Origin: a virus
Length of the DNA: 64,000 bases
IMG/VR virus record: IMGVR_UViG_3300021963_000037
Span: 1-64,000 of that record
Reading direction: 5' to 3' (one strand)
Under the pieces are notes generated by a model. That model was not told the DNA's origin, ran no database searches, and saw only the letters and a list, made by a program, of their open reading frames with translations. Shown piece by piece: positions 1-64,000 of this stretch. The position numbers and the translations under genes are program-made. Positions within the stretch are counted from its first letter, which is position 1. Every line of letters begins with the position of its first letter.

Positions 1-20
1 ACAAATTAAATAACATCCAC

Positions 21-461
21 ATGACAAAGACAATTTTTAACACCGAAAGAATTAACCAAGTAGATTTCATCCAATCACGTAACGGACAGTTTAGAGCAAT
101 CGTTAAAGTTCAAGCTGGTTTCTTAACCGTAGTAGATGACTTAGGTATTCAATGTAAATGGGAATCAGGTGCCCAATGGAAATCAGCATTAAGTGTATTT
201 AAGAACTTTAAAAAAGGTGCCCTACAGACAATCCAATTTAAAGCAGAAGGTTCAGATAATTGGTTAACTGTATTTGCTCGTAAAGGTAATAAAATCGTTC
301 TTATGGACACGGAGATGTTCTTAACCATGAAAGTAGGTGATATTAACCAAGACTGGTCTAATACTAACCTATATAGTCAAACTAACTATGCATTAGCTGG
401 AGCTAAGACTTGGGCTGATTATGCATTTATCTCTAACGAAACCGAATTAGTTAACGCTTAA
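21..461 (+). CDS. Hypothetical protein, 146 aa
   Basis: I do not recognise this gene. It encodes a mostly beta-looking 146-residue protein without signal peptide, membrane segment or obvious catalytic motif; Trp and Lys residues are frequent. The start is the first ATG after an A-rich leader. It is followed 10 bases later by a tiny zinc-finger gene and then by the large noncoding region, so it is the last normal-sized gene before that region. Codon use matches the other phage genes. Real gene: likely; function: unknown. Confidence 0.75.
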   Translation: MTKTIFNTERINQVDFIQSRNGQFRAIVKVQAGFLTVVDDLGIQCKWESGAQWKSALSVFKNFKKGALQTIQFKAEGSDNWLTVFARKGNKIVLMDTEMFLTMKVGDINQDWSNTNLYSQTNYALAGAKTWADYAFISNETELVNA

Positions 462-471
462 AATATAAATT

Positions 472-609
472 ATGCTTAAAATCTTAAAAAGCATGTATAG
501 CACAGTTAAATGCCGAATTTGTGGACGTAACTGTGGTTCTATTGGTTCCGGTAATGCAATTAACGGAATGTGTGAAAGATGCTACGAGAATGGTGGAGAT
601 GATGAATAA
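472..609 (+). CDS. Zinc-ribbon microprotein, 45 aa
   Basis: The 45-residue frame starts at ATG 472, ten bases after the previous stop, and ends at TAA 607-609. Seen directly: Cys at residues 14, 17, 21, 34 and 37, arranged as CRIC-x3-C and MCERC, typical of a treble-clef or zinc-ribbon knuckle that holds one zinc ion. The tail is acidic (GGDDE). Such mini zinc fingers in phages usually bind nucleic acid or a host protein; the partner here is unknown. It directly abuts the GC-rich noncoding region, so a role there is possible but only inferred from position. Confidence 0.6.
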   Translation: MLKILKSMYSTVKCRICGRNCGSIGSGNAINGMCERCYENGGDDE

Positions 610-615
610 TCACCC

Positions 616-689
616 CCAGAAGTCACTCCGGTAACACTTCCAGGGTGACACTCCAGAAGTCACTCCGGCAACACTCCCAGGTGACACCT
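616..689 (+). repeat. Two tandem copies of a 37-bp repeat
   Basis: Copies start at 616 and 653 and share CCAGAAGTCACTCCGG, then a variable base, then AACACT and a CAGGTGACAC-like end. Each contains GTCAC and GTGAC, which are inverted repeats, so the pair can fold in alternative ways (for example 645-649 with 659-663). The repeat begins six bases after the stop codon of the zinc-ribbon gene and marks the left edge of the gene-free region. Confidence 0.7.
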
Positions 690-938
690 AGGGTGAATAT
701 ACTCCACTAGGTGTTGCTAGCCCCACTGTGCTCACCAGTCACCATCTTCATGTAGGTCACTCCAACCTTCCGGCACCCGCACCCAATAACCCTTAACCTA
801 TAAAGAAGGAACCTATATAGGTAAGGTAGGCATGGAAGAGTAGTAGGTGTCCGTTATAGGTGATCTAGGCTATATAGAGAAGGGGGTATAAGGAGGTAGA
901 GTGGGTTGGAGTCCGTACCTCTAGGTCTCAGGGTACTC

Positions 939-1052
939 AGGGTCTTCAGAGCCCTCAGCATGCCTAAGCGCAATTTAACGGGAGTTCTAGGAGTCAGGGT
1001 CCTAGAGCCATGCGCCGATCCTAGGTACCAGGATCCCAGGGTCCCAGAGCCA
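939..1052 (+). repeat. Three dispersed copies of an AGGGTC..AGAGCC motif
   Basis: Copies lie at 939-953 (AGGGTCTTCAGAGCC), 996-1010 (AGGGTCCTAGAGCCA) and 1038-1052 (AGGGTCCCAGAGCCA). The last two differ at one base. They lie in the candidate structured RNA and flank a perfect 6-bp hairpin at 1017-1035. A second short repeat, CCTAAGCGC, occurs at 963 and 1206. Confidence 0.6.
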
Positions 1053-1382
1053 CATAAACCAATTTGCCCGATTTCACGTGGTGTCGGTGTCCTTCAGGTG
1101 AAGGGTCATGACTTTAAATAATGTACTACTATAATTAACACCTATTGCATTTGTGTTTCACAGAAGCACACACATTATCACGGTCCGTCCGAGGACACCT
1201 TTCTACCTAAGCGCGCGACTCCGAGTCCTCAAAGGGCCCTTCTAACCTCCGAGGGCCAAGAAACCAATAAAAACCTATAAGAACTCAGAAAGACTAATAA
1301 GAACCGTTATAGAAACCTATATAAGACTCCAGAAGACCCGATCGAATGGGGCCCGTCCCCATCGTAACTTGGACTACTCTAA

Positions 1383-1466
1383 GGGCCCTCTCAGCGCTTT
1401 GACCATCCCCCAGGTCGGTTTTTTTCCCGGTCCGGAAAAGTCACCTCTACCCTAAAGCGAGGGCCC
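1383..1466 (+). other. Branched helical domain in the gene-free region
   Basis: GGGCCCT (1383-1389) pairs with AGGGCCC (1460-1466), and after a 5-base bulge CGCTTT (1395-1400) pairs with AAAGCG (1454-1459). The 13-bp stem encloses two hairpins: GACC/GGTC (1401-1404, 1413-1416) and TTTTCC/GGAAAA (1422-1427, 1434-1439). A closed stem with two inner hairpins is the signature of a multi-helix junction in a structured RNA. Confidence 0.5.
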
Positions 1467-1917
1467 GAGAACTTCTAGTCTCCATGGGTCTCCAAGGGCC
1501 ATTGAGTGGGGGTCACTTCTAGTCGATCGAGACTCCAACACAACTAGACACCGTTACTTAAAGAGATTTTATTTCTATTAGTACTATAACTACTATAAGA
1601 ACTTAGATTAGTAGTGTGGTGGTCGAGTTGGAGTCGTTCAGAGAAATCCGCTAGAAGGAGTCGTCGGGGAGGTCCAGTAGCTCACGGGAATCGGGGTCGC
1701 ACGAGGGTCCTACTGGATTTGGATTTGGTATTCTCTTCTAGTACTTAGACGGTTTGGAGGATGGGCCCAAGGTGGATAGGAGGCCCTGTGGTATAAAATT
1801 TCTTTAGGTACTTAAAGACTTATATACTGAAACAAGTTTAAAAATTTCTCTATAAGATAAGTAACGGAAAAATCCCCCATTGAAATTTCCCCCAATACCT
1901 TTAAAATTATAAATATT

Positions 1918-2151
1918 ATGATTAAAGTTCAACATACACAAATAGAGTCTTCGACAATTGACAGGACTAGCTACTATGCAGACACTAAAGAGCTCATTGT
2001 AACTTTTAAAAGTGGCACAGTCTATTCCTATCATGAAGTTGGGGCCGATGACTACAAAAAGTTCATCAACTCTACCAGCGCTGGACAAGCGTTAAACCAT
2101 TTCATTAAGAACAATTATCAATTCACAAAAGTAGAACAAGATGGCGAGTAA
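1918..2151 (+). CDS. KTSC domain protein, 77 aa
   Basis: Residues 10-72 fit the KTSC domain (named for a Lys-Thr-Ser-Cys tetrad found in some members): a Tyr-rich strand, then VTFKSGTVYSYHEV, then a helix ending in SAGQALNHFIKNNYQF. These roughly 60-residue domains occur alone or fused to lysyl-tRNA synthetase and phage proteins; their biochemical role is not established. The start is the first ATG after the gene-free region, behind an A/T-only leader. It overlaps the next gene by 11 bases, indicating translational coupling. Confidence 0.8.
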   Translation: MIKVQHTQIESSTIDRTSYYADTKELIVTFKSGTVYSYHEVGADDYKKFINSTSAGQALNHFIKNNYQFTKVEQDGE

Positions 2152-2413
2152 AAAAGCAGCTACTACTGGTTGGAAAACTAAGATGATGGAAACGTCGATC
2201 TTGGGAGTTAAAACTGGTAAAATGGGTCATGCAATGATATGTATGAACTCAAAACCTGAACTAAGTAAATATCCTCAAGCAGCTCCAGAAGATGGTGTAT
2301 GTGATCAATGGGTTTTTTCGAGTGTTGACTCGGCTTCAGTTCTTTGTAGTAATTGTGTTCAACGATTAATGCAAGTTAGTCCGAACAGAGTATCAACCCC
2401 AGAAAACGATTAA
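2141..2413 (+). CDS. Hypothetical Cys-containing protein, 90 aa
   Basis: Not recognised. It overlaps the KTSC gene by 11 bases, and its last base is the first base of the LOG-family gene, so the three are one translational unit. Cys residues occur as MICMN, GVCDQW and LCSNC, the spacing expected of a small zinc-binding domain, though this cannot be shown from sequence alone. There is no signal peptide or membrane segment. Confidence 0.7.
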   Translation: MASKKAATTGWKTKMMETSILGVKTGKMGHAMICMNSKPELSKYPQAAPEDGVCDQWVFSSVDSASVLCSNCVQRLMQVSPNRVSTPEND

Positions 2414-3075
2414 TGATGCCGCAAAAAGCAATCGACGCATGGCAAATTCTCCGAATCCAAGGAGAGTTTACACGACTATTTGATGAGATGTCGGACTTGG
2501 ACCGTCCTTGTATCGCCGTTTTCGGTTCTGCAAGAACTTCAACTGGTAATAAGTACTATCAAGAAGCAATTAAAGTTGGAGAACAGTTGACCGCTAAAGG
2601 ATTTGGAGTTATAACTGGCGGAGGTCCTGGAATAATGGAAGCCGCAAACTACGGAGCTAGTAGAAAAACTGGTCTTTCGGTTGGTTTGGGAATAGAACTT
2701 CCATTTGAGGCAAAGATGAACGACTATATCAACCGTGGTATTACCTGCCGTTACTTCTTCACTCGTAAAGTTTCACTTATAAAATATTCACAAGGATTTA
2801 TCGTCTTTCCAGGAGGACTAGGTACACTCGATGAACTATTTGAAGCTCTTACACTTGCTCAAACCGGACATGCTCCTAAATTTCCAATTATTCTAGTTGG
2901 AAAATCATATTGGACCGGTCTTATAGACTGGTTAAAATCTACGGTTCTTGCCGATGGTAAAATGTCAGAATCAGATTTTGAGTTATTCAGAATTGTTGAT
3001 ACTGCTGACGAGGCAGTTGAAAAGATTTTAATACATAATTCTAAGTACCGAACAGAAAACAAGCAAAATTTTTAA
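2413..3075 (+). CDS. LOG-family (TIGR00730-type) Rossmann-fold protein
   Basis: The family hydrolyses nucleotide N-glycosidic bonds; plant and bacterial LOG proteins release cytokinin bases from riboside 5'-monophosphates. Both signatures are present: GGGPGIMEAAN at residues 69-79 and PGGLGTLDE at 133-141, the latter carrying the catalytic Glu. The length of 220 residues is normal for the family. The older name 'lysine decarboxylase family' is misleading. The start overlaps the previous gene by one base. In a phage a nucleotide-salvage or nucleotide-signal role is more plausible than hormone synthesis, but the substrate is unknown. Confidence 0.88.
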   Translation: MMPQKAIDAWQILRIQGEFTRLFDEMSDLDRPCIAVFGSARTSTGNKYYQEAIKVGEQLTAKGFGVITGGGPGIMEAANYGASRKTGLSVGLGIELPFEAKMNDYINRGITCRYFFTRKVSLIKYSQGFIVFPGGLGTLDELFEALTLAQTGHAPKFPIILVGKSYWTGLIDWLKSTVLADGKMSESDFELFRIVDTADEAVEKILIHNSKYRTENKQNF

Positions 3076-3076
3076 T

Positions 3077-5095
3077 ATGGACCATATAGACGATTTAAAC
3101 AACGGACCAACCTCATCTAAAAAGGGTGGAAAGGGTAAAACTCCTTTCCTAGACCAATTTGGTGAAGACTTAACTCAAATGGCGGCTGAAGGCAAATTAG
3201 ACGCAATTATTGGTAGAGAAAAAGAAGTCCATAGAGTTTGCCAAATTCTTTCACGTAGAAAGAAAAACAATCCAATTATCTTGGGAGATCCAGGAGTTGG
3301 TAAAACTGCAATCGTTGAAGCTATTGCTCAACGTATTGTCGAGAAGAAAGTTGCAAGAACTCTCTTTAATAAAAGAATTGTATCTCTTAACCTGGCAAAT
3401 ATTGTAGCTGGTACAAAATACCGTGGAGAATTTGAAGAGAGAATGAAGGCAATTGTTGATGAGCTTAAAGCTAATCAAGATGTGATTGTCTTTGTTGATG
3501 AGATTCATACAATTATCGGTGCTGGAGGATCTAGTGGTTCTCTAGATGCTTCTAATATCTTAAAACCTGCCCTTGCAAGAGGACAAGTTCACTGTATTGG
3601 CGCTACAACATCTGATGAGTATCGAGAACATATTGAACAGGATGGAGCCTTAACTCGTCGTTTTCAAGAAGTTTTTATCGATCCACCAACAATTGATGAG
3701 ACAATCGAAATCTTAAATAGAATTAAAGACAAGTACGAAGACCACCATGCAGTAACTTATACGTCAGAAGCTATTGAAGCTTGCGTTAAAATGTCTGAAA
3801 GATATATCACTCAACGTGAACTTCCAGACAAGGCTATTGATGTGATGGACGAAGTTGGTTCTAAAATTCATTTGCTAGAAATTAAGGTTCCTTCTCATGT
3901 AAAAAAGATGGAGACTGATGCTGAAGAATTCGGTAAGCAAAAGCACGAAGCTGTTGCAAAACAAGATTATGAAGAGGCTGCAAAGTACAGAGACTTAGAA
4001 CTTTCTAAGAAAAAAGAAATTGACCAAAAAATAAAAGATTGGGAAAAGAGCTTACGAGATAAAAAACGTAATGTAACTGACCAGGATGTTGCTAATACAA
4101 TTGCAGAAATTACTGGAATACCGGTTGCCAGATTAAACGGTGACGAGAGTAAAATGATACTGAATATGAATAAAGAACTCAAGAAGTTAATTATTGGTCA
4201 GGATCAAGCGGTCGATTCTTTATGTAAGGTTATTAAACGATCTAGAGCAGGAGTTTCCTCAGCTAAAAAACCTTTAGGGTCATTCATGTTTATCGGTCCT
4301 ACTGGAGTCGGTAAAACTGAAACTGTTAAAGCACTTTCTGAATATTACTTTGGTTCCGAAGATAATTTGATCCGAGTTGACTGTAGCGAATACCAAGAGA
4401 AGTTTACTGTTTCTCGTCTAGTTGGAGCTCCTCCAGGATATGTTGGTTATGAAGAAGGCGGTCAATTAACTGAGCAAGTTCGTCGTAAACCTTATTCAGT
4501 GGTTCTATTTGACGAGATTGAAAAAGCACATCCAGATATTTTTAACACTCTACTTCAGGTATTAGATGATGGTAGGTTAACAGACTCACTAGGTAGAACT
4601 ATTGATTTTACTAACACTATTATCATTATGACTTCAAATATTGGTGCTCGTAAATTCTCTGAATTTGGTATCGGAATTGGTTTTCAAACTGATGTATCTG
4701 AAGCTACACAAAAAGCTAAAATGGAATCAGTTATTCGTAAAGAACTTAAGAACAAGTTCCCACCTGAATTCTTAAACCGTTTAGATGATATGGTTCTATT
4801 TGAACAATTATCAGAAGATTCTATTCTTAAGATTGTTGATATTGAATTGACTGACGTTTGCGAGAGATTATTCGATCAGGGAATTCAAATCAAATTTACA
4901 AAAACAGCAAAACTATTTTTAGTAAAAGAAGGATATGATGTTGCTTATGGTGCTAGACCTTTAAAAAGAGCAATTCAAAGTCATGTAGAAGATTTATTAG
5001 CTGATGCTATTATCGATAAAACTATAACTCCTTCAGACGAGTTCTATTATACGATTACCTTCGACAAGGAATTGAATAAACTTTATATCCAATAA
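3077..5095 (+). CDS. ClpA/ClpC-like AAA+ unfoldase lacking the N-domain
   Basis: A double-ring ATPase that unfolds proteins and feeds them to ClpP. Seen: first Walker A GDPGVGKT (residues 70-77) with Walker B VIVFVDEIHT; a UVR-like middle segment (YEEAAKYRD) as in ClpC; second Walker A GPTGVGKT with VVLFDEIEKAH; and the Clp D2-small domain with GARPLKRAI. It is 672 residues long, and the first AAA domain follows almost directly after a 30-residue linker, so the Clp N-terminal adaptor-binding repeats are missing. After SNIGARKF an IGF tripeptide sits where ClpA/ClpC/ClpX carry the ClpP-docking loop. A ClpP-like gene lies 1.2 kb downstream, so the two probably form a complete phage protease. 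Confidence 0.93.
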   Translation: MDHIDDLNNGPTSSKKGGKGKTPFLDQFGEDLTQMAAEGKLDAIIGREKEVHRVCQILSRRKKNNPIILGDPGVGKTAIVEAIAQRIVEKKVARTLFNKRIVSLNLANIVAGTKYRGEFEERMKAIVDELKANQDVIVFVDEIHTIIGAGGSSGSLDASNILKPALARGQVHCIGATTSDEYREHIEQDGALTRRFQEVFIDPPTIDETIEILNRIKDKYEDHHAVTYTSEAIEACVKMSERYITQRELPDKAIDVMDEVGSKIHLLEIKVPSHVKKMETDAEEFGKQKHEAVAKQDYEEAAKYRDLELSKKKEIDQKIKDWEKSLRDKKRNVTDQDVANTIAEITGIPVARLNGDESKMILNMNKELKKLIIGQDQAVDSLCKVIKRSRAGVSSAKKPLGSFMFIGPTGVGKTETVKALSEYYFGSEDNLIRVDCSEYQEKFTVSRLVGAPPGYVGYEEGGQLTEQVRRKPYSVVLFDEIEKAHPDIFNTLLQVLDDGRLTDSLGRTIDFTNTIIIMTSNIGARKFSEFGIGIGFQTDVSEATQKAKMESVIRKELKNKFPPEFLNRLDDMVLFEQLSEDSILKIVDIELTDVCERLFDQGIQIKFTKTAKLFLVKEGYDVAYGARPLKRAIQSHVEDLLADAIIDKTITPSDEFYYTITFDKELNKLYIQ

Positions 5096-5120
5096 GTGTA
5101 TAACCTTTATAAAATAATTA

Positions 5121-6017
5121 ATGAGCAATTTTTCAAATCAATTTACCGGAATCATTAACAAAATCAATGATTCCGGTTCTGAATCACAACCAAGAAATTT
5201 AAAAGTACGTGAACTTATATACGGACAGTTTGATGTAGATTCTACTCAGCCATTCGCATCTTTTAAAGACCGTGCTTTTAACTGGAAATACTTTGCAGGT
5301 GAAGTAGCATGGTATCTTAAAAAAGATAATGATATTGACTACATCAACAAGTTTTCTAATTTCTGGAAAGGCATAACAAACCCAAATACAAATACCATTA
5401 ATTCAAATTACGGTTCTCTACTTTTTGGATCGCAACTTAAATGGTGTCTTGACAGTTTAAAAGTTGACAATAATACTCGTCAAGCAATTGCATTCTTAAA
5501 TCAGCCTAAATTTCAATTTGAAGGTAACAAAGATTTTGTTTGTACGATGTACTTAAATTTCTTTATTCGAGATAATAGGTTACATATGAAAGTTCAGATG
5601 CGTTCTAATGATATTTTCTATGGACTTACATTTGATGCACCGTTTTTTGCAGTAGTACACCAGCATATGTTGCTTTGGTTAAAAGAAACCTATCCAACTT
5701 TAGAACTTGGGACATATACTCATTTTGCTGACAACATTCATTATTATGAAAGACATTTTGAATTGTCTGATCAGATTCTCACAAATGGTTTATCTGATAA
5801 TCAATACATTATGGATATTAAACAACCTCTATTTACATTAGAAGATAATGGTATTAAATATACAGAAGCTGGTTTATCCTTCATTAGTGAAGTTGATGCA
5901 ATCTCAGAAAATGAAAATGCTAAAGGTAAAAACTATCTTGAAATTTTATCAAAATACTTAAATGTAAAAAATGCAAGTACCATTAATCAAGATAATACTG
6001 AGCAAAGTGCAGGCTAA
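5121..6017 (+). CDS. Thymidylate synthase / dCMP hydroxymethylase family enzyme
   Basis: The fold and motifs of the folate-dependent pyrimidine-nucleotide C5 enzymes are clear: a WK..GE..WYL helix, the catalytic Cys141 in DFVCTMYL, the phosphate-binding MRSND at 160-164, and HYYERHF at 207-213. The residue that pairs with the base is Asp172 (GLTFDAPFF), where thymidylate synthase has Asn and T4 dCMP hydroxymethylase has Asp. This favours a dCMP substrate and 5-hydroxymethyl-dCMP as product, but dUMP activity cannot be excluded. About 25 C-terminal residues are low-complexity. A dCMP deaminase gene lies at 33951. Confidence 0.88.
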   Translation: MSNFSNQFTGIINKINDSGSESQPRNLKVRELIYGQFDVDSTQPFASFKDRAFNWKYFAGEVAWYLKKDNDIDYINKFSNFWKGITNPNTNTINSNYGSLLFGSQLKWCLDSLKVDNNTRQAIAFLNQPKFQFEGNKDFVCTMYLNFFIRDNRLHMKVQMRSNDIFYGLTFDAPFFAVVHQHMLLWLKETYPTLELGTYTHFADNIHYYERHFELSDQILTNGLSDNQYIMDIKQPLFTLEDNGIKYTEAGLSFISEVDAISENENAKGKNYLEILSKYLNVKNASTINQDNTEQSAG

Positions 6018-6279
6018 TTATCCAATCAGCACCTATATCCAAGAAGAAGGAGAAGATGCTCTAAATAGACATATCGTCTCTCATGTGATTAACACGTTAG
6101 ATGGTAAAATTAAACATAATCTTCTTTGTCAATTCGAAGACGAGTATGGCGCTAAATATAATGTAACTCTAGATAAAGATAGCTGGAAAAAATCATTAGG
6201 TAAAGCGCATCAATATTTCTTAAAGATCGAGGAATATGAAACTTGTAAAATTATTAAAGAAACACTAGAAAAAATATGA
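5971..6279 (+). CDS. EEYEKC-family small protein, copy A
   Basis: One of four paralogues in this window that end in a helix with the pattern FxxxEEYExCxxLKxxL (here FLKIEEYETCKIIKETLEKI). The function is unknown; the helix-rich, charged sequence looks like an adaptor or small regulator. The ATG at 5971 overlaps the upstream enzyme gene by 47 bases; an in-frame GTG at 6007 would reduce this to 11 bases, so the start is uncertain. It overlaps the clpP-like gene by 4 bases (ATGA), tying its translation to that protease. Confidence 0.7.
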   Translation: MQVPLIKIILSKVQANYPISTYIQEEGEDALNRHIVSHVINTLDGKIKHNLLCQFEDEYGAKYNVTLDKDSWKKSLGKAHQYFLKIEEYETCKIIKETLEKI

Positions 6280-6956
6280 ATCTATTCGACAAAAAATCTG
6301 AGTTTAGCAGATACGCAAAATCCGAACATAACGTATCTTCATTAAATTTAGATTACTACCAAAAACAAATTAAAGGATCTTTAACCCCATATATTTTGGA
6401 GGAAAGAGAACTTAGAGCCGTTCAAATGGACATTTTCTCTAGGTTGATGATGGATCGAGTATTATGGGTTGCCGGTGAAGTAAATGACAATATGTCAACC
6501 ATCGTACAAGCTCAGCTGATGTTCTTAGATTCAACAGGTCAGGATGATATTACAATGCATATCGATTCAGGAGGTGGATCTGTTAAGTCAGGTCTTTCAA
6601 TGGTTGATGTTATGGATTATATCAATTGTGATATTAAAACAGTAAACACTGGTATGGCAGCATCTATGGGATCCGTTCTTTTAGGAGCTGGTACTAAAGG
6701 TAAAAGAGCATCATTAAGACATTCAACAACAATGCTACATCAATCTTCTGGCGGTTTTAGTGGAAATATTCAAGATGCTGAAATTGATTGGAAAGAATGG
6801 CAAAAAGTAAATAAGATTCTTTTTGATCTTTTAGGAGAATATTGTGGAAAACCAGCAGATGTGGTTATGAAAGATGCTACAAGAGATTTTTGGTTAAACG
6901 CTGAAGATGCATTAGCGTACGGCATAATTGATACAATTGTTAAAAGAAATAAATAA
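6276..6956 (+). CDS. clpP: ClpP-like serine protease
   Basis: A self-compartmentalising serine protease of the ClpP/crotonase fold. The catalytic triad is visible: Ser130 in GMAASMGS, His155 in TTMLHQ, Asp204 in ATRDFWL. The oxyanion-loop glycines DSGGGSV are at 97-103. At 226 residues it is slightly longer than bacterial ClpP because of a 35-residue N-terminal extension of unknown role. The start overlaps the preceding EEYEKC-family gene (ATGA). Together with the unfoldase at 3077 it probably forms a phage Clp protease. ClpP-like enzymes also serve phages as prohead proteases, but no portal or capsid gene is nearby. Confidence 0.93.
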   Translation: MNLFDKKSEFSRYAKSEHNVSSLNLDYYQKQIKGSLTPYILEERELRAVQMDIFSRLMMDRVLWVAGEVNDNMSTIVQAQLMFLDSTGQDDITMHIDSGGGSVKSGLSMVDVMDYINCDIKTVNTGMAASMGSVLLGAGTKGKRASLRHSTTMLHQSSGGFSGNIQDAEIDWKEWQKVNKILFDLLGEYCGKPADVVMKDATRDFWLNAEDALAYGIIDTIVKRNK

Positions 6957-6959
6957 AAA

Positions 6960-7166
6960 ATGAATGTACATATTTACATTGAATCTGAAAAGGTAGAGTA
7001 CTTAAAAAGGATTCTTGATATTGTTTGGTCTTTAGACGAAGATGAACATGATTCTATCATATACCAGAACGTTCCTGCTAAAGGTTGGATTCAAGTATCT
7101 ATGTCATCAAACGAATTTATTGCTTTAACAGATCGTGGACTATTAAATGAACTTATTGAACTATGA
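6960..7166 (+). CDS. Hypothetical protein, 68 aa
   Basis: Not recognised. It begins three bases after the clpP-like stop and overlaps the next gene by four bases (ATGA), so it belongs to the same operon. The fold looks alpha/beta, starting with a MNVHIYIES strand; a loosely similar layout occurs in the 79-residue protein at 23954, but the likeness is weak. Acidic, with no transmembrane segment. Confidence 0.7.
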   Translation: MNVHIYIESEKVEYLKRILDIVWSLDEDEHDSIIYQNVPAKGWIQVSMSSNEFIALTDRGLLNELIEL

Positions 7167-7477
7167 GTAGAGAAAGACAAAAGAAATTGTTTATTGAACT
7201 AATTAATAAGCAGTTAGAACCATTTGGAAAAACCTACGATGATGTAGTAAATTTACCAAATTGGTACATGAATTATCAAACCACGCCTGAAGAACAAAAG
7301 AAATTTAGCGATTATTGCGCTAATCGAATTTCTAAAGAATTAGGTCTTACTAAGAAAATGGCTGAAATGGAAGCTAGTTGGTTTATACTCCAGTGGGGTT
7401 TAACAACTTCTAAGACCGAATACAACCAAGATCCTGAAAAAGATTCTATCCCAGTAGAAATCAAGAAAAAGAATTAA
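7163..7477 (+). CDS. Hypothetical protein, 104 aa
   Basis: Not recognised. A charged, helix-rich protein with a Trp-containing centre (LPNWYMNYQTTPEEQKKF and ASWFILQWGL). It is coupled to the previous gene by a 4-base overlap. It ends just before a perfect 13-bp inverted repeat at 7480-7513, which may close this transcription unit. Confidence 0.7.
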   Translation: MSRERQKKLFIELINKQLEPFGKTYDDVVNLPNWYMNYQTTPEEQKKFSDYCANRISKELGLTKKMAEMEASWFILQWGLTTSKTEYNQDPEKDSIPVEIKKKN

Positions 7478-7479
7478 CA

Positions 7480-7513
7480 AATATCTCCATGATAAATAAG
7501 TCATGGAGATATT
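7480..7513 (+). promoter_or_regulatory. Perfect 13-bp inverted repeat covering a start codon
   Basis: AATATCTCCATGA (7480-7492) and its exact complement TCATGGAGATATT (7501-7513) are separated by TAAATAAG. The right arm contains the ATG at 7503 of the next gene, so in RNA the hairpin would hide that start codon. The loop resembles part of a T4-like late promoter (GATAAATA). No T-run follows, so it is a poor terminator; a translational switch or operator fits better. Confidence 0.6.
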
Positions 7514-8192
7514 AAATAAAGATTGGCTGAATTCTCAGCCAATTGACTACGAACTTAAAAAGTATAAACTTCTTTCTGCTGGAAAGAAGTACCAATCGCT
7601 TATCAATGGTTACGAGTTATTTCCAGTCCTAGATGAAATTGAAGCTCATTTAGATTTCCTCTATAAATTCAAATATAAAATCGACGAGATTGATAATAAT
7701 CTTAAGATTTTAAAAGGTATCGATATAGATACAATGTCTCTTCTTTACGAAAAGTCAAATGACACTGATTTAGAAACCATCGCTAGTATTTCTGAAGACG
7801 CTACTATCTTTTTTGAAAAGATTTATAAAGATATTCGTGGAAGATGGAGAGATGTCGAGAAGTTTATAAACTTTACTCAGATACCAGACAGAAGATCTGT
7901 CTACTCTAAAGGTTACATGATTCTATGTGACTACGATAAAACGTATTCTATTTATGAATTCCATAAACCTAGTTCATCACAAAAGGAATGGAAAGATTTT
8001 AAATTAATCCTTATTAGAGACAAAGAACCTTATATTCTAGAAAATGTAGGTGAATTTGTTACTAATACCGGAATCTCTGAACCATCTTCTATTTTTGTAC
8101 GAGCCGATATTAAAAAGCAATTTCCATTAGATTCTTGCTTATTTCCCATTTCAAAGTTTAAATTGTTCAATTTCCTTAAAACAGGAATTTAA
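7503..8192 (+). CDS. Hypothetical protein, 229 aa
   Basis: Not recognised. It consists of a helical N-terminal half (roughly residues 1-110, with coiled-coil-like segments IDEIDNNLKILKGI) and a beta-rich C-terminal half. The start codon lies in the right arm of a perfect inverted repeat. It is the last gene before the tail-fibre block, which starts 39 bases downstream behind its own AATATATA motif. Confidence 0.75.
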   Translation: MEILNKDWLNSQPIDYELKKYKLLSAGKKYQSLINGYELFPVLDEIEAHLDFLYKFKYKIDEIDNNLKILKGIDIDTMSLLYEKSNDTDLETIASISEDATIFFEKIYKDIRGRWRDVEKFINFTQIPDRRSVYSKGYMILCDYDKTYSIYEFHKPSSSQKEWKDFKLILIRDKEPYILENVGEFVTNTGISEPSSIFVRADIKKQFPLDSCLFPISKFKLFNFLKTGI

Positions 8193-8196
8193 CTAA

Positions 8197-8204
8197 AATA
8201 TATA
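8197..8204 (+). promoter_or_regulatory. AATATATA motif, candidate late promoter
   Basis: AATATATA lies 26 bases before the ATG of the first fibre gene. The same octamer recurs in front of most fibre and baseplate units here, comparable in place and composition to the T4 late box TATAAATA. Confidence 0.4.
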
Positions 8205-8230
8205 AACAGATAAAAATAATTATTTCAAAA

Positions 8231-9682
8231 ATGGCATACGCTGTACAAGACGATATTCTCGTTTATTTAGAACAGGTTGTTTTAGTCGGTCAAGGACTAT
8301 CTACAAATATAAAATTAACATTCTACAAAGATTTTGTAGGTTCTCACCTTGACATTAGAAAAACAGGATCTCTTAGAATTTCTTTATTTAATCCGGCTGG
8401 AAAAAGATTATTAACTTACAATTATCCAACTGGTTACGGCGAACCTATTACAGCATCGTATGCTGAAGAGACTAAAGGTGAAATTGAATTTACAATTTCT
8501 AAATTCTATTCTAGTAATTTAGATCTGGAACCTTTATATGCTGAGATTGTTTTTATTGACGAAAAGAATTATTTCCCAAATACAAAAAGATATGAATTTC
8601 AACAATTTCAAATTGCTGAAGTTGTTACGAGTAATGTTCCGCCACTCTCTGATGGAGTTACTGGAGATGCATTAGTATCTTTATTTAATATTAGTTCTAT
8701 CACGGGACAAAACCCAACTGAACACGGCAATATATCTTTTAACAATTCATTACCTGCTAATACAACTTCGGTTATTTTAAATAACATCAACACTAATCAT
8801 ATTAGGCTCTCTTCTCTAGAAAACTTTTTAACTAAAAGAATTCAAACAGCAGGAGAAACTGGAATTATTACATTGATTAATGCTGATTCACCAACACAGT
8901 ATGCTGTTTATAAAATTACAGGCTGGAGTAGAATAAATTTAGATGCTAATAGTTCAAACTCTGATTTTGCAGATGCTATTAAATTAGATTTACAATATGA
9001 GGCAACTACATCCAGTCCGGTTATTACTAATTTAGAATGGGTTATTGGTAAAAATGTATCTTATCAATTAGAATCTTATACTTCGGTTTCTGATATTAAA
9101 AATGATGTTACTTCGGTAAATACTAAAGTTGCTACAGTAAATGCATCGATAGATTCTATGGAAATTGCATTAGGTGGAAGCAGCACTGGTCTAGTAAATT
9201 CAGTAGATTCGATTGAAACAACAATTTCAACAGTACAAGGATCTGTTAGTGGCGTACAAAATAATCTATCGAGTATTGAAACTATATTAACTGGTCAAAT
9301 TACAGCAATTCTAGCAAGTATAACAGCACTGTCAAATGTTGTTGTTAATCCAGGTGATACCGCTCCTAATGTTATACCTTTCACCGAAAGAAATAAAACA
9401 CCTAATAATACCTCTGGTATTGGACAACCTACTGGGATTACAGTATCTAATAATTTAGCATCAACTTCCTATATGGAAGTAAACGTTAACGGTGTTATTA
9501 TCGATGTTGGAAATGGATTAAAAATGCAATGGCCATGTTATTTCTCTAGAGATGGTGGTATTGTTCCATTAATGTATTCTGAAATCCAGTCGGGTGATCA
9601 AATGTATTGGAATAGTAATATTGCAGGATTTGATTTAGAAACAACTGACACTATTGATTTAAATTATCAAATAGAACGTTAA
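8231..9682 (+). CDS. Tail-fibre-type structural protein, 483 aa
   Basis: Predicted virion protein. Residues 1-140 form a beta-rich adaptor-like domain; 140-290 are beta-rich and Asn/Ser-rich; 290-370 are coiled-coil-forming with the SxxTxVxTVNASIDSME pattern; about 110 final residues form a globular beta domain. The segment VNASIDSMEIALGGSSTGLV recurs almost unchanged in the next gene, so the two probably share a trimerisation or assembly element. Low complexity and Thr/Ser/Asn richness are typical of fibres. No enzymatic motif seen. Confidence 0.7.
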   Translation: MAYAVQDDILVYLEQVVLVGQGLSTNIKLTFYKDFVGSHLDIRKTGSLRISLFNPAGKRLLTYNYPTGYGEPITASYAEETKGEIEFTISKFYSSNLDLEPLYAEIVFIDEKNYFPNTKRYEFQQFQIAEVVTSNVPPLSDGVTGDALVSLFNISSITGQNPTEHGNISFNNSLPANTTSVILNNINTNHIRLSSLENFLTKRIQTAGETGIITLINADSPTQYAVYKITGWSRINLDANSSNSDFADAIKLDLQYEATTSSPVITNLEWVIGKNVSYQLESYTSVSDIKNDVTSVNTKVATVNASIDSMEIALGGSSTGLVNSVDSIETTISTVQGSVSGVQNNLSSIETILTGQITAILASITALSNVVVNPGDTAPNVIPFTERNKTPNNTSGIGQPTGITVSNNLASTSYMEVNVNGVIIDVGNGLKMQWPCYFSRDGGIVPLMYSEIQSGDQMYWNSNIAGFDLETTDTIDLNYQIER

Positions 9683-9719
9683 AATAATCAAAATAGTTCT
9701 AAAAGGGGAGTCCATCCCT

Positions 9720-9727
9720 AATATATA
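9720..9727 (+). promoter_or_regulatory. AATATATA motif, candidate late promoter
   Basis: It lies 48 bases before the start of the coiled-coil fibre gene, directly after a small GGGA/TCCC hairpin (about 9704-9719). The gap between the two fibre genes is 93 bases, long for this phage. Confidence 0.4.
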
Positions 9728-9775
9728 AAACAACCATGGAAATAACTCTTTGGGACCAAAAAATTATAAAAAGAC

Positions 9776-11641
9776 ATGTCGCAATTAAGGTCAAAACAAA
9801 TTTCTGATTTCTTAAAAACGGTTAACTGGGCAACCGTTACCAGTGATCAGATTCCAAATGCTTCCGATGTTAAAGCTAGATTTACAACAGCTGAAGCATC
9901 AGTCGATTCAATTGAAAACGCAGTTACTGCAGTAAACGCATCAATTGATTCGATGGAAACCGCTCTAGGCGGAAGTAGCACGGGCTTAGTAAACTCGGTA
10001 GATTCTATCGAAACTGTACTAAGTGCTATCGCTACAACAAACACAGCCCAAGATTCTTCTATTGATTCATTAGAAACTTTAGCAGGTACTTTAGCAACTA
10101 AAACTTCAGTTGATTCAAAACTGACTTCAGTTGATACAAGAGCCGCTGCTGTTGAATCAGTAAACGTAGTTCAATCTACTGCAATCGCAACTGGTGTTGC
10201 TGCAAACTCTGCAGCCGTATCATCTATTGATTCATTAGAAACTGCATTAAGTTCTGAAATTACAACTAGAGGAAATGCTGATACAGCAATCATTGCATCA
10301 GTTGATTCATTAGAGGCAATTGTATTATCAGTTGCAACTTCTTCAAACGTAACTTCTATCAACACTAGAATTTCTACTGTTGAATCTCTTGATGTTACTC
10401 AAAGTGCTTCTATCGATTCATTAGAAACTTTAGCTGCTACTTTAGCAACTAAAACTTCAATTGATGCAAGAGTTTCTACTTCTGAATCTGTTGATGTTGC
10501 ACAAAATGCTTCTATCGATTCATTAGAAACTTTAGCTGCTACTTTAGCAACTAAAACTTCAATTGATGGTAGAGTTGCTACTATTGAATCTATTAACGTA
10601 GATCAATTTACACAGTACACTAGTTACAACACAAGAGCTAATGCATCTATTGATTCTATTGAAACTGCATTAAGTTCTGAAATTACAACTAGAGGTTCAG
10701 TTGATACTGTATTAGCTGCTGCTGATGCTGCTTTACAAGCTTCAGTTGACTCTATTGAAGTTGTATTGGCTGCTGCTGGTACTTCCGCAAACATTACTTC
10801 ATTAACAACTAGAATTTCAACAGAAGAAGCTACTCGTGGAGCCGCTGATACTGCTGTTAATGCTTCAGTTGATTCATTAGAAGTTGCGTTAGCTGCAGAA
10901 ATTACTGCTACTAACAGTGATGTTACTTCTTTAACTACAAGAGTTTCTACAGAAGAGGCTACTAGAGCAACTGCTGATACTTCTTTAACCACAAGAGTTT
11001 CTACAGAAGAGTCTACTCGCGCTGCTGCTGTAACTGCTGTTAATGGTTCAGTTGATTCATTAGAAACTGCTTTATCTAGCGAAATTACTGCAAGAACTTC
11101 TGGTGATACTTCATTAGCTGCTTTAGTATCTACTGAAAAGGCTAGAATTGATGCTATCTTAAACGCTGCAACTGCATCAGCTGATACATTTGCTGAAATC
11201 GTAAGTATTATTAATGCGGTTGATACAACAAATGATAATGCTTTTGCATCATTCGTTTTAAGAGCTGATGGTTCTGTTGATTCATTAGAAACTGCTTTAG
11301 GTGCTGAACTTACAGCTAGAGGAAATGCTGATACTTCATTAGCTACAAGAGTTTCTACAGTTGAAGCTACAATCGCTTCAATTGATACTAACTATATCGC
11401 AGATGCTGATATTGTTACAGAAGCTTATGTAATGACTGGATTCGTAACAGTTAACGCTGGAGATCCAATCAACTTAACTCTTGCGTCTCAACCAATTTCA
11501 ACAGATGCATGTACATTGTTTATAAATGGTGTAGCTTTGGCTGAACCAATTTTAATAACAGGTACTTCAGTTCGTTGGGCTGGTATTGGTTACGCGGTTG
11601 ATGCAAGTGATATATTGGTTATTAGATACACAAAATCTTAA
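9776..11641 (+). CDS. Coiled-coil repeat tail-fibre protein, 621 aa
   Basis: Apart from about 25 N-terminal and 80 C-terminal residues, the protein is built from repeats of the type SVDSLETALSSEITTRGNAD and TRVSTEEATRxAADT: Ala/Ser/Thr-rich heptads expected to form a long trimeric coiled-coil shaft. The C-terminal domain (VTEAYVMTGFVTV onward) is a small beta unit like fibre tips. The start is ATG 9776; an earlier ATG at 9736 is in another frame and gives only 23 codons. A strong terminator follows. Confidence 0.75.
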   Translation: MSQLRSKQISDFLKTVNWATVTSDQIPNASDVKARFTTAEASVDSIENAVTAVNASIDSMETALGGSSTGLVNSVDSIETVLSAIATTNTAQDSSIDSLETLAGTLATKTSVDSKLTSVDTRAAAVESVNVVQSTAIATGVAANSAAVSSIDSLETALSSEITTRGNADTAIIASVDSLEAIVLSVATSSNVTSINTRISTVESLDVTQSASIDSLETLAATLATKTSIDARVSTSESVDVAQNASIDSLETLAATLATKTSIDGRVATIESINVDQFTQYTSYNTRANASIDSIETALSSEITTRGSVDTVLAAADAALQASVDSIEVVLAAAGTSANITSLTTRISTEEATRGAADTAVNASVDSLEVALAAEITATNSDVTSLTTRVSTEEATRATADTSLTTRVSTEESTRAAAVTAVNGSVDSLETALSSEITARTSGDTSLAALVSTEKARIDAILNAATASADTFAEIVSIINAVDTTNDNAFASFVLRADGSVDSLETALGAELTARGNADTSLATRVSTVEATIASIDTNYIADADIVTEAYVMTGFVTVNAGDPINLTLASQPISTDACTLFINGVALAEPILITGTSVRWAGIGYAVDASDILVIRYTKS

Positions 11642-11671
11642 TTAATTTCTTAACATATTAATTAATAATTT

Positions 11672-11700
11672 AAAGGGAGTCTTCGGACTCCCTTTTTTTA
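11672..11700 (+). terminator. Intrinsic terminator with TTCG loop
   Basis: AAAGGGAGTC (11672-11681), loop TTCG, then GACTCCCTTT (11686-11695) followed by a T-run. The 10-bp stem with a UUCG tetraloop is a textbook Rho-independent terminator closing the two-gene fibre unit. Confidence 0.95.
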
Positions 11701-11735
11701 TGTTGATAAATAGACTATAAAATAAAAGTCGAATT

Positions 11736-12911
11736 ATGGTTATTGGAATTACATTAGGATTGCAGTCTGAGAATGAGAGTGTTTGGGTAAATGGAATCAA
11801 GCAAAATGCAATATTTTTAGCAAAATGTTTAAAAGCAATCGGAAAACATCAGGTTCTTATATTAGATACAAGTGATAAAGTTAACGATTTAACAAAGGTT
11901 TCATGGGATCCAAATGAATTTCCAGTTAAAAAATATTGGGATGTTTGGAAAGATGTTGATATTCTTATAACACTTGGAACCAGTTTTCCAAAAGAAAATA
12001 TGGACCAATTTAGAGCAACTGGTAAAAATAAGAAAGTTATCAAATACATGTGCGGAAACAATTATGTAATTGATATGGAACGTTCTATTTTTGGAGATGG
12101 AAAAGGAATGGTCTCTACATGGGATCTTGGCGCCGATCAAGTATGGTATGTACCTCAACAAGGTTATCAAAATCATCATTACTATCAAACTATTTTCCGT
12201 TGTCCAGCAATTCCAGTTCCTTTTGTATGGGATCCAATGTTTTTAGAAATGGACAGAGATGTTAGAGTTAAATTAGGTAAAAACTTACCAGATTATTCTG
12301 TACGTCCATCAATAGAGAAAAAGATTTCAGTATTTGAACCTAATTTAAATACTGTAAAATATGCAATGATTCCAATCTTGATTGCTGAACAGTCATTTCG
12401 TGCTGGCGCAGAATTCGATTCAATTCAAATTGCAAGTGGAGAAAGACTTCTTAAGAATGACTACTTTAAGTCAATGATTAAACATTTAGATATTGTAAAT
12501 TCCAAACCACCTAAAATTAAGTTTACACCAAGGTACCCTGTTAATCACTACCTTGCTGAAGCTACAGATATTGTAATATCTCATCAATGGGAAAATCCAT
12601 TGAACTACGCTTACTTAGATTGCCTGCATTTCAATTTTCCATTGATACATAATGCAGATATGATACAAGATGCTGGTTATTATTATCCAGATTTTAATGT
12701 CGAGGTTGGTTCTAATTTATTAAATTGGGTGCTTAGACATCATGATGAAAATAAAGAAGAGTATGATGCTAAAAATCAAAAAATAATTAGCAGATACACA
12801 ATTAATAACGAACCAATAGTTAACACATACAACGCTCTAATTAAAAACTTATACAAAAAAGATATAAAATTAGACTACCAATATGATTGGTTAACTAATA
12901 CGTGTAAGTAA
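11736..12911 (+). CDS. DUF2827-family glycosyltransferase-like protein
   Basis: The opening IGITLGLQSENESVWVNGIKQN and the length of 391 residues match DUF2827, a family found beside glycan loci and in phages and considered GT-B-like. The C-terminal half has the sugar-nucleotide-binding look of such enzymes (SHQWENPLNYAYLDCLHFNFPLIHN, comparable to the E-x7-E/N region). It lies between a strong terminator and the collagen-like fibre, the first of four glycosyltransferase-type genes in this block. Donor, acceptor and actual activity are unknown. Confidence 0.78.
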   Translation: MVIGITLGLQSENESVWVNGIKQNAIFLAKCLKAIGKHQVLILDTSDKVNDLTKVSWDPNEFPVKKYWDVWKDVDILITLGTSFPKENMDQFRATGKNKKVIKYMCGNNYVIDMERSIFGDGKGMVSTWDLGADQVWYVPQQGYQNHHYYQTIFRCPAIPVPFVWDPMFLEMDRDVRVKLGKNLPDYSVRPSIEKKISVFEPNLNTVKYAMIPILIAEQSFRAGAEFDSIQIASGERLLKNDYFKSMIKHLDIVNSKPPKIKFTPRYPVNHYLAEATDIVISHQWENPLNYAYLDCLHFNFPLIHNADMIQDAGYYYPDFNVEVGSNLLNWVLRHHDENKEEYDAKNQKIISRYTINNEPIVNTYNALIKNLYKKDIKLDYQYDWLTNTCK

Positions 12912-12926
12912 CAGTTTTCTTACTCT

Positions 12927-12934
12927 AATATATA
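12927..12934 (+). promoter_or_regulatory. AATATATA motif, candidate late promoter
   Basis: It lies 36 bases before the GTG start of the collagen-like fibre gene, in the 59-base gap after the DUF2827 gene. Confidence 0.4.
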
Positions 12935-12970
12935 GTATAGATATTCATAAACTAATTATACAAAAGAACC

Positions 12971-15946
12971 GTGTCAGTAATTAAAATTAAACAGGTACAA
13001 AGCCTAGAAACTACAATAACATCGTTAGACACTAGAATTAGTGCTATTCCTGCAGGTGCTCAAGGATCACAAGGTCGACAAGGTCCTCAAGGAATCATTG
13101 GTTCTACTGGAGCACAAGGAAACCAAGGACCTACTGGATTTCAAGGAAACCAAGGACCAACAGGTATTCAAGGAACTGTTGGAGCTCAAGGAAATCAAGG
13201 ACCAACAGGTATTCAAGGAACTTTTGGAACACAAGGTGCTCAAGGTCGTCAAGGACCGCAAGGAAACCAAGGACCTACTGGATTTCAAGGAAATCAAGGT
13301 CCAACTGGATTACAAGGAACTGTTGGAGCACAAGGAAATCAAGGACCAACTGGATTACAAGGAACTACAGGTTCTCAAGGAAATCAAGGTCCAACTGGAT
13401 TACAAGGAACTACAGGTTCTCAAGGAAATCAAGGACCAACTGGATTACAAGGAACTGCCGGAACTACAGGTGGACAAGGTACTCTAGGTAACTTTGGTGG
13501 AGACTCTGCGTTATGGAGAGTTAGTTTATTTAGTGCACCTTTAGCAGATCCTGGTATTGGTAGAATTAATTTTAATGGAGCATCTGCTTCAACATCCGCA
13601 GACCTATATATTAGTACTCAAGATATTTTATCAATAAATCAAGCAAACTGGCTAGCTGCAATGGGAGCTAGTACAAATATTCCAGAAGGATCTTTACGAA
13701 TTTCTAAAAATGGAAACAATTCTATTTTTGCAGATTATCAAATTACTTTAGTAACTAATTTAACAACATATTACGACATTAAGGTAACATTAGTTTCTTC
13801 TAATGGATCCTTTGTCGCTGGAGATGATACAGTTGTTTCATTTACTCGAGCTGGAGATAAAGGAGCACAAGGTTCTCAAGGTGCAACAGGTTCTCAAGGA
13901 ATTACAGGTGCTCAAGGAACTCAAGGTCCTACTGGATTCCAAGGAGTTATCGGTTCTACAGGTGCTCAAGGAAACCAAGGTCCAACAGGTATTCAAGGAA
14001 CAGTTGGACAACAAGGAAACCAAGGACCAACTGGTATTCAAGGAACAGTTGGAACAACTGGAACTCAAGGTCGTCAAGGACCACAAGGAAACCAAGGACC
14101 AACCGGTATAACAGGTGCTCAAGGAAACCAAGGTCCAACAGGTATTCAAGGAACAGTTGGACAACAAGGAAACCAAGGACCAACTGGTATTCAAGGAACT
14201 TTAGGTTCTCAAGGTTCAACTGGTGCTCAAGGAGCATTAGGAGCTCAAGGTTATCAAGGTACTACAGGACAAGGATTTATAATCTATCAAACATATAATA
14301 GTTTAGCATTACTTTTAGCTGATAACACTTGTCCAAACGGACAATTTGGTTTAGTTGGAGGTTCTCTACCGCAGTCAGATCCTGATTATGGTAAATTATA
14401 TTTAAGAACTGGAGGAGCATGGTCTTTTACAACTGACATGTCGATCCAAGGTATACAAGGTTCAACAGGAGCTCAAGGTTCAACAGGAGCTCAAGGAGCT
14501 ACAGGCCTTCAAGGAATTCAAGGACCAACTGGTCTTCAAGGAATTACTGGAGCACAAGGAAACCAAGGACCAACTGGTCTTCAAGGAATTACTGGAGCAC
14601 AAGGAAACCAAGGACCAACTGGTCTTCAAGGACTTCAAGGTATTATTGGTACACAAGGAGCTCTTGGTGCACAAGGTCGTCAAGGACCTACTGGTCCAAC
14701 TGGAGCACAAGGAAACCAAGGACCAACAGGTATTCAAGGAACCTTTGGAGCACAAGGAAACCAAGGACCAACAGGTCCCGGATCATCAGTCGCTGGACCT
14801 CAAGGTAATCAAGGTCCTGTTGGAACCGGTTCTCAAGGTGCAACAGGTGCTCAAGGTCGTCAAGGTCCATCTGGAATTGATGGAATAGCAGGAGCAAATG
14901 GTATTCAAGGAGCCGCTGGAACAAACGGAAGTAATGGTGCTGCAGGCCCACAAGGTGTTCAAGGACCAACAGGTCCTCAAGGAACTGCAGGTAGTAATGG
15001 AACAAATGGAACACCTTCATCTGTTGCCGGTCCTCAAGGTGCTCAAGGTCCTACAGGACCAGGTTCAACAGTAGCTGGACCTGCCGGTCCACAAGGACGT
15101 CAAGGACCTACTGGACCACCAGCAACAAATGGTACAAATGGAAATCAAGGAAATCAAGGACCTGCTGGTCCTCCAGGAGGCGGAGGATCTCCAGGACCTC
15201 AAGGTGCACAAGGTTATACTGGACCAGTATCAACAACTCCTGGCCCTCCAGGCCCTCCAGGTCCTGCAACATACGATGCAAGTAGTGTTAGTGGTGTAGG
15301 TATTAGTCGATTTGTATATGGTGACGGAGACAAGAAGAGTGCACAAATGAATGATTCAAATCAATATAATCAAGCATCTGGTTTCTTCTTCATGCCGCCA
15401 AGTACAAATGGAGCACACTCTGGAGATTGGCAAACTTGTATGCATGCGATGGGTAACTCATGGTCATCTAACTATGGATTCCAACTTCAACATGATTTTC
15501 ATAATGACTCATTTGGAGTACGAAGAGTAACCAATGGCGGATTTGGAGGTTGGAGAGAACTCTTAACTGTTACGAACTGGACATCTTATATTACTAATAA
15601 TGGTTATGCAAATGCAATGAACCAGTATGTTAATACAAACTCTAGTCCAACATTTACTGATGTTACTATTAGTTCTGACTCTAGATTAAAAGAAGATATT
15701 GAAACTATAGATAATGCATTACAAACAGTTGAATCTCTTAGAGGTGTTCAATTTAAACTTAAGAATGCTCTGACAGATAGATTAAGAACTGGTGTAATTG
15801 CACAAGAAATCGAACAAGTCCTACCTGATATTGTAGTTGACGGAGTAGATGGATATAAAAAGGTAAGCTATAATGATTTAATTGGAGTCTTAATTGAAGC
15901 TATTAAAGAATTATCAGAAAAAGTTAAAAACTTAGAAAATAAATAA
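12971..15946 (+). CDS. Collagen-like tail fibre with S74 self-cleaving chaperone domain
   Basis: A 991-residue fibre starting at GTG. Gly-X-Y collagen blocks cover roughly residues 30-176, 295-434 and 490-766, mainly GNQGPTG, GIQGT and GAQG triplets, separated by globular inserts (177-294 and 435-489). A beta domain follows, and from about residue 900 comes the intramolecular chaperone domain of peptidase family S74 (SDSRLKEDI with the catalytic Ser, then [13 protein letters not shown]), which in phage fibres trimerises the shaft and cuts itself off. Thr in GPT triplets is very frequent, as in the O-glycosylated BclA spore collagen. It is flanked by glycosyltransferase, methyltransferase and hydroxylase genes. 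The DNA of the blocks is repetitive and open to copy-number change. Confidence 0.93.
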
Positions 15947-15947
15947 T

Positions 15948-16718
15948 ATGCAAGCAAGAATCGACTATATCGTTCAATATAATGTTGCACCTTTGGATAA
16001 AGACAAACAATCAAAATGTTATGTTTATGACCCAAATTTAAATATTCTGTTTTCACATCAGAATTTTTACCTTTGGACTATGAACCCATTTGATATGCCT
16101 ATTATCGAAGACACTATAACTAGATTTTCAAGCAGTATTGCTGGTAAAAAAGTATTAGTAGTTGGACATGGAATTGGTATGATGAACTCTCTAATTAGAG
16201 ATTTAGAACCAGCAGAACATTGGATTATTGAAGCAAATAAAGATCAAAGAGACAGAATGGAAGTTGCTGGATTTGTCAATGAAGGAACAACGCATATTAT
16301 TGATGATCGTTGGGAAGATTCAACTCGAGCAGATGGATTTCCTGATGATTTTGACTTCATATATTATAATGTAGGATTTGATGCATATCCAGAAGATTAC
16401 AATGGTATCTTTGGATTTGCAAATCAAGTTGATAAATTCTTAAATGAAGATGGAATCTTTACATGGTGGGCATGTAACAATTCTCGTATGTATAAGACGA
16501 TTATTGTTAACGAATCTGAAGAGGTACCATGTAGCATAAAATTAATTCTAGAAGACAATGGATTTACAGTGCAAGACTCTATTATAGAATTAGAACCTCA
16601 AGTAGTTCCTGAAACTTATGATGTTGTACCATCTCATTTATTTCAAAAATCTAAATATTTAGATGGTTACAAGTATCAACAAAGATGGATTCAAAAAAAT
16701 ACTATTAACCAACCATGA
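15948..16718 (+). CDS. Predicted SAM-dependent methyltransferase
   Basis: A class I methyltransferase-like Rossmann domain: motif I KKVLVVGHGIGMMNSL at residues 67-82, the acidic ribose-binding residue in HWIIEANKD (Glu95), and a post-II DDFDFIYYNVGFDA strand. The arrangement resembles guanidinoacetate/arginine N-methyltransferase-like proteins, but the acceptor cannot be read from sequence. It starts one base after the fibre stop and overlaps the Hint-domain gene by four bases, so it is co-translated with both; modification of a fibre protein or a surface glycan is a reasonable inference. Confidence 0.72.
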   Translation: MQARIDYIVQYNVAPLDKDKQSKCYVYDPNLNILFSHQNFYLWTMNPFDMPIIEDTITRFSSSIAGKKVLVVGHGIGMMNSLIRDLEPAEHWIIEANKDQRDRMEVAGFVNEGTTHIIDDRWEDSTRADGFPDDFDFIYYNVGFDAYPEDYNGIFGFANQVDKFLNEDGIFTWWACNNSRMYKTIIVNESEEVPCSIKLILEDNGFTVQDSIIELEPQVVPETYDVVPSHLFQKSKYLDGYKYQQRWIQKNTINQP

Positions 16719-17812
16719 GTAAAATAGCATATTATGACGGATACACACTTTCGCAATTAAGAGAATTAGTTGCGTGTGGACTTGGAGGTTATAACACCGC
16801 GTCAAACATAAGAAGTTTATTTGCTGGATATGCATCGACTGGAAATATGGCATTTGCAACATATAGTTGGATTGATAGCAGATGTTGGACACTAAATGTT
16901 TATGATGGATCAGGATACGTTGCTGTTACTTCACCATGGAATTCAGGTTACACAAGTAGTCATTATCCACCACAATCATATGCTGTCACGTCTAATAATA
17001 ATCCATGGGTTACAATTGATGCATATGGAGATACTGGTTACACCTTTAGTTATTGGATGAGAACTGATCCGTTCGAAGTGTGGTCTTATAATGCAAATAT
17101 ATCTTATTATGTACCGACTGCTGGATGGGAAGGCACATATCGAATTGGTGCCGCATTTGGTTACTCAGCACCACCATCAAATTGTAATTCGTATACATTG
17201 TACGCATATGAATATTATTCAGGCATTGATTGTATTGGTAATTACATGTATGATTATAATTACGCTCAAACTGATATGTGCCTTCAAAGACTTGATTATG
17301 GTGGTTATCAGAATGGAGGTATATGTGACCCTAACTGTTTGGTTAAAGGAACTACTGTTGAAATGGCAGATGGAACAACTAAGTTAATTGAAAAAATTAG
17401 AGTTGGTGATATTTTAAAAGGTATGAAAATCAGTGATGCACCTGATGATGATACTATTATTGGTTGGTCAACAACAGATTTAAATTTAACAGAAAATCCT
17501 GTTAGAGTAACTGGAATTGTTCCAGTTCTTTCTAAAGGAATCTATAACTTTAACAATGGTCTACTTGAATCTACTGGAGATCATGCTCATTTTATTAAAA
17601 GAGAAGATACTTGGCTATTTAAAAAAGCAAAAGAAGTTTTAGTAGGCGATTTCTTAGTTGATAAACAAGGAAATAGTATTGAGATAACTTCTATCACTAC
17701 AACAGAAGGAGATGAACGTAAAATTGTATATGATATGAACGTTGAAACTGAAGATACATTTATTGCAAATGGTTTGATTACACACAACAGACCTATAAAA
17801 GAAATTCAATAA
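16715..17812 (+). CDS. Tyr/Ser-rich protein with intact C-terminal Hint (intein-like) domain
   Basis: Residues 1-204 form a Tyr-, Trp-, Ser- and Asn-rich beta domain like fibre tips or secreted proteins. Residues 208-358 are a Hint domain with every autocatalytic residue: Cys208 opening CLVKGTTVEMADG, the block-B motif TGDHAH (Thr287, His290), and the terminal ITHN (His357, Asn358). After Asn358 comes Arg, not the Cys/Ser/Thr needed for splicing, followed by only six more residues. It should therefore cleave rather than splice, as bacterial intein-like domains do, possibly leaving a reactive thioester on the N-terminal part. Cotranslated with the methyltransferase (ATGA) and closed by a terminator. 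Confidence 0.88.
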   Translation: MSKIAYYDGYTLSQLRELVACGLGGYNTASNIRSLFAGYASTGNMAFATYSWIDSRCWTLNVYDGSGYVAVTSPWNSGYTSSHYPPQSYAVTSNNNPWVTIDAYGDTGYTFSYWMRTDPFEVWSYNANISYYVPTAGWEGTYRIGAAFGYSAPPSNCNSYTLYAYEYYSGIDCIGNYMYDYNYAQTDMCLQRLDYGGYQNGGICDPNCLVKGTTVEMADGTTKLIEKIRVGDILKGMKISDAPDDDTIIGWSTTDLNLTENPVRVTGIVPVLSKGIYNFNNGLLESTGDHAHFIKREDTWLFKKAKEVLVGDFLVDKQGNSIEITSITTTEGDERKIVYDMNVETEDTFIANGLITHNRPIKEIQ

Positions 17813-17817
17813 TATTT

Positions 17818-17842
17818 AAGCCGGATTCGTTCCGGCTTTTTT
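17818..17842 (+). terminator. Intrinsic terminator
   Basis: AAGCCGGA (17818-17825), loop TTCGT, TCCGGCTT (17831-17838), then more T residues. It lies five bases after the Hint-domain gene and closes the collagen-fibre operon. Confidence 0.93.
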
Positions 17843-17843
17843 G

Positions 17844-17851
17844 TATATATA
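17844..17851 (+). promoter_or_regulatory. TATATATA motif, candidate late promoter
   Basis: A variant of the recurrent AATATATA octamer, placed directly behind the terminator and 22 bases before the next glycosyltransferase gene. Confidence 0.35.
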
Positions 17852-17873
17852 GAATGTAGTATAATATTATAAT

Positions 17874-18902
17874 ATGAAATTCTGTATAGCAACAATGTCT
17901 CACGATGCTCAACTTAGAGCAGAATATCTAGAAAGGACTATTGTCTCTTTTCTAGATGCTAATCCTGATTTTGATGGAGATTGGCACATATTCTTAAATT
18001 CATATAATGATGAATTATTAGAAGTGACTGAAAGATTATTCAATCAGTATTCTAATGTCACTTGGCACCTTGAACTTTCTGAAAAAAATTTAGGAGTTGG
18101 TGCTGGAATCAATCGCCTAAATAGAATGACGGAGCATGTAGAATATGTTCTTTTCTTAGAAGGTGATTGGACTTGTCTTCCCACAAAAATTAGCAAATTA
18201 GAAAATAACTGGATTGAAAGATTAATTGATTTATTTGATCAGAATCCAGAGTTAGATCAGATGGTTTTAAGAAGATACCAAAACGATATTGACGATCGAC
18301 AATTTGGATATTCATATTGGTTAAAAGAAGAGGTTCTCTTAGAAGAGAAATCATTTGATGATATTCAATATTGGTTACTTTCGAAAAAAGAATACACAAA
18401 CAACCCTGTTTTTCGACGTAACCAAAGATTCTATGATACTGGAATCTTTCCATTACCTGAATTCTTTGATGAGAATGGAGAAGCTGTTGAAGTTAAAGGA
18501 AACCCAAATTGGGGTCGAGCTGAGATCGAAAAAGAAGCCGAAGGATTTCAACTTAAATCATCGTTCATGAAATTTGGAGTCTTTGTTCATGATGAGCATT
18601 GGCCTTTTAAATTAGATTGGGATTCATATTACAAAACTCAAAAGCCTTGCGGATTTGCTGGACCTGAATATGATTGTAAATATGGTTATATCAGATCTGA
18701 GCAATATTTTTGCGGATGTTGTCCTAAGAATTGGAAATTTACGGATCTAGAAAAGCATAACCATTTCTATGAGCAGGTTGTTGTAGAACTTGTTGATAAA
18801 GGAGCTTCAAAAGATGAGATTATCAAAGGTATGAAATCTATCGGCGGAGAGCTCATGGTAAATCCAGATACATATATAAACTTCGATAAAAAGAGAAGTT
18901 AA
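17874..18902 (+). CDS. GT2-like glycosyltransferase, 342 aa
   Basis: A GT-A-type nucleotide-sugar transferase by motif: a CIATMSHD beta-strand start, NLGVGAGIN at 72-80 and an acidic metal-site candidate LEGDW at 95-99. The C-terminal third has a Cys-rich patch (YFCGCC and CGFAGPEYDC) that might bind metal. It starts its own unit after a terminator and leads a run with the oxygenase and two more GT2 genes. The substrate is unknown; fibre or lipopolysaccharide modification is inferred from context. Confidence 0.75.
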   Translation: MKFCIATMSHDAQLRAEYLERTIVSFLDANPDFDGDWHIFLNSYNDELLEVTERLFNQYSNVTWHLELSEKNLGVGAGINRLNRMTEHVEYVLFLEGDWTCLPTKISKLENNWIERLIDLFDQNPELDQMVLRRYQNDIDDRQFGYSYWLKEEVLLEEKSFDDIQYWLLSKKEYTNNPVFRRNQRFYDTGIFPLPEFFDENGEAVEVKGNPNWGRAEIEKEAEGFQLKSSFMKFGVFVHDEHWPFKLDWDSYYKTQKPCGFAGPEYDCKYGYIRSEQYFCGCCPKNWKFTDLEKHNHFYEQVVVELVDKGASKDEIIKGMKSIGGELMVNPDTYINFDKKRS

Positions 18903-18937
18903 ACAAGTTAGATATTTACACTATAATACTAAAAAAT

Positions 18938-19864
18938 ATGATTACATCACATTACACTTCAAACCAGAACGTATTTTGGTATTTCGATTCAGTCGAAAAA
19001 CAAGAAAGTGTTTATTACAAAGCAAAAGGTTGGATTGTTGTCAAGGATGGTGACCACTTTAAACCAGTTAGTTCATTGAGTATCAATGAAATAGAAATAT
19101 CATTCGAAAGAACACATCGTCCTGATGTACAAGGTTATTATCCGGGTAAAGACACTAAAGTTGGAGTTGAATTCATTTTTAGATCAGGTCAGGATATTAC
19201 GGTTCATTTTGGAGATTTAAAATACAACTGTGGAAATATCGACAATTATATTGCATTCCATTCTGGATTCGCAAATGAGAATAAAGGTCTAATTGTAGTT
19301 GATAACTTCTATGCTAATCCGGATTTTGTCAGAGATTTTGCAATGAAATCTCTAGATTTTAATCCTTCTAATTATCACAAGGGCAAAAGAAGCGCTGAAA
19401 GATTTATTTTAGAAGGTACTAAAGAGAAATTAGAGAAAATCATTGGTCGAGAGATTACTAATTGGAATTATGAAAGATATGCAAATGGTGTATTCCAATA
19501 TTGTGTAGCAAACGACCCATTAGTATTTCATGTCGATACACAAAATTATGCAGGAATGGTATTCTTAACTAAGGATGCTCCATTCGATACAGGTACATCA
19601 ACTTATTCTAGTAAAATTACTGGAAGAAAGAGATTTGATGATCCTGCCCTAGATGAAGAAGCATATGTTGCTTCATTTAAAGGCAAAAATGCTGAAATGA
19701 ATTTCTATGATGGAACTCATTTTGACAAAATTGATGAGGTTGGCAACGTGTACAACCGTTTAGTTCTATTCGATGCTAAACAAATTCATGCTCCTAGCAA
19801 ATACTTCGGTGATGCTATTGAAAATGCAAGATTCTTTCACATGTTCTTTTTTGATGTAATTTAA
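18938..19864 (+). CDS. DUF6445-like Fe(II)/2-oxoglutarate oxygenase candidate
   Basis: From residue 118 the sequence has the DUF6445 layout: VVDNFYANPDFVRDFA, then FHVDTQNYAGMVFLT, then NRLVLFDAKQIHAPSKYFG. His198, Asp200 and His284 would be the iron-binding H-x-D...H facial triad of the double-stranded beta-helix dioxygenases. The first 110 residues form an extra beta domain of unknown role. It lies between glycosyltransferases, 36 bases after one and 5 bases before the next, so hydroxylation of a protein or sugar linked to glycosylation is plausible. Activity is not demonstrated. Confidence 0.7.
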   Translation: MITSHYTSNQNVFWYFDSVEKQESVYYKAKGWIVVKDGDHFKPVSSLSINEIEISFERTHRPDVQGYYPGKDTKVGVEFIFRSGQDITVHFGDLKYNCGNIDNYIAFHSGFANENKGLIVVDNFYANPDFVRDFAMKSLDFNPSNYHKGKRSAERFILEGTKEKLEKIIGREITNWNYERYANGVFQYCVANDPLVFHVDTQNYAGMVFLTKDAPFDTGTSTYSSKITGRKRFDDPALDEEAYVASFKGKNAEMNFYDGTHFDKIDEVGNVYNRLVLFDAKQIHAPSKYFGDAIENARFFHMFFFDVI

Positions 19865-19869
19865 TAAAT

Positions 19870-21717
19870 ATGAATGATAAAAACAGGGTGTTACACATCA
19901 TAACTAGATGTAGTAGACTAAATAATATCATCAAAGTTGGAGAATCACTTCCAACGAAAGATGGTAAATTACAAGTGCAATGGCATGTTATCTTCGATTC
20001 AACTCGATTAAAAGATATTGATGCTGAAATTCTTGGTAGATTACAAGAAGAGTACAATGCTAAACTTTATTTTGAGTTTTCTCAAGGTGGAGATTACTTA
20101 TATCCTCAAATGAATAAAATCATTATTGATAATATTCAAGAGGGCTGGATCTATTCTCTAGATGATGACAATATTTTACATGAGAAATTATTTGATAATT
20201 TTGAAGCTCTTGTAGGATTCTGCGAGGCTGGAAATCATGTTGGAATTGTATTTAATCAACATGTTGCTGGTAAAGATTTTACAGGTCTCGATGTTAGATA
20301 TGCAAAGCCTGAAAATATGAAAGTTAGGTCAATTGATTTGGCTCAATTCATTTTACACCGATCAGTTTTTAATGATTTTGATTTTAAAGGTGGATACGAT
20401 GCTGATGGTAAATTCATAGAAAAAGTATATGAATCAAATCCAGACGGATTCTTATTCATTGACAAAATTCTGTCTCACTATAACTATTTACAAAAACCGT
20501 CTAAAGCAAAGGTACCAAAGATTCTCTATATTGGAGAAGGTACACCTATTCTAGAGTCAAATAATCCAGCAAATTGGGAATCAAGCGAGCTTGATGTTGA
20601 ATACATTAAAGACGATTCAAATATCTACAATGATATTGCTAGAATTAAACCGATTGCAATTATAAGTGCATATGAAAATCCAGCAGAATTAACAAATCTA
20701 TGGAATGGTCCGTATGAATTAAGAAAAATGTGGATCAACGTTGATTCTAAAGATCCATTGGCTGGAGAAAAAGCATATCAATGCGCAATGGGAGCCATGT
20801 TAGAGAATGATATTTCTAAATTGATTTCTTATTTTACTCCAATCTATAATACTGGAGAGAAACTATGGATGACTTATGAATCATTGACAAAACAGACTTA
20901 TACTAACTGGGAATGGGTTATGGTAAATGATTCTAGCGATGGAGGAGCAACTCTTAAAATTGCTCAGAAAATAGCTTCATTAGATCCACGAGTTAAAGTA
21001 TTTGATTTTAATCCAAAAAGTGGAGGCAATATTGGTGAAGTAAAATGGAGATGCGCAACTCTTACTAGAGGTTATATCTTAGCTGAATTGGACCATGATG
21101 ATTATTTAGTTCCAACATGTACCGAAGATTTATATAATGCTTCTCAAAAACATAAAGACGTAGGATTCTTTTATACAGATTCTGCTGAAATCGATCAAAA
21201 CTGGAATTCATTAAAATATGGACCAGGATTTGCATTTAGTTATGGACATTATGTAACTGAAAATGTATTAGGCAAGGACTTTGAAGTTGCTGTCTCTTCT
21301 AATATTAATCCAAAAACAATTAGACATATTGTTGGAGTTCCTAACCATGTTCGAGCATGGAGAAGAGAAACTTATTTTGAAATAGGCGGACACTGTAGAG
21401 ACCTCACGATCGCAGATGATTATGAATTAATCGTTAGAACATTCTTGAAAACCAAGATGATGAGAATACCACGATTAGGTTACCTTCAATTTATTTATGA
21501 TGATGGTAATACTACAAACTCTCATAATTTAGGTCGAGCAGATATTCAGCGTCGAGTTAGAACAATTATGTACCATTATAATGAGCAAATCAAAGCAAGA
21601 TTTGAAGAGTTAGGAAAAGAAGATTGGGCTTATAACGAATCTCCAAATGATCCTTTATCTGTAGAAAGTAGATTTGGCGATCAAGAAGGATATGTCAACG
21701 AAATTTACGAACTATGA
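19870..21717 (+). CDS. Two-domain glycosyltransferase, 615 aa
   Basis: It has two GT-A-like modules. The N-terminal one has VQWHVIFDST and WIYSLDDDN (Asp98-100, a DxD-type metal site). The C-terminal GT2 module starts near residue 315 (YFTPIYNTGEKLWMTYESL) with VNDSSDGG near 352 and ELDHDDYL near 410. Bifunctional GT2 enzymes of this size often polymerise or add two sugars in sequence; which occurs here is unknown. It overlaps the next GT2 gene by four bases (ATGA). Confidence 0.85.
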   Translation: MNDKNRVLHIITRCSRLNNIIKVGESLPTKDGKLQVQWHVIFDSTRLKDIDAEILGRLQEEYNAKLYFEFSQGGDYLYPQMNKIIIDNIQEGWIYSLDDDNILHEKLFDNFEALVGFCEAGNHVGIVFNQHVAGKDFTGLDVRYAKPENMKVRSIDLAQFILHRSVFNDFDFKGGYDADGKFIEKVYESNPDGFLFIDKILSHYNYLQKPSKAKVPKILYIGEGTPILESNNPANWESSELDVEYIKDDSNIYNDIARIKPIAIISAYENPAELTNLWNGPYELRKMWINVDSKDPLAGEKAYQCAMGAMLENDISKLISYFTPIYNTGEKLWMTYESLTKQTYTNWEWVMVNDSSDGGATLKIAQKIASLDPRVKVFDFNPKSGGNIGEVKWRCATLTRGYILAELDHDDYLVPTCTEDLYNASQKHKDVGFFYTDSAEIDQNWNSLKYGPGFAFSYGHYVTENVLGKDFEVAVSSNINPKTIRHIVGVPNHVRAWRRETYFEIGGHCRDLTIADDYELIVRTFLKTKMMRIPRLGYLQFIYDDGNTTNSHNLGRADIQRRVRTIMYHYNEQIKARFEELGKEDWAYNESPNDPLSVESRFGDQEGYVNEIYEL

Positions 21718-22388
21718 TAACTTTTATAATACCAACTCTTTGGAAATCTGATAAAATCAAAGGGACAATAGAATCTATTATTAAATCTGACCGGAAGGAT
21801 GTAGAATTAATCATAATAGATAATCTAAATTCAAACTATTCTACAAGTGATCCTAGAATTACGGTGGTCAAAGTAAAAAACAACATCTATGTTAATCCAG
21901 CATGGAATATTGGAGCTACTTTGGCAAGGAATGAATACATTTGTCTATTGAATGATGATATTTCTTTGAACGTTGATTGTCTCTTAAATAATTTTGAAAA
22001 ATTTAAAGAATCAGCACCGGATTTTGGAATGATTGGATTACATAATGACAATATAATTAATGGTCTAAATTCTAACTCAATAAATTCTGACAACGATAAT
22101 TTAGAATTAGAAGAGTTAGATTGCAGAGTATATGGATTTGGTTGTATGATGATTTTAAAGAAAGCTAATTATGTTCAGATCCCAAATGAATTTAAAGTCT
22201 TTTTTGGAGATGATTACTTATATTTCTATAATAAAGATTTGAAAGGTCGAAAAATCTATCAAATCAAAGGACTTAAAACTCCAGGAGATGTATCGGTTAC
22301 GAGTAAAGAATTTGAAGATACTCATATGCAACAAGAACATCAATATTGGGATAACGCAATACAAGATTTAATAACTAAACATAAATAA
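21714..22388 (+). CDS. GT2 family glycosyltransferase, 224 aa
   Basis: A short GT-A enzyme: TFIIPTLWKSDKIKGTIESI at the N-terminus, NPAWNIGATLA, and the metal-binding LLNDDISL near residue 80. It has the size of a single catalytic domain, without membrane segments, so it is cytoplasmic. It is translationally coupled to the two-domain enzyme upstream and followed three bases later by the PKHD-type oxygenase gene. Confidence 0.85.
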   Translation: MITFIIPTLWKSDKIKGTIESIIKSDRKDVELIIIDNLNSNYSTSDPRITVVKVKNNIYVNPAWNIGATLARNEYICLLNDDISLNVDCLLNNFEKFKESAPDFGMIGLHNDNIINGLNSNSINSDNDNLELEELDCRVYGFGCMMILKKANYVQIPNEFKVFFGDDYLYFYNKDLKGRKIYQIKGLKTPGDVSVTSKEFEDTHMQQEHQYWDNAIQDLITKHK

Positions 22389-22391
22389 AAT

Positions 22392-22991
22392 ATGAACTTT
22401 CAAAACATTTTTGTACAACCAGAAAACGATCCTCAACAGTATTATTGGTTCGAAAAAGGATTTACACCAGCAGAATTAGAAAAAATCTATAATGATGTTG
22501 CAAATATTCCATTCGAAAAAGCAACTATTATCGGGGCAGACAAAACAGAGACTGACACATCAGTTAGAAGCTCTAGTATTAAATGGATTCCACAATCAAA
22601 CGAATGGTCTTGGTTATATGACAAATTAACCGCAATGGCTAGTGAAGCTAACGAAGCTCTTTGGGGTTTTGATTTAATTTCAGCACCTGAAGCAATTCAA
22701 TATACTGAATATTATGCAGACCAAGAAGGTCATTATACATGGCACCAGGATCTTGGAAATGGAATGGCATCAAGACGAAAAGTGTCAATCACTGTTCAAT
22801 TATCAGATGCTGATGATTATGAAGGTGGAGACTTAGAATTATGGGGAGGTGGAGAATGGATTCGTCAAGCACCACGTGGAAAAGGAAATGTTGTTGTATT
22901 TCCATCTTACTTAATGCACAGAGTAAAACCTGTTACTAAAGGAACTCGTCGTTCTTTCGTACTTTGGGTAGGTGGTCAACACTACAAATAA
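22392..22991 (+). CDS. PKHD-type 2-oxoglutarate/Fe(II) hydroxylase
   Basis: A double-stranded beta-helix dioxygenase of the prolyl-4-hydroxylase-like (PKHD/PiuC) type. The triad is visible: His118 and Asp120 in YTWHQDLG, His176 in PSYLMHRVKP, and the 2-oxoglutarate-binding Arg186 or Arg187 in KGTRRSF. At 199 residues it is a minimal catalytic domain. This family hydroxylates prolyl or related residues in proteins, and a collagen-like fibre with many prolines is encoded 6 kb upstream, an obvious candidate substrate. Phages of other hosts also carry such enzymes with unknown targets. Confidence 0.87.
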   Translation: MNFQNIFVQPENDPQQYYWFEKGFTPAELEKIYNDVANIPFEKATIIGADKTETDTSVRSSSIKWIPQSNEWSWLYDKLTAMASEANEALWGFDLISAPEAIQYTEYYADQEGHYTWHQDLGNGMASRRKVSITVQLSDADDYEGGDLELWGGGEWIRQAPRGKGNVVVFPSYLMHRVKPVTKGTRRSFVLWVGGQHYK

Positions 22992-22996
22992 AAAGT

Positions 22997-23004
22997 AATA
23001 TATA
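22997..23004 (+). promoter_or_regulatory. AATATATA motif close to a start codon
   Basis: The octamer ends only four bases before the ATG of the ATP-grasp gene. A promoter here would give a leaderless or nearly leaderless transcript, so this copy is weaker evidence for a late promoter than the others. Confidence 0.25.
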
Positions 23005-23008
23005 GAGT

Positions 23009-23953
23009 ATGAAATCTCTATTAACATTTGAACAATTTATAAACGAAGCAATCGTCAAGGATGATTTCAAGAAAGTGTGTATCACTCGAAGAAAGATTCT
23101 TGACGATTCTTTTATTACGGGTCCAGCATACAAATCAAAAGAATACTGGAATGTTATAACAAGAGATATGGAATCTATCGAAAACTTCGATGATATGCCT
23201 GTCTTAAATTATGATCGAGGAACTTTAGAAAAGTTTTTAGAAAACGGTATGATTAAACCATACCAAGTTTACAATAATATTGAAGCTAGAGAAACTATTG
23301 TTTCAAAGGCAAAATTCTATAAGGAACATGCTGATAGTGGATATATTGTTCCTACTGCAACTGATAAAAATGATGTTGGTAAACTTAAGTTTCCAATTGT
23401 TGCAAAGCCTGACAATGAACACAGTGGATTAGGTATTACCGTATTTAAAGATGCTAAAGAATTTGAAAATGCAGATTTAAGTAAGTTCTCTTCTTTCTCA
23501 GAAAAAATAGATATTGCTGAAGAGCATAGATATTTTATGTGGAGAGATGAAATTATCCAGTGGTGTCAAAGAGTTCCTATGGATGACGAAACAGCAGACA
23601 TTGCTAAAAAAGATCCAGAAAAAGAAACTAACTTTTCTTATATTCTTAAAGATGTTAAAGACATCAAAGACTCCCATATTAAAGCAATTAGATATTTCTC
23701 TGATGCTCATCAAGATTTAGACTTCTACGCAATTGATTTGGCCGAAGATGCTAAAGAAAACATTTATGTGTTTGAAATGAATTCTGAACCTGGTACCCTA
23801 TTTGGAGTACTTACAATTGTTTATCAAAGAATCTACGAAGATTACTATGAGAAGCCAATGGATCCAAGTACTATTGAATTATTAAAACAATATAAAGAAG
23901 CTGATTCTAAGCAGAACACAAAACAAAATCCTAACTGGAAAGTTCAAAAATAA
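23009..23953 (+). CDS. ATP-grasp ligase-like protein with T4-type capsid-targeting-like N-terminus
   Basis: Residues 115-265 have the ATP-grasp pattern: FPIVAKPDNEHSGLGI (Lys133, Gly-rich loop), then FYAIDLAED and YVFEMNSEPG, the Mg-binding E-x-N. The family joins a carboxylate to an amine using ATP, as in RimK. The N-terminus MKSLLTFEQFINEA resembles the T4 internal-protein targeting peptide MKTYQEFIAEA, and INE-A fits the T4 prohead protease rule (I/L-x-E). The enzyme may therefore be packaged in the head and injected. The acceptor is unknown. It adjoins the fibre-modification cluster but may act independently. Confidence 0.75.
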   Translation: MKSLLTFEQFINEAIVKDDFKKVCITRRKILDDSFITGPAYKSKEYWNVITRDMESIENFDDMPVLNYDRGTLEKFLENGMIKPYQVYNNIEARETIVSKAKFYKEHADSGYIVPTATDKNDVGKLKFPIVAKPDNEHSGLGITVFKDAKEFENADLSKFSSFSEKIDIAEEHRYFMWRDEIIQWCQRVPMDDETADIAKKDPEKETNFSYILKDVKDIKDSHIKAIRYFSDAHQDLDFYAIDLAEDAKENIYVFEMNSEPGTLFGVLTIVYQRIYEDYYEKPMDPSTIELLKQYKEADSKQNTKQNPNWKVQK

Positions 23954-24193
23954 ATGGGATATCCGAATAACAAGTGTATGGTACTAACGATATACGTCCA
24001 CCACATGCTTGTGGACGAACTATTTGACTTCTTGAATGATAGGATTGATACTCCACCCCCATACTGGTTCAATGAATCTGATGCTCCTTATTCTATTTCA
24101 GGTGGATATATTGCTATCCATCTAACATACGATCAATACACTAAAGTTCGCTCAATTCGTAATTGGGCAGATCCTTTCGAAACTTTAGATTAA
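23954..24193 (+). CDS. Hypothetical protein, 79 aa
   Basis: Not recognised. Its ATG directly follows the ATP-grasp stop codon. It is a small alpha/beta protein starting with a strand (MVLTIYVHHMLVDELFDFL). It ends before a T-rich stretch and the first copy of the repeated early promoter. Confidence 0.65.
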   Translation: MGYPNNKCMVLTIYVHHMLVDELFDFLNDRIDTPPPYWFNESDAPYSISGGYIAIHLTYDQYTKVRSIRNWADPFETLD

Positions 24194-24260
24194 ACCTTTC
24201 TCTTTTTTTTCATATAATTTGAAAATACTTTGCAAAATATTTTACCGTTTGAAATATTTT

Positions 24261-24276
24261 GTTTATATTTACATAT
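24261..24276 (+). promoter_or_regulatory. Repeated phage promoter, copy 1
   Basis: GTTTATATTTACATAT, identical in four places in this window. TATATTTAC resembles the Bacteroidota -7 box TAnnTTTG, and a TTTG-containing block lies upstream (TTTTACCGTTTG). The motif ends 14 bases before the ATG at 24291. Confidence 0.75.
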
Positions 24277-24290
24277 AACAAATTAGATAT

Positions 24291-24566
24291 ATGGCAAAGA
24301 AACAGAAAGAACTTCAAGTTATCAACGTTAAAAATCCTAAAATAGGTAAAATCTATGAATTTACATGGGCTAAAATATCCGTGTATCATGGTACTCTTCT
24401 AGAAGAGAATATTAATCTAACAAAATCTTATGGTGTTAAATGGTATTCATTTGCCGTTCCTGCTTCTCCAGAAGATGCTGCTAAATTAGGTCGACCTTAT
24501 TGGGTTTATCCTTGCTCAATCTTTGATATTATTAAAGAAGTTCCAGAAATTAAAATCGTAAAATAA
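24291..24566 (+). CDS. Hypothetical protein, 91 aa
   Basis: Not recognised. A Lys- and Tyr/Trp-rich beta-type protein, first in a unit driven by copy 1 of the repeated promoter. The last base of its stop is the first base of the exonuclease gene, so the two are tightly coupled. Confidence 0.7.
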   Translation: MAKKQKELQVINVKNPKIGKIYEFTWAKISVYHGTLLEENINLTKSYGVKWYSFAVPASPEDAAKLGRPYWVYPCSIFDIIKEVPEIKIVK

Positions 24567-25294
24567 TGTATACTAAAGAAGAAATCAAATCGATGTTGTT
24601 CATCGATATCGAGACGACATCTGGATTTAAGACTCTAGATGAATTAAAAGAATCTCATCCTGAGCTTATAAGTTTCTGGGATCGTAAAGAAAAGTTTATT
24701 CGAGCAGAGGATGTAGAACTTAAGGATGCTGAAAGTTCAGACATTTATTTTCAAAAGGCATCTTTGACTGCTGAATGGGGACGAATAGTTTGTATCTCAG
24801 TTGGTCAAATCAAATTTGATGAGGACGATGTTCCATTCATGCAAAAGAAATCATTCTATGGTTCTGACGAAAAAGAATTGTTGGTTGATTTTGTTAACTT
24901 TATGAGCCAAGTATTCTTTAAGGCACCTGGTATTAAACTGGTTGGACACAACATTAAGGGATTTGATTTACCTTATATTATTAAGAAGTCCATTCTATAT
25001 AGTTTAGAATTACCTAGACAACTTCACTTACATAAAGTTAAACCTTGGGAAAACTGTCTTATTGATACCTATGAAGTATGGAAAGCGGGAGGTTGGTCTA
25101 GTGCTGCATTAGCACATCTCTGTATCTTATTAGGAATTAAGAACCCTAAAGATGATATGAATGCTGGAGAAGTTGGAGCAGCTTTTTATGCTGGTCGAAT
25201 TGAAGAGATTAAAAACTATTGCGAAGAGGACATTGAAGCAGCCGGTAGCTTAATGTTGAAATTTGCCAATATGTCACCAATTAGAAGTTACTAA
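24566..25294 (+). CDS. DEDDy 3'-5' exonuclease
   Basis: A DnaQ-like/PolB-type exonuclease domain without a polymerase. All four acidic residues and the Tyr are present: Asp14 and Glu16 in LFIDIETTS, Asp134 in GHNIKGFDLPY, and Tyr218 with Asp222 in NYCEEDIEA. At 242 residues it is a stand-alone nuclease of the 'predicted PolB-like 3'-5' exonuclease' type. It would trim DNA or RNA 3' ends, for example in recombination, proofreading in trans or host nucleic acid turnover. Start overlaps the previous stop by one base. Confidence 0.88.
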   Translation: MYTKEEIKSMLFIDIETTSGFKTLDELKESHPELISFWDRKEKFIRAEDVELKDAESSDIYFQKASLTAEWGRIVCISVGQIKFDEDDVPFMQKKSFYGSDEKELLVDFVNFMSQVFFKAPGIKLVGHNIKGFDLPYIIKKSILYSLELPRQLHLHKVKPWENCLIDTYEVWKAGGWSSAALAHLCILLGIKNPKDDMNAGEVGAAFYAGRIEEIKNYCEEDIEAAGSLMLKFANMSPIRSY

Positions 25295-25310
25295 TTTAGG
25301 TTTAATGACA

Positions 25311-25331
25311 ATTTGGCATATTTTACCAAAT
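25311..25331 (+). promoter_or_regulatory. Inverted repeat ahead of the hsp20 gene
   Basis: ATTTGG (25311-25316) and CCAAAT (25326-25331) are separated by nine A/T-rich bases, followed by a TTTTTGAGTATATTATAG promoter-like stretch. It could be an operator or a weak terminator of the exonuclease gene. The 99-base gap holds no gene. Confidence 0.4.
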
Positions 25332-25393
25332 GGCACACTTTTTGAGTATATTATAGTAATGGCATAAGCCAGAAATTAAAAATAAATTAAATT

Positions 25394-25759
25394 ATGTTTA
25401 CAACAAGACAAACAAGTTTTGACAAAATGTGCGACGACATTTTTGGAAAATTCGAACAACCAATCTGGAAAACTACAATGTTTGCAGAAGATAAAGGATA
25501 CGTTGTTGAAAATGGAATTCTTTATATTTCTCTGCCTGGTTTTTCAAAAGAAGACGTCGATGTTAGCATTGATGGTAGAACATTAATTGTATCTGCTGAA
25601 ATTGCAAAAAAGGATGAGAATCCATTTAGAAAATCTTTTAGCAGAAGTTGGGTACTGGCCGACGATACAAGCGATGAGGTAACTGCTTCCATGGAAGATG
25701 GTCTATTATCACTATCATTTGGTAAAGCTCCTGAAAAGAAAAAAGTGAAAATTTCTTAA
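25394..25759 (+). CDS. hsp20: Small heat-shock protein, Hsp20/alpha-crystallin family
   Basis: An ATP-independent holdase chaperone. The alpha-crystallin domain covers about residues 35-112: ENGILYISLPGFSKEDVDVSID, RTLIVSAE, FSRSWVLADDTSDEVTASMEDGLLSLSFGK. It has a short N-terminal arm (MFTTRQTSFDKMCDDIF) and a lysine-rich tail. Related proteins occur in T4-like cyanophages, where they are thought to help virion assembly. With DnaJ 0.6 kb downstream and a Clp unfoldase at 3077, the phage has a small proteostasis set. Confidence 0.93.
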   Translation: MFTTRQTSFDKMCDDIFGKFEQPIWKTTMFAEDKGYVVENGILYISLPGFSKEDVDVSIDGRTLIVSAEIAKKDENPFRKSFSRSWVLADDTSDEVTASMEDGLLSLSFGKAPEKKKVKIS

Positions 25760-25797
25760 AAATATTTCACTAAAAGTTTTTTTATGTCGCAAAAATT

Positions 25798-25813
25798 GTT
25801 TATATTTACATAT
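25798..25813 (+). promoter_or_regulatory. Repeated phage promoter, copy 2
   Basis: Exact GTTTATATTTACATAT, ending 19 bases before the ATG at 25833. A GTC nine bases upstream of the motif (ATGTCGCAAAAATTG) is shared with copies 3 and 5. Confidence 0.75.
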
Positions 25814-25832
25814 CATTTAAAACTAATAAATA

Positions 25833-26150
25833 ATGTATAACGACGATTTTGAAAACGAAGATTTCTTTGAAGAGAACGAAGAAAATGAACAAGACGAAAT
25901 AACTCAAATTATGCAAACAAACGAAGTTAAAGGAATGTACTACGATGTAGTTGATCAGTTGGTTCGAGCTAACTTTAAAAACATTGAAACTAACGGTATC
26001 GATGTTGATAAAATGAAGCTTATTAACTTAAACCAAGATGAACTTAAGAACACATTAACATTCATGCTTAACTGGTTTGCCGAATTAGAAGAGTATGAAA
26101 AATGTGGACTATTAAAAAAGTACTTAGTCGAATTAGAAAAAGGAAGCTAA
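25833..26150 (+). CDS. EEYEKC-family small protein, copy B
   Basis: A 105-residue paralogue ending in NWFAELEEYEKCGLLKKYL. Its N-terminus is a very acidic tract (residues 3-25, mostly Asp/Glu/Asn) that the other copies lack. The function is unknown. Promoter copy 2 drives it, and a terminator overlaps its stop codon, so it is a single-gene unit. Confidence 0.8.
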   Translation: MYNDDFENEDFFEENEENEQDEITQIMQTNEVKGMYYDVVDQLVRANFKNIETNGIDVDKMKLINLNQDELKNTLTFMLNWFAELEEYEKCGLLKKYLVELEKGS

Positions 26151-26164
26151 CCGCTTCCTTTTTT
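26137..26164 (+). terminator. Intrinsic terminator overlapping a stop codon
   Basis: AAAAAGGAAGC (26137-26147), loop TAACC, GCTTCCTTTTTT (26153-26164). The loop contains the TAA of the EEYEKC copy B gene, so the last codons encode part of the terminator stem. Confidence 0.92.
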
Positions 26165-26195
26165 ATTTAGATAAATATATCATAACAATTTAATT

Positions 26196-26393
26196 ATGGC
26201 AACACCAAAGGAAACCCAGTTAATCGACGCTATGATGGCTTTAACAGTTCAGTTAAAGAGGATTGCTGATGTCGTTGAGCGAGATCAGAAGAAATCAATT
26301 ATAGAATATCGTAGAGAACAGCTTAATAAAGAAAAGAATGAGTTATTATCAGACATTAAGCGTTCAGGAAACGGCGACGCAGGACGAGATTAA
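26196..26393 (+). CDS. Hypothetical helical protein, 65 aa
   Basis: Not recognised. Almost entirely helical and charged (LIDAMMALTVQLKRIADVVE, then a Lys/Glu-rich helix). Its last 56 bases overlap the dnaJ gene in another frame, an unusually long overlap for this genome. The dnaJ start is fixed by its J-domain, so either the overlap is real or this frame is spurious; the good leader (GATAAATATATC) favours a real gene. Confidence 0.55.
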   Translation: MATPKETQLIDAMMALTVQLKRIADVVERDQKKSIIEYRREQLNKEKNELLSDIKRSGNGDAGRD

Positions 26394-27156
26394 GAATGCA
26401 TATCGCAGCCTAGCGAAGCAGTACCATCCTGACCGAAATCCAGACATATCATCTAAAGATAAATTTCAGGCAGTTCAAGAAGCCTATGAAACTCTTTCAG
26501 ATCCTTCTAAGCGACAGCAATACGATTTAAGTCGCAAATTTTCAGGTACTAATTTTAATATTAATGACTTATTCAGCCAATTTGGCGGAAATTGGTCTAA
26601 TGACTTTGATCGTCATTTTAATCATGAGAAATCTGCTCCAGGAAAAGACGTTAGAATTAATGCAACATTTAATATTCTAGATGCGTACCATGGAACTAGT
26701 CGTGTATTCGATCTAGGATTTGATAAAGTTCGAGTTGACTTTGCTCCAGGTCTACATACTGGCATGGTATTAAAAGTTTATGGTCGTGGAGATTACAATC
26801 GATTTAATACGACTGCACCTCGTGGAGACTTAATTATCAATATCAATATTCTACCAGATGATAACTTAATTCTACAGGGTCACGACATCTGGATGGATTC
26901 TTATGTTCCATTTTATGATTTAATTTTAGGAACCGAATTGACTGTAGAAACACCATTTGGCAAATATAAAGTTAATATACCACATAATACTGCTTCGGAA
27001 AGAATTTTAAGAATTCCAAATAAAGGAATGCCAATATATAAAACACAGGATCATGGTAGTTTACTCATTAAGGTACATGCCAATTTCAATTGCTTAAACA
27101 ATGAGCAGCTAGATCTTGTAAATAAAATTAAAGAATTGGCAAATGGAAAATCATAA
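26338..27156 (+). CDS. dnaJ: DnaJ-like co-chaperone without zinc finger (CbpA type)
   Basis: Residues 1-65 form a J-domain (YYQTLSVQETATQDEIKNAY, HPD at 30-32) that stimulates Hsp70/DnaK ATPase. A short Phe/Asn-rich linker follows, then the peptide-binding C-terminal domains (KDVRINATFNILDAYHGTSR, and FDKVRVDFAPGLHTGMVLKV). The Cys-rich zinc domain of classical DnaJ is absent. At 272 residues it is close to CbpA. No DnaK is in the window, so it probably steers host DnaK to phage clients. The ATG at 26338 is required for an intact J-domain. Confidence 0.92.
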   Translation: MSYYQTLSVQETATQDEIKNAYRSLAKQYHPDRNPDISSKDKFQAVQEAYETLSDPSKRQQYDLSRKFSGTNFNINDLFSQFGGNWSNDFDRHFNHEKSAPGKDVRINATFNILDAYHGTSRVFDLGFDKVRVDFAPGLHTGMVLKVYGRGDYNRFNTTAPRGDLIININILPDDNLILQGHDIWMDSYVPFYDLILGTELTVETPFGKYKVNIPHNTASERILRIPNKGMPIYKTQDHGSLLIKVHANFNCLNNEQLDLVNKIKELANGKS

Positions 27157-27397
27157 TCAAGATATAGATGATGATGCTCTGAATTTTTTTAATGCAGTAC
27201 AAAATTTACCAAAGGATCAAATGATGGATTTGGTATATCATGCAATAATTAATAAGAAACAAGGCGCATTAAAAGGAAATTCAACGCGTGAGGAAAAGAT
27301 AGAAGCTTTAAATTTTATAATTGGCTGGTTCGAATCTTTAGAGGAGTATGAAAAATGCATTGAATTAAAAAAAATACTACAAGAAATATGCTTATAA
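27143..27397 (+). CDS. EEYEKC-family small protein, copy C
   Basis: An 84-residue paralogue ending in GWFESLEEYEKCIELKKIL. It overlaps the dnaJ gene by 14 bases and the bS21 gene by 10, so it is co-translated with a chaperone and a ribosomal protein. The function is unknown; all copies are short, helical and end in the same motif. Confidence 0.8.
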   Translation: MENHNQDIDDDALNFFNAVQNLPKDQMMDLVYHAIINKKQGALKGNSTREEKIEALNFIIGWFESLEEYEKCIELKKILQEICL

Positions 27398-27585
27398 TAG
27401 ACGTAAAAAACGGAAATATCGAACAAGCTCTTAAAAAATACAAGAGTAAAGTTGCTAAAACAAAGCAAATTAAAAAATTAAGAGATAGACAATCCTTTGT
27501 CAAACCATCCGTTGAAAAAAGAGATGAAATTCGTAAGGCAACTTATATTCAATCTTTAAGAACCAACACGGAAAAAGAATCATAA
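27388..27585 (+). CDS. rpsU: Ribosomal protein bS21
   Basis: A 65-residue bS21 of Bacteroidota type: IIDVKNGNIEQALKKYKSK, then KLRDRQSFVKPSVEKR, then a basic C-terminal helix (KATYIQSLRTN). bS21 sits on the 30S platform next to the 3' end of 16S rRNA and is lost or exchanged easily, so a phage copy can enter host ribosomes. In Bacteroidota the platform proteins bS21, bS18 and bS6 occlude the anti-Shine-Dalgarno, consistent with the absence of Shine-Dalgarno sequences in this phage. It overlaps copy C of the EEYEKC family. An S1-like gene lies at 45678. Confidence 0.93.
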   Translation: MLIIDVKNGNIEQALKKYKSKVAKTKQIKKLRDRQSFVKPSVEKRDEIRKATYIQSLRTNTEKES

Positions 27586-27662
27586 TATAATCATCACATT
27601 TATATTTAACTGAACATTCCAGGAAATATATAATTCAAAATGATGATTGATTTTTACTGTGT

Positions 27663-27923
27663 ATGGGCGAGAATATACCAAATAGAGAAAAGGATAGTAT
27701 TATGAGGTCAAGTTACTACACTTTGACCCGTAACTTCACGAAAACAGTGAATAGATTCATTGTGTTTCAAGAAGGTAAAGACCTAATTGAAATACCACAC
27801 GGTATGGGACAACGCTCCAAATTCATAGAATTATTAGTTGATTATTTTGAAAAGATGGAAGAGTATGAAAAATGCGATTCTCTTATGAAATTAAAAGCAT
27901 TAGTCCTAATGGCTGGTGATTAA
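27663..27923 (+). CDS. EEYEKC-family small protein, copy D
   Basis: The shortest member (86 residues) and the most divergent, with DYFEKMEEYEKCDSLMKL near the C-terminus and an extra hydrophobic tail. It lies 77 bases after bS21, behind an A/T-rich stretch with a CATTTATATTTAACTG sequence loosely like the repeated promoter. The function is unknown. Confidence 0.72.
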   Translation: MGENIPNREKDSIMRSSYYTLTRNFTKTVNRFIVFQEGKDLIEIPHGMGQRSKFIELLVDYFEKMEEYEKCDSLMKLKALVLMAGD

Positions 27924-27937
27924 ATACAAAAACAAAT

Positions 27938-28630
27938 ATGACTACAAGAAAAGGTAAAACATCAAGTTCTCAAAACGTTGAACAATCTTTAAACAAAATT
28001 TATTTAAAAGAATCACAACAAGGATATGTAGATACAATCCTTAAAAATCAAGTTACCTTTTGCTACGGTCCGGCTGGAACTTCAAAAACTTTTTCAGCAT
28101 GCTATGCCGCAATTAAGTTGCTTAAAGAAAAGAAAATCAAAAGAATTATTTTAACTAAACCTATTCAGGAAGCTGGTGAAAAACTAGGTTTCTTACCTGG
28201 TACAATTGACGAAAAGATTGCACCTTATATCAAATCATTTACTTCAAATATTGAGAAGATTATTGGATTCTCTGAAGCCCATATTTTATTAGGATCTGGT
28301 GCTGTAGAATTTCAACCTCTTGCTTATATGAGAGGAGATACATTTGACGATGCTATTATGATTCTAGATGAAGCTCAAAATGCCGATTGGAAACAGCTAA
28401 TGTTGTTTATTACTCGTATGGGAGAGTCTAGTAAAGTTGTAATTGCAGGAGACGTTAGTCAATATGATATTGAACGTAGTAAAGTTTCTCTGCCTCAGTT
28501 CATCGAGCTGATGACAGGCGTTAAAGGAGTTGGTGTCCATCAATTTGGTGAAAGTGATATTGTTCGAGCAGAAATCTTACAAGAGATTGTACGACGATAT
28601 GAAAAATGGAAGTACGACAATAACAAGTAA
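27938..28630 (+). CDS. phoH: PhoH-like ATPase
   Basis: An RNA-helicase-like P-loop ATPase common in phages. Walker A is GPAGTSKT (residues 44-51), then the PhoH signature ILTKPIQEAGEKLGFLPG, Walker B ILDEAQN (142-148) and a VIAGDVSQYD sensor. At 230 residues it is a single-domain form without PIN or KH domains. The biological role in phages is still unclear despite the link to phosphate starvation. It starts 14 bases after EEYEKC copy D. Confidence 0.93.
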   Translation: MTTRKGKTSSSQNVEQSLNKIYLKESQQGYVDTILKNQVTFCYGPAGTSKTFSACYAAIKLLKEKKIKRIILTKPIQEAGEKLGFLPGTIDEKIAPYIKSFTSNIEKIIGFSEAHILLGSGAVEFQPLAYMRGDTFDDAIMILDEAQNADWKQLMLFITRMGESSKVVIAGDVSQYDIERSKVSLPQFIELMTGVKGVGVHQFGESDIVRAEILQEIVRRYEKWKYDNNK

Positions 28631-28653
28631 TTGAATTAATAAACTTTTTGATT

Positions 28654-28703
28654 AAAGCCCATATAATTTGTATGTTTAACGATATCCAAAATATATGGGC
28701 TTT
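28654..28703 (+). promoter_or_regulatory. 12-bp inverted repeat around a start codon
   Basis: AAAGCCCATATA (28654-28665) and TATATGGGCTTT (28692-28703) are exact complements, 26 bases apart. The right arm contains the ATG at 28695 and is followed by TTCTTATTTT. It may act as a phoH terminator and at the same time hide the next start codon; upstream lies TTAATAAACTTTTTG, also seen near other promoters. Confidence 0.55.
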
Positions 28704-29111
28704 TCTTATTTTAAAAGACTTTTAAAGAGGTCAAAGGTTAAATTGGCTAGAATTAGCACTAGCCGATTTAGTGGAAAAATGGACAAAGATACAGCAATGA
28801 TGTATGCTATTGTTCGTGCTATGTCAAAACACCCCAAGACTAAGTTCTTAACAGCTCCTATTAGTCAGACATACTACTTAGAAAATAAAGAATTAGAATA
28901 TTTTATTGTCGTCGATTATGACAATATTAGAATTACTAATCATAAATTCTTTGCTTCTAAACACATCAATAGTAATGATGGAGACAAGATTATTAATTAC
29001 ATCAAAACTCATATTGAAGGTATTCGTAAAGAGATGGAAACTGAAATTTTTAAAAATCAGTCAGCTCTTTATAAGAATATCTACGAAAGCTTAACACAAC
29101 ATTCTAAATAA
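28695..29111 (+). CDS. Hypothetical protein, 138 aa
   Basis: Not recognised. It has a basic N-terminus (FKRLLKRSKVKLARISTSRF), a beta-type centre (EYFIVVDYDNIRITNHKFF) and a long C-terminal helix. The start codon is inside the right arm of a 12-bp inverted repeat. It lies five bases before the RNase HII gene and is probably co-transcribed with it. Confidence 0.72.
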   Translation: MGFSYFKRLLKRSKVKLARISTSRFSGKMDKDTAMMYAIVRAMSKHPKTKFLTAPISQTYYLENKELEYFIVVDYDNIRITNHKFFASKHINSNDGDKIINYIKTHIEGIRKEMETEIFKNQSALYKNIYESLTQHSK

Positions 29112-29116
29112 CAAAT

Positions 29117-29746
29117 ATGCAAATATTACTTAAACCAAAGTACAATACCGATTCTAATTTAACCGAGATTGGCGTAGATGAAGCAGGAAGAGGAGCATTG
29201 GCTGGTCCAGTAACTGTGGCAGCATGCATTATGCCTGCCGATTTTCAACACCCATTAGTTAAGGATTCTAAAGTTCTTTCAGAAGCTCAAAAGAAACAAG
29301 CATATCAAATTGTAAAAGATAATGCGCTAGCCTATTCAGTAGTTCATGTTGATATTAATCACATTGAGGAAATGAATATCCTAAAAGCAACTCTACATGG
29401 TATGAATTTAGCTTTAGAAAATGTTCAACAAGAAAAAGATTTTGATTTTGTCTTAATAGATGGAGACCAGTTTCATGGTTACAAAGACAAGAGTTATACC
29501 ACTATTGTTGGTGGAGATAACAAATATACTTCTATTGCAGCAGCTTCTATCTTAGCTAAAGTTGAAAGAGACAATCTTATGAAAGAATTGAATGAAAATG
29601 ATTCTAACAAACCGTATGGTTGGGCTTCTAATAAAGGATATGGAACTAAGCAACATATTACGGCAATTCAAGAAATTGGTCCTTCAGTAGAACATAGACC
29701 TAGTTTCATATCACACTTACTTACTAAAACAGAATCCCTATTTTGA
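29117..29746 (+). CDS. rnhB: Ribonuclease HII
   Basis: It cuts RNA in RNA/DNA hybrids and removes ribonucleotides or primers. The four metal-binding acids are in place: Asp21 and Glu22 in GVDEAGRG, Asp114 in VLIDGD and Asp133 in GGDNKYTSIAAASILAKV. At 209 residues it is a standard length. T4 uses an unrelated RNase H, so this looks like a host-type gene captured for primer removal. Its stop overlaps the TTG start of the next gene. Confidence 0.95.
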   Translation: MQILLKPKYNTDSNLTEIGVDEAGRGALAGPVTVAACIMPADFQHPLVKDSKVLSEAQKKQAYQIVKDNALAYSVVHVDINHIEEMNILKATLHGMNLALENVQQEKDFDFVLIDGDQFHGYKDKSYTTIVGGDNKYTSIAAASILAKVERDNLMKELNENDSNKPYGWASNKGYGTKQHITAIQEIGPSVEHRPSFISHLLTKTESLF

Positions 29747-30087
29747 GACATTTAATCTATGGAATTCTATTATTTACCCTTGGCCAATCTTTAGTTTGGT
29801 TTCAGACTAATGGTCAATTTGTTTGGCCATGGGTTAAAAAGAATACTTTTCTAGTTGCTCTATTTGGTGGATTTATAATTTCATACATTTTTATTACTGC
29901 AACTCGAGAAGTGGTTGTCTATTATGAAGGAGCTCTTTGGCCCGGCAGATTTATTGGATTTGCAACCGGTATGATTGCCTTCTCAGCACTAACTTATATC
30001 TTTATGAGCGAAGGTATTAATAGCAAGACTCTAGTTTCTTTAGGTCTGGCAGTAGCTCTCATCTGCGTCCAGCTCTTCTGGAAATAA
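29743..30087 (+). CDS. Four-helix inner-membrane protein, 114 aa
   Basis: Not recognised as a known family. Four hydrophobic helices, about residues 4-20, 33-52, 71-90 and 95-112, joined by short loops with GQFVWPWVKKN and EGALWPGRF. The only usable start is TTG 29743, overlapping the RNase HII stop codon as TTGA, which suggests reinitiation. It could alter the host membrane or nutrient uptake; nothing in the sequence decides this. Confidence 0.75.
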   Translation: MRHLIYGILLFTLGQSLVWFQTNGQFVWPWVKKNTFLVALFGGFIISYIFITATREVVVYYEGALWPGRFIGFATGMIAFSALTYIFMSEGINSKTLVSLGLAVALICVQLFWK

Positions 30088-30143
30088 TTGTTAATAACTT
30101 TTTGAAAATAATTCACTCGGCATTTTTTAATGTCGAGTTTTTT

Positions 30144-30159
30144 GTTTATATTTACATAT
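30144..30159 (+). promoter_or_regulatory. Repeated phage promoter, copy 3
   Basis: Exact GTTTATATTTACATAT, ending 17 bases before the ATG at 30177. Upstream lie ATGTCGAG and, at 30088-30104, TTGTTAATAACTTTTTG. Confidence 0.75.
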
Positions 30160-30176
30160 AATAAAAAAATAACAAA

Positions 30177-30458
30177 ATGACTAGAAGATTAAAAAAAGGA
30201 CAACACGGTTGGATCACTCAGGAAATCTTAGATTTCGTATATTTTAATGGTGAAGTTTCTTATAAAGAAATGGACACTCATTATCTAATGGTTTGCCAGG
30301 GAAAACCAGCTTATCAGAGAAGCAGCTCTTTCAATCATCATTTAGTTAACCTTACTAAGCCATCAACAAGACGTAGATGCCGTAGGTTCTTAATTAAAGG
30401 TGATAATGGTAAGTACACTGTTGGATACGCGTTTTCATCAACCGATCTTTATAAATAA
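30177..30458 (+). CDS. Hypothetical basic protein, possibly DNA-binding, 93 aa
   Basis: Not recognised. It is very basic (TRRLKKGQHGW, and STRRRCRRFLIKGDNGKY) with a helix-rich centre and a possible small beta-wing, a layout compatible with a winged-helix DNA- or RNA-binding domain. It is a single-gene unit between promoter copies 3 and 4, as expected for an early regulator, but this is inference. Confidence 0.7.
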   Translation: MTRRLKKGQHGWITQEILDFVYFNGEVSYKEMDTHYLMVCQGKPAYQRSSSFNHHLVNLTKPSTRRRCRRFLIKGDNGKYTVGYAFSSTDLYK

Positions 30459-30505
30459 TTTGTTAATAACTTTTTGTAAAAAAGTTTTACCATTTGAAAA
30501 ATTAT

Positions 30506-30521
30506 GTTTATATTTACATAT
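30506..30521 (+). promoter_or_regulatory. Repeated phage promoter, copy 4
   Basis: Exact GTTTATATTTACATAT, ending 17 bases before the ATG at 30539, with TTTTACCATTTG upstream as in copy 1. Its position rules out the earlier in-frame TTG at 30494 as the start of the next gene. Confidence 0.75.
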
Positions 30522-30538
30522 CATCAAATTTAAACCTT

Positions 30539-30724
30539 ATGACATTAACTAAAATTACAAATCTTTTTAAAAGAAAAAAAGAATCTCATGGAGAACCAGC
30601 AAATTTACCAAAACCTGGAGAAATTCGAGTACAGAGAGTTGTTATGGCTTCTCAACAAGTAGATTTTAATACATGGGCTAATCACATTCATTCAACAGTA
30701 AGAAACAATCATTATGGAAAATAA
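30539..30724 (+). CDS. Hypothetical protein, 61 aa
   Basis: Not recognised. A small, basic protein (ITNLFKRKKESH at the start). The ATG 30539 is chosen because promoter copy 4 overlaps the region before it. It overlaps the next gene by 11 bases. Confidence 0.65.
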   Translation: MTLTKITNLFKRKKESHGEPANLPKPGEIRVQRVVMASQQVDFNTWANHIHSTVRNNHYGK

Positions 30725-31241
30725 AGTTAAAAAGTACATCGACGAAATTAGAAAAGATTATCAACTGGATCCTACAAATTCTGAATATTGTGGATTTATA
30801 AATATCGATCCATCTCAATCTGGAGAGGACACAGAAGTTGCTCTAGAATTAGTAAAGAATTGGCAGAAATATGAATCTTATTTAGAAGAACAAGATCTTT
30901 ATTTTGAATCAAGACCTTGGGAAGAGGAAATGGTTATTGCTGAAATCTGTATAAAAACTGATGGACATAATTCTAATGGAACTTCTCTACAAGGTTATTT
31001 AAGAGGTTATACGTATAGCCAATTGGTAGAAGCTTTTGGTAAACCAACTTACGAAGAAGCTAGTGGAGATGATAAAGTTCAATTTGAATGGGAATTTAGT
31101 TACAAAGGAGAACCATTTACTCTTTATGATTGGAAAACTTATGATCGTAATTATTCTATGACTGAATTAACAACATGGAATATTGGTGGTAAATCTTACT
31201 ATGGAGATTTTCACACTTGGCTAGAAAATAAATTGAATTAA
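30714..31241 (+). CDS. Hypothetical acidic protein, 175 aa
   Basis: Not recognised. An acidic protein rich in Glu, Asp, Tyr and Trp; it contains GTSLQGYLRGYTYSQLVEAFGKP and FEWEFSYKGEPFTLYDWKTY, which read as an alpha/beta unit followed by a beta meander. The first half is helical with a Tyr-rich segment. It is coupled to the 61-residue gene upstream and lies just before promoter copy 5. Confidence 0.72.
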   Translation: MENKVKKYIDEIRKDYQLDPTNSEYCGFINIDPSQSGEDTEVALELVKNWQKYESYLEEQDLYFESRPWEEEMVIAEICIKTDGHNSNGTSLQGYLRGYTYSQLVEAFGKPTYEEASGDDKVQFEWEFSYKGEPFTLYDWKTYDRNYSMTELTTWNIGGKSYYGDFHTWLENKLN

Positions 31242-31263
31242 ATTTTTTACTGTCAAGAAAATT

Positions 31264-31279
31264 GATTATATTTACATAT
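31264..31279 (+). promoter_or_regulatory. Repeated phage promoter, copy 5
   Basis: GATTATATTTACATAT, one base different from copies 1-4, ending 18 bases before the ATG at 31298, with ACTGTC at the same upstream place as the GTC in copies 2 and 3. Confidence 0.7.
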
Positions 31280-31297
31280 CATAAACAAATAAACAAA

Positions 31298-31702
31298 ATG
31301 AAAAAAATCGACGTAACAAAAGTACACGCAAACGGAATATCAGGTAGAAATCCATGGCCTCAAGTTAGTAGAATTACACCAATTATTGAAACAGCTCTTA
31401 GTGTTTTTAGAATGAGATATACTACTGATGAAATCTTAGGACAAATTGCAAATGGAGATCCCTATGCCGATTTATATGCAGGTACTCGATTCTCAAACAA
31501 CGATCAAGTTGCAACTAGAATACTTTCTGCAGTAAATGAACACGCTTTTACCTTAACTGATAATGCTGAAGAAGCTCATCAAATCATTTATGACTTCTTT
31601 GAAAATATTAGTGGCAAAGAAATGGACACCCTTATTTTTGATGGACTAAGATGTTGCGCCGGAGCAGATCATTGGTATAAATTTGAGAAACAATGGGACT
31701 AA
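31298..31702 (+). CDS. Hypothetical protein, 134 aa
   Basis: Not recognised. A helix-rich protein with HANGISGRNPWPQVSRITPI near the start and GLRCCAGADHWYKF near the end; the vicinal Cys pair might bind metal. The ATG 31298 is preferred over an in-frame TTG at 31262 because promoter copy 5 lies between them. Its 3' end overlaps a 47-residue membrane microprotein gene by 10 bases. Confidence 0.72.
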   Translation: MKKIDVTKVHANGISGRNPWPQVSRITPIIETALSVFRMRYTTDEILGQIANGDPYADLYAGTRFSNNDQVATRILSAVNEHAFTLTDNAEEAHQIIYDFFENISGKEMDTLIFDGLRCCAGADHWYKFEKQWD

Positions 31703-31836
31703 TCATTTGTATAATTATAGGACTTGTCTTAGTATCAGGTCCTTTTGTATTCGAACCTAGAATTGATAAATTGCCAGACAATTCTAAACTTAAAAATTGG
31801 TGGCGCAAACATATTATTGGACATTATGAAGAATAG
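31693..31836 (+). CDS. Single-pass membrane microprotein, 47 aa
   Basis: A frame from ATG 31693 to TAG 31834-31836. Residues 2-20 form one strongly hydrophobic helix (GLIICIIIGLVLVSGPFVF), followed by a soluble tail with PDNSKLKNWWRKHIIG. It overlaps the preceding gene by 10 bases and the uvsE-like gene by 11, filling what would otherwise be an unexplained gap. A basic WWRKH segment just beyond a membrane helix suggests a membrane anchor; the function is unknown. Confidence 0.6.
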   Translation: MGLIICIIIGLVLVSGPFVFEPRIDKLPDNSKLKNWWRKHIIGHYEE

Positions 31837-32749
31837 ACTAGGTTATTGCTGTATCAATATGACCCTTCAAGAGCAGAAAGGTATTACAATTGGTCGTGGT
31901 ATGATTAAAAGAACTTTCGAACAAAAGGGAATTCAGTATGCGAGCGAACTAGCTTTACAGAATGTTCGTGACCTCATCGAAATTATCAAATGGAATAATC
32001 AACATGGTATCAAGCTTTACAGGATGTCTTCTGATATGATTCCATGGATGTCTGAGTATGAAATCAAAGATCTACCAGATTATACTAAAATCTCTAATCT
32101 TTTAAAAGGTGCAGGTAAAATTGCAATGGATGCTGGCCAAAGATTAACCTTTCATCCTGGTCATTTTTGTGTAATTGCTAGTCAAAATCCAGATGTTGTT
32201 GTTCGTTCTATCAAAGAACTAAATCAACATGGCGAAATCATGGATCTAATCGGTCTACCAAGAACTCCAGATGCTGCTATCAATATTCATGTCAATACCA
32301 CTGCAATTAGTAAAGAAGATTCTCTTAATCGTTTTATAAAAGCATTCGATACTCTAGATCTTTCTGTTAAAGAACGTATGACTGTTGAGAATGACGATAA
32401 AAAAGCTCAATATTCTACAAGTGATTTAGTTTATGGGTTATCAGCTCACACAGGAATTCCAATCGTATTTGACTACCATCATCATTGGTGTTATGAAGAT
32501 CCTATGTCACAAAAGGATGCATTGTATCTAGCAGCATCGACTTGGCCAGAAGGTATCAGACAGCTTGTTCATTATAGTTCATGTAAGAAAATCCACGAAG
32601 ATGCTTCAGTTGTAAATCGTGCCCATGCCGATTACATTTACGAGCAAATCGATTCGTATGGTCTTTCAATTGATATTGACCTAGAAGCAAAAGCCAAAGA
32701 AAAAGCTCTAATAAATTATATTAGAAAGTATGAAACAATCTTAATTTAA
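31826..32749 (+). CDS. uvsE: UV damage endonuclease, UvsE/UVDE family
   Basis: A TIM-barrel endonuclease that nicks DNA 5' of UV photoproducts. Family landmarks: N-terminal NRLGYCCINMTL, then LYRMSSDMIPW, RLTFHPGHFCVIAS, INIHVNT, MTVENDDK and FDYHHHWC, which supply the His/Glu/Asp ligands for the metal cluster. ATG 31826 gives 307 residues and the usual family start; a longer frame from 31745 adds an unrelated 27-residue extension inside the microprotein gene and is rejected. T4 solves the same problem with the unrelated DenV. Confidence 0.92.
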   Translation: MKNRLGYCCINMTLQEQKGITIGRGMIKRTFEQKGIQYASELALQNVRDLIEIIKWNNQHGIKLYRMSSDMIPWMSEYEIKDLPDYTKISNLLKGAGKIAMDAGQRLTFHPGHFCVIASQNPDVVVRSIKELNQHGEIMDLIGLPRTPDAAINIHVNTTAISKEDSLNRFIKAFDTLDLSVKERMTVENDDKKAQYSTSDLVYGLSAHTGIPIVFDYHHHWCYEDPMSQKDALYLAASTWPEGIRQLVHYSSCKKIHEDASVVNRAHADYIYEQIDSYGLSIDIDLEAKAKEKALINYIRKYETILI

Positions 32750-32780
32750 TCCATATAATTCAGTAAATAAATCAATTTAT

Positions 32781-33014
32781 ATGTCATCTCTAAAAGTAGA
32801 AGCGTTAAAGGCCAGATATGAAGCGCAAAAGAAAGAAGCACTGGCAACTCTGGAAATATATTATGGTAATTCAGTCGGTATTGGTGAACACCCTCAAGTC
32901 ATTGACGAAATGGACAAACTAGTACGAAAAGTTAGCGAAGCTAATGACCTAATTGCGACCTTGGAAACATTATTTATTGCTACTGCAGTAGAAGAGCCTA
33001 AAAAACCAGAGTAA
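32781..33014 (+). CDS. Hypothetical coiled-coil protein, 77 aa
   Basis: Not recognised. Two predicted helices with heptad character (LKVEALKARYEAQKKEAL, and VIDEMDKLVRKVSEANDLIA) separated by YGNSVGIGEHP, a helical hairpin. The gene is followed by a strong terminator. Confidence 0.7.
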   Translation: MSSLKVEALKARYEAQKKEALATLEIYYGNSVGIGEHPQVIDEMDKLVRKVSEANDLIATLETLFIATAVEEPKKPE

Positions 33015-33034
33015 TTTGCATCTCACATGATGAC

Positions 33035-33061
33035 AAGGGATCCGAAAGGATCCCTTTTTTT
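33035..33061 (+). terminator. Intrinsic terminator with GAAA loop
   Basis: AAGGGATCC (33035-33043), GAAA tetraloop, GGATCCCTT (33048-33056) and a T-run. It closes the unit ending with the coiled-coil gene. Confidence 0.95.
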
Positions 33062-33064
33062 ATG

Positions 33065-33072
33065 AATATATA
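33065..33072 (+). promoter_or_regulatory. AATATATA motif, candidate late promoter
   Basis: It lies immediately after the GAAA-loop terminator and 22 bases before the next ATG, a position in which only a new promoter makes sense. Confidence 0.45.
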
Positions 33073-33094
33073 AAGAAATCAAAAACAATTTTAT

Positions 33095-33367
33095 ATGACA
33101 GTAATTATTATTTTAGCGGCTCTGATCGCACTAGCATGGTACCTTTCAAAGAAATTTGTTGCTCCTAAGCAATCTAATGAAGACTTTTTTAAAATATCAG
33201 AAGATGACATCATCAATGATATTCCAACAATCTCAAATGTTGAGAAAGCACCTAAAATGAAAGCTACTCCGAAAAAGAAAAAAGAGACTAAATCTGAATT
33301 TCCAATCGAACCACATCATGAAACGGTTAAACCAAAGAGAAAATACAATAAAAAGCCTAAAGCTTAA
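33095..33367 (+). CDS. Membrane-anchored Lys-rich protein, 90 aa
   Basis: One N-terminal transmembrane helix (residues 2-17, TVIIILAALIALAWYL) and a soluble, strongly basic tail (repeated KKKKE and KPKRKYNKKPKA). The arrangement of a short anchor and a cytoplasmic Lys-rich tail could bind nucleic acid or phospholipid. Not recognised otherwise. Confidence 0.68.
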   Translation: MTVIIILAALIALAWYLSKKFVAPKQSNEDFFKISEDDIINDIPTISNVEKAPKMKATPKKKKETKSEFPIEPHHETVKPKRKYNKKPKA

Positions 33368-33373
33368 TATATA
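33366..33373 (+). promoter_or_regulatory. AATATATA motif, candidate late promoter
   Basis: It starts at the stop codon of the membrane-anchored gene and lies 28 bases before the ATG of the acidic, possibly packaged protein. Confidence 0.4.
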
Positions 33374-33401
33374 CTACATAATCTAAAAAAATTAAATTAA
33401 A

Positions 33402-33884
33402 ATGAGATATAAATCATTTGATCAGTTCGTATCTGAAATGGATCGTTCTGAAGAAGTAGAAAAAGAAATTACAGACTTAGGTACTCCTGATAAAAAGGAT
33501 ATTGAAGAAACTGAAGCTGAAGCCGACAAGGTTCAAACTAACGAAGCTGAAGAAAAGCCAGAAGGCGAAGAAGCTAAAGAAGAGGAAATCGAAGAAATGG
33601 TTTCTGAAATTTTAGAAAAATGCTACGAAAAAGTAGTTAAAGAAGCTAAAGCATGGGAAACTGATGCACATGACGATCATACTATTGAAACTTATATGTG
33701 TGAAAATGCTGCTCTAGTTGCTGGTCTTTCTGCAAAAGCAATAAAAGATTGTAAAGAAGAGTTTGGTTTAGAAGCTTACGAAGCAGCTCTTAATATGGTT
33801 AAAGAAGCTTTCTCTAAGAAAATCGAAGAGATTAAATTGGCTGAAAGCGGTCATGCAGCTGAAGAAGCAGCAGAAGGCGAATAA
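33402..33884 (+). CDS. Acidic protein with capsid-targeting-like N-terminus, 160 aa
   Basis: The N-terminus MRYKSFDQFVSEMD resembles the T4 capsid-targeting peptide MKTYQEFIAEA, with a VSE-M junction close to the prohead protease rule. The rest is highly acidic and helical (repeated EAEE-type segments at residues 20-60, ending EEAAEGE), as expected of an internal or scaffold-like head protein. Only one other protein in the window, the ATP-grasp enzyme at 23009, shares this start. The assignment as an internal head protein is inference. Confidence 0.65.
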   Translation: MRYKSFDQFVSEMDRSEEVEKEITDLGTPDKKDIEETEAEADKVQTNEAEEKPEGEEAKEEEIEEMVSEILEKCYEKVVKEAKAWETDAHDDHTIETYMCENAALVAGLSAKAIKDCKEEFGLEAYEAALNMVKEAFSKKIEEIKLAESGHAAEEAAEGE

Positions 33885-33908
33885 TCCCTATTTAAAATAA
33901 ACTATTTG

Positions 33909-33943
33909 ATGGATCTGAATATAATTATTCAGATCCATTTTTA
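33909..33943 (+). terminator. Intrinsic terminator, 13-bp perfect stem
   Basis: ATGGATCTGAATA (33909-33921), loop TAAT, TATTCAGATCCAT (33926-33938), then TTTTATTTT. It lies between the acidic protein gene and the dCMP deaminase gene, whose ATG follows 12 bases after the stem. Confidence 0.88.
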
Positions 33944-33950
33944 TTTTAAT

Positions 33951-34388
33951 ATGCCGAGAATTCCGATAGACAAAATACACATGCAGATCGCATATCAAAT
34001 TGCGAAACTAAGTTATGCTGAGCGCCGAAAGGTAGGTTGCATCATTGTAAAAGATGGTCAAATTATCAGTGTTGGGTATAATGGAACTCCTCATGGATTC
34101 GAGAATGAATGTGAACATACTGATTCAATGGGACAGTGTGTTACTAAACGTGAAGTTCTACATGCTGAATCTAACGCAATTACTAAATTAGCAAAATCCA
34201 CTATTAGTTCGGTTGGAACTACTCTCTATACTACAACAATGCCTTGTTTCGAATGTTCTAAATTGATTATTCAAGCTGGAATATCCGAAGTTAGATATTG
34301 TGAAGAGTATAGAGATACTAGTGGAGTTGATTTATTGGAAAAGGCTGGAATTCCAGTCTACCAAGACATAGTCTGGAATAACGAATAA
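33951..34388 (+). CDS. Deoxycytidylate deaminase
   Basis: A zinc-dependent deaminase converting dCMP to dUMP. The zinc site is clear: HAE at residues 71-73 and PCFEC at 98-102 (His71, Cys99, Cys102, catalytic Glu73). At 145 residues it matches the ComEB/dCMP deaminase length; GYNGTPHG is the nucleotide-binding loop. ATG 33951 is chosen; in-frame ATGs at 33906 and 33909 lie in the terminator stem. With the dCMP hydroxymethylase-like enzyme at 5121 it controls the dCMP pool. Confidence 0.93.
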   Translation: MPRIPIDKIHMQIAYQIAKLSYAERRKVGCIIVKDGQIISVGYNGTPHGFENECEHTDSMGQCVTKREVLHAESNAITKLAKSTISSVGTTLYTTTMPCFECSKLIIQAGISEVRYCEEYRDTSGVDLLEKAGIPVYQDIVWNNE

Positions 34389-34403
34389 ATATAATATAAT
34401 ATT

Positions 34404-34616
34404 ATGGGATTTAATGTAAGGCACTATCCAGAGGATGTGAAGATTTTAGAGGACAAATTAAAGAATGAAGGTTCTCATTATTTTTACAACATGTATATTA
34501 AGAGAGTAGAATGTTGGATGGGATCTGAAAAAGGAAAAGAATCTGAAAGATTTATAGAAAAATTCATGAAAAAATATAATGAGTCCGACGAAGAATTCCA
34601 TGTTCTCGAAAATTAG
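34404..34616 (+). CDS. Hypothetical protein, 70 aa
   Basis: Not recognised. A helical, charged protein (GFNVRHYPEDVKILEDKLKN) that might be a small regulator. Its last 38 bases overlap the next frame, whose own start is uncertain. Confidence 0.62.
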   Translation: MGFNVRHYPEDVKILEDKLKNEGSHYFYNMYIKRVECWMGSEKGKESERFIEKFMKKYNESDEEFHVLEN

Positions 34617-35205
34617 TAATTTTTTAAGAATGAAAAAAGAAGATAAAGAAAAAAGTATGAGCGAAGTTATTGAAACTCCTATTGTTGAAACAATCAGTAT
34701 TGAAGAAAAAGAAGAACCTAGAAAATTTCAATGGAAGAAAGGTGAAAACTTCGGATTTACCGTAGTACTTGATCGTGAAGATACTGAAATGTTGTACTTT
34801 ACAGATGGTTCTAGAATTTTTAAACATCTACAAAATGAATTTTTAGAAGAGATTCATGACGGTCAATTACCTTTTCCTCCTGCAAATGAGCGTATTAAAA
34901 CTGAAAAAAGAGTTGAGCAACCTGCGTTTGTTCAACCGACAGTTGCTGTACAGCCAGAAGTTTCACCATTAGAAAAACTTATAATCAAGTTATCTTCTAA
35001 AAATGTAGAAACAATAGATTTAAGTGTTGGTATTAATTTACCAAAAAGAGAAGTATTCTCAATGTTATTAGATAACAGTGATGAAACTCGCGAAGAAATG
35101 ATTGCTACAATCTCACAAATTGTGACATCTCAAATCCAGATAGATAAACTACAAAGTTATATTAATCAAGAAGTCGTTAACTATTTAAACAATTATTATG
35201 AATAA
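34579..35205 (+). CDS. Hypothetical protein, 208 aa
   Basis: Not recognised. A basic helix (SKISNFLRMKKEDKEK) is followed by an acidic linker, a small beta domain around residues 48-100 (FGFTVVLDREDTEMLYFTDG), a Pro/Val-rich linker and a C-terminal helical domain. The start is uncertain: ATG 34579 overlaps the previous gene by 38 bases, while ATG 34600 is also in frame. It overlaps the next gene by 8 bases. Confidence 0.65.
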   Translation: MSPTKNSMFSKISNFLRMKKEDKEKSMSEVIETPIVETISIEEKEEPRKFQWKKGENFGFTVVLDREDTEMLYFTDGSRIFKHLQNEFLEEIHDGQLPFPPANERIKTEKRVEQPAFVQPTVAVQPEVSPLEKLIIKLSSKNVETIDLSVGINLPKREVFSMLLDNSDETREEMIATISQIVTSQIQIDKLQSYINQEVVNYLNNYYE

Positions 35206-35578
35206 TCCACCGAACAGACGTGAACGCCGTAACATGTATAAAAATGCCGGCATGCTTAAAGCAAAAGAACAATTGGGTACATCTTCACCAGTAAAACAAG
35301 AATGGTACAAGAAGATGAGAGAGGAGGGCGAGCGAATCCATGAAATGAACATGAGAAATGCGCAAGACCAAATCGAAAATCAATTACAAATTATCTTAGA
35401 TCGCCAAAAAGAAACATGGACAGAACTAGGATATAATGAGGCTGAAATAGCTTTATTAGAAGAATCTTGGACTTTGATGGCTGTAAAAGACAAAGAAACT
35501 TACAGAGAAGACAAGAAAAAAGCAAGAGAACTTAGTAAACAAGCTAATCAATTACGTTTAGCTAGAAAAGAACAATAA
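35198..35578 (+). CDS. Hypothetical basic coiled-coil protein, 126 aa
   Basis: Not recognised. Entirely helical and rich in Lys, Arg, Glu and Gln (NRRERRNMYKNAGMLKAKEQ, with a C-terminal KKARELSKQANQLRLARKEQ). Such proteins often bind nucleic acid or act as scaffolds. It overlaps the preceding gene by 8 bases. Confidence 0.68.
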   Translation: MNNPPNRRERRNMYKNAGMLKAKEQLGTSSPVKQEWYKKMREEGERIHEMNMRNAQDQIENQLQIILDRQKETWTELGYNEAEIALLEESWTLMAVKDKETYREDKKKARELSKQANQLRLARKEQ

Positions 35579-35583
35579 TAGTT

Positions 35584-35910
35584 ATGCAAACTATAACAAT
35601 AGAACTAGCCGACAATGGCGTAATCAAATACGTATTAGAAGACAATGCAAATGCAGCGGGCGAAAGCTATAGTTCTGTTATTGTTTATGATTTTGAGTCT
35701 GAAAATTCAAGTGAAAACAAAATTAAATTTCTTTTAGAAGTTTCTGAAGATTGTGGACTAGAATTTGGAAGCACTAAAGACCAAGATCAAATAAAAATAA
35801 TCGCGGATTGGGGAGAACATTATAAGCCTTCTAAGGCTGAAATTGAAGAGAAGCTTGCTGAATTAAATAAGCAAGTTTCTGATCTTCAAACTCTGCTTAA
35901 TAAATCATGA
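35584..35910 (+). CDS. Hypothetical protein with C-terminal coiled coil, 108 aa
   Basis: Not recognised. An N-terminal beta domain (MQTITIELADNGVIKYVLED) and a C-terminal helix with heptads (KAEIEEKLAELNKQVSDLQT) suggest an oligomer. It is coupled to the next gene by a 4-base overlap (ATGA). Confidence 0.7.
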   Translation: MQTITIELADNGVIKYVLEDNANAAGESYSSVIVYDFESENSSENKIKFLLEVSEDCGLEFGSTKDQDQIKIIADWGEHYKPSKAEIEEKLAELNKQVSDLQTLLNKS

Positions 35911-36311
35911 GTTTAATAATCGACTGTGTTTGGTCAGAACATAGAAGAGACTACGTTCGTTTTACAAAGGGACTAGAATCTAATTATGACACAATTATAG
36001 ATTACCATGCTATTTCAAATAAGCTGGCCAAATCCTGTCCTTATGGAGAGGAACCAAATCAGTCTGTTGTTGGGCTTCATATTTTTAAGACACTCGAAGC
36101 TACATTGTTATTTCATCAGGACCATAGAATCCTGTACTTATTAAAAAACCTAGAACCAGTAACGATTGCTAATCTTAAAGAGATCGTTACTGATTTCTAT
36201 TATCGAGAGTTTACATTTAATCTAACTATGATTAGTGAAACTCCTTTGACGAATGAAAACATATTGACACTTTTTGATGGTGTCACTCATTTAACAAATG
36301 ATAAAGCATAA
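35907..36311 (+). CDS. Hypothetical protein, 134 aa
   Basis: Not recognised. It starts at the ATGA overlap and ends with a 14-base overlap with the next gene. An alpha/beta protein with a Cys-Pro-Tyr-Gly segment (KSCPYGEEPNQS) and a long hydrophobic-rich centre (RILYLLKNLEPVTIANLKEI). No catalytic motif was found. Confidence 0.68.
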   Translation: MSLIIDCVWSEHRRDYVRFTKGLESNYDTIIDYHAISNKLAKSCPYGEEPNQSVVGLHIFKTLEATLLFHQDHRILYLLKNLEPVTIANLKEIVTDFYYREFTFNLTMISETPLTNENILTLFDGVTHLTNDKA

Positions 36312-36891
36312 GATATTTACCAAAGGTGATAAAATCCATGCTCTCTTATCAAATAAACGTTTTCCAAACATTCTATTCCCGGTAAGAGCAATTATCTATG
36401 ATGTCAAGTTCGAAGAGAACATGCCAAGATATATGCTTAAAATCGACAAAATGTACGATGATGTTGATTTCCTAAAAAGATACTTTTTTGGGTTAACTTT
36501 TGACGGTAGTTTTGAAGGCAAACAAACTAAAATTAATTTAAGTCGCCGAGAATATTCTAAAGTAGAAGACCTTGAAAGACTATTCTCTGAAAAATGGGAA
36601 AGTTACATGTTTGCTGTTGATTCTATCTTTTGTGTTAAAACAAGAGTTGAACAATTAGAACTATTCAATAACCTACACGATTTCTTTATTGAGAAACATT
36701 TAAAAGAGCTTTATGAGCTCTCAAACCGTTCAGCCTATTCTAAAGGCAAATATTACTATCACGTTAAAGATGAGTTTGTAATTGCTCTTAAGAAATTCTT
36801 AGGCGAAAGAGCACCTGATCAAAAAGATTATTTTGATAAATTATTATATAGATCAGACTCTGCTGAACTAGATAAAATAGACAAGGGATAA
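36298..36891 (+). CDS. Hypothetical protein, 197 aa
   Basis: Not recognised. An N-terminal beta-rich part (HKIFTKGDKIHALLSNKRFP) and a helical C-terminal half with several Tyr-Lys pairs. It shares its last base with the start of the next gene, a GT2 enzyme, so all genes from 34404 to 37628 seem to form one coupled unit. Confidence 0.68.
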   Translation: MIKHKIFTKGDKIHALLSNKRFPNILFPVRAIIYDVKFEENMPRYMLKIDKMYDDVDFLKRYFFGLTFDGSFEGKQTKINLSRREYSKVEDLERLFSEKWESYMFAVDSIFCVKTRVEQLELFNNLHDFFIEKHLKELYELSNRSAYSKGKYYYHVKDEFVIALKKFLGERAPDQKDYFDKLLYRSDSAELDKIDKG

Positions 36892-37628
36892 TGCTACAAC
36901 CTAAGATTTCAGTAATTATGCAGGCATATCTAGGAGACTATCCTGGATCACGAAGCAATTCAATTAATAAATTTATAAGAGCCATAAACACGTTCAAGGC
37001 TCAAACCTATTCTAATTCAGAATTAATCATAGTTAGCGATGGATGTGAAATAGTACATAACACATACAATACTCTTTTTAAAACAGATCCTCGGATTAAA
37101 TACGCCTTTGTAGATAAAAAAGGAATTCCAAATATGTATGAACTTATTGATGGTCAAAAATACTATCGTGGGGTTCCTAGACAAGTTGGAATCACTCTAT
37201 CGACTGGTGATTTAATAACATACATGGATTCTGATGATTTCTTACTTCCTAACTTCTTAGAATCTATTGTATCTGAATTCAATAAGAACCCTAATTTAGA
37301 TTTTTATTCAAATGGATCTTGGTTTGATAATCATATTGCAACATGGCCCGAAACTTCTGCAATGTTTGCTTCAGATCAAACTGTAAAATATAGAGTACCA
37401 GGTCTAGATAGTGAATGGATTATTACTCGCATGAAACCTGGAATGTTAACTATGGCGCCATGGTTATTCATACATAAAAAAGTTGATGACATCCAGTGGC
37501 AAGATACGACTGAAACCAGTGAAGATGTTGACTTTAATACTAGATTCCGTAAGAAATATAAAATTGGTATTCAGATAAATATTCCATCATACGTTAGATG
37601 CCACTATTCCCAACTCTGGGACTACTAA
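36891..37628 (+). CDS. GT2 family glycosyltransferase, 245 aa
   Basis: A GT-A enzyme: ISVIMQAYLGDYPGSRSNSI at the N-terminus, ELIIVSDGCE, and the DxD site YMDSDDFLLPNF near residue 110, followed by ETSEDVDFNTRF, a likely catalytic-base region. It lies far from the fibre-associated glycosyltransferases and ends the early/middle region. In T4-type phages, glycosyltransferases can also modify hydroxymethylated DNA; given the dCMP hydroxymethylase-like gene at 5121, DNA glucosylation is an alternative to fibre or cell-surface targets. Confidence 0.85.
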   Translation: MLQPKISVIMQAYLGDYPGSRSNSINKFIRAINTFKAQTYSNSELIIVSDGCEIVHNTYNTLFKTDPRIKYAFVDKKGIPNMYELIDGQKYYRGVPRQVGITLSTGDLITYMDSDDFLLPNFLESIVSEFNKNPNLDFYSNGSWFDNHIATWPETSAMFASDQTVKYRVPGLDSEWIITRMKPGMLTMAPWLFIHKKVDDIQWQDTTETSEDVDFNTRFRKKYKIGIQINIPSYVRCHYSQLWDY

Positions 37629-37654
37629 AACCCTGGCATTATTTTTAATATATG

Positions 37655-37662
37655 AATATATA
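37655..37662 (+). promoter_or_regulatory. AATATATA motif, candidate late promoter
   Basis: A double motif (AATATATG at 37647 and AATATATA at 37655) in the 73-base gap before the baseplate operon, 39 bases ahead of its first ATG. Confidence 0.45.
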
Positions 37663-37701
37663 AGATAAGGTCGATGTGCCTTTAAAAAAATGATGAGATA
37701 A

Positions 37702-39591
37702 ATGCCTAATTTTGTTGATGGATTTGCTAAAGCAGCAGACGGTGCTTATAATAAAGTATGGAACCTTGGTAAGGAGCCTAAAGGTTCTTCTAAGCCGTCA
37801 GGCTCTGCTCCTAAGAAATATAAAACCATTAGTTCAAAGGATGCTACTAAAACAATTACAGAATCTAATGAGCTTCCTGATTTAATTTTAAATTCTGAAA
37901 ATAAAATTAGTCCACTTGAATCTCAAACTAATTTTGGTAGAAGTAGTGCATATGCTGCTGGAATACAAACAGCAGATACTAGAGATATTGATAAACTTAT
38001 TAAAGGAAACAATACTCTATACGATCAACCAGTTGATTCATATAAATACACACCTTCTGATGTTGAAGGTGCAAAAGGAGCAAAAGGAGAAGGTCGTAAA
38101 AAAGGACCTCCTGGACCAGCTATAAATGAAGGTCTAGTTCCATACTCTGCTTTTAACCGATACACATTAATGAAGTATCGAGGAACTCCTCTTACTGGTT
38201 TAGTTGCTGGTGCCAATGTTGATTTAAAGAAAGATTATAACTTAATTAATGCCGAAACTCTAGTAGAGCCAACGGTTACTAATATCATACAAATGACTAA
38301 TGAACATGGTTCGTTAGGTTATCGATATAATTATTCGGATTTTGCAATGTGTAAATATATTGGTAAAATTCCTAACAACTATATGATTACTCTTAGAAGA
38401 TTTCCATTTCCAGTTGAAGATGATATTATTACACCAATGGTAATTGCAGCAGATGGGAAGAAAGAAAACGCAAAAAGTCCTGATATTGCACGAGCAATAA
38501 CATGGATGTCTGAAGCTACTGGTAATAATTTATCAGATATGCTAGCGTTAGATTATAAATATCATTGGGAAGAAAAGAAAGCCGATGTTCAAACGGTCAC
38601 TGCAACAAATAGTGATTCTTCTGGTGGTAAATTAGGCTCTGGTTTAATGAGTACCCGAGTGGGTAAAGCTTTTATGGGAGCAGGACAAGGAATGAATGGT
38701 GTACAAGTTAAACAAACTGAAGCTGCTGGATCTGGATTTGATCCAATGAAAGAAACATATCCAAACCACGTATTTGGACCATTTAACAAAATAGTATCTA
38801 TGATGACTAGAGGTCAAGATGGTTTACTATTTGAAAAAGAATTCACGGTTAAATTTCAATATGAAATGAAGGGAATATATGGCGCAAATCCTAAAGTTTT
38901 ATTTATGGATCAATTCGCAAATATTTTAGCATTAACATATTCAAATGCACCGTTTTGGGGAGGAGAAGTAAAATATCTAGGTAGTGGATCTATCGGTAAA
39001 CCATTTGGAAATATTGACTTATTAAGAGGTGGACAATATAAAGAATTCTTAGGATCTGTAATGAAAGACTTACAGGGAATGGCAACTAATATTGTTGATG
39101 ATATTAAAAAGAATGGACTTGGTGGTTCTAAGGTTGTTAGTAACTTATTAGGTGGTGCGTTGATGGATTTATTTAATTCACCTCAAGCGCCTGCTATTGC
39201 AAACGCATTACTAACTGGTGATGCAACAGGTCAATGGCATATTACTGTTGGAAATCCGTTAAATCCAATGATGGTTATGGGTAACTTAATTATTACTGGA
39301 ACCAAGATTAATTTCAAAGGCGGTAATGGAGTACAAGATTTTCCAGAAGAAATGGAAGTTGAAATCACATTAAAACCAGGAAGACCAAGAGATAAAGCAG
39401 ATATTGAAAGCATGTTCAATGCGGGAAGAGGTAGATTCTATCTTAAACCAAATGATGGTGTTGATATTAATAAAACAAGAGATGTTTCTGAATATGGAGA
39501 AAAAGGAAGCCCAGCAGCCAATTTATCTGGTACTAGTGCTAAAAGCGGTTCTCATATAGATGATTCATTTAGAAAATTTGCAGCAGACTAA
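37702..39591 (+). CDS. Baseplate/tail structural protein, 629 aa
   Basis: First gene of the baseplate cluster. It has a disordered N-terminal third with a short collagen-like tract (GAKGAKGEGRKKGPPGPA, about residues 132-149), then a large alpha/beta region with FGPFNKIVSMMTRGQDGLLF and a C-terminal beta domain resembling tube or hub proteins (WHITVGNPLNPMMVMGNLII, EEMEVEITLKPGRPRDKADI). I cannot assign a T4 counterpart firmly; position beside the gp53-, gp27- and gp5-like genes points to a hub or tube-initiator role. Its last base is the first of the next gene. Confidence 0.68.
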   Translation: MPNFVDGFAKAADGAYNKVWNLGKEPKGSSKPSGSAPKKYKTISSKDATKTITESNELPDLILNSENKISPLESQTNFGRSSAYAAGIQTADTRDIDKLIKGNNTLYDQPVDSYKYTPSDVEGAKGAKGEGRKKGPPGPAINEGLVPYSAFNRYTLMKYRGTPLTGLVAGANVDLKKDYNLINAETLVEPTVTNIIQMTNEHGSLGYRYNYSDFAMCKYIGKIPNNYMITLRRFPFPVEDDIITPMVIAADGKKENAKSPDIARAITWMSEATGNNLSDMLALDYKYHWEEKKADVQTVTATNSDSSGGKLGSGLMSTRVGKAFMGAGQGMNGVQVKQTEAAGSGFDPMKETYPNHVFGPFNKIVSMMTRGQDGLLFEKEFTVKFQYEMKGIYGANPKVLFMDQFANILALTYSNAPFWGGEVKYLGSGSIGKPFGNIDLLRGGQYKEFLGSVMKDLQGMATNIVDDIKKNGLGGSKVVSNLLGGALMDLFNSPQAPAIANALLTGDATGQWHITVGNPLNPMMVMGNLIITGTKINFKGGNGVQDFPEEMEVEITLKPGRPRDKADIESMFNAGRGRFYLKPNDGVDINKTRDVSEYGEKGSPAANLSGTSAKSGSHIDDSFRKFAAD

Positions 39592-40211
39592 TGTTAAACA
39601 GTTTAGACAAAAAGAAAATCACGACTTCCGATTATGAATCGGAAAATAAGGTTATTATGACCGAACCTACAATGTTGTTCCCTGATTTTGTTAGGGTAGA
39701 CAAAACGTTTGTAGTTGATGATTATTATGCAGGTAGGATTGATTTGATTTCTCTTAATCTGTATAATAATGCTAATTATGGTGACCAAATTTTAAAATTT
39801 AATGGAATTTCAAATCCATTCTCAATCGGAGCTGGAGACATTTTATTAGTTCCACCATTAGATGTTTTATTAAAACAATGGAAGAAACCAGGAATTGGTG
39901 TAAAAGAAGCTAATGTTGTTAGAGATAAATTTATTGACACTAAAAGACTTCCAATCAAGGATCAAAATCGACTTGATTATCTTAAAAGAAAAGCTGCTGA
40001 AAAGCCAAATGGTGCAAAAGAAATTTTACCGCCAAACGTTTTAAAATCTGATCAAACTAATGTTGTTATTCAAAATGGAGAAACTATCGTAGGTAATGCA
40101 ATGCCTACAACTAAAGATAGAACTTCTGCTCTTTTAACTTCAAATAAAGCATTTGAAGGAGAGATTCAAAAGCTTAATAAAATTAATAACAATACTAATA
40201 ATAAACTTTAA
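39591..40211 (+). CDS. gp53-like baseplate wedge protein
   Basis: The segment VVDDYYAGRIDLISLNLYNN with GAGDILLVPP has the pattern of T4 gp53, which contains a LysM-like fold: a tyrosine before a 'RpDLIS..lY' segment, then a loop ending 'G..L.iP'. At 206 residues it is close to gp53. The C-terminal third is low-complexity Asn/Lys. In T4 gp53 joins neighbouring wedges into the baseplate ring. It overlaps both neighbours by one base. Confidence 0.7.
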   Translation: MLNSLDKKKITTSDYESENKVIMTEPTMLFPDFVRVDKTFVVDDYYAGRIDLISLNLYNNANYGDQILKFNGISNPFSIGAGDILLVPPLDVLLKQWKKPGIGVKEANVVRDKFIDTKRLPIKDQNRLDYLKRKAAEKPNGAKEILPPNVLKSDQTNVVIQNGETIVGNAMPTTKDRTSALLTSNKAFEGEIQKLNKINNNTNNKL

Positions 40212-41740
40212 TGGCTAGCGATTTAGATAGACATATACTTGTAATTACTGAACCGACTATTAAGTTGGATCCGATGATTTATGATTCAGGAGATGAAGAA
40301 AAAGAAGGTGGTAAAAAGATTTCAAAATCAAATGGTAATATTACTCCAGCAGTAAGAATCAACAATATTGATATTCAAGAGTATGATTTGAATTCAATGA
40401 CAATTGATACTTCTAGTTTTTTACCAACATTAAATCTTGCCTTTATGGATAGTGATAACCAATTTAAAGGCGATTCTATTCCAAGAGACGGAGATATTGT
40501 TAGTATTCGATTGGCTTCTAGACAATCTGATACTTATAAGGATATTAGAATGGATTTTGATATTATTAATTGTAATGCAAGTTCTTCTGATGAAGGAGGA
40601 GCAAATCCACAATCTTTAGCAGGTGGACAATATTCAATACGTGGAAGACTTAAAGTTCCTAAAATATTAGCTGAAGAGTCTAAAGGATACGGAAAGAAAA
40701 CATCACTAGATCATTTAGAACAAATTGCAACCGAACTTCAATTAGGTTTTGCAACTAATATCGATAAAACCGATGACGAAATGTCTAGATTTTGTCCATT
40801 TATTTCTAAAGTTCAGTTCATTAATGATATTATAAAACATGGTTATATTGATGATGAGAGTTTTGTTGTCGGTAAAATAGATCCTTATTACAATTTAAAT
40901 TACGTCGATCTTAATAAAGTATTTAATTCTAAAAATGATTTGGAATTGACTTATTTTAATAAGATGCAGGAAGATATGAACAAAAATCCTGAAGATACTG
41001 ACGATACAAATAAAATTAAAGCAGCAATGCTTTTAACAAACCATCCAACATACAATTCAAGTTCTCAATTTTTTGAAAACTTTAAGGTGATTAATGAGGC
41101 TGGTGCAAAAACTGCTAAGTTTGGATATACTATGAAACTTCAGTATTTTGAAAATGACAGCGATGAAGGATTAGTTTCATTTGATGTTGAACCACGAGCT
41201 AGTAAAACAATGTCAGATATTGAAGAGCCTTTAAGAGGTCGTAGAAAAGAAGGTACTGGAAAAGAAGAGGAAACTAGATATAAAGATGAAGTTAAACAAA
41301 AATATGTTGGACGTATTGACGCTGATAAAACTCATGGCAACATGAATATTAATCATTATTTTGCAGCTATTCAAAATAAAATGAATTATGCGCAAAGTAC
41401 GAAAATGAAATTAGAAATAACATTAGACCAAATTAATCCAGGTCTTTATATGTTTCAAAAGATTCCTGTGTTTATCACAGCATATAATGATACAGAAGTT
41501 GCTAGATTAAATTCTCTTAAAGAAAAGAAAAAAGAAAAAGGATTCAGTACTGTAGGAGAAGAGTATGGAGAGGATCCAGCTTCTCCAGGTGGAGATAAAA
41601 TAGTTATGGATGAATTCCATACTGGATATTATATTATTGAAAACATTCAATATATTTATGATTCTGATGATGGTTTAGGAATTAGACAAAAACTAACTCT
41701 TTTGAGAAGAGAATGGCCATCCAAGCTTAATACAATTTAA
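40211..41740 (+). CDS. Baseplate hub protein, gp27/late control D-like
   Basis: It follows the gp53-like gene and precedes the tube/spike genes, the usual hub position. Seen: paired beta-barrel-like segments (SFLPTLNLAFMDSDNQFKGD, DGDIVSIRLASR) as in the gp27/gpD/VgrG fold, a helical insertion with a charged tract (residues about 325-360), and a C-terminal domain KMKLEITLDQINPGLYMFQK with GYYIIENIQYIYD. Three copies would form the ring joining tube and spike. No lysozyme domain is present. Confidence 0.72.
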   Translation: MASDLDRHILVITEPTIKLDPMIYDSGDEEKEGGKKISKSNGNITPAVRINNIDIQEYDLNSMTIDTSSFLPTLNLAFMDSDNQFKGDSIPRDGDIVSIRLASRQSDTYKDIRMDFDIINCNASSSDEGGANPQSLAGGQYSIRGRLKVPKILAEESKGYGKKTSLDHLEQIATELQLGFATNIDKTDDEMSRFCPFISKVQFINDIIKHGYIDDESFVVGKIDPYYNLNYVDLNKVFNSKNDLELTYFNKMQEDMNKNPEDTDDTNKIKAAMLLTNHPTYNSSSQFFENFKVINEAGAKTAKFGYTMKLQYFENDSDEGLVSFDVEPRASKTMSDIEEPLRGRRKEGTGKEEETRYKDEVKQKYVGRIDADKTHGNMNINHYFAAIQNKMNYAQSTKMKLEITLDQINPGLYMFQKIPVFITAYNDTEVARLNSLKEKKKEKGFSTVGEEYGEDPASPGGDKIVMDEFHTGYYIIENIQYIYDSDDGLGIRQKLTLLRREWPSKLNTI

Positions 41741-41756
41741 AAACAATATATAATTC

Positions 41757-43058
41757 ATGTCAGCATTCTTAGATTTAGATAGATTTAGAAAATCCGGACT
41801 TCTTTCAAAAGGAGCTACTGGTGGAGTTGATATGTCATCATATCAGGATCCGACATATTTATCTTTTACATTATTGTTTGACACTAGTTATAATTCACCT
41901 TTATTTAATGGTGAAGCCGAAGGTTTTATTAAAAAGCATCTTTCTGGTAATTCTGGCGGAGGACTAAATATTACTAAATATGAACATAAATTAAGTTCTC
42001 TTCTTGCATTTAAAGAAGCTTTATTTAAAATCAATAGTGAAATGCCATGGCATTGGCAATCTCTAGGCGGTATTGATCGATTAACTCAATTTACGCCCGA
42101 AAATGCTTATTTTGGTGGAGACGATGCTAAACTAATAATTGGTTGTTTAGAAACTATTAATTTAAATATTGCAGGTCTAATGCAACTTTACCGTAAAGCT
42201 GTATGGGACGAATCAAGATGGTCTTATGTGTTACCTCCAAACTTAAGAAAGTTTAACATGTACATCTATGTTTCTGATATTAGAGGGATATACGATAACT
42301 CTGCAGAAGGAGTTATAACTGGCGAGAATAATCGTCCATTTTTTATGTATGAACTTAGATATTGTGAATTTAATTTAGCTGAAAGTGGACACAAATCATT
42401 TGCTGATTTATCTGCTTCAGCACCTGAAGTTGCTGCAAATGAAATTACAATTAATTATCAAAGAGTTTATGACGTTGATGCAAGAGCATTAAATGGTGCT
42501 GTGTTTATGAGTAAAGATATTCAAAAAGGAAATCCAACTGCTTATAAAAACATAATTGCTCCAACTACTGAAATGGAAACATTGTTAGATCAAGGTGAAC
42601 GTAATCTTGATGATCCGGATGCTGGAATAGATAAAGCAACAGCAGATAAAATTGAAGAGATGGGAAAAAACACGGATCCTGCTGCTGAAAGAAAATTATC
42701 CTTTAAACAAAATATGTCTAAAGGATTTAAAAATCTTAAAAACAAGGCAAAGGATCAAGCTAAAGCGTACGGTAAAAGAGCTCAAGAAGATTTAAAAAGA
42801 ATGGCTAAATCTAAAATGGAAGAAGCTGAAATAGAAGCTAAAAGATATGTAAATAGGAGAATACCTAATTTAGAAAATATCTATGGTAAAACTATAAGAG
42901 CGTTGGATGCTGCAACTGACATTAAAGGAATTGCAGGTGGTATTGAAAGCGTCGTTGGTAAAAATGTCCATTTTCTAGATGGAACTCCAATCGTTGATGT
43001 TTTAAATAAGGCAAATAGAGACGCATTAATTAATATAGGAAACGTATATAAAAAGTAA
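41757..43058 (+). CDS. Tail-tube initiator/cap-like protein (gp48/gp54-type), 433 aa
   Basis: Residues 95-170 contain RLTQFTPENAYFGGDDAKL, NIAGLMQLYRKAVWDESRW and YVLPPNLRKFNMYIYVSDIR, a pattern typical of tube-like proteins that cap the hub in myoviruses. From about 300 onward the protein is a charged helical region (KNLKNKAKDQAKAYGKRAQE). An AATATATA motif (41745-41752) precedes the ATG. Assignment to gp48 or gp54 is not certain. Confidence 0.62.
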   Translation: MSAFLDLDRFRKSGLLSKGATGGVDMSSYQDPTYLSFTLLFDTSYNSPLFNGEAEGFIKKHLSGNSGGGLNITKYEHKLSSLLAFKEALFKINSEMPWHWQSLGGIDRLTQFTPENAYFGGDDAKLIIGCLETINLNIAGLMQLYRKAVWDESRWSYVLPPNLRKFNMYIYVSDIRGIYDNSAEGVITGENNRPFFMYELRYCEFNLAESGHKSFADLSASAPEVAANEITINYQRVYDVDARALNGAVFMSKDIQKGNPTAYKNIIAPTTEMETLLDQGERNLDDPDAGIDKATADKIEEMGKNTDPAAERKLSFKQNMSKGFKNLKNKAKDQAKAYGKRAQEDLKRMAKSKMEEAEIEAKRYVNRRIPNLENIYGKTIRALDAATDIKGIAGGIESVVGKNVHFLDGTPIVDVLNKANRDALINIGNVYKK

Positions 43059-43060
43059 TA

Positions 43061-43789
43061 ATGGCTACAGTTGATGAAATAGGTGGTAGTGATAATATTA
43101 GGGACACTCATTGGCTTGGTAAAGTTGTTGAAAATAAAGACCCATTGAAAAATGGAAGATGTAAAGTCATGGTCTTTGGTAAATTTGATAACGTTCCAAC
43201 TGAAGATATTCCCTGGGCAGCATGTGGAAATAGAAATGCTGTAGGATCCCATGCGATTCCTAATATTGATGATATTGTTTCAATCCGTTTTGATAACGGT
43301 AATTTATATCATCCTGAATATTTTTATCAGGTTAATCAACGTAAAGCCTTAAAATCTGAAGTTTTAGATGCTCTATCAGAAGATGAAGCGCAACAAACAA
43401 TCTCATTAGTATACGATGAAATCCGTAACATCAGGATCTATCATTCTCCTAAAGATGGTATAATTATCACACGAGGTAAGGGTGCCAAGGAGAGACCCCT
43501 AATACAAATCGATGAAAAGAATAATATTAAAATAAGCACTGATACTAAAATCTTTTTAGATTCAGGTAACATATTCCTATCAAATACTGGAGAAGCATCG
43601 GAAGATGAGAAAGAACCCGCTGTTCGTGGAGTTTCTTTAGAAAAATGGTTAAATGTTCTATTAGATGATTATCAAAAGCACATTCATCCAACTCCAACTG
43701 GTCCTTCAGGACCTCCATCTCCTCCAACACCGTCAACAATCGGTCAGTTGAAAGGAAAGCACAAAGATTACCAGCAAAAAGGTAAATAA
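43061..43789 (+). CDS. gp5-like central spike protein without lysozyme domain
   Basis: Residues 15-95 form an OB-fold like T4 gp5 (WLGKVVENKDPLKNGRCKVM, then EDIPWAACGN, and IGxxVSIRFDNG-type strands). A short beta-helix follows (IIITRGKGAKE, IKISTDTKIFLDSGNIFLS). Near the tip is His207-Ile-His209 in YQKHIHPTPTG, the HxH pattern with which three chains hold an iron ion at the apex of piercing spikes such as P2 gpV. The T4 lysozyme domain is absent, so cell-wall digestion must come from another protein. Confidence 0.82.
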   Translation: MATVDEIGGSDNIRDTHWLGKVVENKDPLKNGRCKVMVFGKFDNVPTEDIPWAACGNRNAVGSHAIPNIDDIVSIRFDNGNLYHPEYFYQVNQRKALKSEVLDALSEDEAQQTISLVYDEIRNIRIYHSPKDGIIITRGKGAKERPLIQIDEKNNIKISTDTKIFLDSGNIFLSNTGEASEDEKEPAVRGVSLEKWLNVLLDDYQKHIHPTPTGPSGPPSPPTPSTIGQLKGKHKDYQQKGK

Positions 43790-43825
43790 TTAATTCAGAT
43801 AAATATCTTATAAAAATATAGAATC

Positions 43826-45631
43826 ATGCCTGCACAGTGGCCAATATTTATAAATAACGTATCATCAAAACTAGCAAGTCGATCTTCTAAAGGAGCCGAT
43901 GACTTTGGTACGTTTATGGCTAACGAATACTTCAACGCAGTCAAGACCGCACAAACGCCATTTGGAAATCTTCATCAATCAGGTCAAAAGGTAATATTAG
44001 AACAAGGATTTAAAAAAGCATTTAACAATTTATTTAAATCAACAGCACCAACTCTCGAAGACAAGATTAAAGATCCAAATTTTTCTGATTTATTAGAAGC
44101 TTTACCAGTTCCGAAAAAATATAATGCCGAAGCTGAATTTAGAAAATGGACTATAGCAAAAGGTAATGCTTTACCTGATATTAAGTTCTATGAATTCTTT
44201 CCACCTCCGTCTGAACAAGTTGACTTAAAATCAAAAGGTAAAGATGCAAAATTAACGGAAGCTGATATATTTGGAACCTCAATTGATGCTAATCAACCAA
44301 TATTAACTTTTACCGGGACTGGCGGAATTGCACCATATAGATTCACGTACACTCTAAATGATGGCGAACCTATTGAAATTCTCTCAGACGAATTTGGATT
44401 CTATAATTTGTATGTTCCATTTGATACTCCTGGAAAACTAAAATATACTCTTACAAATGTTGTTGACTCAGCATTTCCAGATATTCAGCATCCATTAAGT
44501 CAAACTGTTGAAGTGAATATTCCAAAAGATGCTACTAAAGAGGCTAGTATTGTTAATGGCACTGAAAAAACTAAGCTAATATTAACAGAAGACCAGAAAT
44601 TTGAACTACTTGTAAAAAGAGTTTTGTATCAAAATGATGGCGATATAAAGTTTGTTCGATTTCTTACTAGACTTTCTTTAGCATATGAATCTGTTTATGG
44701 TAAAAAAATAGGAGATAAATGCCTTAGCATATTAGGAGCTGTTGATATAAAAACTATCACTAATCAAATCACTAAAAAATATACGGATTTGTATGATGCT
44801 AAAGTTTTAGTTCCAAAGCCTGGAACCGTAAATACTACGTTTATTGAATATCAAGTAAAAATCGGTAGCAAATTATATAACAGAAGAATTAGTGTTGGTG
44901 ATTATTTAAAAACAGTTGCTGACAAAATAAAAACAGAATCTGATACCGAGTACATTAAGCGTAATTCAAATCTTAAAACTGATTTAACAAATCCATTGAA
45001 TAAAAAACTTATTCAATTAGAATATAATGACGATAAAGACGTTTGGCCTACATGGTTGACCGATTATTTTATTTGTAAATTTTGTTATGTTCCTGGGATT
45101 GATGATATAACCGAAGAAAAACATTCTAAAGCAAATAATACTGACGAGAACGAAAGAATTGAGCTAAAGAAAAAATTGTATGCTCTAGATCGAGACAAAT
45201 ATAATGCTTTAAAAAGACAGTGGATTGATGAACTTGCTGTATCTGAAAAGAAAGATGCTGATCCAGATTCTGAAGCAGATCCTTATGATACTATGGCTAA
45301 AACCATTATTCAATATTGGATGTCTTGCACTGTTCAACCATTTAAAAACTCGCCACCTATTCCACCATGTAATATTCCCTCACCGGGAACTTATATTCCA
45401 TTATACTATGGAAGTCAAAAATCTTTAGCCAAAAATCTTAGAAGAGCATGGAACACAGGAAAATTAGCTCAGCTCGAACCATTAACACAACCTGTAACTA
45501 AAGCAGTTGCTTCTGCTGTTGCAGTTTGTTGTGCTAAACATCTTATGGAACTTAAATTTATTTATGTCGGACAATTAACAGTCGGTACTGCAACGATACC
45601 TATGATTGGATTTGTACCAACGTCTTTTTAA
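43826..45631 (+). CDS. Baseplate-associated protein with Ig/PKD-like domain, 601 aa
   Basis: Not assignable to a T4 protein. Residues about 148-240 read as an Ig/PKD or SprB-repeat-like module (ILTFTGTGGIAPYRFTYTLN, FGFYNLYVPFDTPGKLKYTL), a type common in flavobacterial adhesins. The remainder is helical with repeated Lys-rich segments, and the C-terminal 80 residues are compact and Cys/Ala-rich (AVASAVAVCCAKHL). It lies between the spike gene and the S1-like gene; the AGATAAATA sequence upstream resembles a T4 late box. Confidence 0.65.
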   Translation: MPAQWPIFINNVSSKLASRSSKGADDFGTFMANEYFNAVKTAQTPFGNLHQSGQKVILEQGFKKAFNNLFKSTAPTLEDKIKDPNFSDLLEALPVPKKYNAEAEFRKWTIAKGNALPDIKFYEFFPPPSEQVDLKSKGKDAKLTEADIFGTSIDANQPILTFTGTGGIAPYRFTYTLNDGEPIEILSDEFGFYNLYVPFDTPGKLKYTLTNVVDSAFPDIQHPLSQTVEVNIPKDATKEASIVNGTEKTKLILTEDQKFELLVKRVLYQNDGDIKFVRFLTRLSLAYESVYGKKIGDKCLSILGAVDIKTITNQITKKYTDLYDAKVLVPKPGTVNTTFIEYQVKIGSKLYNRRISVGDYLKTVADKIKTESDTEYIKRNSNLKTDLTNPLNKKLIQLEYNDDKDVWPTWLTDYFICKFCYVPGIDDITEEKHSKANNTDENERIELKKKLYALDRDKYNALKRQWIDELAVSEKKDADPDSEADPYDTMAKTIIQYWMSCTVQPFKNSPPIPPCNIPSPGTYIPLYYGSQKSLAKNLRRAWNTGKLAQLEPLTQPVTKAVASAVAVCCAKHLMELKFIYVGQLTVGTATIPMIGFVPTSF

Positions 45632-45637
45632 AAAATT

Positions 45638-45645
45638 AATATATA
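45638..45645 (+). promoter_or_regulatory. AATATATA motif, candidate late promoter
   Basis: It lies in the 46-base gap before the S1-like gene, 32 bases ahead of its ATG. Confidence 0.45.
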
Positions 45646-45677
45646 ATCAAGTAGTTCACCTTTAATTAAATAAACAA

Positions 45678-46883
45678 ATGTTACAAGAATTAACAAAACA
45701 AAAAACAGAGGTCTTAACCAATAAAAATGTTGGTTTAGCAGATTTCGATTGGGACGCTCACACAGCAGATTGCCCTAGCAGAATGAGGAAAGGAAACCCT
45801 CACGTTAAAGTTCCTAAAGGAGTTAAAGTCTTCTCAATGTCAAAAGACGCACAGGTACAATATGAAATGTACAACAATTCTCTCAAGGATTTTGTATCTA
45901 ATATTTCAATTGGAGACCATCTAAAAGGTAAAATCTGGTCAGTAGATTCTCGTTGGGCATCGATCGATGTTGGACATAGAGAATTTGTTTACATTGATTT
46001 AGACCGAGAATCAAATGCATTCAAAAAACTTATTGTTAAGGACGCGGAATTTACCGTTAAAATAGTTGGAGACCATGCATTAAAAGGATTCTGTGTTGGA
46101 TCTGTTACAGAAGGAACTAGACAAGCGGTGTTTAATGAGTTATTAGCATCTGCTAAAACTGAAAGTACAGCATATGCTGGTAGAATTGAACAAATGATTC
46201 CAGGTGGAGGTTACATGGTAACAGTACAAGGTATTGAATGTTTCATGCCAGGTTCATTAGCTGGAATTAATAAACTTGCAAATTTTGAATCAATTATCGG
46301 AACAGATATGTATGTTGTTCCAGTATCTTTCTCACATGACAAAGGGACAATCGTAGTTTCTCACCGTAAATATCTACAAGCAATGATTCCTCAAGAAATT
46401 GAGACGCTTAGATCTAACATTGAAAATGAACAAGATGGTTATGTTACAGGTTCAACTAAATACGGAGTATTTGTTGAATTTAATGGTTGCTTAACTGGTA
46501 TGATTCACATCAATGATTTAGCATCTGATACTGCTGAATTATATGCAAAAGGAGAGTTACACCCTGGTACTCCAGTTAAATTCTTTGTTAAGGATATTAT
46601 ATCAACAACAAAGATTACATTAACACAGAAAACTGATTCAATGGTTAACCCATGGAACGGTGCGGCTTCAAGATATAAAGTACCAGTTGAGGTACAAGGA
46701 ACAATTAGATCTATTAAAGATTATGGATTGTTTATCGAAATCGAGGAGGGTATTACAGGACTTTTACATTCTAGCGAATTAAGTGGAATTGATACAACTC
46801 ATTTGAAAAAAGGAGATCCAATTACAGTATTAGTAAATAGAATCGAAGAGGAAACAAGAAAGGTATTTCTCAAGTTAGTTTAA
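45678..46883 (+). CDS. S1-domain RNA-binding protein, bS1-like, 401 aa
   Basis: Four S1 OB-folds follow a 75-residue N-terminal region, at about residues 77-143, 165-230, 250-318 and 335-400. The last two are the clearest: GYVTGSTKYGVFVEFNGCLT with GMIHINDL, and GTIRSIKDYGLFIEIEEGIT with GLLHSSEL. bS1 captures mRNA on the 30S subunit; bacterial forms have four to six such domains. The phage version could compete for ribosomes, protect phage mRNA or act in replication as S1 does for some RNA phages. It lies alone among baseplate genes with its own promoter-like motif, suggesting high late expression. Confidence 0.9.
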   Translation: MLQELTKQKTEVLTNKNVGLADFDWDAHTADCPSRMRKGNPHVKVPKGVKVFSMSKDAQVQYEMYNNSLKDFVSNISIGDHLKGKIWSVDSRWASIDVGHREFVYIDLDRESNAFKKLIVKDAEFTVKIVGDHALKGFCVGSVTEGTRQAVFNELLASAKTESTAYAGRIEQMIPGGGYMVTVQGIECFMPGSLAGINKLANFESIIGTDMYVVPVSFSHDKGTIVVSHRKYLQAMIPQEIETLRSNIENEQDGYVTGSTKYGVFVEFNGCLTGMIHINDLASDTAELYAKGELHPGTPVKFFVKDIISTTKITLTQKTDSMVNPWNGAASRYKVPVEVQGTIRSIKDYGLFIEIEEGITGLLHSSELSGIDTTHLKKGDPITVLVNRIEEETRKVFLKLV

Positions 46884-46891
46884 ATCTTAAC

Positions 46892-46926
46892 TGGATATAT
46901 ATAGTGAACATAACTATATAAATCCA
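46892..46926 (+). promoter_or_regulatory. Imperfect 14-bp inverted repeat with late-promoter-like motif
   Basis: TGGATATATATAGT (46892-46905) and ACTATATAAATCCA (46913-46926) pair with one mismatch; the repeat ends three bases before the ATG at 46930. The left arm contains the recurrent ATATATA core, so promoter and hairpin coincide. Confidence 0.5.
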
Positions 46927-46929
46927 TAA

Positions 46930-48228
46930 ATGATTAACTTAAGTGATTCAGAGATTCTTCAAAAAGGTCTCGTAGGAATAGAATTCGAATTCTATGCAAA
47001 TGTATCTTTAGAAGAGACAGCCAAACAATTAGCTGAAACTCTAGGAAAAAAGATTAGAATCGAGAAAAAACATCATAGTGATTTTACTCCAAATCAAAAG
47101 GAGTTTAAAATCGAACCAGATATGAGTGGTGGCGCCGGACTAATGGAATTAGTTACCGGCGCTTTGCCATATTCTGAGGGTAGAATGATTATTATTAAAG
47201 TTTGTGATTGGATTAATAAGAATGGATATACTACAAACCGTTCTTCAATTCATTTAAACTTAAGCTTTGATTCTAAATTAACAGGTAATAGATACCAAAT
47301 CTCTAGAATGAGTCCACTTAAATTCATTTTAGATTTTAATGAAGAACAAGTATGGAAATCGTTTCCGGGTAGAAAAGATTCTGCTTATGCAAAATCAATT
47401 AAGTTTGTTCTTCCAAGAACAGAAACTTATGTATATGATGGAAATCATATTAGCCAAAACAATTTCATTTTCCCTCAATCTAAATATTATGGAGTAAACT
47501 TTGAAAAGTTACAAAAGAATTATTTAGAATTTAGATATTTAGGAGGAGAAGATTGGCACAAGAAGCAAACAAAAATCTTAACTCTTTTAGATTCATTTTT
47601 AATGCAGCTTTGGAAAACTTCAACTGATGATGGATTTACTAGTAACAATAGATTAGAACTTAAAAAGATTCTTACTAAAAATAAGAGAATTATTGATTCT
47701 CGAGTTGATTGGAGAAACATTGAAAAAGGTTGGAACGGTGTTGAATTAACCGTAGACCTTGATAAAGACGAGAGAGTTATTGATATTTACTGGCCGCAAA
47801 TCAAAGACCAAGTGATGAACTTATTCACCAATGGTCAACTTACTAAGGGTAAGATTAACTATGACTCAGATACTGGAAGAGTTCAGGTTGAAGGCGGTGA
47901 ATTACCATATTGTTTCGGAATCATGAACTATGAATTTATCAAATGTAGTATTATGGGAGAACTTACATATTGTGATATATTTCAATGTGATGTTAAAGCT
48001 TCCGATATTCGTTCATGTAATTTCTATCAAGGTACTCAAATTAATGGTTCTAAAATCGGATCATCTTATGTCAATAAAAGTTGTGTAGCAACAAATTGTT
48101 ACGTATATGGAGTTGACGGAGTATTTAGTGGACAAATGAATGATGGTATCTTTAGAGAGGGTAAATATACAAAATCTGCGATATTTAAAGATACTGAAAT
48201 AATTACATCAACAAAAATAGCTGGATAA
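46930..48228 (+). CDS. Amidoligase-family enzyme fused to a pentapeptide-like domain
   Basis: The N-terminal part fits the putative amidoligase family (GCS/glutamine-synthetase fold): GIEFEFYAN at residues 16-24, IEPDMSGGAGLMELVTGALP with a metal-binding Glu, and NRSSIHLNLSF. These enzymes are predicted to join amines and carboxylates with ATP. From about residue 325 the sequence becomes a right-handed-helix-like repeat (CSIMGELTYCDIFQCDVKAS, DIRSCNFYQG), a pentapeptide-type domain. Its target is unknown; it adjoins tail genes, and a second ligase-type enzyme is at 23009. Confidence 0.78.
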   Translation: MINLSDSEILQKGLVGIEFEFYANVSLEETAKQLAETLGKKIRIEKKHHSDFTPNQKEFKIEPDMSGGAGLMELVTGALPYSEGRMIIIKVCDWINKNGYTTNRSSIHLNLSFDSKLTGNRYQISRMSPLKFILDFNEEQVWKSFPGRKDSAYAKSIKFVLPRTETYVYDGNHISQNNFIFPQSKYYGVNFEKLQKNYLEFRYLGGEDWHKKQTKILTLLDSFLMQLWKTSTDDGFTSNNRLELKKILTKNKRIIDSRVDWRNIEKGWNGVELTVDLDKDERVIDIYWPQIKDQVMNLFTNGQLTKGKINYDSDTGRVQVEGGELPYCFGIMNYEFIKCSIMGELTYCDIFQCDVKASDIRSCNFYQGTQINGSKIGSSYVNKSCVATNCYVYGVDGVFSGQMNDGIFREGKYTKSAIFKDTEIITSTKIAG

Positions 48229-48230
48229 AA

Positions 48231-49064
48231 ATGAGTGATATTAATCAAAGCAATATAGGAACCATAACAACTCCACCTTCATGGGATAATGAGTGTTATA
48301 ATAATTTCGTAAATGAATTAGCTGACGATATTACAGGATCTTGTATGATACCTATGAATTTACCTAAAAAAGAAGTTCAGAATATTATACAACGCGCAAA
48401 GAAATGGTTCTTTAAAAATTATGAATATTCTGTAAGAGAAAGTTTTATAGGTATTCCTAAACAAGTTTTCGATACTGAATATTTTAAAAGAACTAGATCG
48501 TTAACTTTACCAAAAGAGAATCCATTAACCGGAGGAGGAGAAGTATATTCAGTATTTGGTGTTAGGTCAACTGGATCTAGATTTGGTGCTGGAACTTCAG
48601 TAACATTTACAACTGGAGACTTTGCATTAGAGAGAATGATGTATGGTGGTCTTTATGGAGGTACCGGTACTGTATCAGGTGCTGAAAATTTACAGTATTA
48701 TGTTATTAACGAAAGTTATTTTGATTTAGTTAGACAAATCTTAGATAACCCTTACAGTTTTCACTATAGTCAATTAACACATGAACTTCGTTTTACTGGT
48801 GAAATTCCTAACAGAGATACTATATTAGAAATATATGAAACTGTACCACAATGTGCTTTATTTGCAGACGAAATCTTTTTTAGATACTGTGCTGCTAAAA
48901 TTAAAATATCTCTAGGAAATAAAATGGGGATCTTTGGATTCAATCTTCCTGGTAATATATCAATCAATGCTGACAATATTCAATCTCTTGGAGAAGCTGA
49001 ACTTGAAAGAGTTCTTGAAGAAATTAAAGGAGATGAAGGTGTTGATTGGATGATGCACTCATAA
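48231..49064 (+). CDS. Hypothetical virion protein, 277 aa
   Basis: Not assignable. It sits directly before the gp25-like gene, two bases after the amidoligase gene, and reads as an alpha/beta structural protein with a Gly-rich loop (MMYGGLYGGTGTVSGAENLQ) and a C-terminal helix. A neck or connector protein is possible from size, but nothing confirms it. Confidence 0.62.
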   Translation: MSDINQSNIGTITTPPSWDNECYNNFVNELADDITGSCMIPMNLPKKEVQNIIQRAKKWFFKNYEYSVRESFIGIPKQVFDTEYFKRTRSLTLPKENPLTGGGEVYSVFGVRSTGSRFGAGTSVTFTTGDFALERMMYGGLYGGTGTVSGAENLQYYVINESYFDLVRQILDNPYSFHYSQLTHELRFTGEIPNRDTILEIYETVPQCALFADEIFFRYCAAKIKISLGNKMGIFGFNLPGNISINADNIQSLGEAELERVLEEIKGDEGVDWMMHS

Positions 49065-49083
49065 AAATAACGATACATACTAA

Positions 49084-49443
49084 ATGGAATTGTATATTAA
49101 GACGAATGGGGATCCTAATTATGATCCGACAAAATTGCAATCTGACAGCAGAATTGCAACGCTGTTGGCTCAAATTGATGTGATTCTTTTCACAAGAAAA
49201 GGAGAAGTCATCGGTTCACCAGCTCTTGGTTGCAATTTAGAAGACCTGGTATATAGCCTAAATTACAATGATTCTCAAATAAAAAATGAAATAGAATCTC
49301 AACTTGCAAGATACGTTCCGCTTGCTGCGGAAATGAATGTAACAGTTGACGTTGATTTTGATACCGCATCTCCTGACCGTGATGCTATCTTTATTAATAT
49401 TAATATCGATGGGGGTAAAGAATCAGTGCAAGTTGAAATATAA
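49084..49443 (+). CDS. gp25-like baseplate wedge protein
   Basis: A 119-residue GPW/gp25 family member: ARIATLLAQIDVILFTRKGE-like N-terminus (here SRIATLLAQIDVILFTRKGE), SPALGCNLEDLVYS, then NEIESQLARYVP. In T4, gp25 with gp6 triggers sheath contraction. The order gp25-like then gp6-like is conserved in myoviruses and is seen here. Confidence 0.9.
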   Translation: MELYIKTNGDPNYDPTKLQSDSRIATLLAQIDVILFTRKGEVIGSPALGCNLEDLVYSLNYNDSQIKNEIESQLARYVPLAAEMNVTVDVDFDTASPDRDAIFININIDGGKESVQVEI

Positions 49444-49454
49444 ATAAAATTAAC

Positions 49455-51275
49455 ATGGCAAACCTAACATTTTTACAAAAAACTAGAATACAGGCGAATC
49501 AGTTATTAACTGATACGAAGACCTATATGTCTAGGCTATATACAAGATTAGGTGAGGTTTTTACACCAGCTTCTCCATTCTTTCAGATTGTTACAGTATT
49601 AACTGAAATATCTGAACTAATCTTCTTTTATATTGAAGATGCGACAGTTGAACAAAATATCCTAACAGCTCAGCAACCTGAATCTATTTATGGTCTTGCT
49701 AGATTAACTGGACATGATGCATTTAGAGGTTCTTCTGCAATCGGTGAAATTAAAATTAGATTAAATACGTCTTCAATTAATGAAATTGCCGGAGATGCAA
49801 TTACAATTCCAGCAAACGCCGTTATTAAATCAAACGGAAATGGATTAGAATATATTTTAAGAACAAATACTGATTTATTTAGAATTGAAAAGTCTAATTT
49901 TAATTATATCACAATCCCAATTATACAAGGTTCTCACGAAGCACAAACTGTAACTGGAACCGGTGCAGCGTTACAATCATTTAACTTAAACGTTAAAGAA
50001 TACACTGATCATTTTAATATTAGAGTTTCAGTTAATGGTCAATTATGGACCAAATATGATTCACTATATGATATGTTACCTTCGTCTAAAGGATATTTAG
50101 TTAAAACTGGAATTAATGGAGGTTTAGATCTTTATTTTGGTAATGGTTCCTTTGGAATGATTCCAGATGTTGGAACTTCTATTATGGTTGAATATATTAT
50201 GCATAAAGGTTTTACCGGAAATTTAAATGATTCTAAAGACCTTACCTTTAAATTTATAACTGAAGGTTCAGATTCTACTGGTCAAACTTACGATTTGAAT
50301 AAAATATTAGAAGTTTATTGTACTCAATCTCCTAAAATGGGATCAGATCCAGAGAATATTAAAACAACTAAGTTGATTGCTCCTTTAGCATCTAAATCTT
50401 TTGTGCTAGCAACGCCTGAAAATTACGAATACTTCCTATCAAGATATGGATTGTTCTCTTATTTAGATGCTTATAATACAACCGATGATGGATATATCGA
50501 TGATGATAATATCATCTATTTGTTCATGCTTCCTGATACTAAAAAGAAATTAACAAAGAATAAAGACTATTTTAGTTTGGATCTTAACGAGTTCTTCTTT
50601 TCTCAAGATGAGAAAAATGGAATTCTTGGAATATTAGAAAATTCAGGACAACAAATGGTTACAACTGAAGTTCAGATTGTAGATCCAACTCCTAAATATT
50701 ATAGAATGGATATTAAAGTTAGATACTTTGAAGGACACTCAAAGACTAATATTTATACAAACATACGAGCAAAAGTTTCAGAATATTTAATGAATATTAC
50801 AAGAAGAGATCGCTTACCAAAATCTGATTTAATAGCAATTATTGAAGGTGTTGATGGTGTTGACTCTGTAAATATTAGATTTGTATCAGAAGCTGAAGAA
50901 ACTGCTAGAAAAAATGGTTACTATGTTTCAAAAACAGTTACAGTAACTCCTTCCACACCAACATTAGAAACAATTGGAAATGGAAAACAAAAATTTGTAT
51001 TCTTTAAAAGAACTGTAACCGAAACTCAAGTTAATTTTGAACCAAATGCTGCTTTACCAGAATCGGTAATTGGATTAGATTCTTTTGGTGATATTATATT
51101 AGGAAAAGAGGAAGTAGCAATGTTCAGAGGAGGATGGATAGATCGAGAAGGTATTACAGTACCAGACGATGCTAGAGCTGGAGAACTTGCAGCATTATCT
51201 GTTTATTTTGATGAACCACCAGTTCCAATGACAATTTATTCATCAATACAAACTCAAAATAGAAAACAAATCTAA
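49455..51275 (+). CDS. gp6/baseplate J-like wedge protein, 606 aa
   Basis: It follows the gp25-like gene by 11 bases. Landmarks of the baseplate J/gp6 family are LYFGNGSFGMIPDVGTSIMV and EYIMHKGFTGNLND (the 'FGxGxxGxxP..G..i.v.Y...G..GN' pattern), an N-terminal helical arm and a C-terminal domain with YRMDIKVRYFEGHSKTN. gp6 dimers form the inner baseplate ring that links wedges. Size agrees with T4 gp6 (about 660 residues). Confidence 0.88.
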   Translation: MANLTFLQKTRIQANQLLTDTKTYMSRLYTRLGEVFTPASPFFQIVTVLTEISELIFFYIEDATVEQNILTAQQPESIYGLARLTGHDAFRGSSAIGEIKIRLNTSSINEIAGDAITIPANAVIKSNGNGLEYILRTNTDLFRIEKSNFNYITIPIIQGSHEAQTVTGTGAALQSFNLNVKEYTDHFNIRVSVNGQLWTKYDSLYDMLPSSKGYLVKTGINGGLDLYFGNGSFGMIPDVGTSIMVEYIMHKGFTGNLNDSKDLTFKFITEGSDSTGQTYDLNKILEVYCTQSPKMGSDPENIKTTKLIAPLASKSFVLATPENYEYFLSRYGLFSYLDAYNTTDDGYIDDDNIIYLFMLPDTKKKLTKNKDYFSLDLNEFFFSQDEKNGILGILENSGQQMVTTEVQIVDPTPKYYRMDIKVRYFEGHSKTNIYTNIRAKVSEYLMNITRRDRLPKSDLIAIIEGVDGVDSVNIRFVSEAEETARKNGYYVSKTVTVTPSTPTLETIGNGKQKFVFFKRTVTETQVNFEPNAALPESVIGLDSFGDIILGKEEVAMFRGGWIDREGITVPDDARAGELAALSVYFDEPPVPMTIYSSIQTQNRKQI

Positions 51276-51559
51276 TGGCTCAAGAGCAGATAAATTTATA
51301 TGATGGATTATTCTCGGCTGGTTATGAAAGTATTTACGACTTCCATAACCAATCTGTCGATAATAGGAAAAACCTAGGACATGATTTTAGAAATTCTGTT
51401 TTGACAAAATCTATCTCAAACGCGCTATTAAGAAATCAATATCTTAGCGATTTTATCATCTTACTACAAGATGTTGTTGTTATGTATATTGATTCAGTAA
51501 CTCATTTAAAGGTTTATAAGAACTTCACGGTGAGTAAAAATTATAAGAAAATAAGATAA
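51275..51559 (+). CDS. Hypothetical baseplate-operon protein, 94 aa
   Basis: Not recognised. It overlaps the gp6-like gene by one base and precedes the 951-residue wedge-type gene by three bases. Helical, with FRNSVLTKSISNALLRNQYL and a hydrophobic segment IILLQDVVVMYI. The position suggests a small wedge or assembly protein. Confidence 0.68.
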   Translation: MAQEQINLYDGLFSAGYESIYDFHNQSVDNRKNLGHDFRNSVLTKSISNALLRNQYLSDFIILLQDVVVMYIDSVTHLKVYKNFTVSKNYKKIR

Positions 51560-51562
51560 TAC

Positions 51563-54418
51563 ATGGGAAAATATTCAAATCTTAGATTTTTTAACGGTGT
51601 ATCTCATGAATTAAATTTCAATTACGATACTACAACCGAAAAATGGGACGGAATTATATTCGTTCCCAAAGTTTCTGTTGGTTTGTATGAGACCGTTAAC
51701 CTATTTGTCCTTGAAGAAGTTCATAAAGAATTAGGTGGATTTGAGTACATTACTCCAATTGCTGAATCTTCTAGTGCTACAAAATTTCTTTTTGAAATTG
51801 AAGATAGCGAACTTTTTAAAGGAGACATTTTCTTATATGACGTTACTGACAATAATGGTTACTACACAGTTAATGCCATTTCAAAACAGTCTGAATCAAT
51901 ATTGGCTAACACTGTATCAACATCGACATATAATTATGTAAATACTAACAATACAAATTCTGCTACCAACCAAGGAAATACATATAAACAAATAAGCTCA
52001 GTTCCTTCACACGTTGCACTACATTGTAAAATTGCTTTAATGTCGGATGAAGAAAAGATCCACATTAAATTACTAAACATTTATGATACTGATTCTGCTG
52101 GAAATAAAATTAATTTAATTGGTACTATAAAAATATATGGAGAAACCGTAGGAGAAGACGAGCGTTTAACAACTCTTCTTTCTAACTTTGGTATGTCTCT
52201 GCAAGAAGAAGATTTCTTAATCTTCAAAAATACTGACATTAACGAATTTAAAGTCGATTATCAAATAATAAATGATAAAAGAAAAGAGCTACTTTTAGAA
52301 GCTCATAATATTAAGCCGTTCGTTGGTACTTATAAGGCTATTATTAATGCAATTAAATTCTTTGGTTATGATAATATCAAACTTAAAGAATATTGGTTGA
52401 ATATTAATGAGCAATCTGAAAACTTCGGTAAATTAAAAGCGGTTGCTGTTCCTGATCCATCTCAACCTGGTTATTTGGCTAAGAAGAACAACGATATACA
52501 ATTACCAAATTCAAATTTAAAGAAAACTTCAAGATTCTCATTAGTTTATAAACTTAATGAACCTGATGGTAATGTTGACGAGTGGGATGTTCCTACCGTT
52601 AAAGAGTCTTTTGACTTTACGCCAGAAGAAATCTTGGTTAAATTATACGGACTTAAGAGAAGATTACAAAAAGACTATCTTCCACTTCAAGCCAAAATTG
52701 TTGATATTACTGGAGAAGGAGACTTCTTTACTCAATTTACTCAAAATGTTTGGAGAGACCAACATACAATTCAGGTTCAGAGTTCTGGAACTGAAGTTGA
52801 TTTTACAGTTAGTCCTAAACGTAGACTATTTGTTGAAGATTTACGATTAATTAGCTTAGATCTGGCTGATCATTTTGAAAATAATGGAAACCAATGGCCT
52901 ATTGCTAGTCAATCTAGTGTGATTGTCGAAGTTGAAGATTTTTACAACAATTACTATAATCAAGCTCAAGATACTTATACCACATTAACTCCTGTGCCAA
53001 TCGGATGTCCAGTTATTTTAGAATGTACTTCATTGACTGACACATGGGATAGTTGTGATTTTAATTGGAATGATGCTGATTTAGCAGCAAATGATTATAC
53101 TGGAGTTGCATCTTCATTATATACATGGAGTACTCTTTGGAAAAAAGATGTATATGAAGCTGAATGGATTATTAATGGTCCAAGAGGCTATAATGTAACT
53201 TTAAGAGGTTCGGTTGATGATTATAAAAAGATGCTTGTTGTGCTTCCAAATGCTGGAACGCATGAAGTTATTTTAAACTTATATGACTTATACAACGCTA
53301 GATCGTATATGAGAAAACTTGATATTGTTGTTAACAATAAAGCAATTGATTTATACGGATTCTATTCATTTAAACCTGAATTAGATCAATGGAATCTTCA
53401 TGATTTACCATGGAATCTTTCTGGTGGTTATTTTGAACAACCTCAAGATAGTTACAATACAATGGATGAGATGATTGCATCTTGGTACTTAACTCTTGAT
53501 CGAGCAAATTACCCACATGATTCATCAAATGGAATTAACTTCTCAACAGTAACAAGATATGAAGACACTTCAACATCAACTAACTTTGCTGAGACAGCTG
53601 GTCCTTTTATTTGGAAAAACTTAAAGAATCATGTATGGGATGATGGTTATGGAATTACATGGGATTCAACTAGAATTGGGCCGGATTTAGCTGCATCTTT
53701 TGCATTTGAACTTGACCAATCTGGCGGATATACTAACGGATACCCATTAACGATTGTTCATACAAATACATCAAACAATCAAGATATTACAGAATCTTAT
53801 GAGATTCAAACAATATATCCTACCAATAACAATGATTTACAGGCGTACATTGATATTCAAGATGAGTTAAATAATTTAGATCCAATATTATATCCTATTT
53901 TTGCTAAGTTTAAATTTAATGCAATTTTAGTAGATAATAATGGAGATGGAATTGAAGATTCTTGTTTAAAGATAATTGCGGTTGGTAAGGAATATTCATC
54001 ATCTTACGATTTTAAGGATGTTCATTTTGATATTTCTTCGAATGGTGGAGCAATTCTACCAGATTCTAAAGTTAATTATAAAGCTTACAATCCTAAATTT
54101 AATGATATTATTCTTTTTAAAGATCACGCTAATATTTCAATGCTACAACATATTACAATGTCTTATGATAAAACTAATATGCCAGGAATTGTTAATCAAG
54201 AGTGGTCAATAATTAATAATAGAACTAATGAAACTGTAACATATCAAGGACAATGGTTGACATATCTTTTCAGCGAAAGAGGAGATTACACAATTCAATT
54301 AACCGTAACTGATTGTAATGGTAATATAAATACAACAAAACGAAATATGATTTCAGTGGTAGAGCCAATAAATGCTAGACCTAGAAAACGACCAAAATAT
54401 CAGTATGTCGCAGGATAA
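51563..54418 (+). CDS. Large baseplate wedge protein with C-terminal PKD-like domain (gp7/gpI-like), 951 aa
   Basis: It occupies the gp7 place after the gp6-like gene. Around residues 235-275, KRKELLLEAHNIKPFVGTYK and AIINAIKFFGYDNIKLKEYW resemble the tail protein I module at the end of wedge proteins. The C-terminal 90 residues form a PKD/Ig-like domain (VNQEWSIINNRTNETV, YLFSERGDYTIQLTVTDCNG). Between them lie several beta domains rich in Trp and Asn. Exact T4 equivalence is uncertain. Confidence 0.7.
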   Translation: MGKYSNLRFFNGVSHELNFNYDTTTEKWDGIIFVPKVSVGLYETVNLFVLEEVHKELGGFEYITPIAESSSATKFLFEIEDSELFKGDIFLYDVTDNNGYYTVNAISKQSESILANTVSTSTYNYVNTNNTNSATNQGNTYKQISSVPSHVALHCKIALMSDEEKIHIKLLNIYDTDSAGNKINLIGTIKIYGETVGEDERLTTLLSNFGMSLQEEDFLIFKNTDINEFKVDYQIINDKRKELLLEAHNIKPFVGTYKAIINAIKFFGYDNIKLKEYWLNINEQSENFGKLKAVAVPDPSQPGYLAKKNNDIQLPNSNLKKTSRFSLVYKLNEPDGNVDEWDVPTVKESFDFTPEEILVKLYGLKRRLQKDYLPLQAKIVDITGEGDFFTQFTQNVWRDQHTIQVQSSGTEVDFTVSPKRRLFVEDLRLISLDLADHFENNGNQWPIASQSSVIVEVEDFYNNYYNQAQDTYTTLTPVPIGCPVILECTSLTDTWDSCDFNWNDADLAANDYTGVASSLYTWSTLWKKDVYEAEWIINGPRGYNVTLRGSVDDYKKMLVVLPNAGTHEVILNLYDLYNARSYMRKLDIVVNNKAIDLYGFYSFKPELDQWNLHDLPWNLSGGYFEQPQDSYNTMDEMIASWYLTLDRANYPHDSSNGINFSTVTRYEDTSTSTNFAETAGPFIWKNLKNHVWDDGYGITWDSTRIGPDLAASFAFELDQSGGYTNGYPLTIVHTNTSNNQDITESYEIQTIYPTNNNDLQAYIDIQDELNNLDPILYPIFAKFKFNAILVDNNGDGIEDSCLKIIAVGKEYSSSYDFKDVHFDISSNGGAILPDSKVNYKAYNPKFNDIILFKDHANISMLQHITMSYDKTNMPGIVNQEWSIINNRTNETVTYQGQWLTYLFSERGDYTIQLTVTDCNGNINTTKRNMISVVEPINARPRKRPKYQYVAG

Positions 54419-54475
54419 TTATCGGTTATCTTGATATATACTAAGAGACATTTAAAAACAACAAAAATAACTAAA

Positions 54476-55021
54476 ATGGCAACAATCACAACAATTCTAG
54501 GTACCGATAGCGTATCGTCATCAAGAGTAACTCTAAATGACAATTTTGCTGCAATTAACCAGGAACTTGCTGACATCGCTGCATTGCTTGATGTACTAAA
54601 TGAAACTATTACACTTAGCGGTTTAGCTCAGTTCGGTTCATTAAATATTGCAAATGGTAAGGTAATAGCAAACAGTTCTTCATTAACATCAACGGTTCCA
54701 TTTACTATTAATGAGAAACTTAACATTGGTAGAGGAGTTTATCATTCTGTTACAACAGGAGTAACTACATTACCAACAGCTGGTAACTTTGTAAGTTCAA
54801 CTTATGTACTTAATGGTGCTGGTATCAGTGGAACTTTAGCACTTGCTGCAGGTTTATCTGGACAAGAAATCACATTAATCGCTGACGGTGGTCCAATTGC
54901 AGTAGCAGTAACTAACGTTAATGGTCCATCAGCAATTTCTATCGCCAATAAAGGTACTTTAACATTACGTTTCGTAGGAACTAAATGGTATGTTATGGGT
55001 TCTTATGGCGTAACATTCTAA
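54476..55021 (+). CDS. Short fibre or adaptor-type structural protein, 181 aa
   Basis: The N-terminus (ILGTDSVSSSRVTLNDNFAA, INQELADIAALLDVL) is the 'start of fibre' pattern seen in many phage tail proteins, a short coiled coil followed by a beta-solenoid-like body (SLNIANGKVIANSSSLTSTV) and a compact tip. ATG 54476 is preferred over the in-frame TTG at 54431, which lies in a GATATATAC promoter-like motif. Likely a virion component. Confidence 0.72.
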   Translation: MATITTILGTDSVSSSRVTLNDNFAAINQELADIAALLDVLNETITLSGLAQFGSLNIANGKVIANSSSLTSTVPFTINEKLNIGRGVYHSVTTGVTTLPTAGNFVSSTYVLNGAGISGTLALAAGLSGQEITLIADGGPIAVAVTNVNGPSAISIANKGTLTLRFVGTKWYVMGSYGVTF

Positions 55022-55039
55022 TAAAACAATTAACCGTAA

Positions 55040-56995
55040 ATGGCAACACCATTAGTAAGAATACCGCAAGAACAAGGAGGAACCTTGTATGCTTTTGCAT
55101 CTGCTGCTAGAGATTTAACTAGAGCTTATCATAATCCTGATATTAACTTCGAATTTTCGAAGTTTGCTCTATTAAACTTGCCGCCAGTTGCAATCCCTTC
55201 ATCGGGCTCAACAAATAACTATATTCAATTTAGTAACTTATTTGATGCATCTGGTGCAGGATACGATGATACTAGTGTTGATAATGCTAACGTACATTTT
55301 GCTCAAACATTTCAAAACTATGCTTTAAATTTCGAGCAATTAATTTTAACAGATGATGATTTTGATCCGGCTTTACTAAAGTCTGATTCAGAACAAATTA
55401 TGTTTAAATGGTTATATGAGATTGGTGCTATTAATTGGAAAGCTGGAAATTCTCAAGAAGTATCTAGCGGTTATTCAAGATTCATCGAATTAGATGATTC
55501 AATAAATGTAGGATCTGAATATTCTCAATTAGTTAAATATGTTGGAAACATTGATGTTTCAAATGATAAAAACTACCAAGGAAATACTTATAATGAAGTA
55601 TTCATTAACGTTCCTTCTGTTGTAGGACATACACCAGAAATTTTATTTAAATCAGGCGTTTGGAATACATCATCAACAATATACAATCCAGGAGACTACA
55701 TTGAAGGCCGTGCTGGACAAAATCATCCTGATGCAAACTTAAATATAGATGCATTAGCTGATTCAAATCAAGGCGAAATTAATTTTGATCCTAATACATA
55801 TCCAACCTATGGAATTGAGTGGGATGCTGCTAAATATGCTAGAGTCATAAACAATCCTGAATTAAGTACTCTTTTTGATTACTCAAAATTAGGTAGTGAC
55901 TTTAGTTTCAATGCTATTTTAGTTTATTACGATATTTACTCAAAATCAACATCCGTTAATAGAGCAACAAATCTATACGGTATTTTGATTCTAGATAATT
56001 TTAAAGAAGAACCAAACTTAAATGGTTGGTATATTCCTTCTTTAACAAAATACAAACCAAATGATGTTACTGGTCTAAATGGTAACGCATTTGCTCTTAA
56101 ATTAAACGTTAAGTTTAATACATCTTTAGATAATGTTGGAATTGAAAATAACATCAATGACTTTACAACATTCTCGATGGATATTTTCCTAGATACTTCT
56201 GCTGCTCTAGACCAAGCAACTAAGTTACTTCTTAATGCAAGCGCTAGATATGAGTCAATTGCTCAAAAAGTATCAGAATTAGAAACTTTGTTATTGACTT
56301 CTACACAAGTTGATAATATAGGAACTAGAATTGCTGCTTTAGAAACAATGGTTGAAGATGCTAAATTAAATTATGCTAATTCAACTTCATTATTAGGATT
56401 AATTCAATCAACTAATAAAAGAATCAATCAATTATTAGATGGTACGGTTCCAAGTGAAGTTCAATACAATATTGATGTTATCAAATCTGGTAACGGAGTT
56501 GAAGTTGATAAATCAGTTCCTGGCTTATTAACTTTAAAGAATAAAGTTTATGGTTACGAACTAGTAGATGCATTTAACTTTGATGTTAGTAACTCATCAA
56601 ATATTAACTGGTCAGTTGGTTCTAAAATTGAATCAACAAACGCTTATAATATTGCAAATGCTTCAACAAATGCAATTTGGGTTAGATTTAAAAATTACTC
56701 TAATAGAATTAATATCTGGTTAGATAACACTAGCTCATTAGTTTCAGATATTAATATATACATTGATGATACTGTTATCGATTGGAAAAGAGGTCATGTC
56801 CTTAAATTTAATTTTAAGAACAACTTGATTTTAAACGGAAACAATGTCAAATTCTTCACTGATAAAAATGGAACTAACGGTTGGAAACAAATAGGAGTTA
56901 TTAATGCTTCTGAAATTATGAATGCCAAACCATACGTTGAACTTATCTGTGTTGACGAAATAAACAAGTCATTTGAAATTGACATACTAAGATAA
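55040..56995 (+). CDS. Tail/baseplate structural protein, 651 aa
   Basis: Not assignable to a named T4 protein. Residues 1-400 are beta-rich with many Tyr, Asn and Asp; about 400-460 is a coiled coil (ARYESIAQKVSELETLLLTS, GTRIAALETMVEDAK); a final beta domain follows. A fibre-like layout, with 3-base spacing to the next structural gene. Confidence 0.7.
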   Translation: MATPLVRIPQEQGGTLYAFASAARDLTRAYHNPDINFEFSKFALLNLPPVAIPSSGSTNNYIQFSNLFDASGAGYDDTSVDNANVHFAQTFQNYALNFEQLILTDDDFDPALLKSDSEQIMFKWLYEIGAINWKAGNSQEVSSGYSRFIELDDSINVGSEYSQLVKYVGNIDVSNDKNYQGNTYNEVFINVPSVVGHTPEILFKSGVWNTSSTIYNPGDYIEGRAGQNHPDANLNIDALADSNQGEINFDPNTYPTYGIEWDAAKYARVINNPELSTLFDYSKLGSDFSFNAILVYYDIYSKSTSVNRATNLYGILILDNFKEEPNLNGWYIPSLTKYKPNDVTGLNGNAFALKLNVKFNTSLDNVGIENNINDFTTFSMDIFLDTSAALDQATKLLLNASARYESIAQKVSELETLLLTSTQVDNIGTRIAALETMVEDAKLNYANSTSLLGLIQSTNKRINQLLDGTVPSEVQYNIDVIKSGNGVEVDKSVPGLLTLKNKVYGYELVDAFNFDVSNSSNINWSVGSKIESTNAYNIANASTNAIWVRFKNYSNRINIWLDNTSSLVSDINIYIDDTVIDWKRGHVLKFNFKNNLILNGNNVKFFTDKNGTNGWKQIGVINASEIMNAKPYVELICVDEINKSFEIDILR

Positions 56996-56997
56996 AT

Positions 56998-59900
56998 ATG
57001 AGCGCAAATAACTCGATATCAAAACTTCTAGAGCAGTTTATCGAACTGTACAACAACTCTTTAGCGACATTTGAAAAAACAAATGAAGCAATAACTACAG
57101 ATAAAGAAACTGTAACTATTGATTTGTATGACCCTACAACTGGTGCAACAAGCACTAAGTCGGTTCCTTCATTCGGATATTTAATGAGTGAAGTTAAAAG
57201 ATTGAGTAATAACGTTTCAACATTGACTGGTGCAAATGATGCATCATCTAATGTTAGACTTGCTGATGGTAGTTTTAGAAAAGTTTACACAAGTAAATTA
57301 AAAGGACCTGCTCCAACAATCAATTCAATCTCTGCACCAACTGGATTTGAAACTAAAGAAAACGAATTCTTTGAAGATTTCTTAAATCCATTACTTAAAG
57401 TTAAATTTGATTTAACTGGTCAGATTCCTGTAAATACAGAACAAGCTTATATCGAAAGATATGTTTTTAAAGGAGATGATGCTGCATCAGTTTCAGCATT
57501 TGATACTCTTTATAAAAACAATAGCGAAATTAATTACGATACATTTAAAACTGAGTTATCTAATAATGGTTACAAATACTTCTTGGACAAACAAGTTGTT
57601 GATATGCCAGTTAGATCAGTTCAGTATTATGGTTATTTTGATGTTATTTCAGTTGATAATGCTGAAGTAACAAGAATAGTCGACGGTGTATCTCAAACTA
57701 AAACAGTACGTTTATTTACTTTAAATAAGTTAACATATACAGATTCTAGTAAAGCCCTGAAGGAAACAGAAACAATCAAGGTTGGAGATTCTGTTGTTGT
57801 AAACACTGGTAAATTCTCAACAAGATATAAAATAGATGCAATCAATACTGACACTCTTCAAGTTGAACTTTCATTAATTGAAGGTTTTGAAGCTATTAAA
57901 GTTGGTGCTAATGCTCTTTCAGTATACAAAGATGTTGACACAGAAGTTGCATTAGAAATTAATGTATCTTTTGATGAAAGACAAATCATCTTTGCTAAAG
58001 CAGTTGATCCTGATTCAAAGGTTCAATCTGAGTTATTCTCTCCAGGAGCTGGATTCTATTCAAACGAATTACAAATTTTATTAACATCAGGAGTTACAAT
58101 GACTCTTGCTGAATATTATAAAAAAGAGGTTGCTGACTTTGGACAATTTATTAAGAGTCTTAAAGTTGATTCAATTCCGCCAGCATCGGTTGGAATTGTT
58201 CCAAATCAACCTGTCCTAGATACAACAAACTTTAAAGTTGTGCAAATTAATAAGCACTTAACTGATAATGATGCTACTTCTAAAATTGTTAAACTTAAAT
58301 CTGAAAAAGCAACAATTGAACAAAATATCAAGAAGATTGATAGTTCATTAGGAGCAACAAGATCCCTAGTTAACACTAAGAAATATGCTTCTAAAGTTGA
58401 AGCAGATAAAGACAAATCTCAATTAAATACGCTACTCTCTTCTAGAAAAGCTGAGGCCGACGCATACTCTTCTGTTGTAACAGAAATTGCAACTCTTGCA
58501 TCATCAAATAATTTAGCTAACGTTAGTCCTAAATATAGAGTAAGAGGATTTTGGTCTCTTCCAGAAGCAAAAGTTCTTAACGACTCTGCACCACAAGAAG
58601 TAGTACAATTTAAAATTAGATATAGATACCAATCAACAAATGGTTCTACAAGTCAAGTTGACCAAATTAAATTCCAAGACGGAACCACTGCAAAAACTGC
58701 AGCATTCTCAAACTGGGTTGAAGTTCCAGGTCCAATTAGAAAAAGACTTTTAGATCCATCAACTGGAAAATATTATTGGAAAGTAGAGAATGAGGAAGAT
58801 TCACAAGAAATCAACTTCAACTCATTAGATATTTCGATCCAACCTGGCGAAATTGTTGAGGTTATGATTAAATCAGTTTCTGAAGCTGGTTTCCCATCAA
58901 CTCCAGTAGAATCAGATTGGTCTTCAATTATCAGTATTCCATTCCCAGAAGGAGAAATTCCTGTTGAAAATTTAACTGATATTGTTAAAGAAAATAGTTT
59001 AGAAACTATTAGAGTTAAAATTAATAATGACTTAACCGCAACTGGAGTTTATTCTCACGTTGCAGATTCATTTAATGTTAATGACAAATATTTTGCGCAT
59101 ACTGCACAAGCTATTGCTTCTGGTTTCTTAACAGCTGAACAGAATCCAGTTACAGTATATGATAAATTAATTGAAATGCAACAAGAGATCGAAAGATTAA
59201 CTGCTAAATTAGCTGGTACTCTTGGAGAACTTCAAGTTTATATTGAAGATGAAGATGGTAATATCACTACAGTATCTAATAATAGCACAGTAAAATTATT
59301 TGCTGGTTATTATGTTGATGAAGTTAATGCTTTATCTGGAACTAAGAAAGGTGCTATTATTACTAAAGTATTTAAATTAAAACTTGCAAACTCTAAAGCA
59401 TCTCAATTAGAATTAATTTCTAGACTTGTTGGAGATTACGATACTCCTGCACATGTTTCAACAACTCTTACTGAATTCGGTAGAGGTAATGGAACAATTG
59501 ATACCGCAATTGCATCAGATACTTATTATACAAACGAAGGTCGTTATGACTTAGTTCCTATTCAATATCAAAATGCACCTAGTATAAATGCATCAACTCC
59601 TTGGTTTGGTCAAATTCCATTCCAATCTTCTCAGATGAAAGGACAATTCGTTTATTCTAGATTTAAGAATATTGCAAATGATGATTCATTATATGTTACT
59701 TCACCTGTAGATACTGGCACTAGTTTTGTAACTTCTGGTATTGATGACCATGAATTTGGTTTATCATACAACATGACTTATGGATCAGGAAATACACCTG
59801 TTGAAGGAACAGATAGAAATTACAATGGTGCATCTGGAATTCCATATACTACTACAACCGGTTCAAATGACTTTATTTGGTCTGGTGGTTATAACGCTTT

Positions 59901-60669
59901 AGTTCCATTAACAACTGCGTTAGATGGTGTTTCTGGTACTCCAACCTCAGCATTATATGACAATGGTTTATTTTTACATAAATCACATCCTATATTAAAT
60001 CAAGTTAATTTAGCAAATCAATTTGATATTCCTGAATTACAATCTTCTGGAGTTATTGGTATTCCAAAAACTGCAACTAGAAGAGTTAACATGGACAATG
60101 GTCTAAAACAAACACCATATAGAATTGCATCTTGGAGAAACTATGCTAATACATTAGTTAGTCGTCCAGTTAAAATGTCTTTTGATGCAAATGATGTTTA
60201 TTTATTAGGTGGTCGTTCATGTGGATCTTTCCTATTTGTTGCACCACTAGAACAAAAATCTTTATTAGTTGATTCTAAAAATAAATTTGGAGTAGCTAAA
60301 GTAGATTCAGGAGCTTCTAAAGCACTTTCAATCGATCTTATATTCCAATACAGAATGACTGATTATTATGGAGATGCTAATAGCGTTGGTCGAGTAGGAG
60401 GTATTGTTACAACTTCTCTTTCTAATATAACATATAGTAAGAAAATTGGTATCGATGTTTTAGATGCTAATAAAAACGAATTCCAATTCGACGTAGAAGT
60501 TTACTCAAAATATAAAACTGAAGGATCTTCGGTAACTAACATAACCAAATCAATGCTGACGAACTTTAACTCAGGTGGAGGCGGTGGAGGTTACTACCAC
60601 AGATGGTTAGAAAGAGATAATTTATCTCAACCTTCAGAATTTACGTTCTACACGAACTATCTTCAATAA
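56998..60669 (+). CDS. Very large tail protein with coiled coil and fibronectin-like domain, 1223 aa
   Basis: Not assignable by name. A coiled coil around residues 430-500 (LKSEKATIEQNIKKIDSSLG) is followed by a fibronectin-III-like module (APQEVVQFKIRYRYQS ... GEIVEVMIKSVSEAGFP). A second short coiled coil lies near 720 (KLIEMQQEIERLTAKLAGTL), and the C-terminus carries a six-Gly run before a Tyr/Trp-rich tail. Size and domain types fit a host-contacting tail or long baseplate appendage. Confidence 0.72.
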   Translation: MSANNSISKLLEQFIELYNNSLATFEKTNEAITTDKETVTIDLYDPTTGATSTKSVPSFGYLMSEVKRLSNNVSTLTGANDASSNVRLADGSFRKVYTSKLKGPAPTINSISAPTGFETKENEFFEDFLNPLLKVKFDLTGQIPVNTEQAYIERYVFKGDDAASVSAFDTLYKNNSEINYDTFKTELSNNGYKYFLDKQVVDMPVRSVQYYGYFDVISVDNAEVTRIVDGVSQTKTVRLFTLNKLTYTDSSKALKETETIKVGDSVVVNTGKFSTRYKIDAINTDTLQVELSLIEGFEAIKVGANALSVYKDVDTEVALEINVSFDERQIIFAKAVDPDSKVQSELFSPGAGFYSNELQILLTSGVTMTLAEYYKKEVADFGQFIKSLKVDSIPPASVGIVPNQPVLDTTNFKVVQINKHLTDNDATSKIVKLKSEKATIEQNIKKIDSSLGATRSLVNTKKYASKVEADKDKSQLNTLLSSRKAEADAYSSVVTEIATLASSNNLANVSPKYRVRGFWSLPEAKVLNDSAPQEVVQFKIRYRYQSTNGSTSQVDQIKFQDGTTAKTAAFSNWVEVPGPIRKRLLDPSTGKYYWKVENEEDSQEINFNSLDISIQPGEIVEVMIKSVSEAGFPSTPVESDWSSIISIPFPEGEIPVENLTDIVKENSLETIRVKINNDLTATGVYSHVADSFNVNDKYFAHTAQAIASGFLTAEQNPVTVYDKLIEMQQEIERLTAKLAGTLGELQVYIEDEDGNITTVSNNSTVKLFAGYYVDEVNALSGTKKGAIITKVFKLKLANSKASQLELISRLVGDYDTPAHVSTTLTEFGRGNGTIDTAIASDTYYTNEGRYDLVPIQYQNAPSINASTPWFGQIPFQSSQMKGQFVYSRFKNIANDDSLYVTSPVDTGTSFVTSGIDDHEFGLSYNMTYGSGNTPVEGTDRNYNGASGIPYTTTTGSNDFIWSGGYNALVPLTTALDGVSGTPTSALYDNGLFLHKSHPILNQVNLANQFDIPELQSSGVIGIPKTATRRVNMDNGLKQTPYRIASWRNYANTLVSRPVKMSFDANDVYLLGGRSCGSFLFVAPLEQKSLLVDSKNKFGVAKVDSGASKALSIDLIFQYRMTDYYGDANSVGRVGGIVTTSLSNITYSKKIGIDVLDANKNEFQFDVEVYSKYKTEGSSVTNITKSMLTNFNSGGGGGGYYHRWLERDNLSQPSEFTFYTNYLQ

Positions 60670-60679
60670 GCAATTACAA

Positions 60680-60738
60680 TAAGCCTTCTTTTTGATTCGA
60701 ATATATACCTTATAGAATTAGAACAAAAAGAAGGCTTA
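60680..60738 (+). promoter_or_regulatory. 15-bp perfect inverted repeat enclosing a late-promoter-like motif
   Basis: TAAGCCTTCTTTTTG (60680-60694) and CAAAAAGAAGGCTTA (60724-60738) are exact complements; the 29-base spacer contains AATATATA (60700-60707). The repeat lies wholly in the 73-base gap between two giant tail genes and ends four bases before the next ATG. No T-run follows the right arm on the + strand. Confidence 0.65.
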
Positions 60739-60742
60739 CTGA

Positions 60743-63700
60743 ATGGCTATTCAAATTAATCTCGACGCAACGAACAACAATATAGACGATTTATCATTCG
60801 GTCTATTAAGAACAAATCCTGCTCTGTCAACTAACGCAAAGTTAGTTGTTGATAGTGACGGGTATATTTTCATGGATGCTTTTTTAGCAGATAGTGAACT
60901 TGTAAAAACAGGGTATAGAAAGAATCCTATTAACCCAGACTCTGGAAATTATTCAAATGATGTTGCTAAGTTCTTCGGTTCTCTAGCAAATAATATAAAG
61001 TATAAAACTGGAAGAGTTTCTTCTGATGTTAACGTATATACTGATTATGCATTTCAATATGAAACACAGTATAGTTATGGAGCATCTTTCAACAACTCTA
61101 AAATTTACAAAGAGCAATATAAATTCTTTGCTCCTATTTGGTTAGATAAAATCATGCCGACTAACTTTGTAATTTACAGAGTTAATGGAACTGTATATTC
61201 TGAAAACTATGCAGAAACAATCAATGGACAAAATGGTCGTATTTTAGAATTGCTAAGAAATGCGACTCTTGTTAAATCATTTGACTTAACTGAAAATTCA
61301 TCAATTGGTAGATATTTAAGACGACATGTAAATGATGAAAAGTTCCCAACATCACCTATTTCTCAAAACTTTGAAAGAGACCAATATTCTATTTTTAGAG
61401 GTATTGATACTGTAAAAGGTGGTTTTGTTGAGAAAAAAGAAAATCTACATGAAGATTTTACGAATCATGATAACTTAGAAATTTTTAGCAATGAAGTATT
61501 CTCTTCTGCTTTTGAAAGAACTGGAGTTGCGGTTGCTAATTTAATTAACTTAGAATTTTTATTTGATGATTTCCAAGCGGACAATTATGACATATACAGA
61601 TATTTTGGAGTTTATGTAACTCCGCATAAAGAAGGCTACTTTGATGTTGATCGAGTAGTTAACAATGATACTAGAGAAGGAATATTTGTTGATAGAGCAA
61701 GCGCTGTTAGTACACTGGACCGAACTGGAACAACACTAACACATCTTGATATGTTACCTAAGTATTCTGAACTATTGTTTCCATCATTGAATTGGGTTAA
61801 ATCTAGAGATGGCGAATATTTTCATATTAGAAATTCTGAATTATTTACTGAAACTGATTTTTTACCAGTTTCTTTAAATAAATCCGCAGAATCTGAATTT
61901 AAAGGAGCTACAAAAATAAACAACTTACAAATTGAAGATTTTTCAGTAAATTTACGAGATTTCTTAAAACTTGAAGTTGTTCAAACTCCATCAAATGGAG
62001 ACAAAATATTTATAGTTCCATATACTGAATTAAAGGCAGTTGGATTTAATGCTGCTGAATATACAATTGCTGCTGAAAATTCTTTAGCAGCCGGAACATT
62101 TACTGATAATAAGTTTTCAATTAATGGTACTCTAGTTGATGTTACTAGAGCTCTTGTTGGATGCTTATCACAATCTGAATATGGTTATAAAATATCATAC
62201 GAAGGTACTAAGATAATTTTAGAAGATTATGCAGTTGGTTCTACACGAAAATCAACAATGTTTGGAATTAGAAAGGCAAATATATCTGATTTCCTATTAG
62301 TTTCTGAAGGTTTATTAGAAGTGCCAACAAATACAAATTCAACTATCGTAACAAACTGGGATATTTACTATCCTTACGGTGGAGCAGTTGAAAACCGAGC
62401 AGTTCTTGTTAAAACTGAAAATAAAGGTGTAGTTTCTATTGGAGACTTGGTTAAATCTGCGGTTTCAGATTCTTATGTAAAAATAACTCAAATCGTCGAA
62501 GATCCAAAACAAGGTTTATGGAGAATTATCTTTGAAAAAGAGATTCAACTTCCAAATTCTAGAACAATTAATGTTTATCAAAAGTATCAAACTTCTTTTG
62601 GTAGATTCCAGATATTCGATCTTAAAGATTTTGATTTTGATTTTCATGATACTTCTAATTCTGATTTAGGAGAGCTAGGCACTGAAGCGTACATATTAAC
62701 ATCTCAACAATATGCTCAATATTCTCCATCATCAAATCCTGATATTTCAATACCTCAGGAAAACTATTATGCTAATTTGCTACCAGTCACTGTTGAAGAT
62801 GTTATTGATAGAAGATCAAAAGTAAATTCATTAGAAGATCCAGGACAGGTTACTTCGTTTATAACTAATGTTACTTCCGAATATAATAGACTTAATGAAA
62901 ATGAAATTAAAGAAACTGCTATTTTAAGTAGAGTAGTTCCAAGAATCAATAAGTTTGTACTTAAAGACGGATTTAATGCGAGAATGAAGCCCTATCACTT
63001 ATCTGTGAATGAATCATTTGGTATTAATAATCTATCGCCAAGCCTTAATGGTGATACTAGAAGTCCCGAACTTCTTAATATGGAACACTTCCATATTAAT
63101 AAAACACCATCGTTTGTTTTAGCAGATACTGGAAATTTATATAAAAATTCAAGCTATTTAGATTTTGGATTAGGTAGAATATTAAGTGCAGCGGATTTAA
63201 AGTCAACTACTTTTAACTATTTTGACAAATATTTTACTTGGAATGGAGGATATTCTGAAGCTGTGGTATTACAAAGTATCACGCAACGTCCAATTGGAGG
63301 TATTAATTTCCAAACTACATTTAATTTTAGTGGACCACTTTCCGTATCATCAAGAACGTATACAACAGGTACTTCTATTTTTAGAGTTGGTGGTACTCCA
63401 GCAATGTATGACGCTGATGTTACTATTCTAGCGGGCAGTAACAAAATGGTAACAGTCGGAACACATGGCACGAGTTCTATCAATTCATTTAAAGTAGGAG
63501 ATGTTGTTTATAGAAATTTAGATTCAAATGATGATCCAACCGGGTTATTCATTAAGAATAAAAGACAAAAAAGATATTCTAAATTTTCTGGTGGAAATTC
63601 AATAAATCAATATCCATCAACTATATTCAGAGGATTAAGATATACTTTAAAAAATAGGAAGGAAAGTACACTATCTCTTCCAAAGGAATTTATTGCATCA

Positions 63701-64000
63701 CCAGAAACAAACGGTTATAAGTTTGGATTTACAGTAAATTATACAGTTGCGGGTGATACAACAACTCCTACTTCTAAAGCAATAAGTGTTATTAAGAACG
63801 ATAAGTTTAAAAATGTTTGTATCTATGTTAATTTAACTTTACAAAACAATTTAGTAAAAGCTCTTCCTAGAAAAATATTCTATGAATTAGAAAATGCACT
63901 AAATTTAAGTGGAGATCCAGTAAATACAAATATCACCGGTACTCTTAATTTAAATGGAGCAAACTGGAATAACTTTGAATCTCAAAACTCTGGATTAACA
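60743..64000 (+). CDS. Giant tail structural protein, 5' part (at least 1086 aa)
   Basis: An uninterrupted frame from ATG 60743 to the window end, so the gene is cut by the window. The N-terminus reads MAIQINLDATNNNIDDLSFG; the visible part is beta-rich with many Asn, Ser, Tyr and Phe and no catalytic motif. A segment near residue 140 (FAPIWLDKIMPTNFVIYRVN) looks like a packed beta-sandwich edge. Following two other giant tail genes, it is probably part of the baseplate periphery or tail-fibre network. Confidence 0.72.
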   Translation, partial: MAIQINLDATNNNIDDLSFGLLRTNPALSTNAKLVVDSDGYIFMDAFLADSELVKTGYRKNPINPDSGNYSNDVAKFFGSLANNIKYKTGRVSSDVNVYTDYAFQYETQYSYGASFNNSKIYKEQYKFFAPIWLDKIMPTNFVIYRVNGTVYSENYAETINGQNGRILELLRNATLVKSFDLTENSSIGRYLRRHVNDEKFPTSPISQNFERDQYSIFRGIDTVKGGFVEKKENLHEDFTNHDNLEIFSNEVFSSAFERTGVAVANLINLEFLFDDFQADNYDIYRYFGVYVTPHKEGYFDVDRVVNNDTREGIFVDRASAVSTLDRTGTTLTHLDMLPKYSELLFPSLNWVKSRDGEYFHIRNSELFTETDFLPVSLNKSAESEFKGATKINNLQIEDFSVNLRDFLKLEVVQTPSNGDKIFIVPYTELKAVGFNAAEYTIAAENSLAAGTFTDNKFSINGTLVDVTRALVGCLSQSEYGYKISYEGTKIILEDYAVGSTRKSTMFGIRKANISDFLLVSEGLLEVPTNTNSTIVTNWDIYYPYGGAVENRAVLVKTENKGVVSIGDLVKSAVSDSYVKITQIVEDPKQGLWRIIFEKEIQLPNSRTINVYQKYQTSFGRFQIFDLKDFDFDFHDTSNSDLGELGTEAYILTSQQYAQYSPSSNPDISIPQENYYANLLPVTVEDVIDRRSKVNSLEDPGQVTSFITNVTSEYNRLNENEIKETAILSRVVPRINKFVLKDGFNARMKPYHLSVNESFGINNLSPSLNGDTRSPELLNMEHFHINKTPSFVLADTGNLYKNSSYLDFGLGRILSAADLKSTTFNYFDKYFTWNGGYSEAVVLQSITQRPIGGINFQTTFNFSGPLSVSSRTYTTGTSIFRVGGTPAMYDADVTILAGSNKMVTVGTHGTSSINSFKVGDVVYRNLDSNDDPTGLFIKNKRQKRYSKFSGGNSINQYPSTIFRGLRYTLKNRKESTLSLPKEFIASPETNGYKFGFTVNYTVAGDTTTPTSKAISVIKNDKFKNVCIYVNLTLQNNLVKALPRKIFYELENALNLSGDPVNTNITGTLNLNGANWNNFESQNSGLT

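Follow-up and report, generated by a model that had tools for sequence, protein, structure and literature searches.

A conserved, gene-free G+C-rich element in a large phage family: a probable long RNA of a new kind, or a site for replication or packaging

Introduction

What purpose might 1.3 kb of DNA without genes serve in a phage genome that is otherwise densely coding? This question is raised by positions 610 to 1917 of the window analyzed here, which covers positions 1 to 64,000 of an IMG/VR virus record of 139,480 bp. Large noncoding stretches of phages are recognized mainly through conserved RNA folds, and a first-pass annotation of this DNA had suggested a giant, ornate RNA like GOLLD or ROOL but of a new, larger class, naming an origin, a packaging site or foreign DNA as alternatives. 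Our analysis of the element and its relatives indicates that it is probably a long phage RNA of a new kind or else a site of replication or packaging.

Results

Coding status and composition

Across the 139,480 bp, the longest stretch without an open reading frame (ORF) of at least 80 codons spans positions 462 to 1803 (1,342 nucleotides [nt]), the runner-up being 565 nt long. Stop codons occur in each of the six frames of the element at 4.4 to 7.0 per 100 codons, and a search for signatures of protein coding revealed no open frame, no 3-nt periodicity, no indels in threes and no coding relic. The initial impression that no plausible gene lies at 610 to 1917 was thus confirmed. Coding on the plus strand accounts for 133 kb of the 139-kb phage genome, and since this noncoding element stands in an all-plus operon, it may be a large RNA; its plus orientation is assigned on the same basis.

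The G+C content of the element is 47.4%, about 14 points higher than that of the genome (33.1%), with individual 1-kb segments peaking at 49.6%. The contrast noted earlier is therefore real, although the value of ∼55% given for it was too high. About 0.2% of segments of the element's length are richer in G+C, and these either adjoin the element or fall in a fiber gene at 13 to 15.5 kb. This gene (window positions 12971 to 15946), which encodes collagen-like Gly-X-Gln/Pro repeats, is the window's other G+C-rich stretch. Beside the fiber genes, the protein encoded at 16715 to 17812 ends in a putative Hint/intein-like module (CLVKGTTVEMADG ... TFIANGLITHN) that was recognized by eye.

Relatives and database searches

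A ThyA-alignment search yielded 53 loci, many of which have an ORF-free, G+C-richer gap of 0.7 to 1.7 kb at the matching place. In dozens of contigs from IMG/VR, homologues of the element, 0.7 to 1.5 kb long, occupy the same syntenic position ahead of the genes for the Zn and Clp proteins. The corresponding region lies immediately ahead of the KTSC gene in L004 and L005 (63% identity) and also in L002 and L003, where it is cut by contig ends. We assigned the window, L004 and L002 to group A; L048, L051, L053, L055, L063, L079, L081 and others to group B; L047, L050, L054, L064 to L074 and L080 to group C; and L075, L077 and L078 to group E. Position and words of similar appearance are all that tie group D (L084 and L085) to the others. 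Profile searches with nhmmer linked groups A and B (E ∼5e-9), C and E (6e-13), and B and E (2e-4).

Rfam cmscan at the gathering threshold, applied to the window and seven loci, returned no match except one tRNA, the covariance models of GOLLD, ROOL and OLE included, and in E-value mode positions 460 to 2000 gave two snoRNA hits at chance level. No match to the element was obtained by blastn against GenBank phages. A pattern scan of GTDB produced 14 hits, mostly in G+C-rich bacteria and no more than expected by chance, and no relative of the 90-amino-acid (aa) protein encoded downstream was found there. Exact-pattern scans of IMG/VR detected no carriers beyond the relatives found first, and searches of published open-access papers found no description of the element. 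The first-pass interpretation is supported insofar as this is a large, conserved noncoding element of a phage lineage that Rfam lacks. Foreign DNA is unlikely, because the element is both conserved and syntenic.

Neighboring genes

Upstream of the element lies the gene for g21 (21 to 461, plus strand), a 146-aa protein of no known family whose AlphaFold model has a pLDDT of 48; a homologue of g21 also precedes the element in groups A, B and E. A promoter-like sequence, TATATTTACAT, precedes g21 in most listed members of these groups. The form TAT(A/T)TTTACAT, which resembles the Bacteroidota -7 element, was observed upstream of the g21 homologues of L004, L048, L051, L053, L055, L078 and L081, whereas no such sequence was seen ahead of the L079 gene. 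The zinc-ribbon microprotein that had seemed a suggestive neighbor (CxxC/CxxC, 45 aa; 472 to 609, plus strand) is indeed present in the window phage, but it was seen nowhere else, and L004 has no gene at that place.

Directly downstream in group A is a gene for a KTSC-domain protein (1918 to 2151, plus strand; Pfam PF13619, E 3e-16; 79 to 82% identity in alignment A1). It is followed on the same strand (2141 to 5095) by conserved neighbors encoding the Zn-binding-like 90-aa protein, a LOG/lysine-decarboxylase-like enzyme and a ClpA-like ATPase.

In groups B, C and E, a gene for a disordered, S/T/P/N/K-rich protein lies directly upstream of the element (L048, 1832 to 2542; L053, 5556 to 6278; L054, 3746 to 4279; L075, 446 to 1108). 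The center of the protein holds a conserved motif that looks helical, its C terminus is basic (P-K/R), and no Pfam family was found for it; its gene is among the fastest evolving in this region. Group A has no disordered protein beside the element. We also observed a single tRNA-Ser (TGA) at 136652 to 136737 of G000 (12652 to 12737 of L106), ∼2.7 kb from the contig's other end and, were the genome to close, ∼3.4 kb away from the element, and a tRNA-Arg ∼2.2 kb upstream of the element in L054.

Sequence words

All parts of the element are given on the plus strand. Its 5' end (616 to 690) is an array of degenerate words with a period of ∼12 to 13 nt (CCAGAAGTCACTC / CGGTAACACTTC / CAGGGTGACACTC ...), evident from a direct repeat (616 to 644 and 653 to 681, 93% match) and from autocorrelation peaks at 12/13, 24/25 and 36/37. 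Comparable arrays made of other words were found in L004, L053 and L084; such an array marks the 5' start in groups A, B and D. Groups A and B, linked by nhmmer, share a core (GGGTCATGACTT ... TTTCACAGAAGNNCACACATTATCACGGTCCG; 1101 to 1190) with the pattern GTTTCANANAAGNNNAC(N2-5)TTATCNCGGTCCG. Alignment with L004 and L002 revealed a further conserved block, ATCGAATGGGGCCCGTCCCCATCGTAACTTGGACTACT..AGGGCCCT, at 1341 to 1392. The conserved CGGTTTTTTTCCCGGTCCGGAAA at 1416 to 1438 has a group B counterpart, CCCAAAAAATTACCCGGTCCGGAA, at the matching place. Alignment and inspection of the 3' end (1827 to 1893) showed CTGAAACAA together with AAATTTC(C) words, which also occur close to the 3' terminus of the group B, D and E elements.

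Each group is distinguished by strand-specific words: TCAATG in group B (56 versus 3.3 expected), CACTCC in group A (10 versus 0.9) and TTAGAG in group C (11 versus 1.2). CTYARAGG occurs 29 times in all groups together, versus 4 times for its reverse complement. The flanks of TCAATG in group B are complementary (P < 0.0005). CTYARAG was ruled out as a hairpin loop, its flanks not being complementary. Within group B elements, a ∼25-nt module, GGTACTGTGTCAGGCACGAAGTGTACT, appears at two different places in the manner of a small mobile hairpin (L048, ∼3460 to 3500 and ∼3880 to 3910; L055, ∼6160; L060, ∼240; L081, ∼6640).

Secondary structure

Perfect Watson-Crick inverted repeats (stem of at least 6, loop of 3 to 30) number 18 in the window element versus 8.8 in dinucleotide shuffles (z 3.2) and 23 versus 7.2 in L004 (z 5.5); an example is the hairpin ACACCTAG - 15-nt loop - CTAGGTGT at 684 to 714. 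In groups A to D they are about twice as frequent as expected by chance, with a weak excess in E. The ClpA control showed no excess. Exact helices thus exceed chance, as first reported, but "heavily structured" was too strong a description. The fold energy of 610 to 1560 has a z of -0.96 on the plus and -1.25 on the minus strand, and half-elements average -1.6 and -1.5, respectively, versus -2.4 to -4.2 for the own strand of bacterial RNase P RNA from five genomes, our positive control. Fold stability is therefore modest and equal on both strands.

We then followed hairpins (stem of at least 6) from one sequence into relatives that were 61 to 84% identical. In RNase P RNA, positions changed on both sides were still paired in 79% of cases (45/57), the parallel control giving 44%. 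The corresponding values were 48% (20/42) versus 35% in group A and 41% (49/119) versus 54% in group B, and in group C none of three such changes was still paired. Among single changes, G-U was not favored over A-C in the element (0.21 versus 0.30 in A; 0.23 versus 0.24 in B), compared with 0.34 versus 0.27 in RNase P RNA. A column-wise search for compensatory helices found antiparallel helices to be no commoner than parallel ones in any group, except for a small excess of local helices in B with Watson-Crick-only pairing; the same search on RNase P RNA recovered helices of 8 to 10 bp with 3 to 4 compensations from single sequence pairs. RNAalifold gave the group B alignment an energy z of -4.0 on the plus and -4.3 on the minus strand, with a covariance term no better than that of column shuffles. 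A deeper alignment could change the outcome of these compensatory tests.

A hairpin test tolerating a slip of 2 nt showed a weak excess. This excess was larger when wobble was allowed for the minus strand in groups A and B and for the plus strand in C, so that structure does not reveal the strand. True-looking cases were nevertheless seen by eye, namely a hairpin with a changed stem (GTGTTT/AAGCAC in the window, CACTTT/AAGTG in L004) and stems flanking a conserved GAAAC in group B; for this reason local hairpins may matter. One fixed global fold is not supported, and the element falls outside GOLLD, ROOL and OLE by model as well as by covariation. The earlier proposal of an ornate RNA of that kind had named, as one refutation, homologues that do not preserve the helices through compensatory change, and this is largely what the hairpin comparison, with RNase P RNA as control, revealed for the homologues found.

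Evolution of the element

In group B, the element diverges more than third codon positions of ClpA (82% versus 92% identity between L048 and L051), with a transition/transversion ratio of 0.82 versus 2.05; because ClpA evolves slowly, this comparison does not provide a neutral rate. The changes are clustered and lack 3-nt periodicity, and indels are not in threes. Pairwise alignment plainly shows replacement of multibase blocks, with conserved words between them. Loop inversion was considered for these blocks and rejected, as GGGGGA/TCCCCT was the sole case, no more than in controls. The second fast spot in group B is the disordered-protein gene just upstream (67 to 87% identity, compared with 95 to 99% for most downstream genes). 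In group C, L050 and L054 show no excess divergence of the element, and near-identical phages carry one 3-base change in it among five differences in 20 kb, too few for a conclusion.

Discussion

We tentatively favor, at slightly less than an even chance, the explanation that the element is a long, fast-evolving noncoding RNA of the phage g21-Clp operon, acting through repeated words and exchangeable hairpins as a decoy or scaffold; we infer its transcription, strand, partner and role. The RNA would be read in the plus direction within an operon of the order g21, (small coiled protein, disordered protein), element, Zn/KTSC protein and Clp. Linear words of sequence and short hairpins that can be exchanged would carry its function, and not a single conserved ornate fold. 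As a multivalent RNA, it would offer its repeated strand-specific words (the 5' 12-nt array, TCAATG, CACTCC, CTYARAGG and similar ones) as binding sites to numerous molecules of a protein, from phage or host, or of a host RNA. The disordered protein encoded just upstream possibly takes part in groups B, C and E, and quick replacement of words would mirror an arms race with a bound host partner. We consider it unlikely, if conceivable, that a new class of word-array RNAs, conserved in locus and not in fold, forms with the fast-evolving disordered protein a ribonucleoprotein or condensate sequestering a host factor in such a race.

The RNA reading is consistent with the conserved locus, the lack of coding, the homology between groups, the G+C surplus and the fact that this is the genome's only large noncoding stretch. 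The all-plus genome, the promoter-like motif, the strand-biased words, the complementary TCAATG flanks, the 5' array, the inverted-repeat excess and the fast block-wise change in group B also count for it. Against it stand the equal fold stability of both strands, the disagreeing strand signals of the slip-tolerant test, the missing disordered protein in group A, the slow yardstick ClpA and the two group C members without excess divergence. Moreover, protein-binding DNA would account just as well for the words and inverted repeats, and contig ends near the element fit a terminus, a packaging site or a recombination spot.

The latter points lead to the main rival, which we regard as doubtful but serious: a DNA element, that is, a replication origin, a packaging (pac/cos) site or a genome terminus. 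Its word arrays would be protein-binding iterons, its A/T-tract 3' words (AAATTTTCCC) a duplex-opening region and its inverted repeats products of template switching. The periodic direct repeats of the 5' end and the A/T-tract words near the 3' end agree with this, as do inverted repeats that are enriched equally on both strands and not conserved. In addition, the 28 listed IMG/VR contigs tend to end in the element or shortly before it, 23 of them at most 5 kb away and 8 of them inside it versus 1.9 expected, although this clustering may equally stem from strain diversity, upstream repeats or the way in which the loci were found. However, the places at which the element is cut vary from contig to contig, which speaks against a single cut site, and in two contigs of 200 to 236 kb the element is far from the ends. 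Neither strand nor skew switches at the element, and its G+C content is far above that of the genome, whereas replication origins are usually A+T-rich.

It is decidedly unlikely that the element is an ornate RNA like GOLLD or ROOL whose conserved helices are hidden by shallow or shifted alignments. The RNAalifold energy in group B, the changing-stem hairpins (window/L004 and the GAAAC stems) and the weak slip-tolerant excess would suit it, and long G+C-rich intergenic regions are a recognized hunting ground for structured RNAs (PMC8723152). Yet both the rigid and the hairpin-following tests gave chance levels, while RNase P RNA passes them with fewer sequences, and neither the covariance term nor Rfam yielded a signal. 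It is very improbable that the region is decayed coding DNA, or an unusually long spacer or leader that only regulates the downstream Zn/Clp genes at the level of translation or stability. Its place inside a co-directional operon and its end near the next start codon would fit this reading, but its length and G+C content are too great for a neutral spacer, its words and position are conserved, and 3-nt periodicity and coding relics are missing.

The locus is conserved across a broad phage family, and comparative-fold searches would miss it, because hairpins turn over while words and position persist. If transcribed, the element would add to the known giant phage RNAs and raise the question of how a long RNA lacking a fixed fold acts in infection; as an origin or packaging site, it would mark where replication or packaging starts in a large uncultured phage family.

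The element is like phage origins and pac sites in its direct-repeat array, inverted repeats and A/T-tract words at one end. It differs from them in its G+C richness, unchanged skew, scattered contig breaks and strand-specific words throughout. GOLLD and ROOL are giant RNAs of phages and prophages, often near tRNA islands and of unknown function (PMC12286853). The element is like them in being ORF-free, ∼0.6 to 1 kb long, phage encoded and of unknown role, with the tRNA-Ser near the contig's other end; in contrast to them, it has no Rfam match, its helices are not kept by compensatory change, it turns over fast and it lies outside any tRNA island in the window. In ICP1, an ∼800-nt noncoding RNA from an ∼1-kb ORF-less space is the most abundant transcript (PMC7567579). 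The likeness is that of a lytic phage with a single ∼1-kb ORF-less space, although the transcript is observed in ICP1 and putative for our element, for which blastn against GenBank phages gave no match. At most, then, the element would resemble GOLLD, ROOL and the ICP1 transcript by analogy, in the way that these large phage RNAs work.
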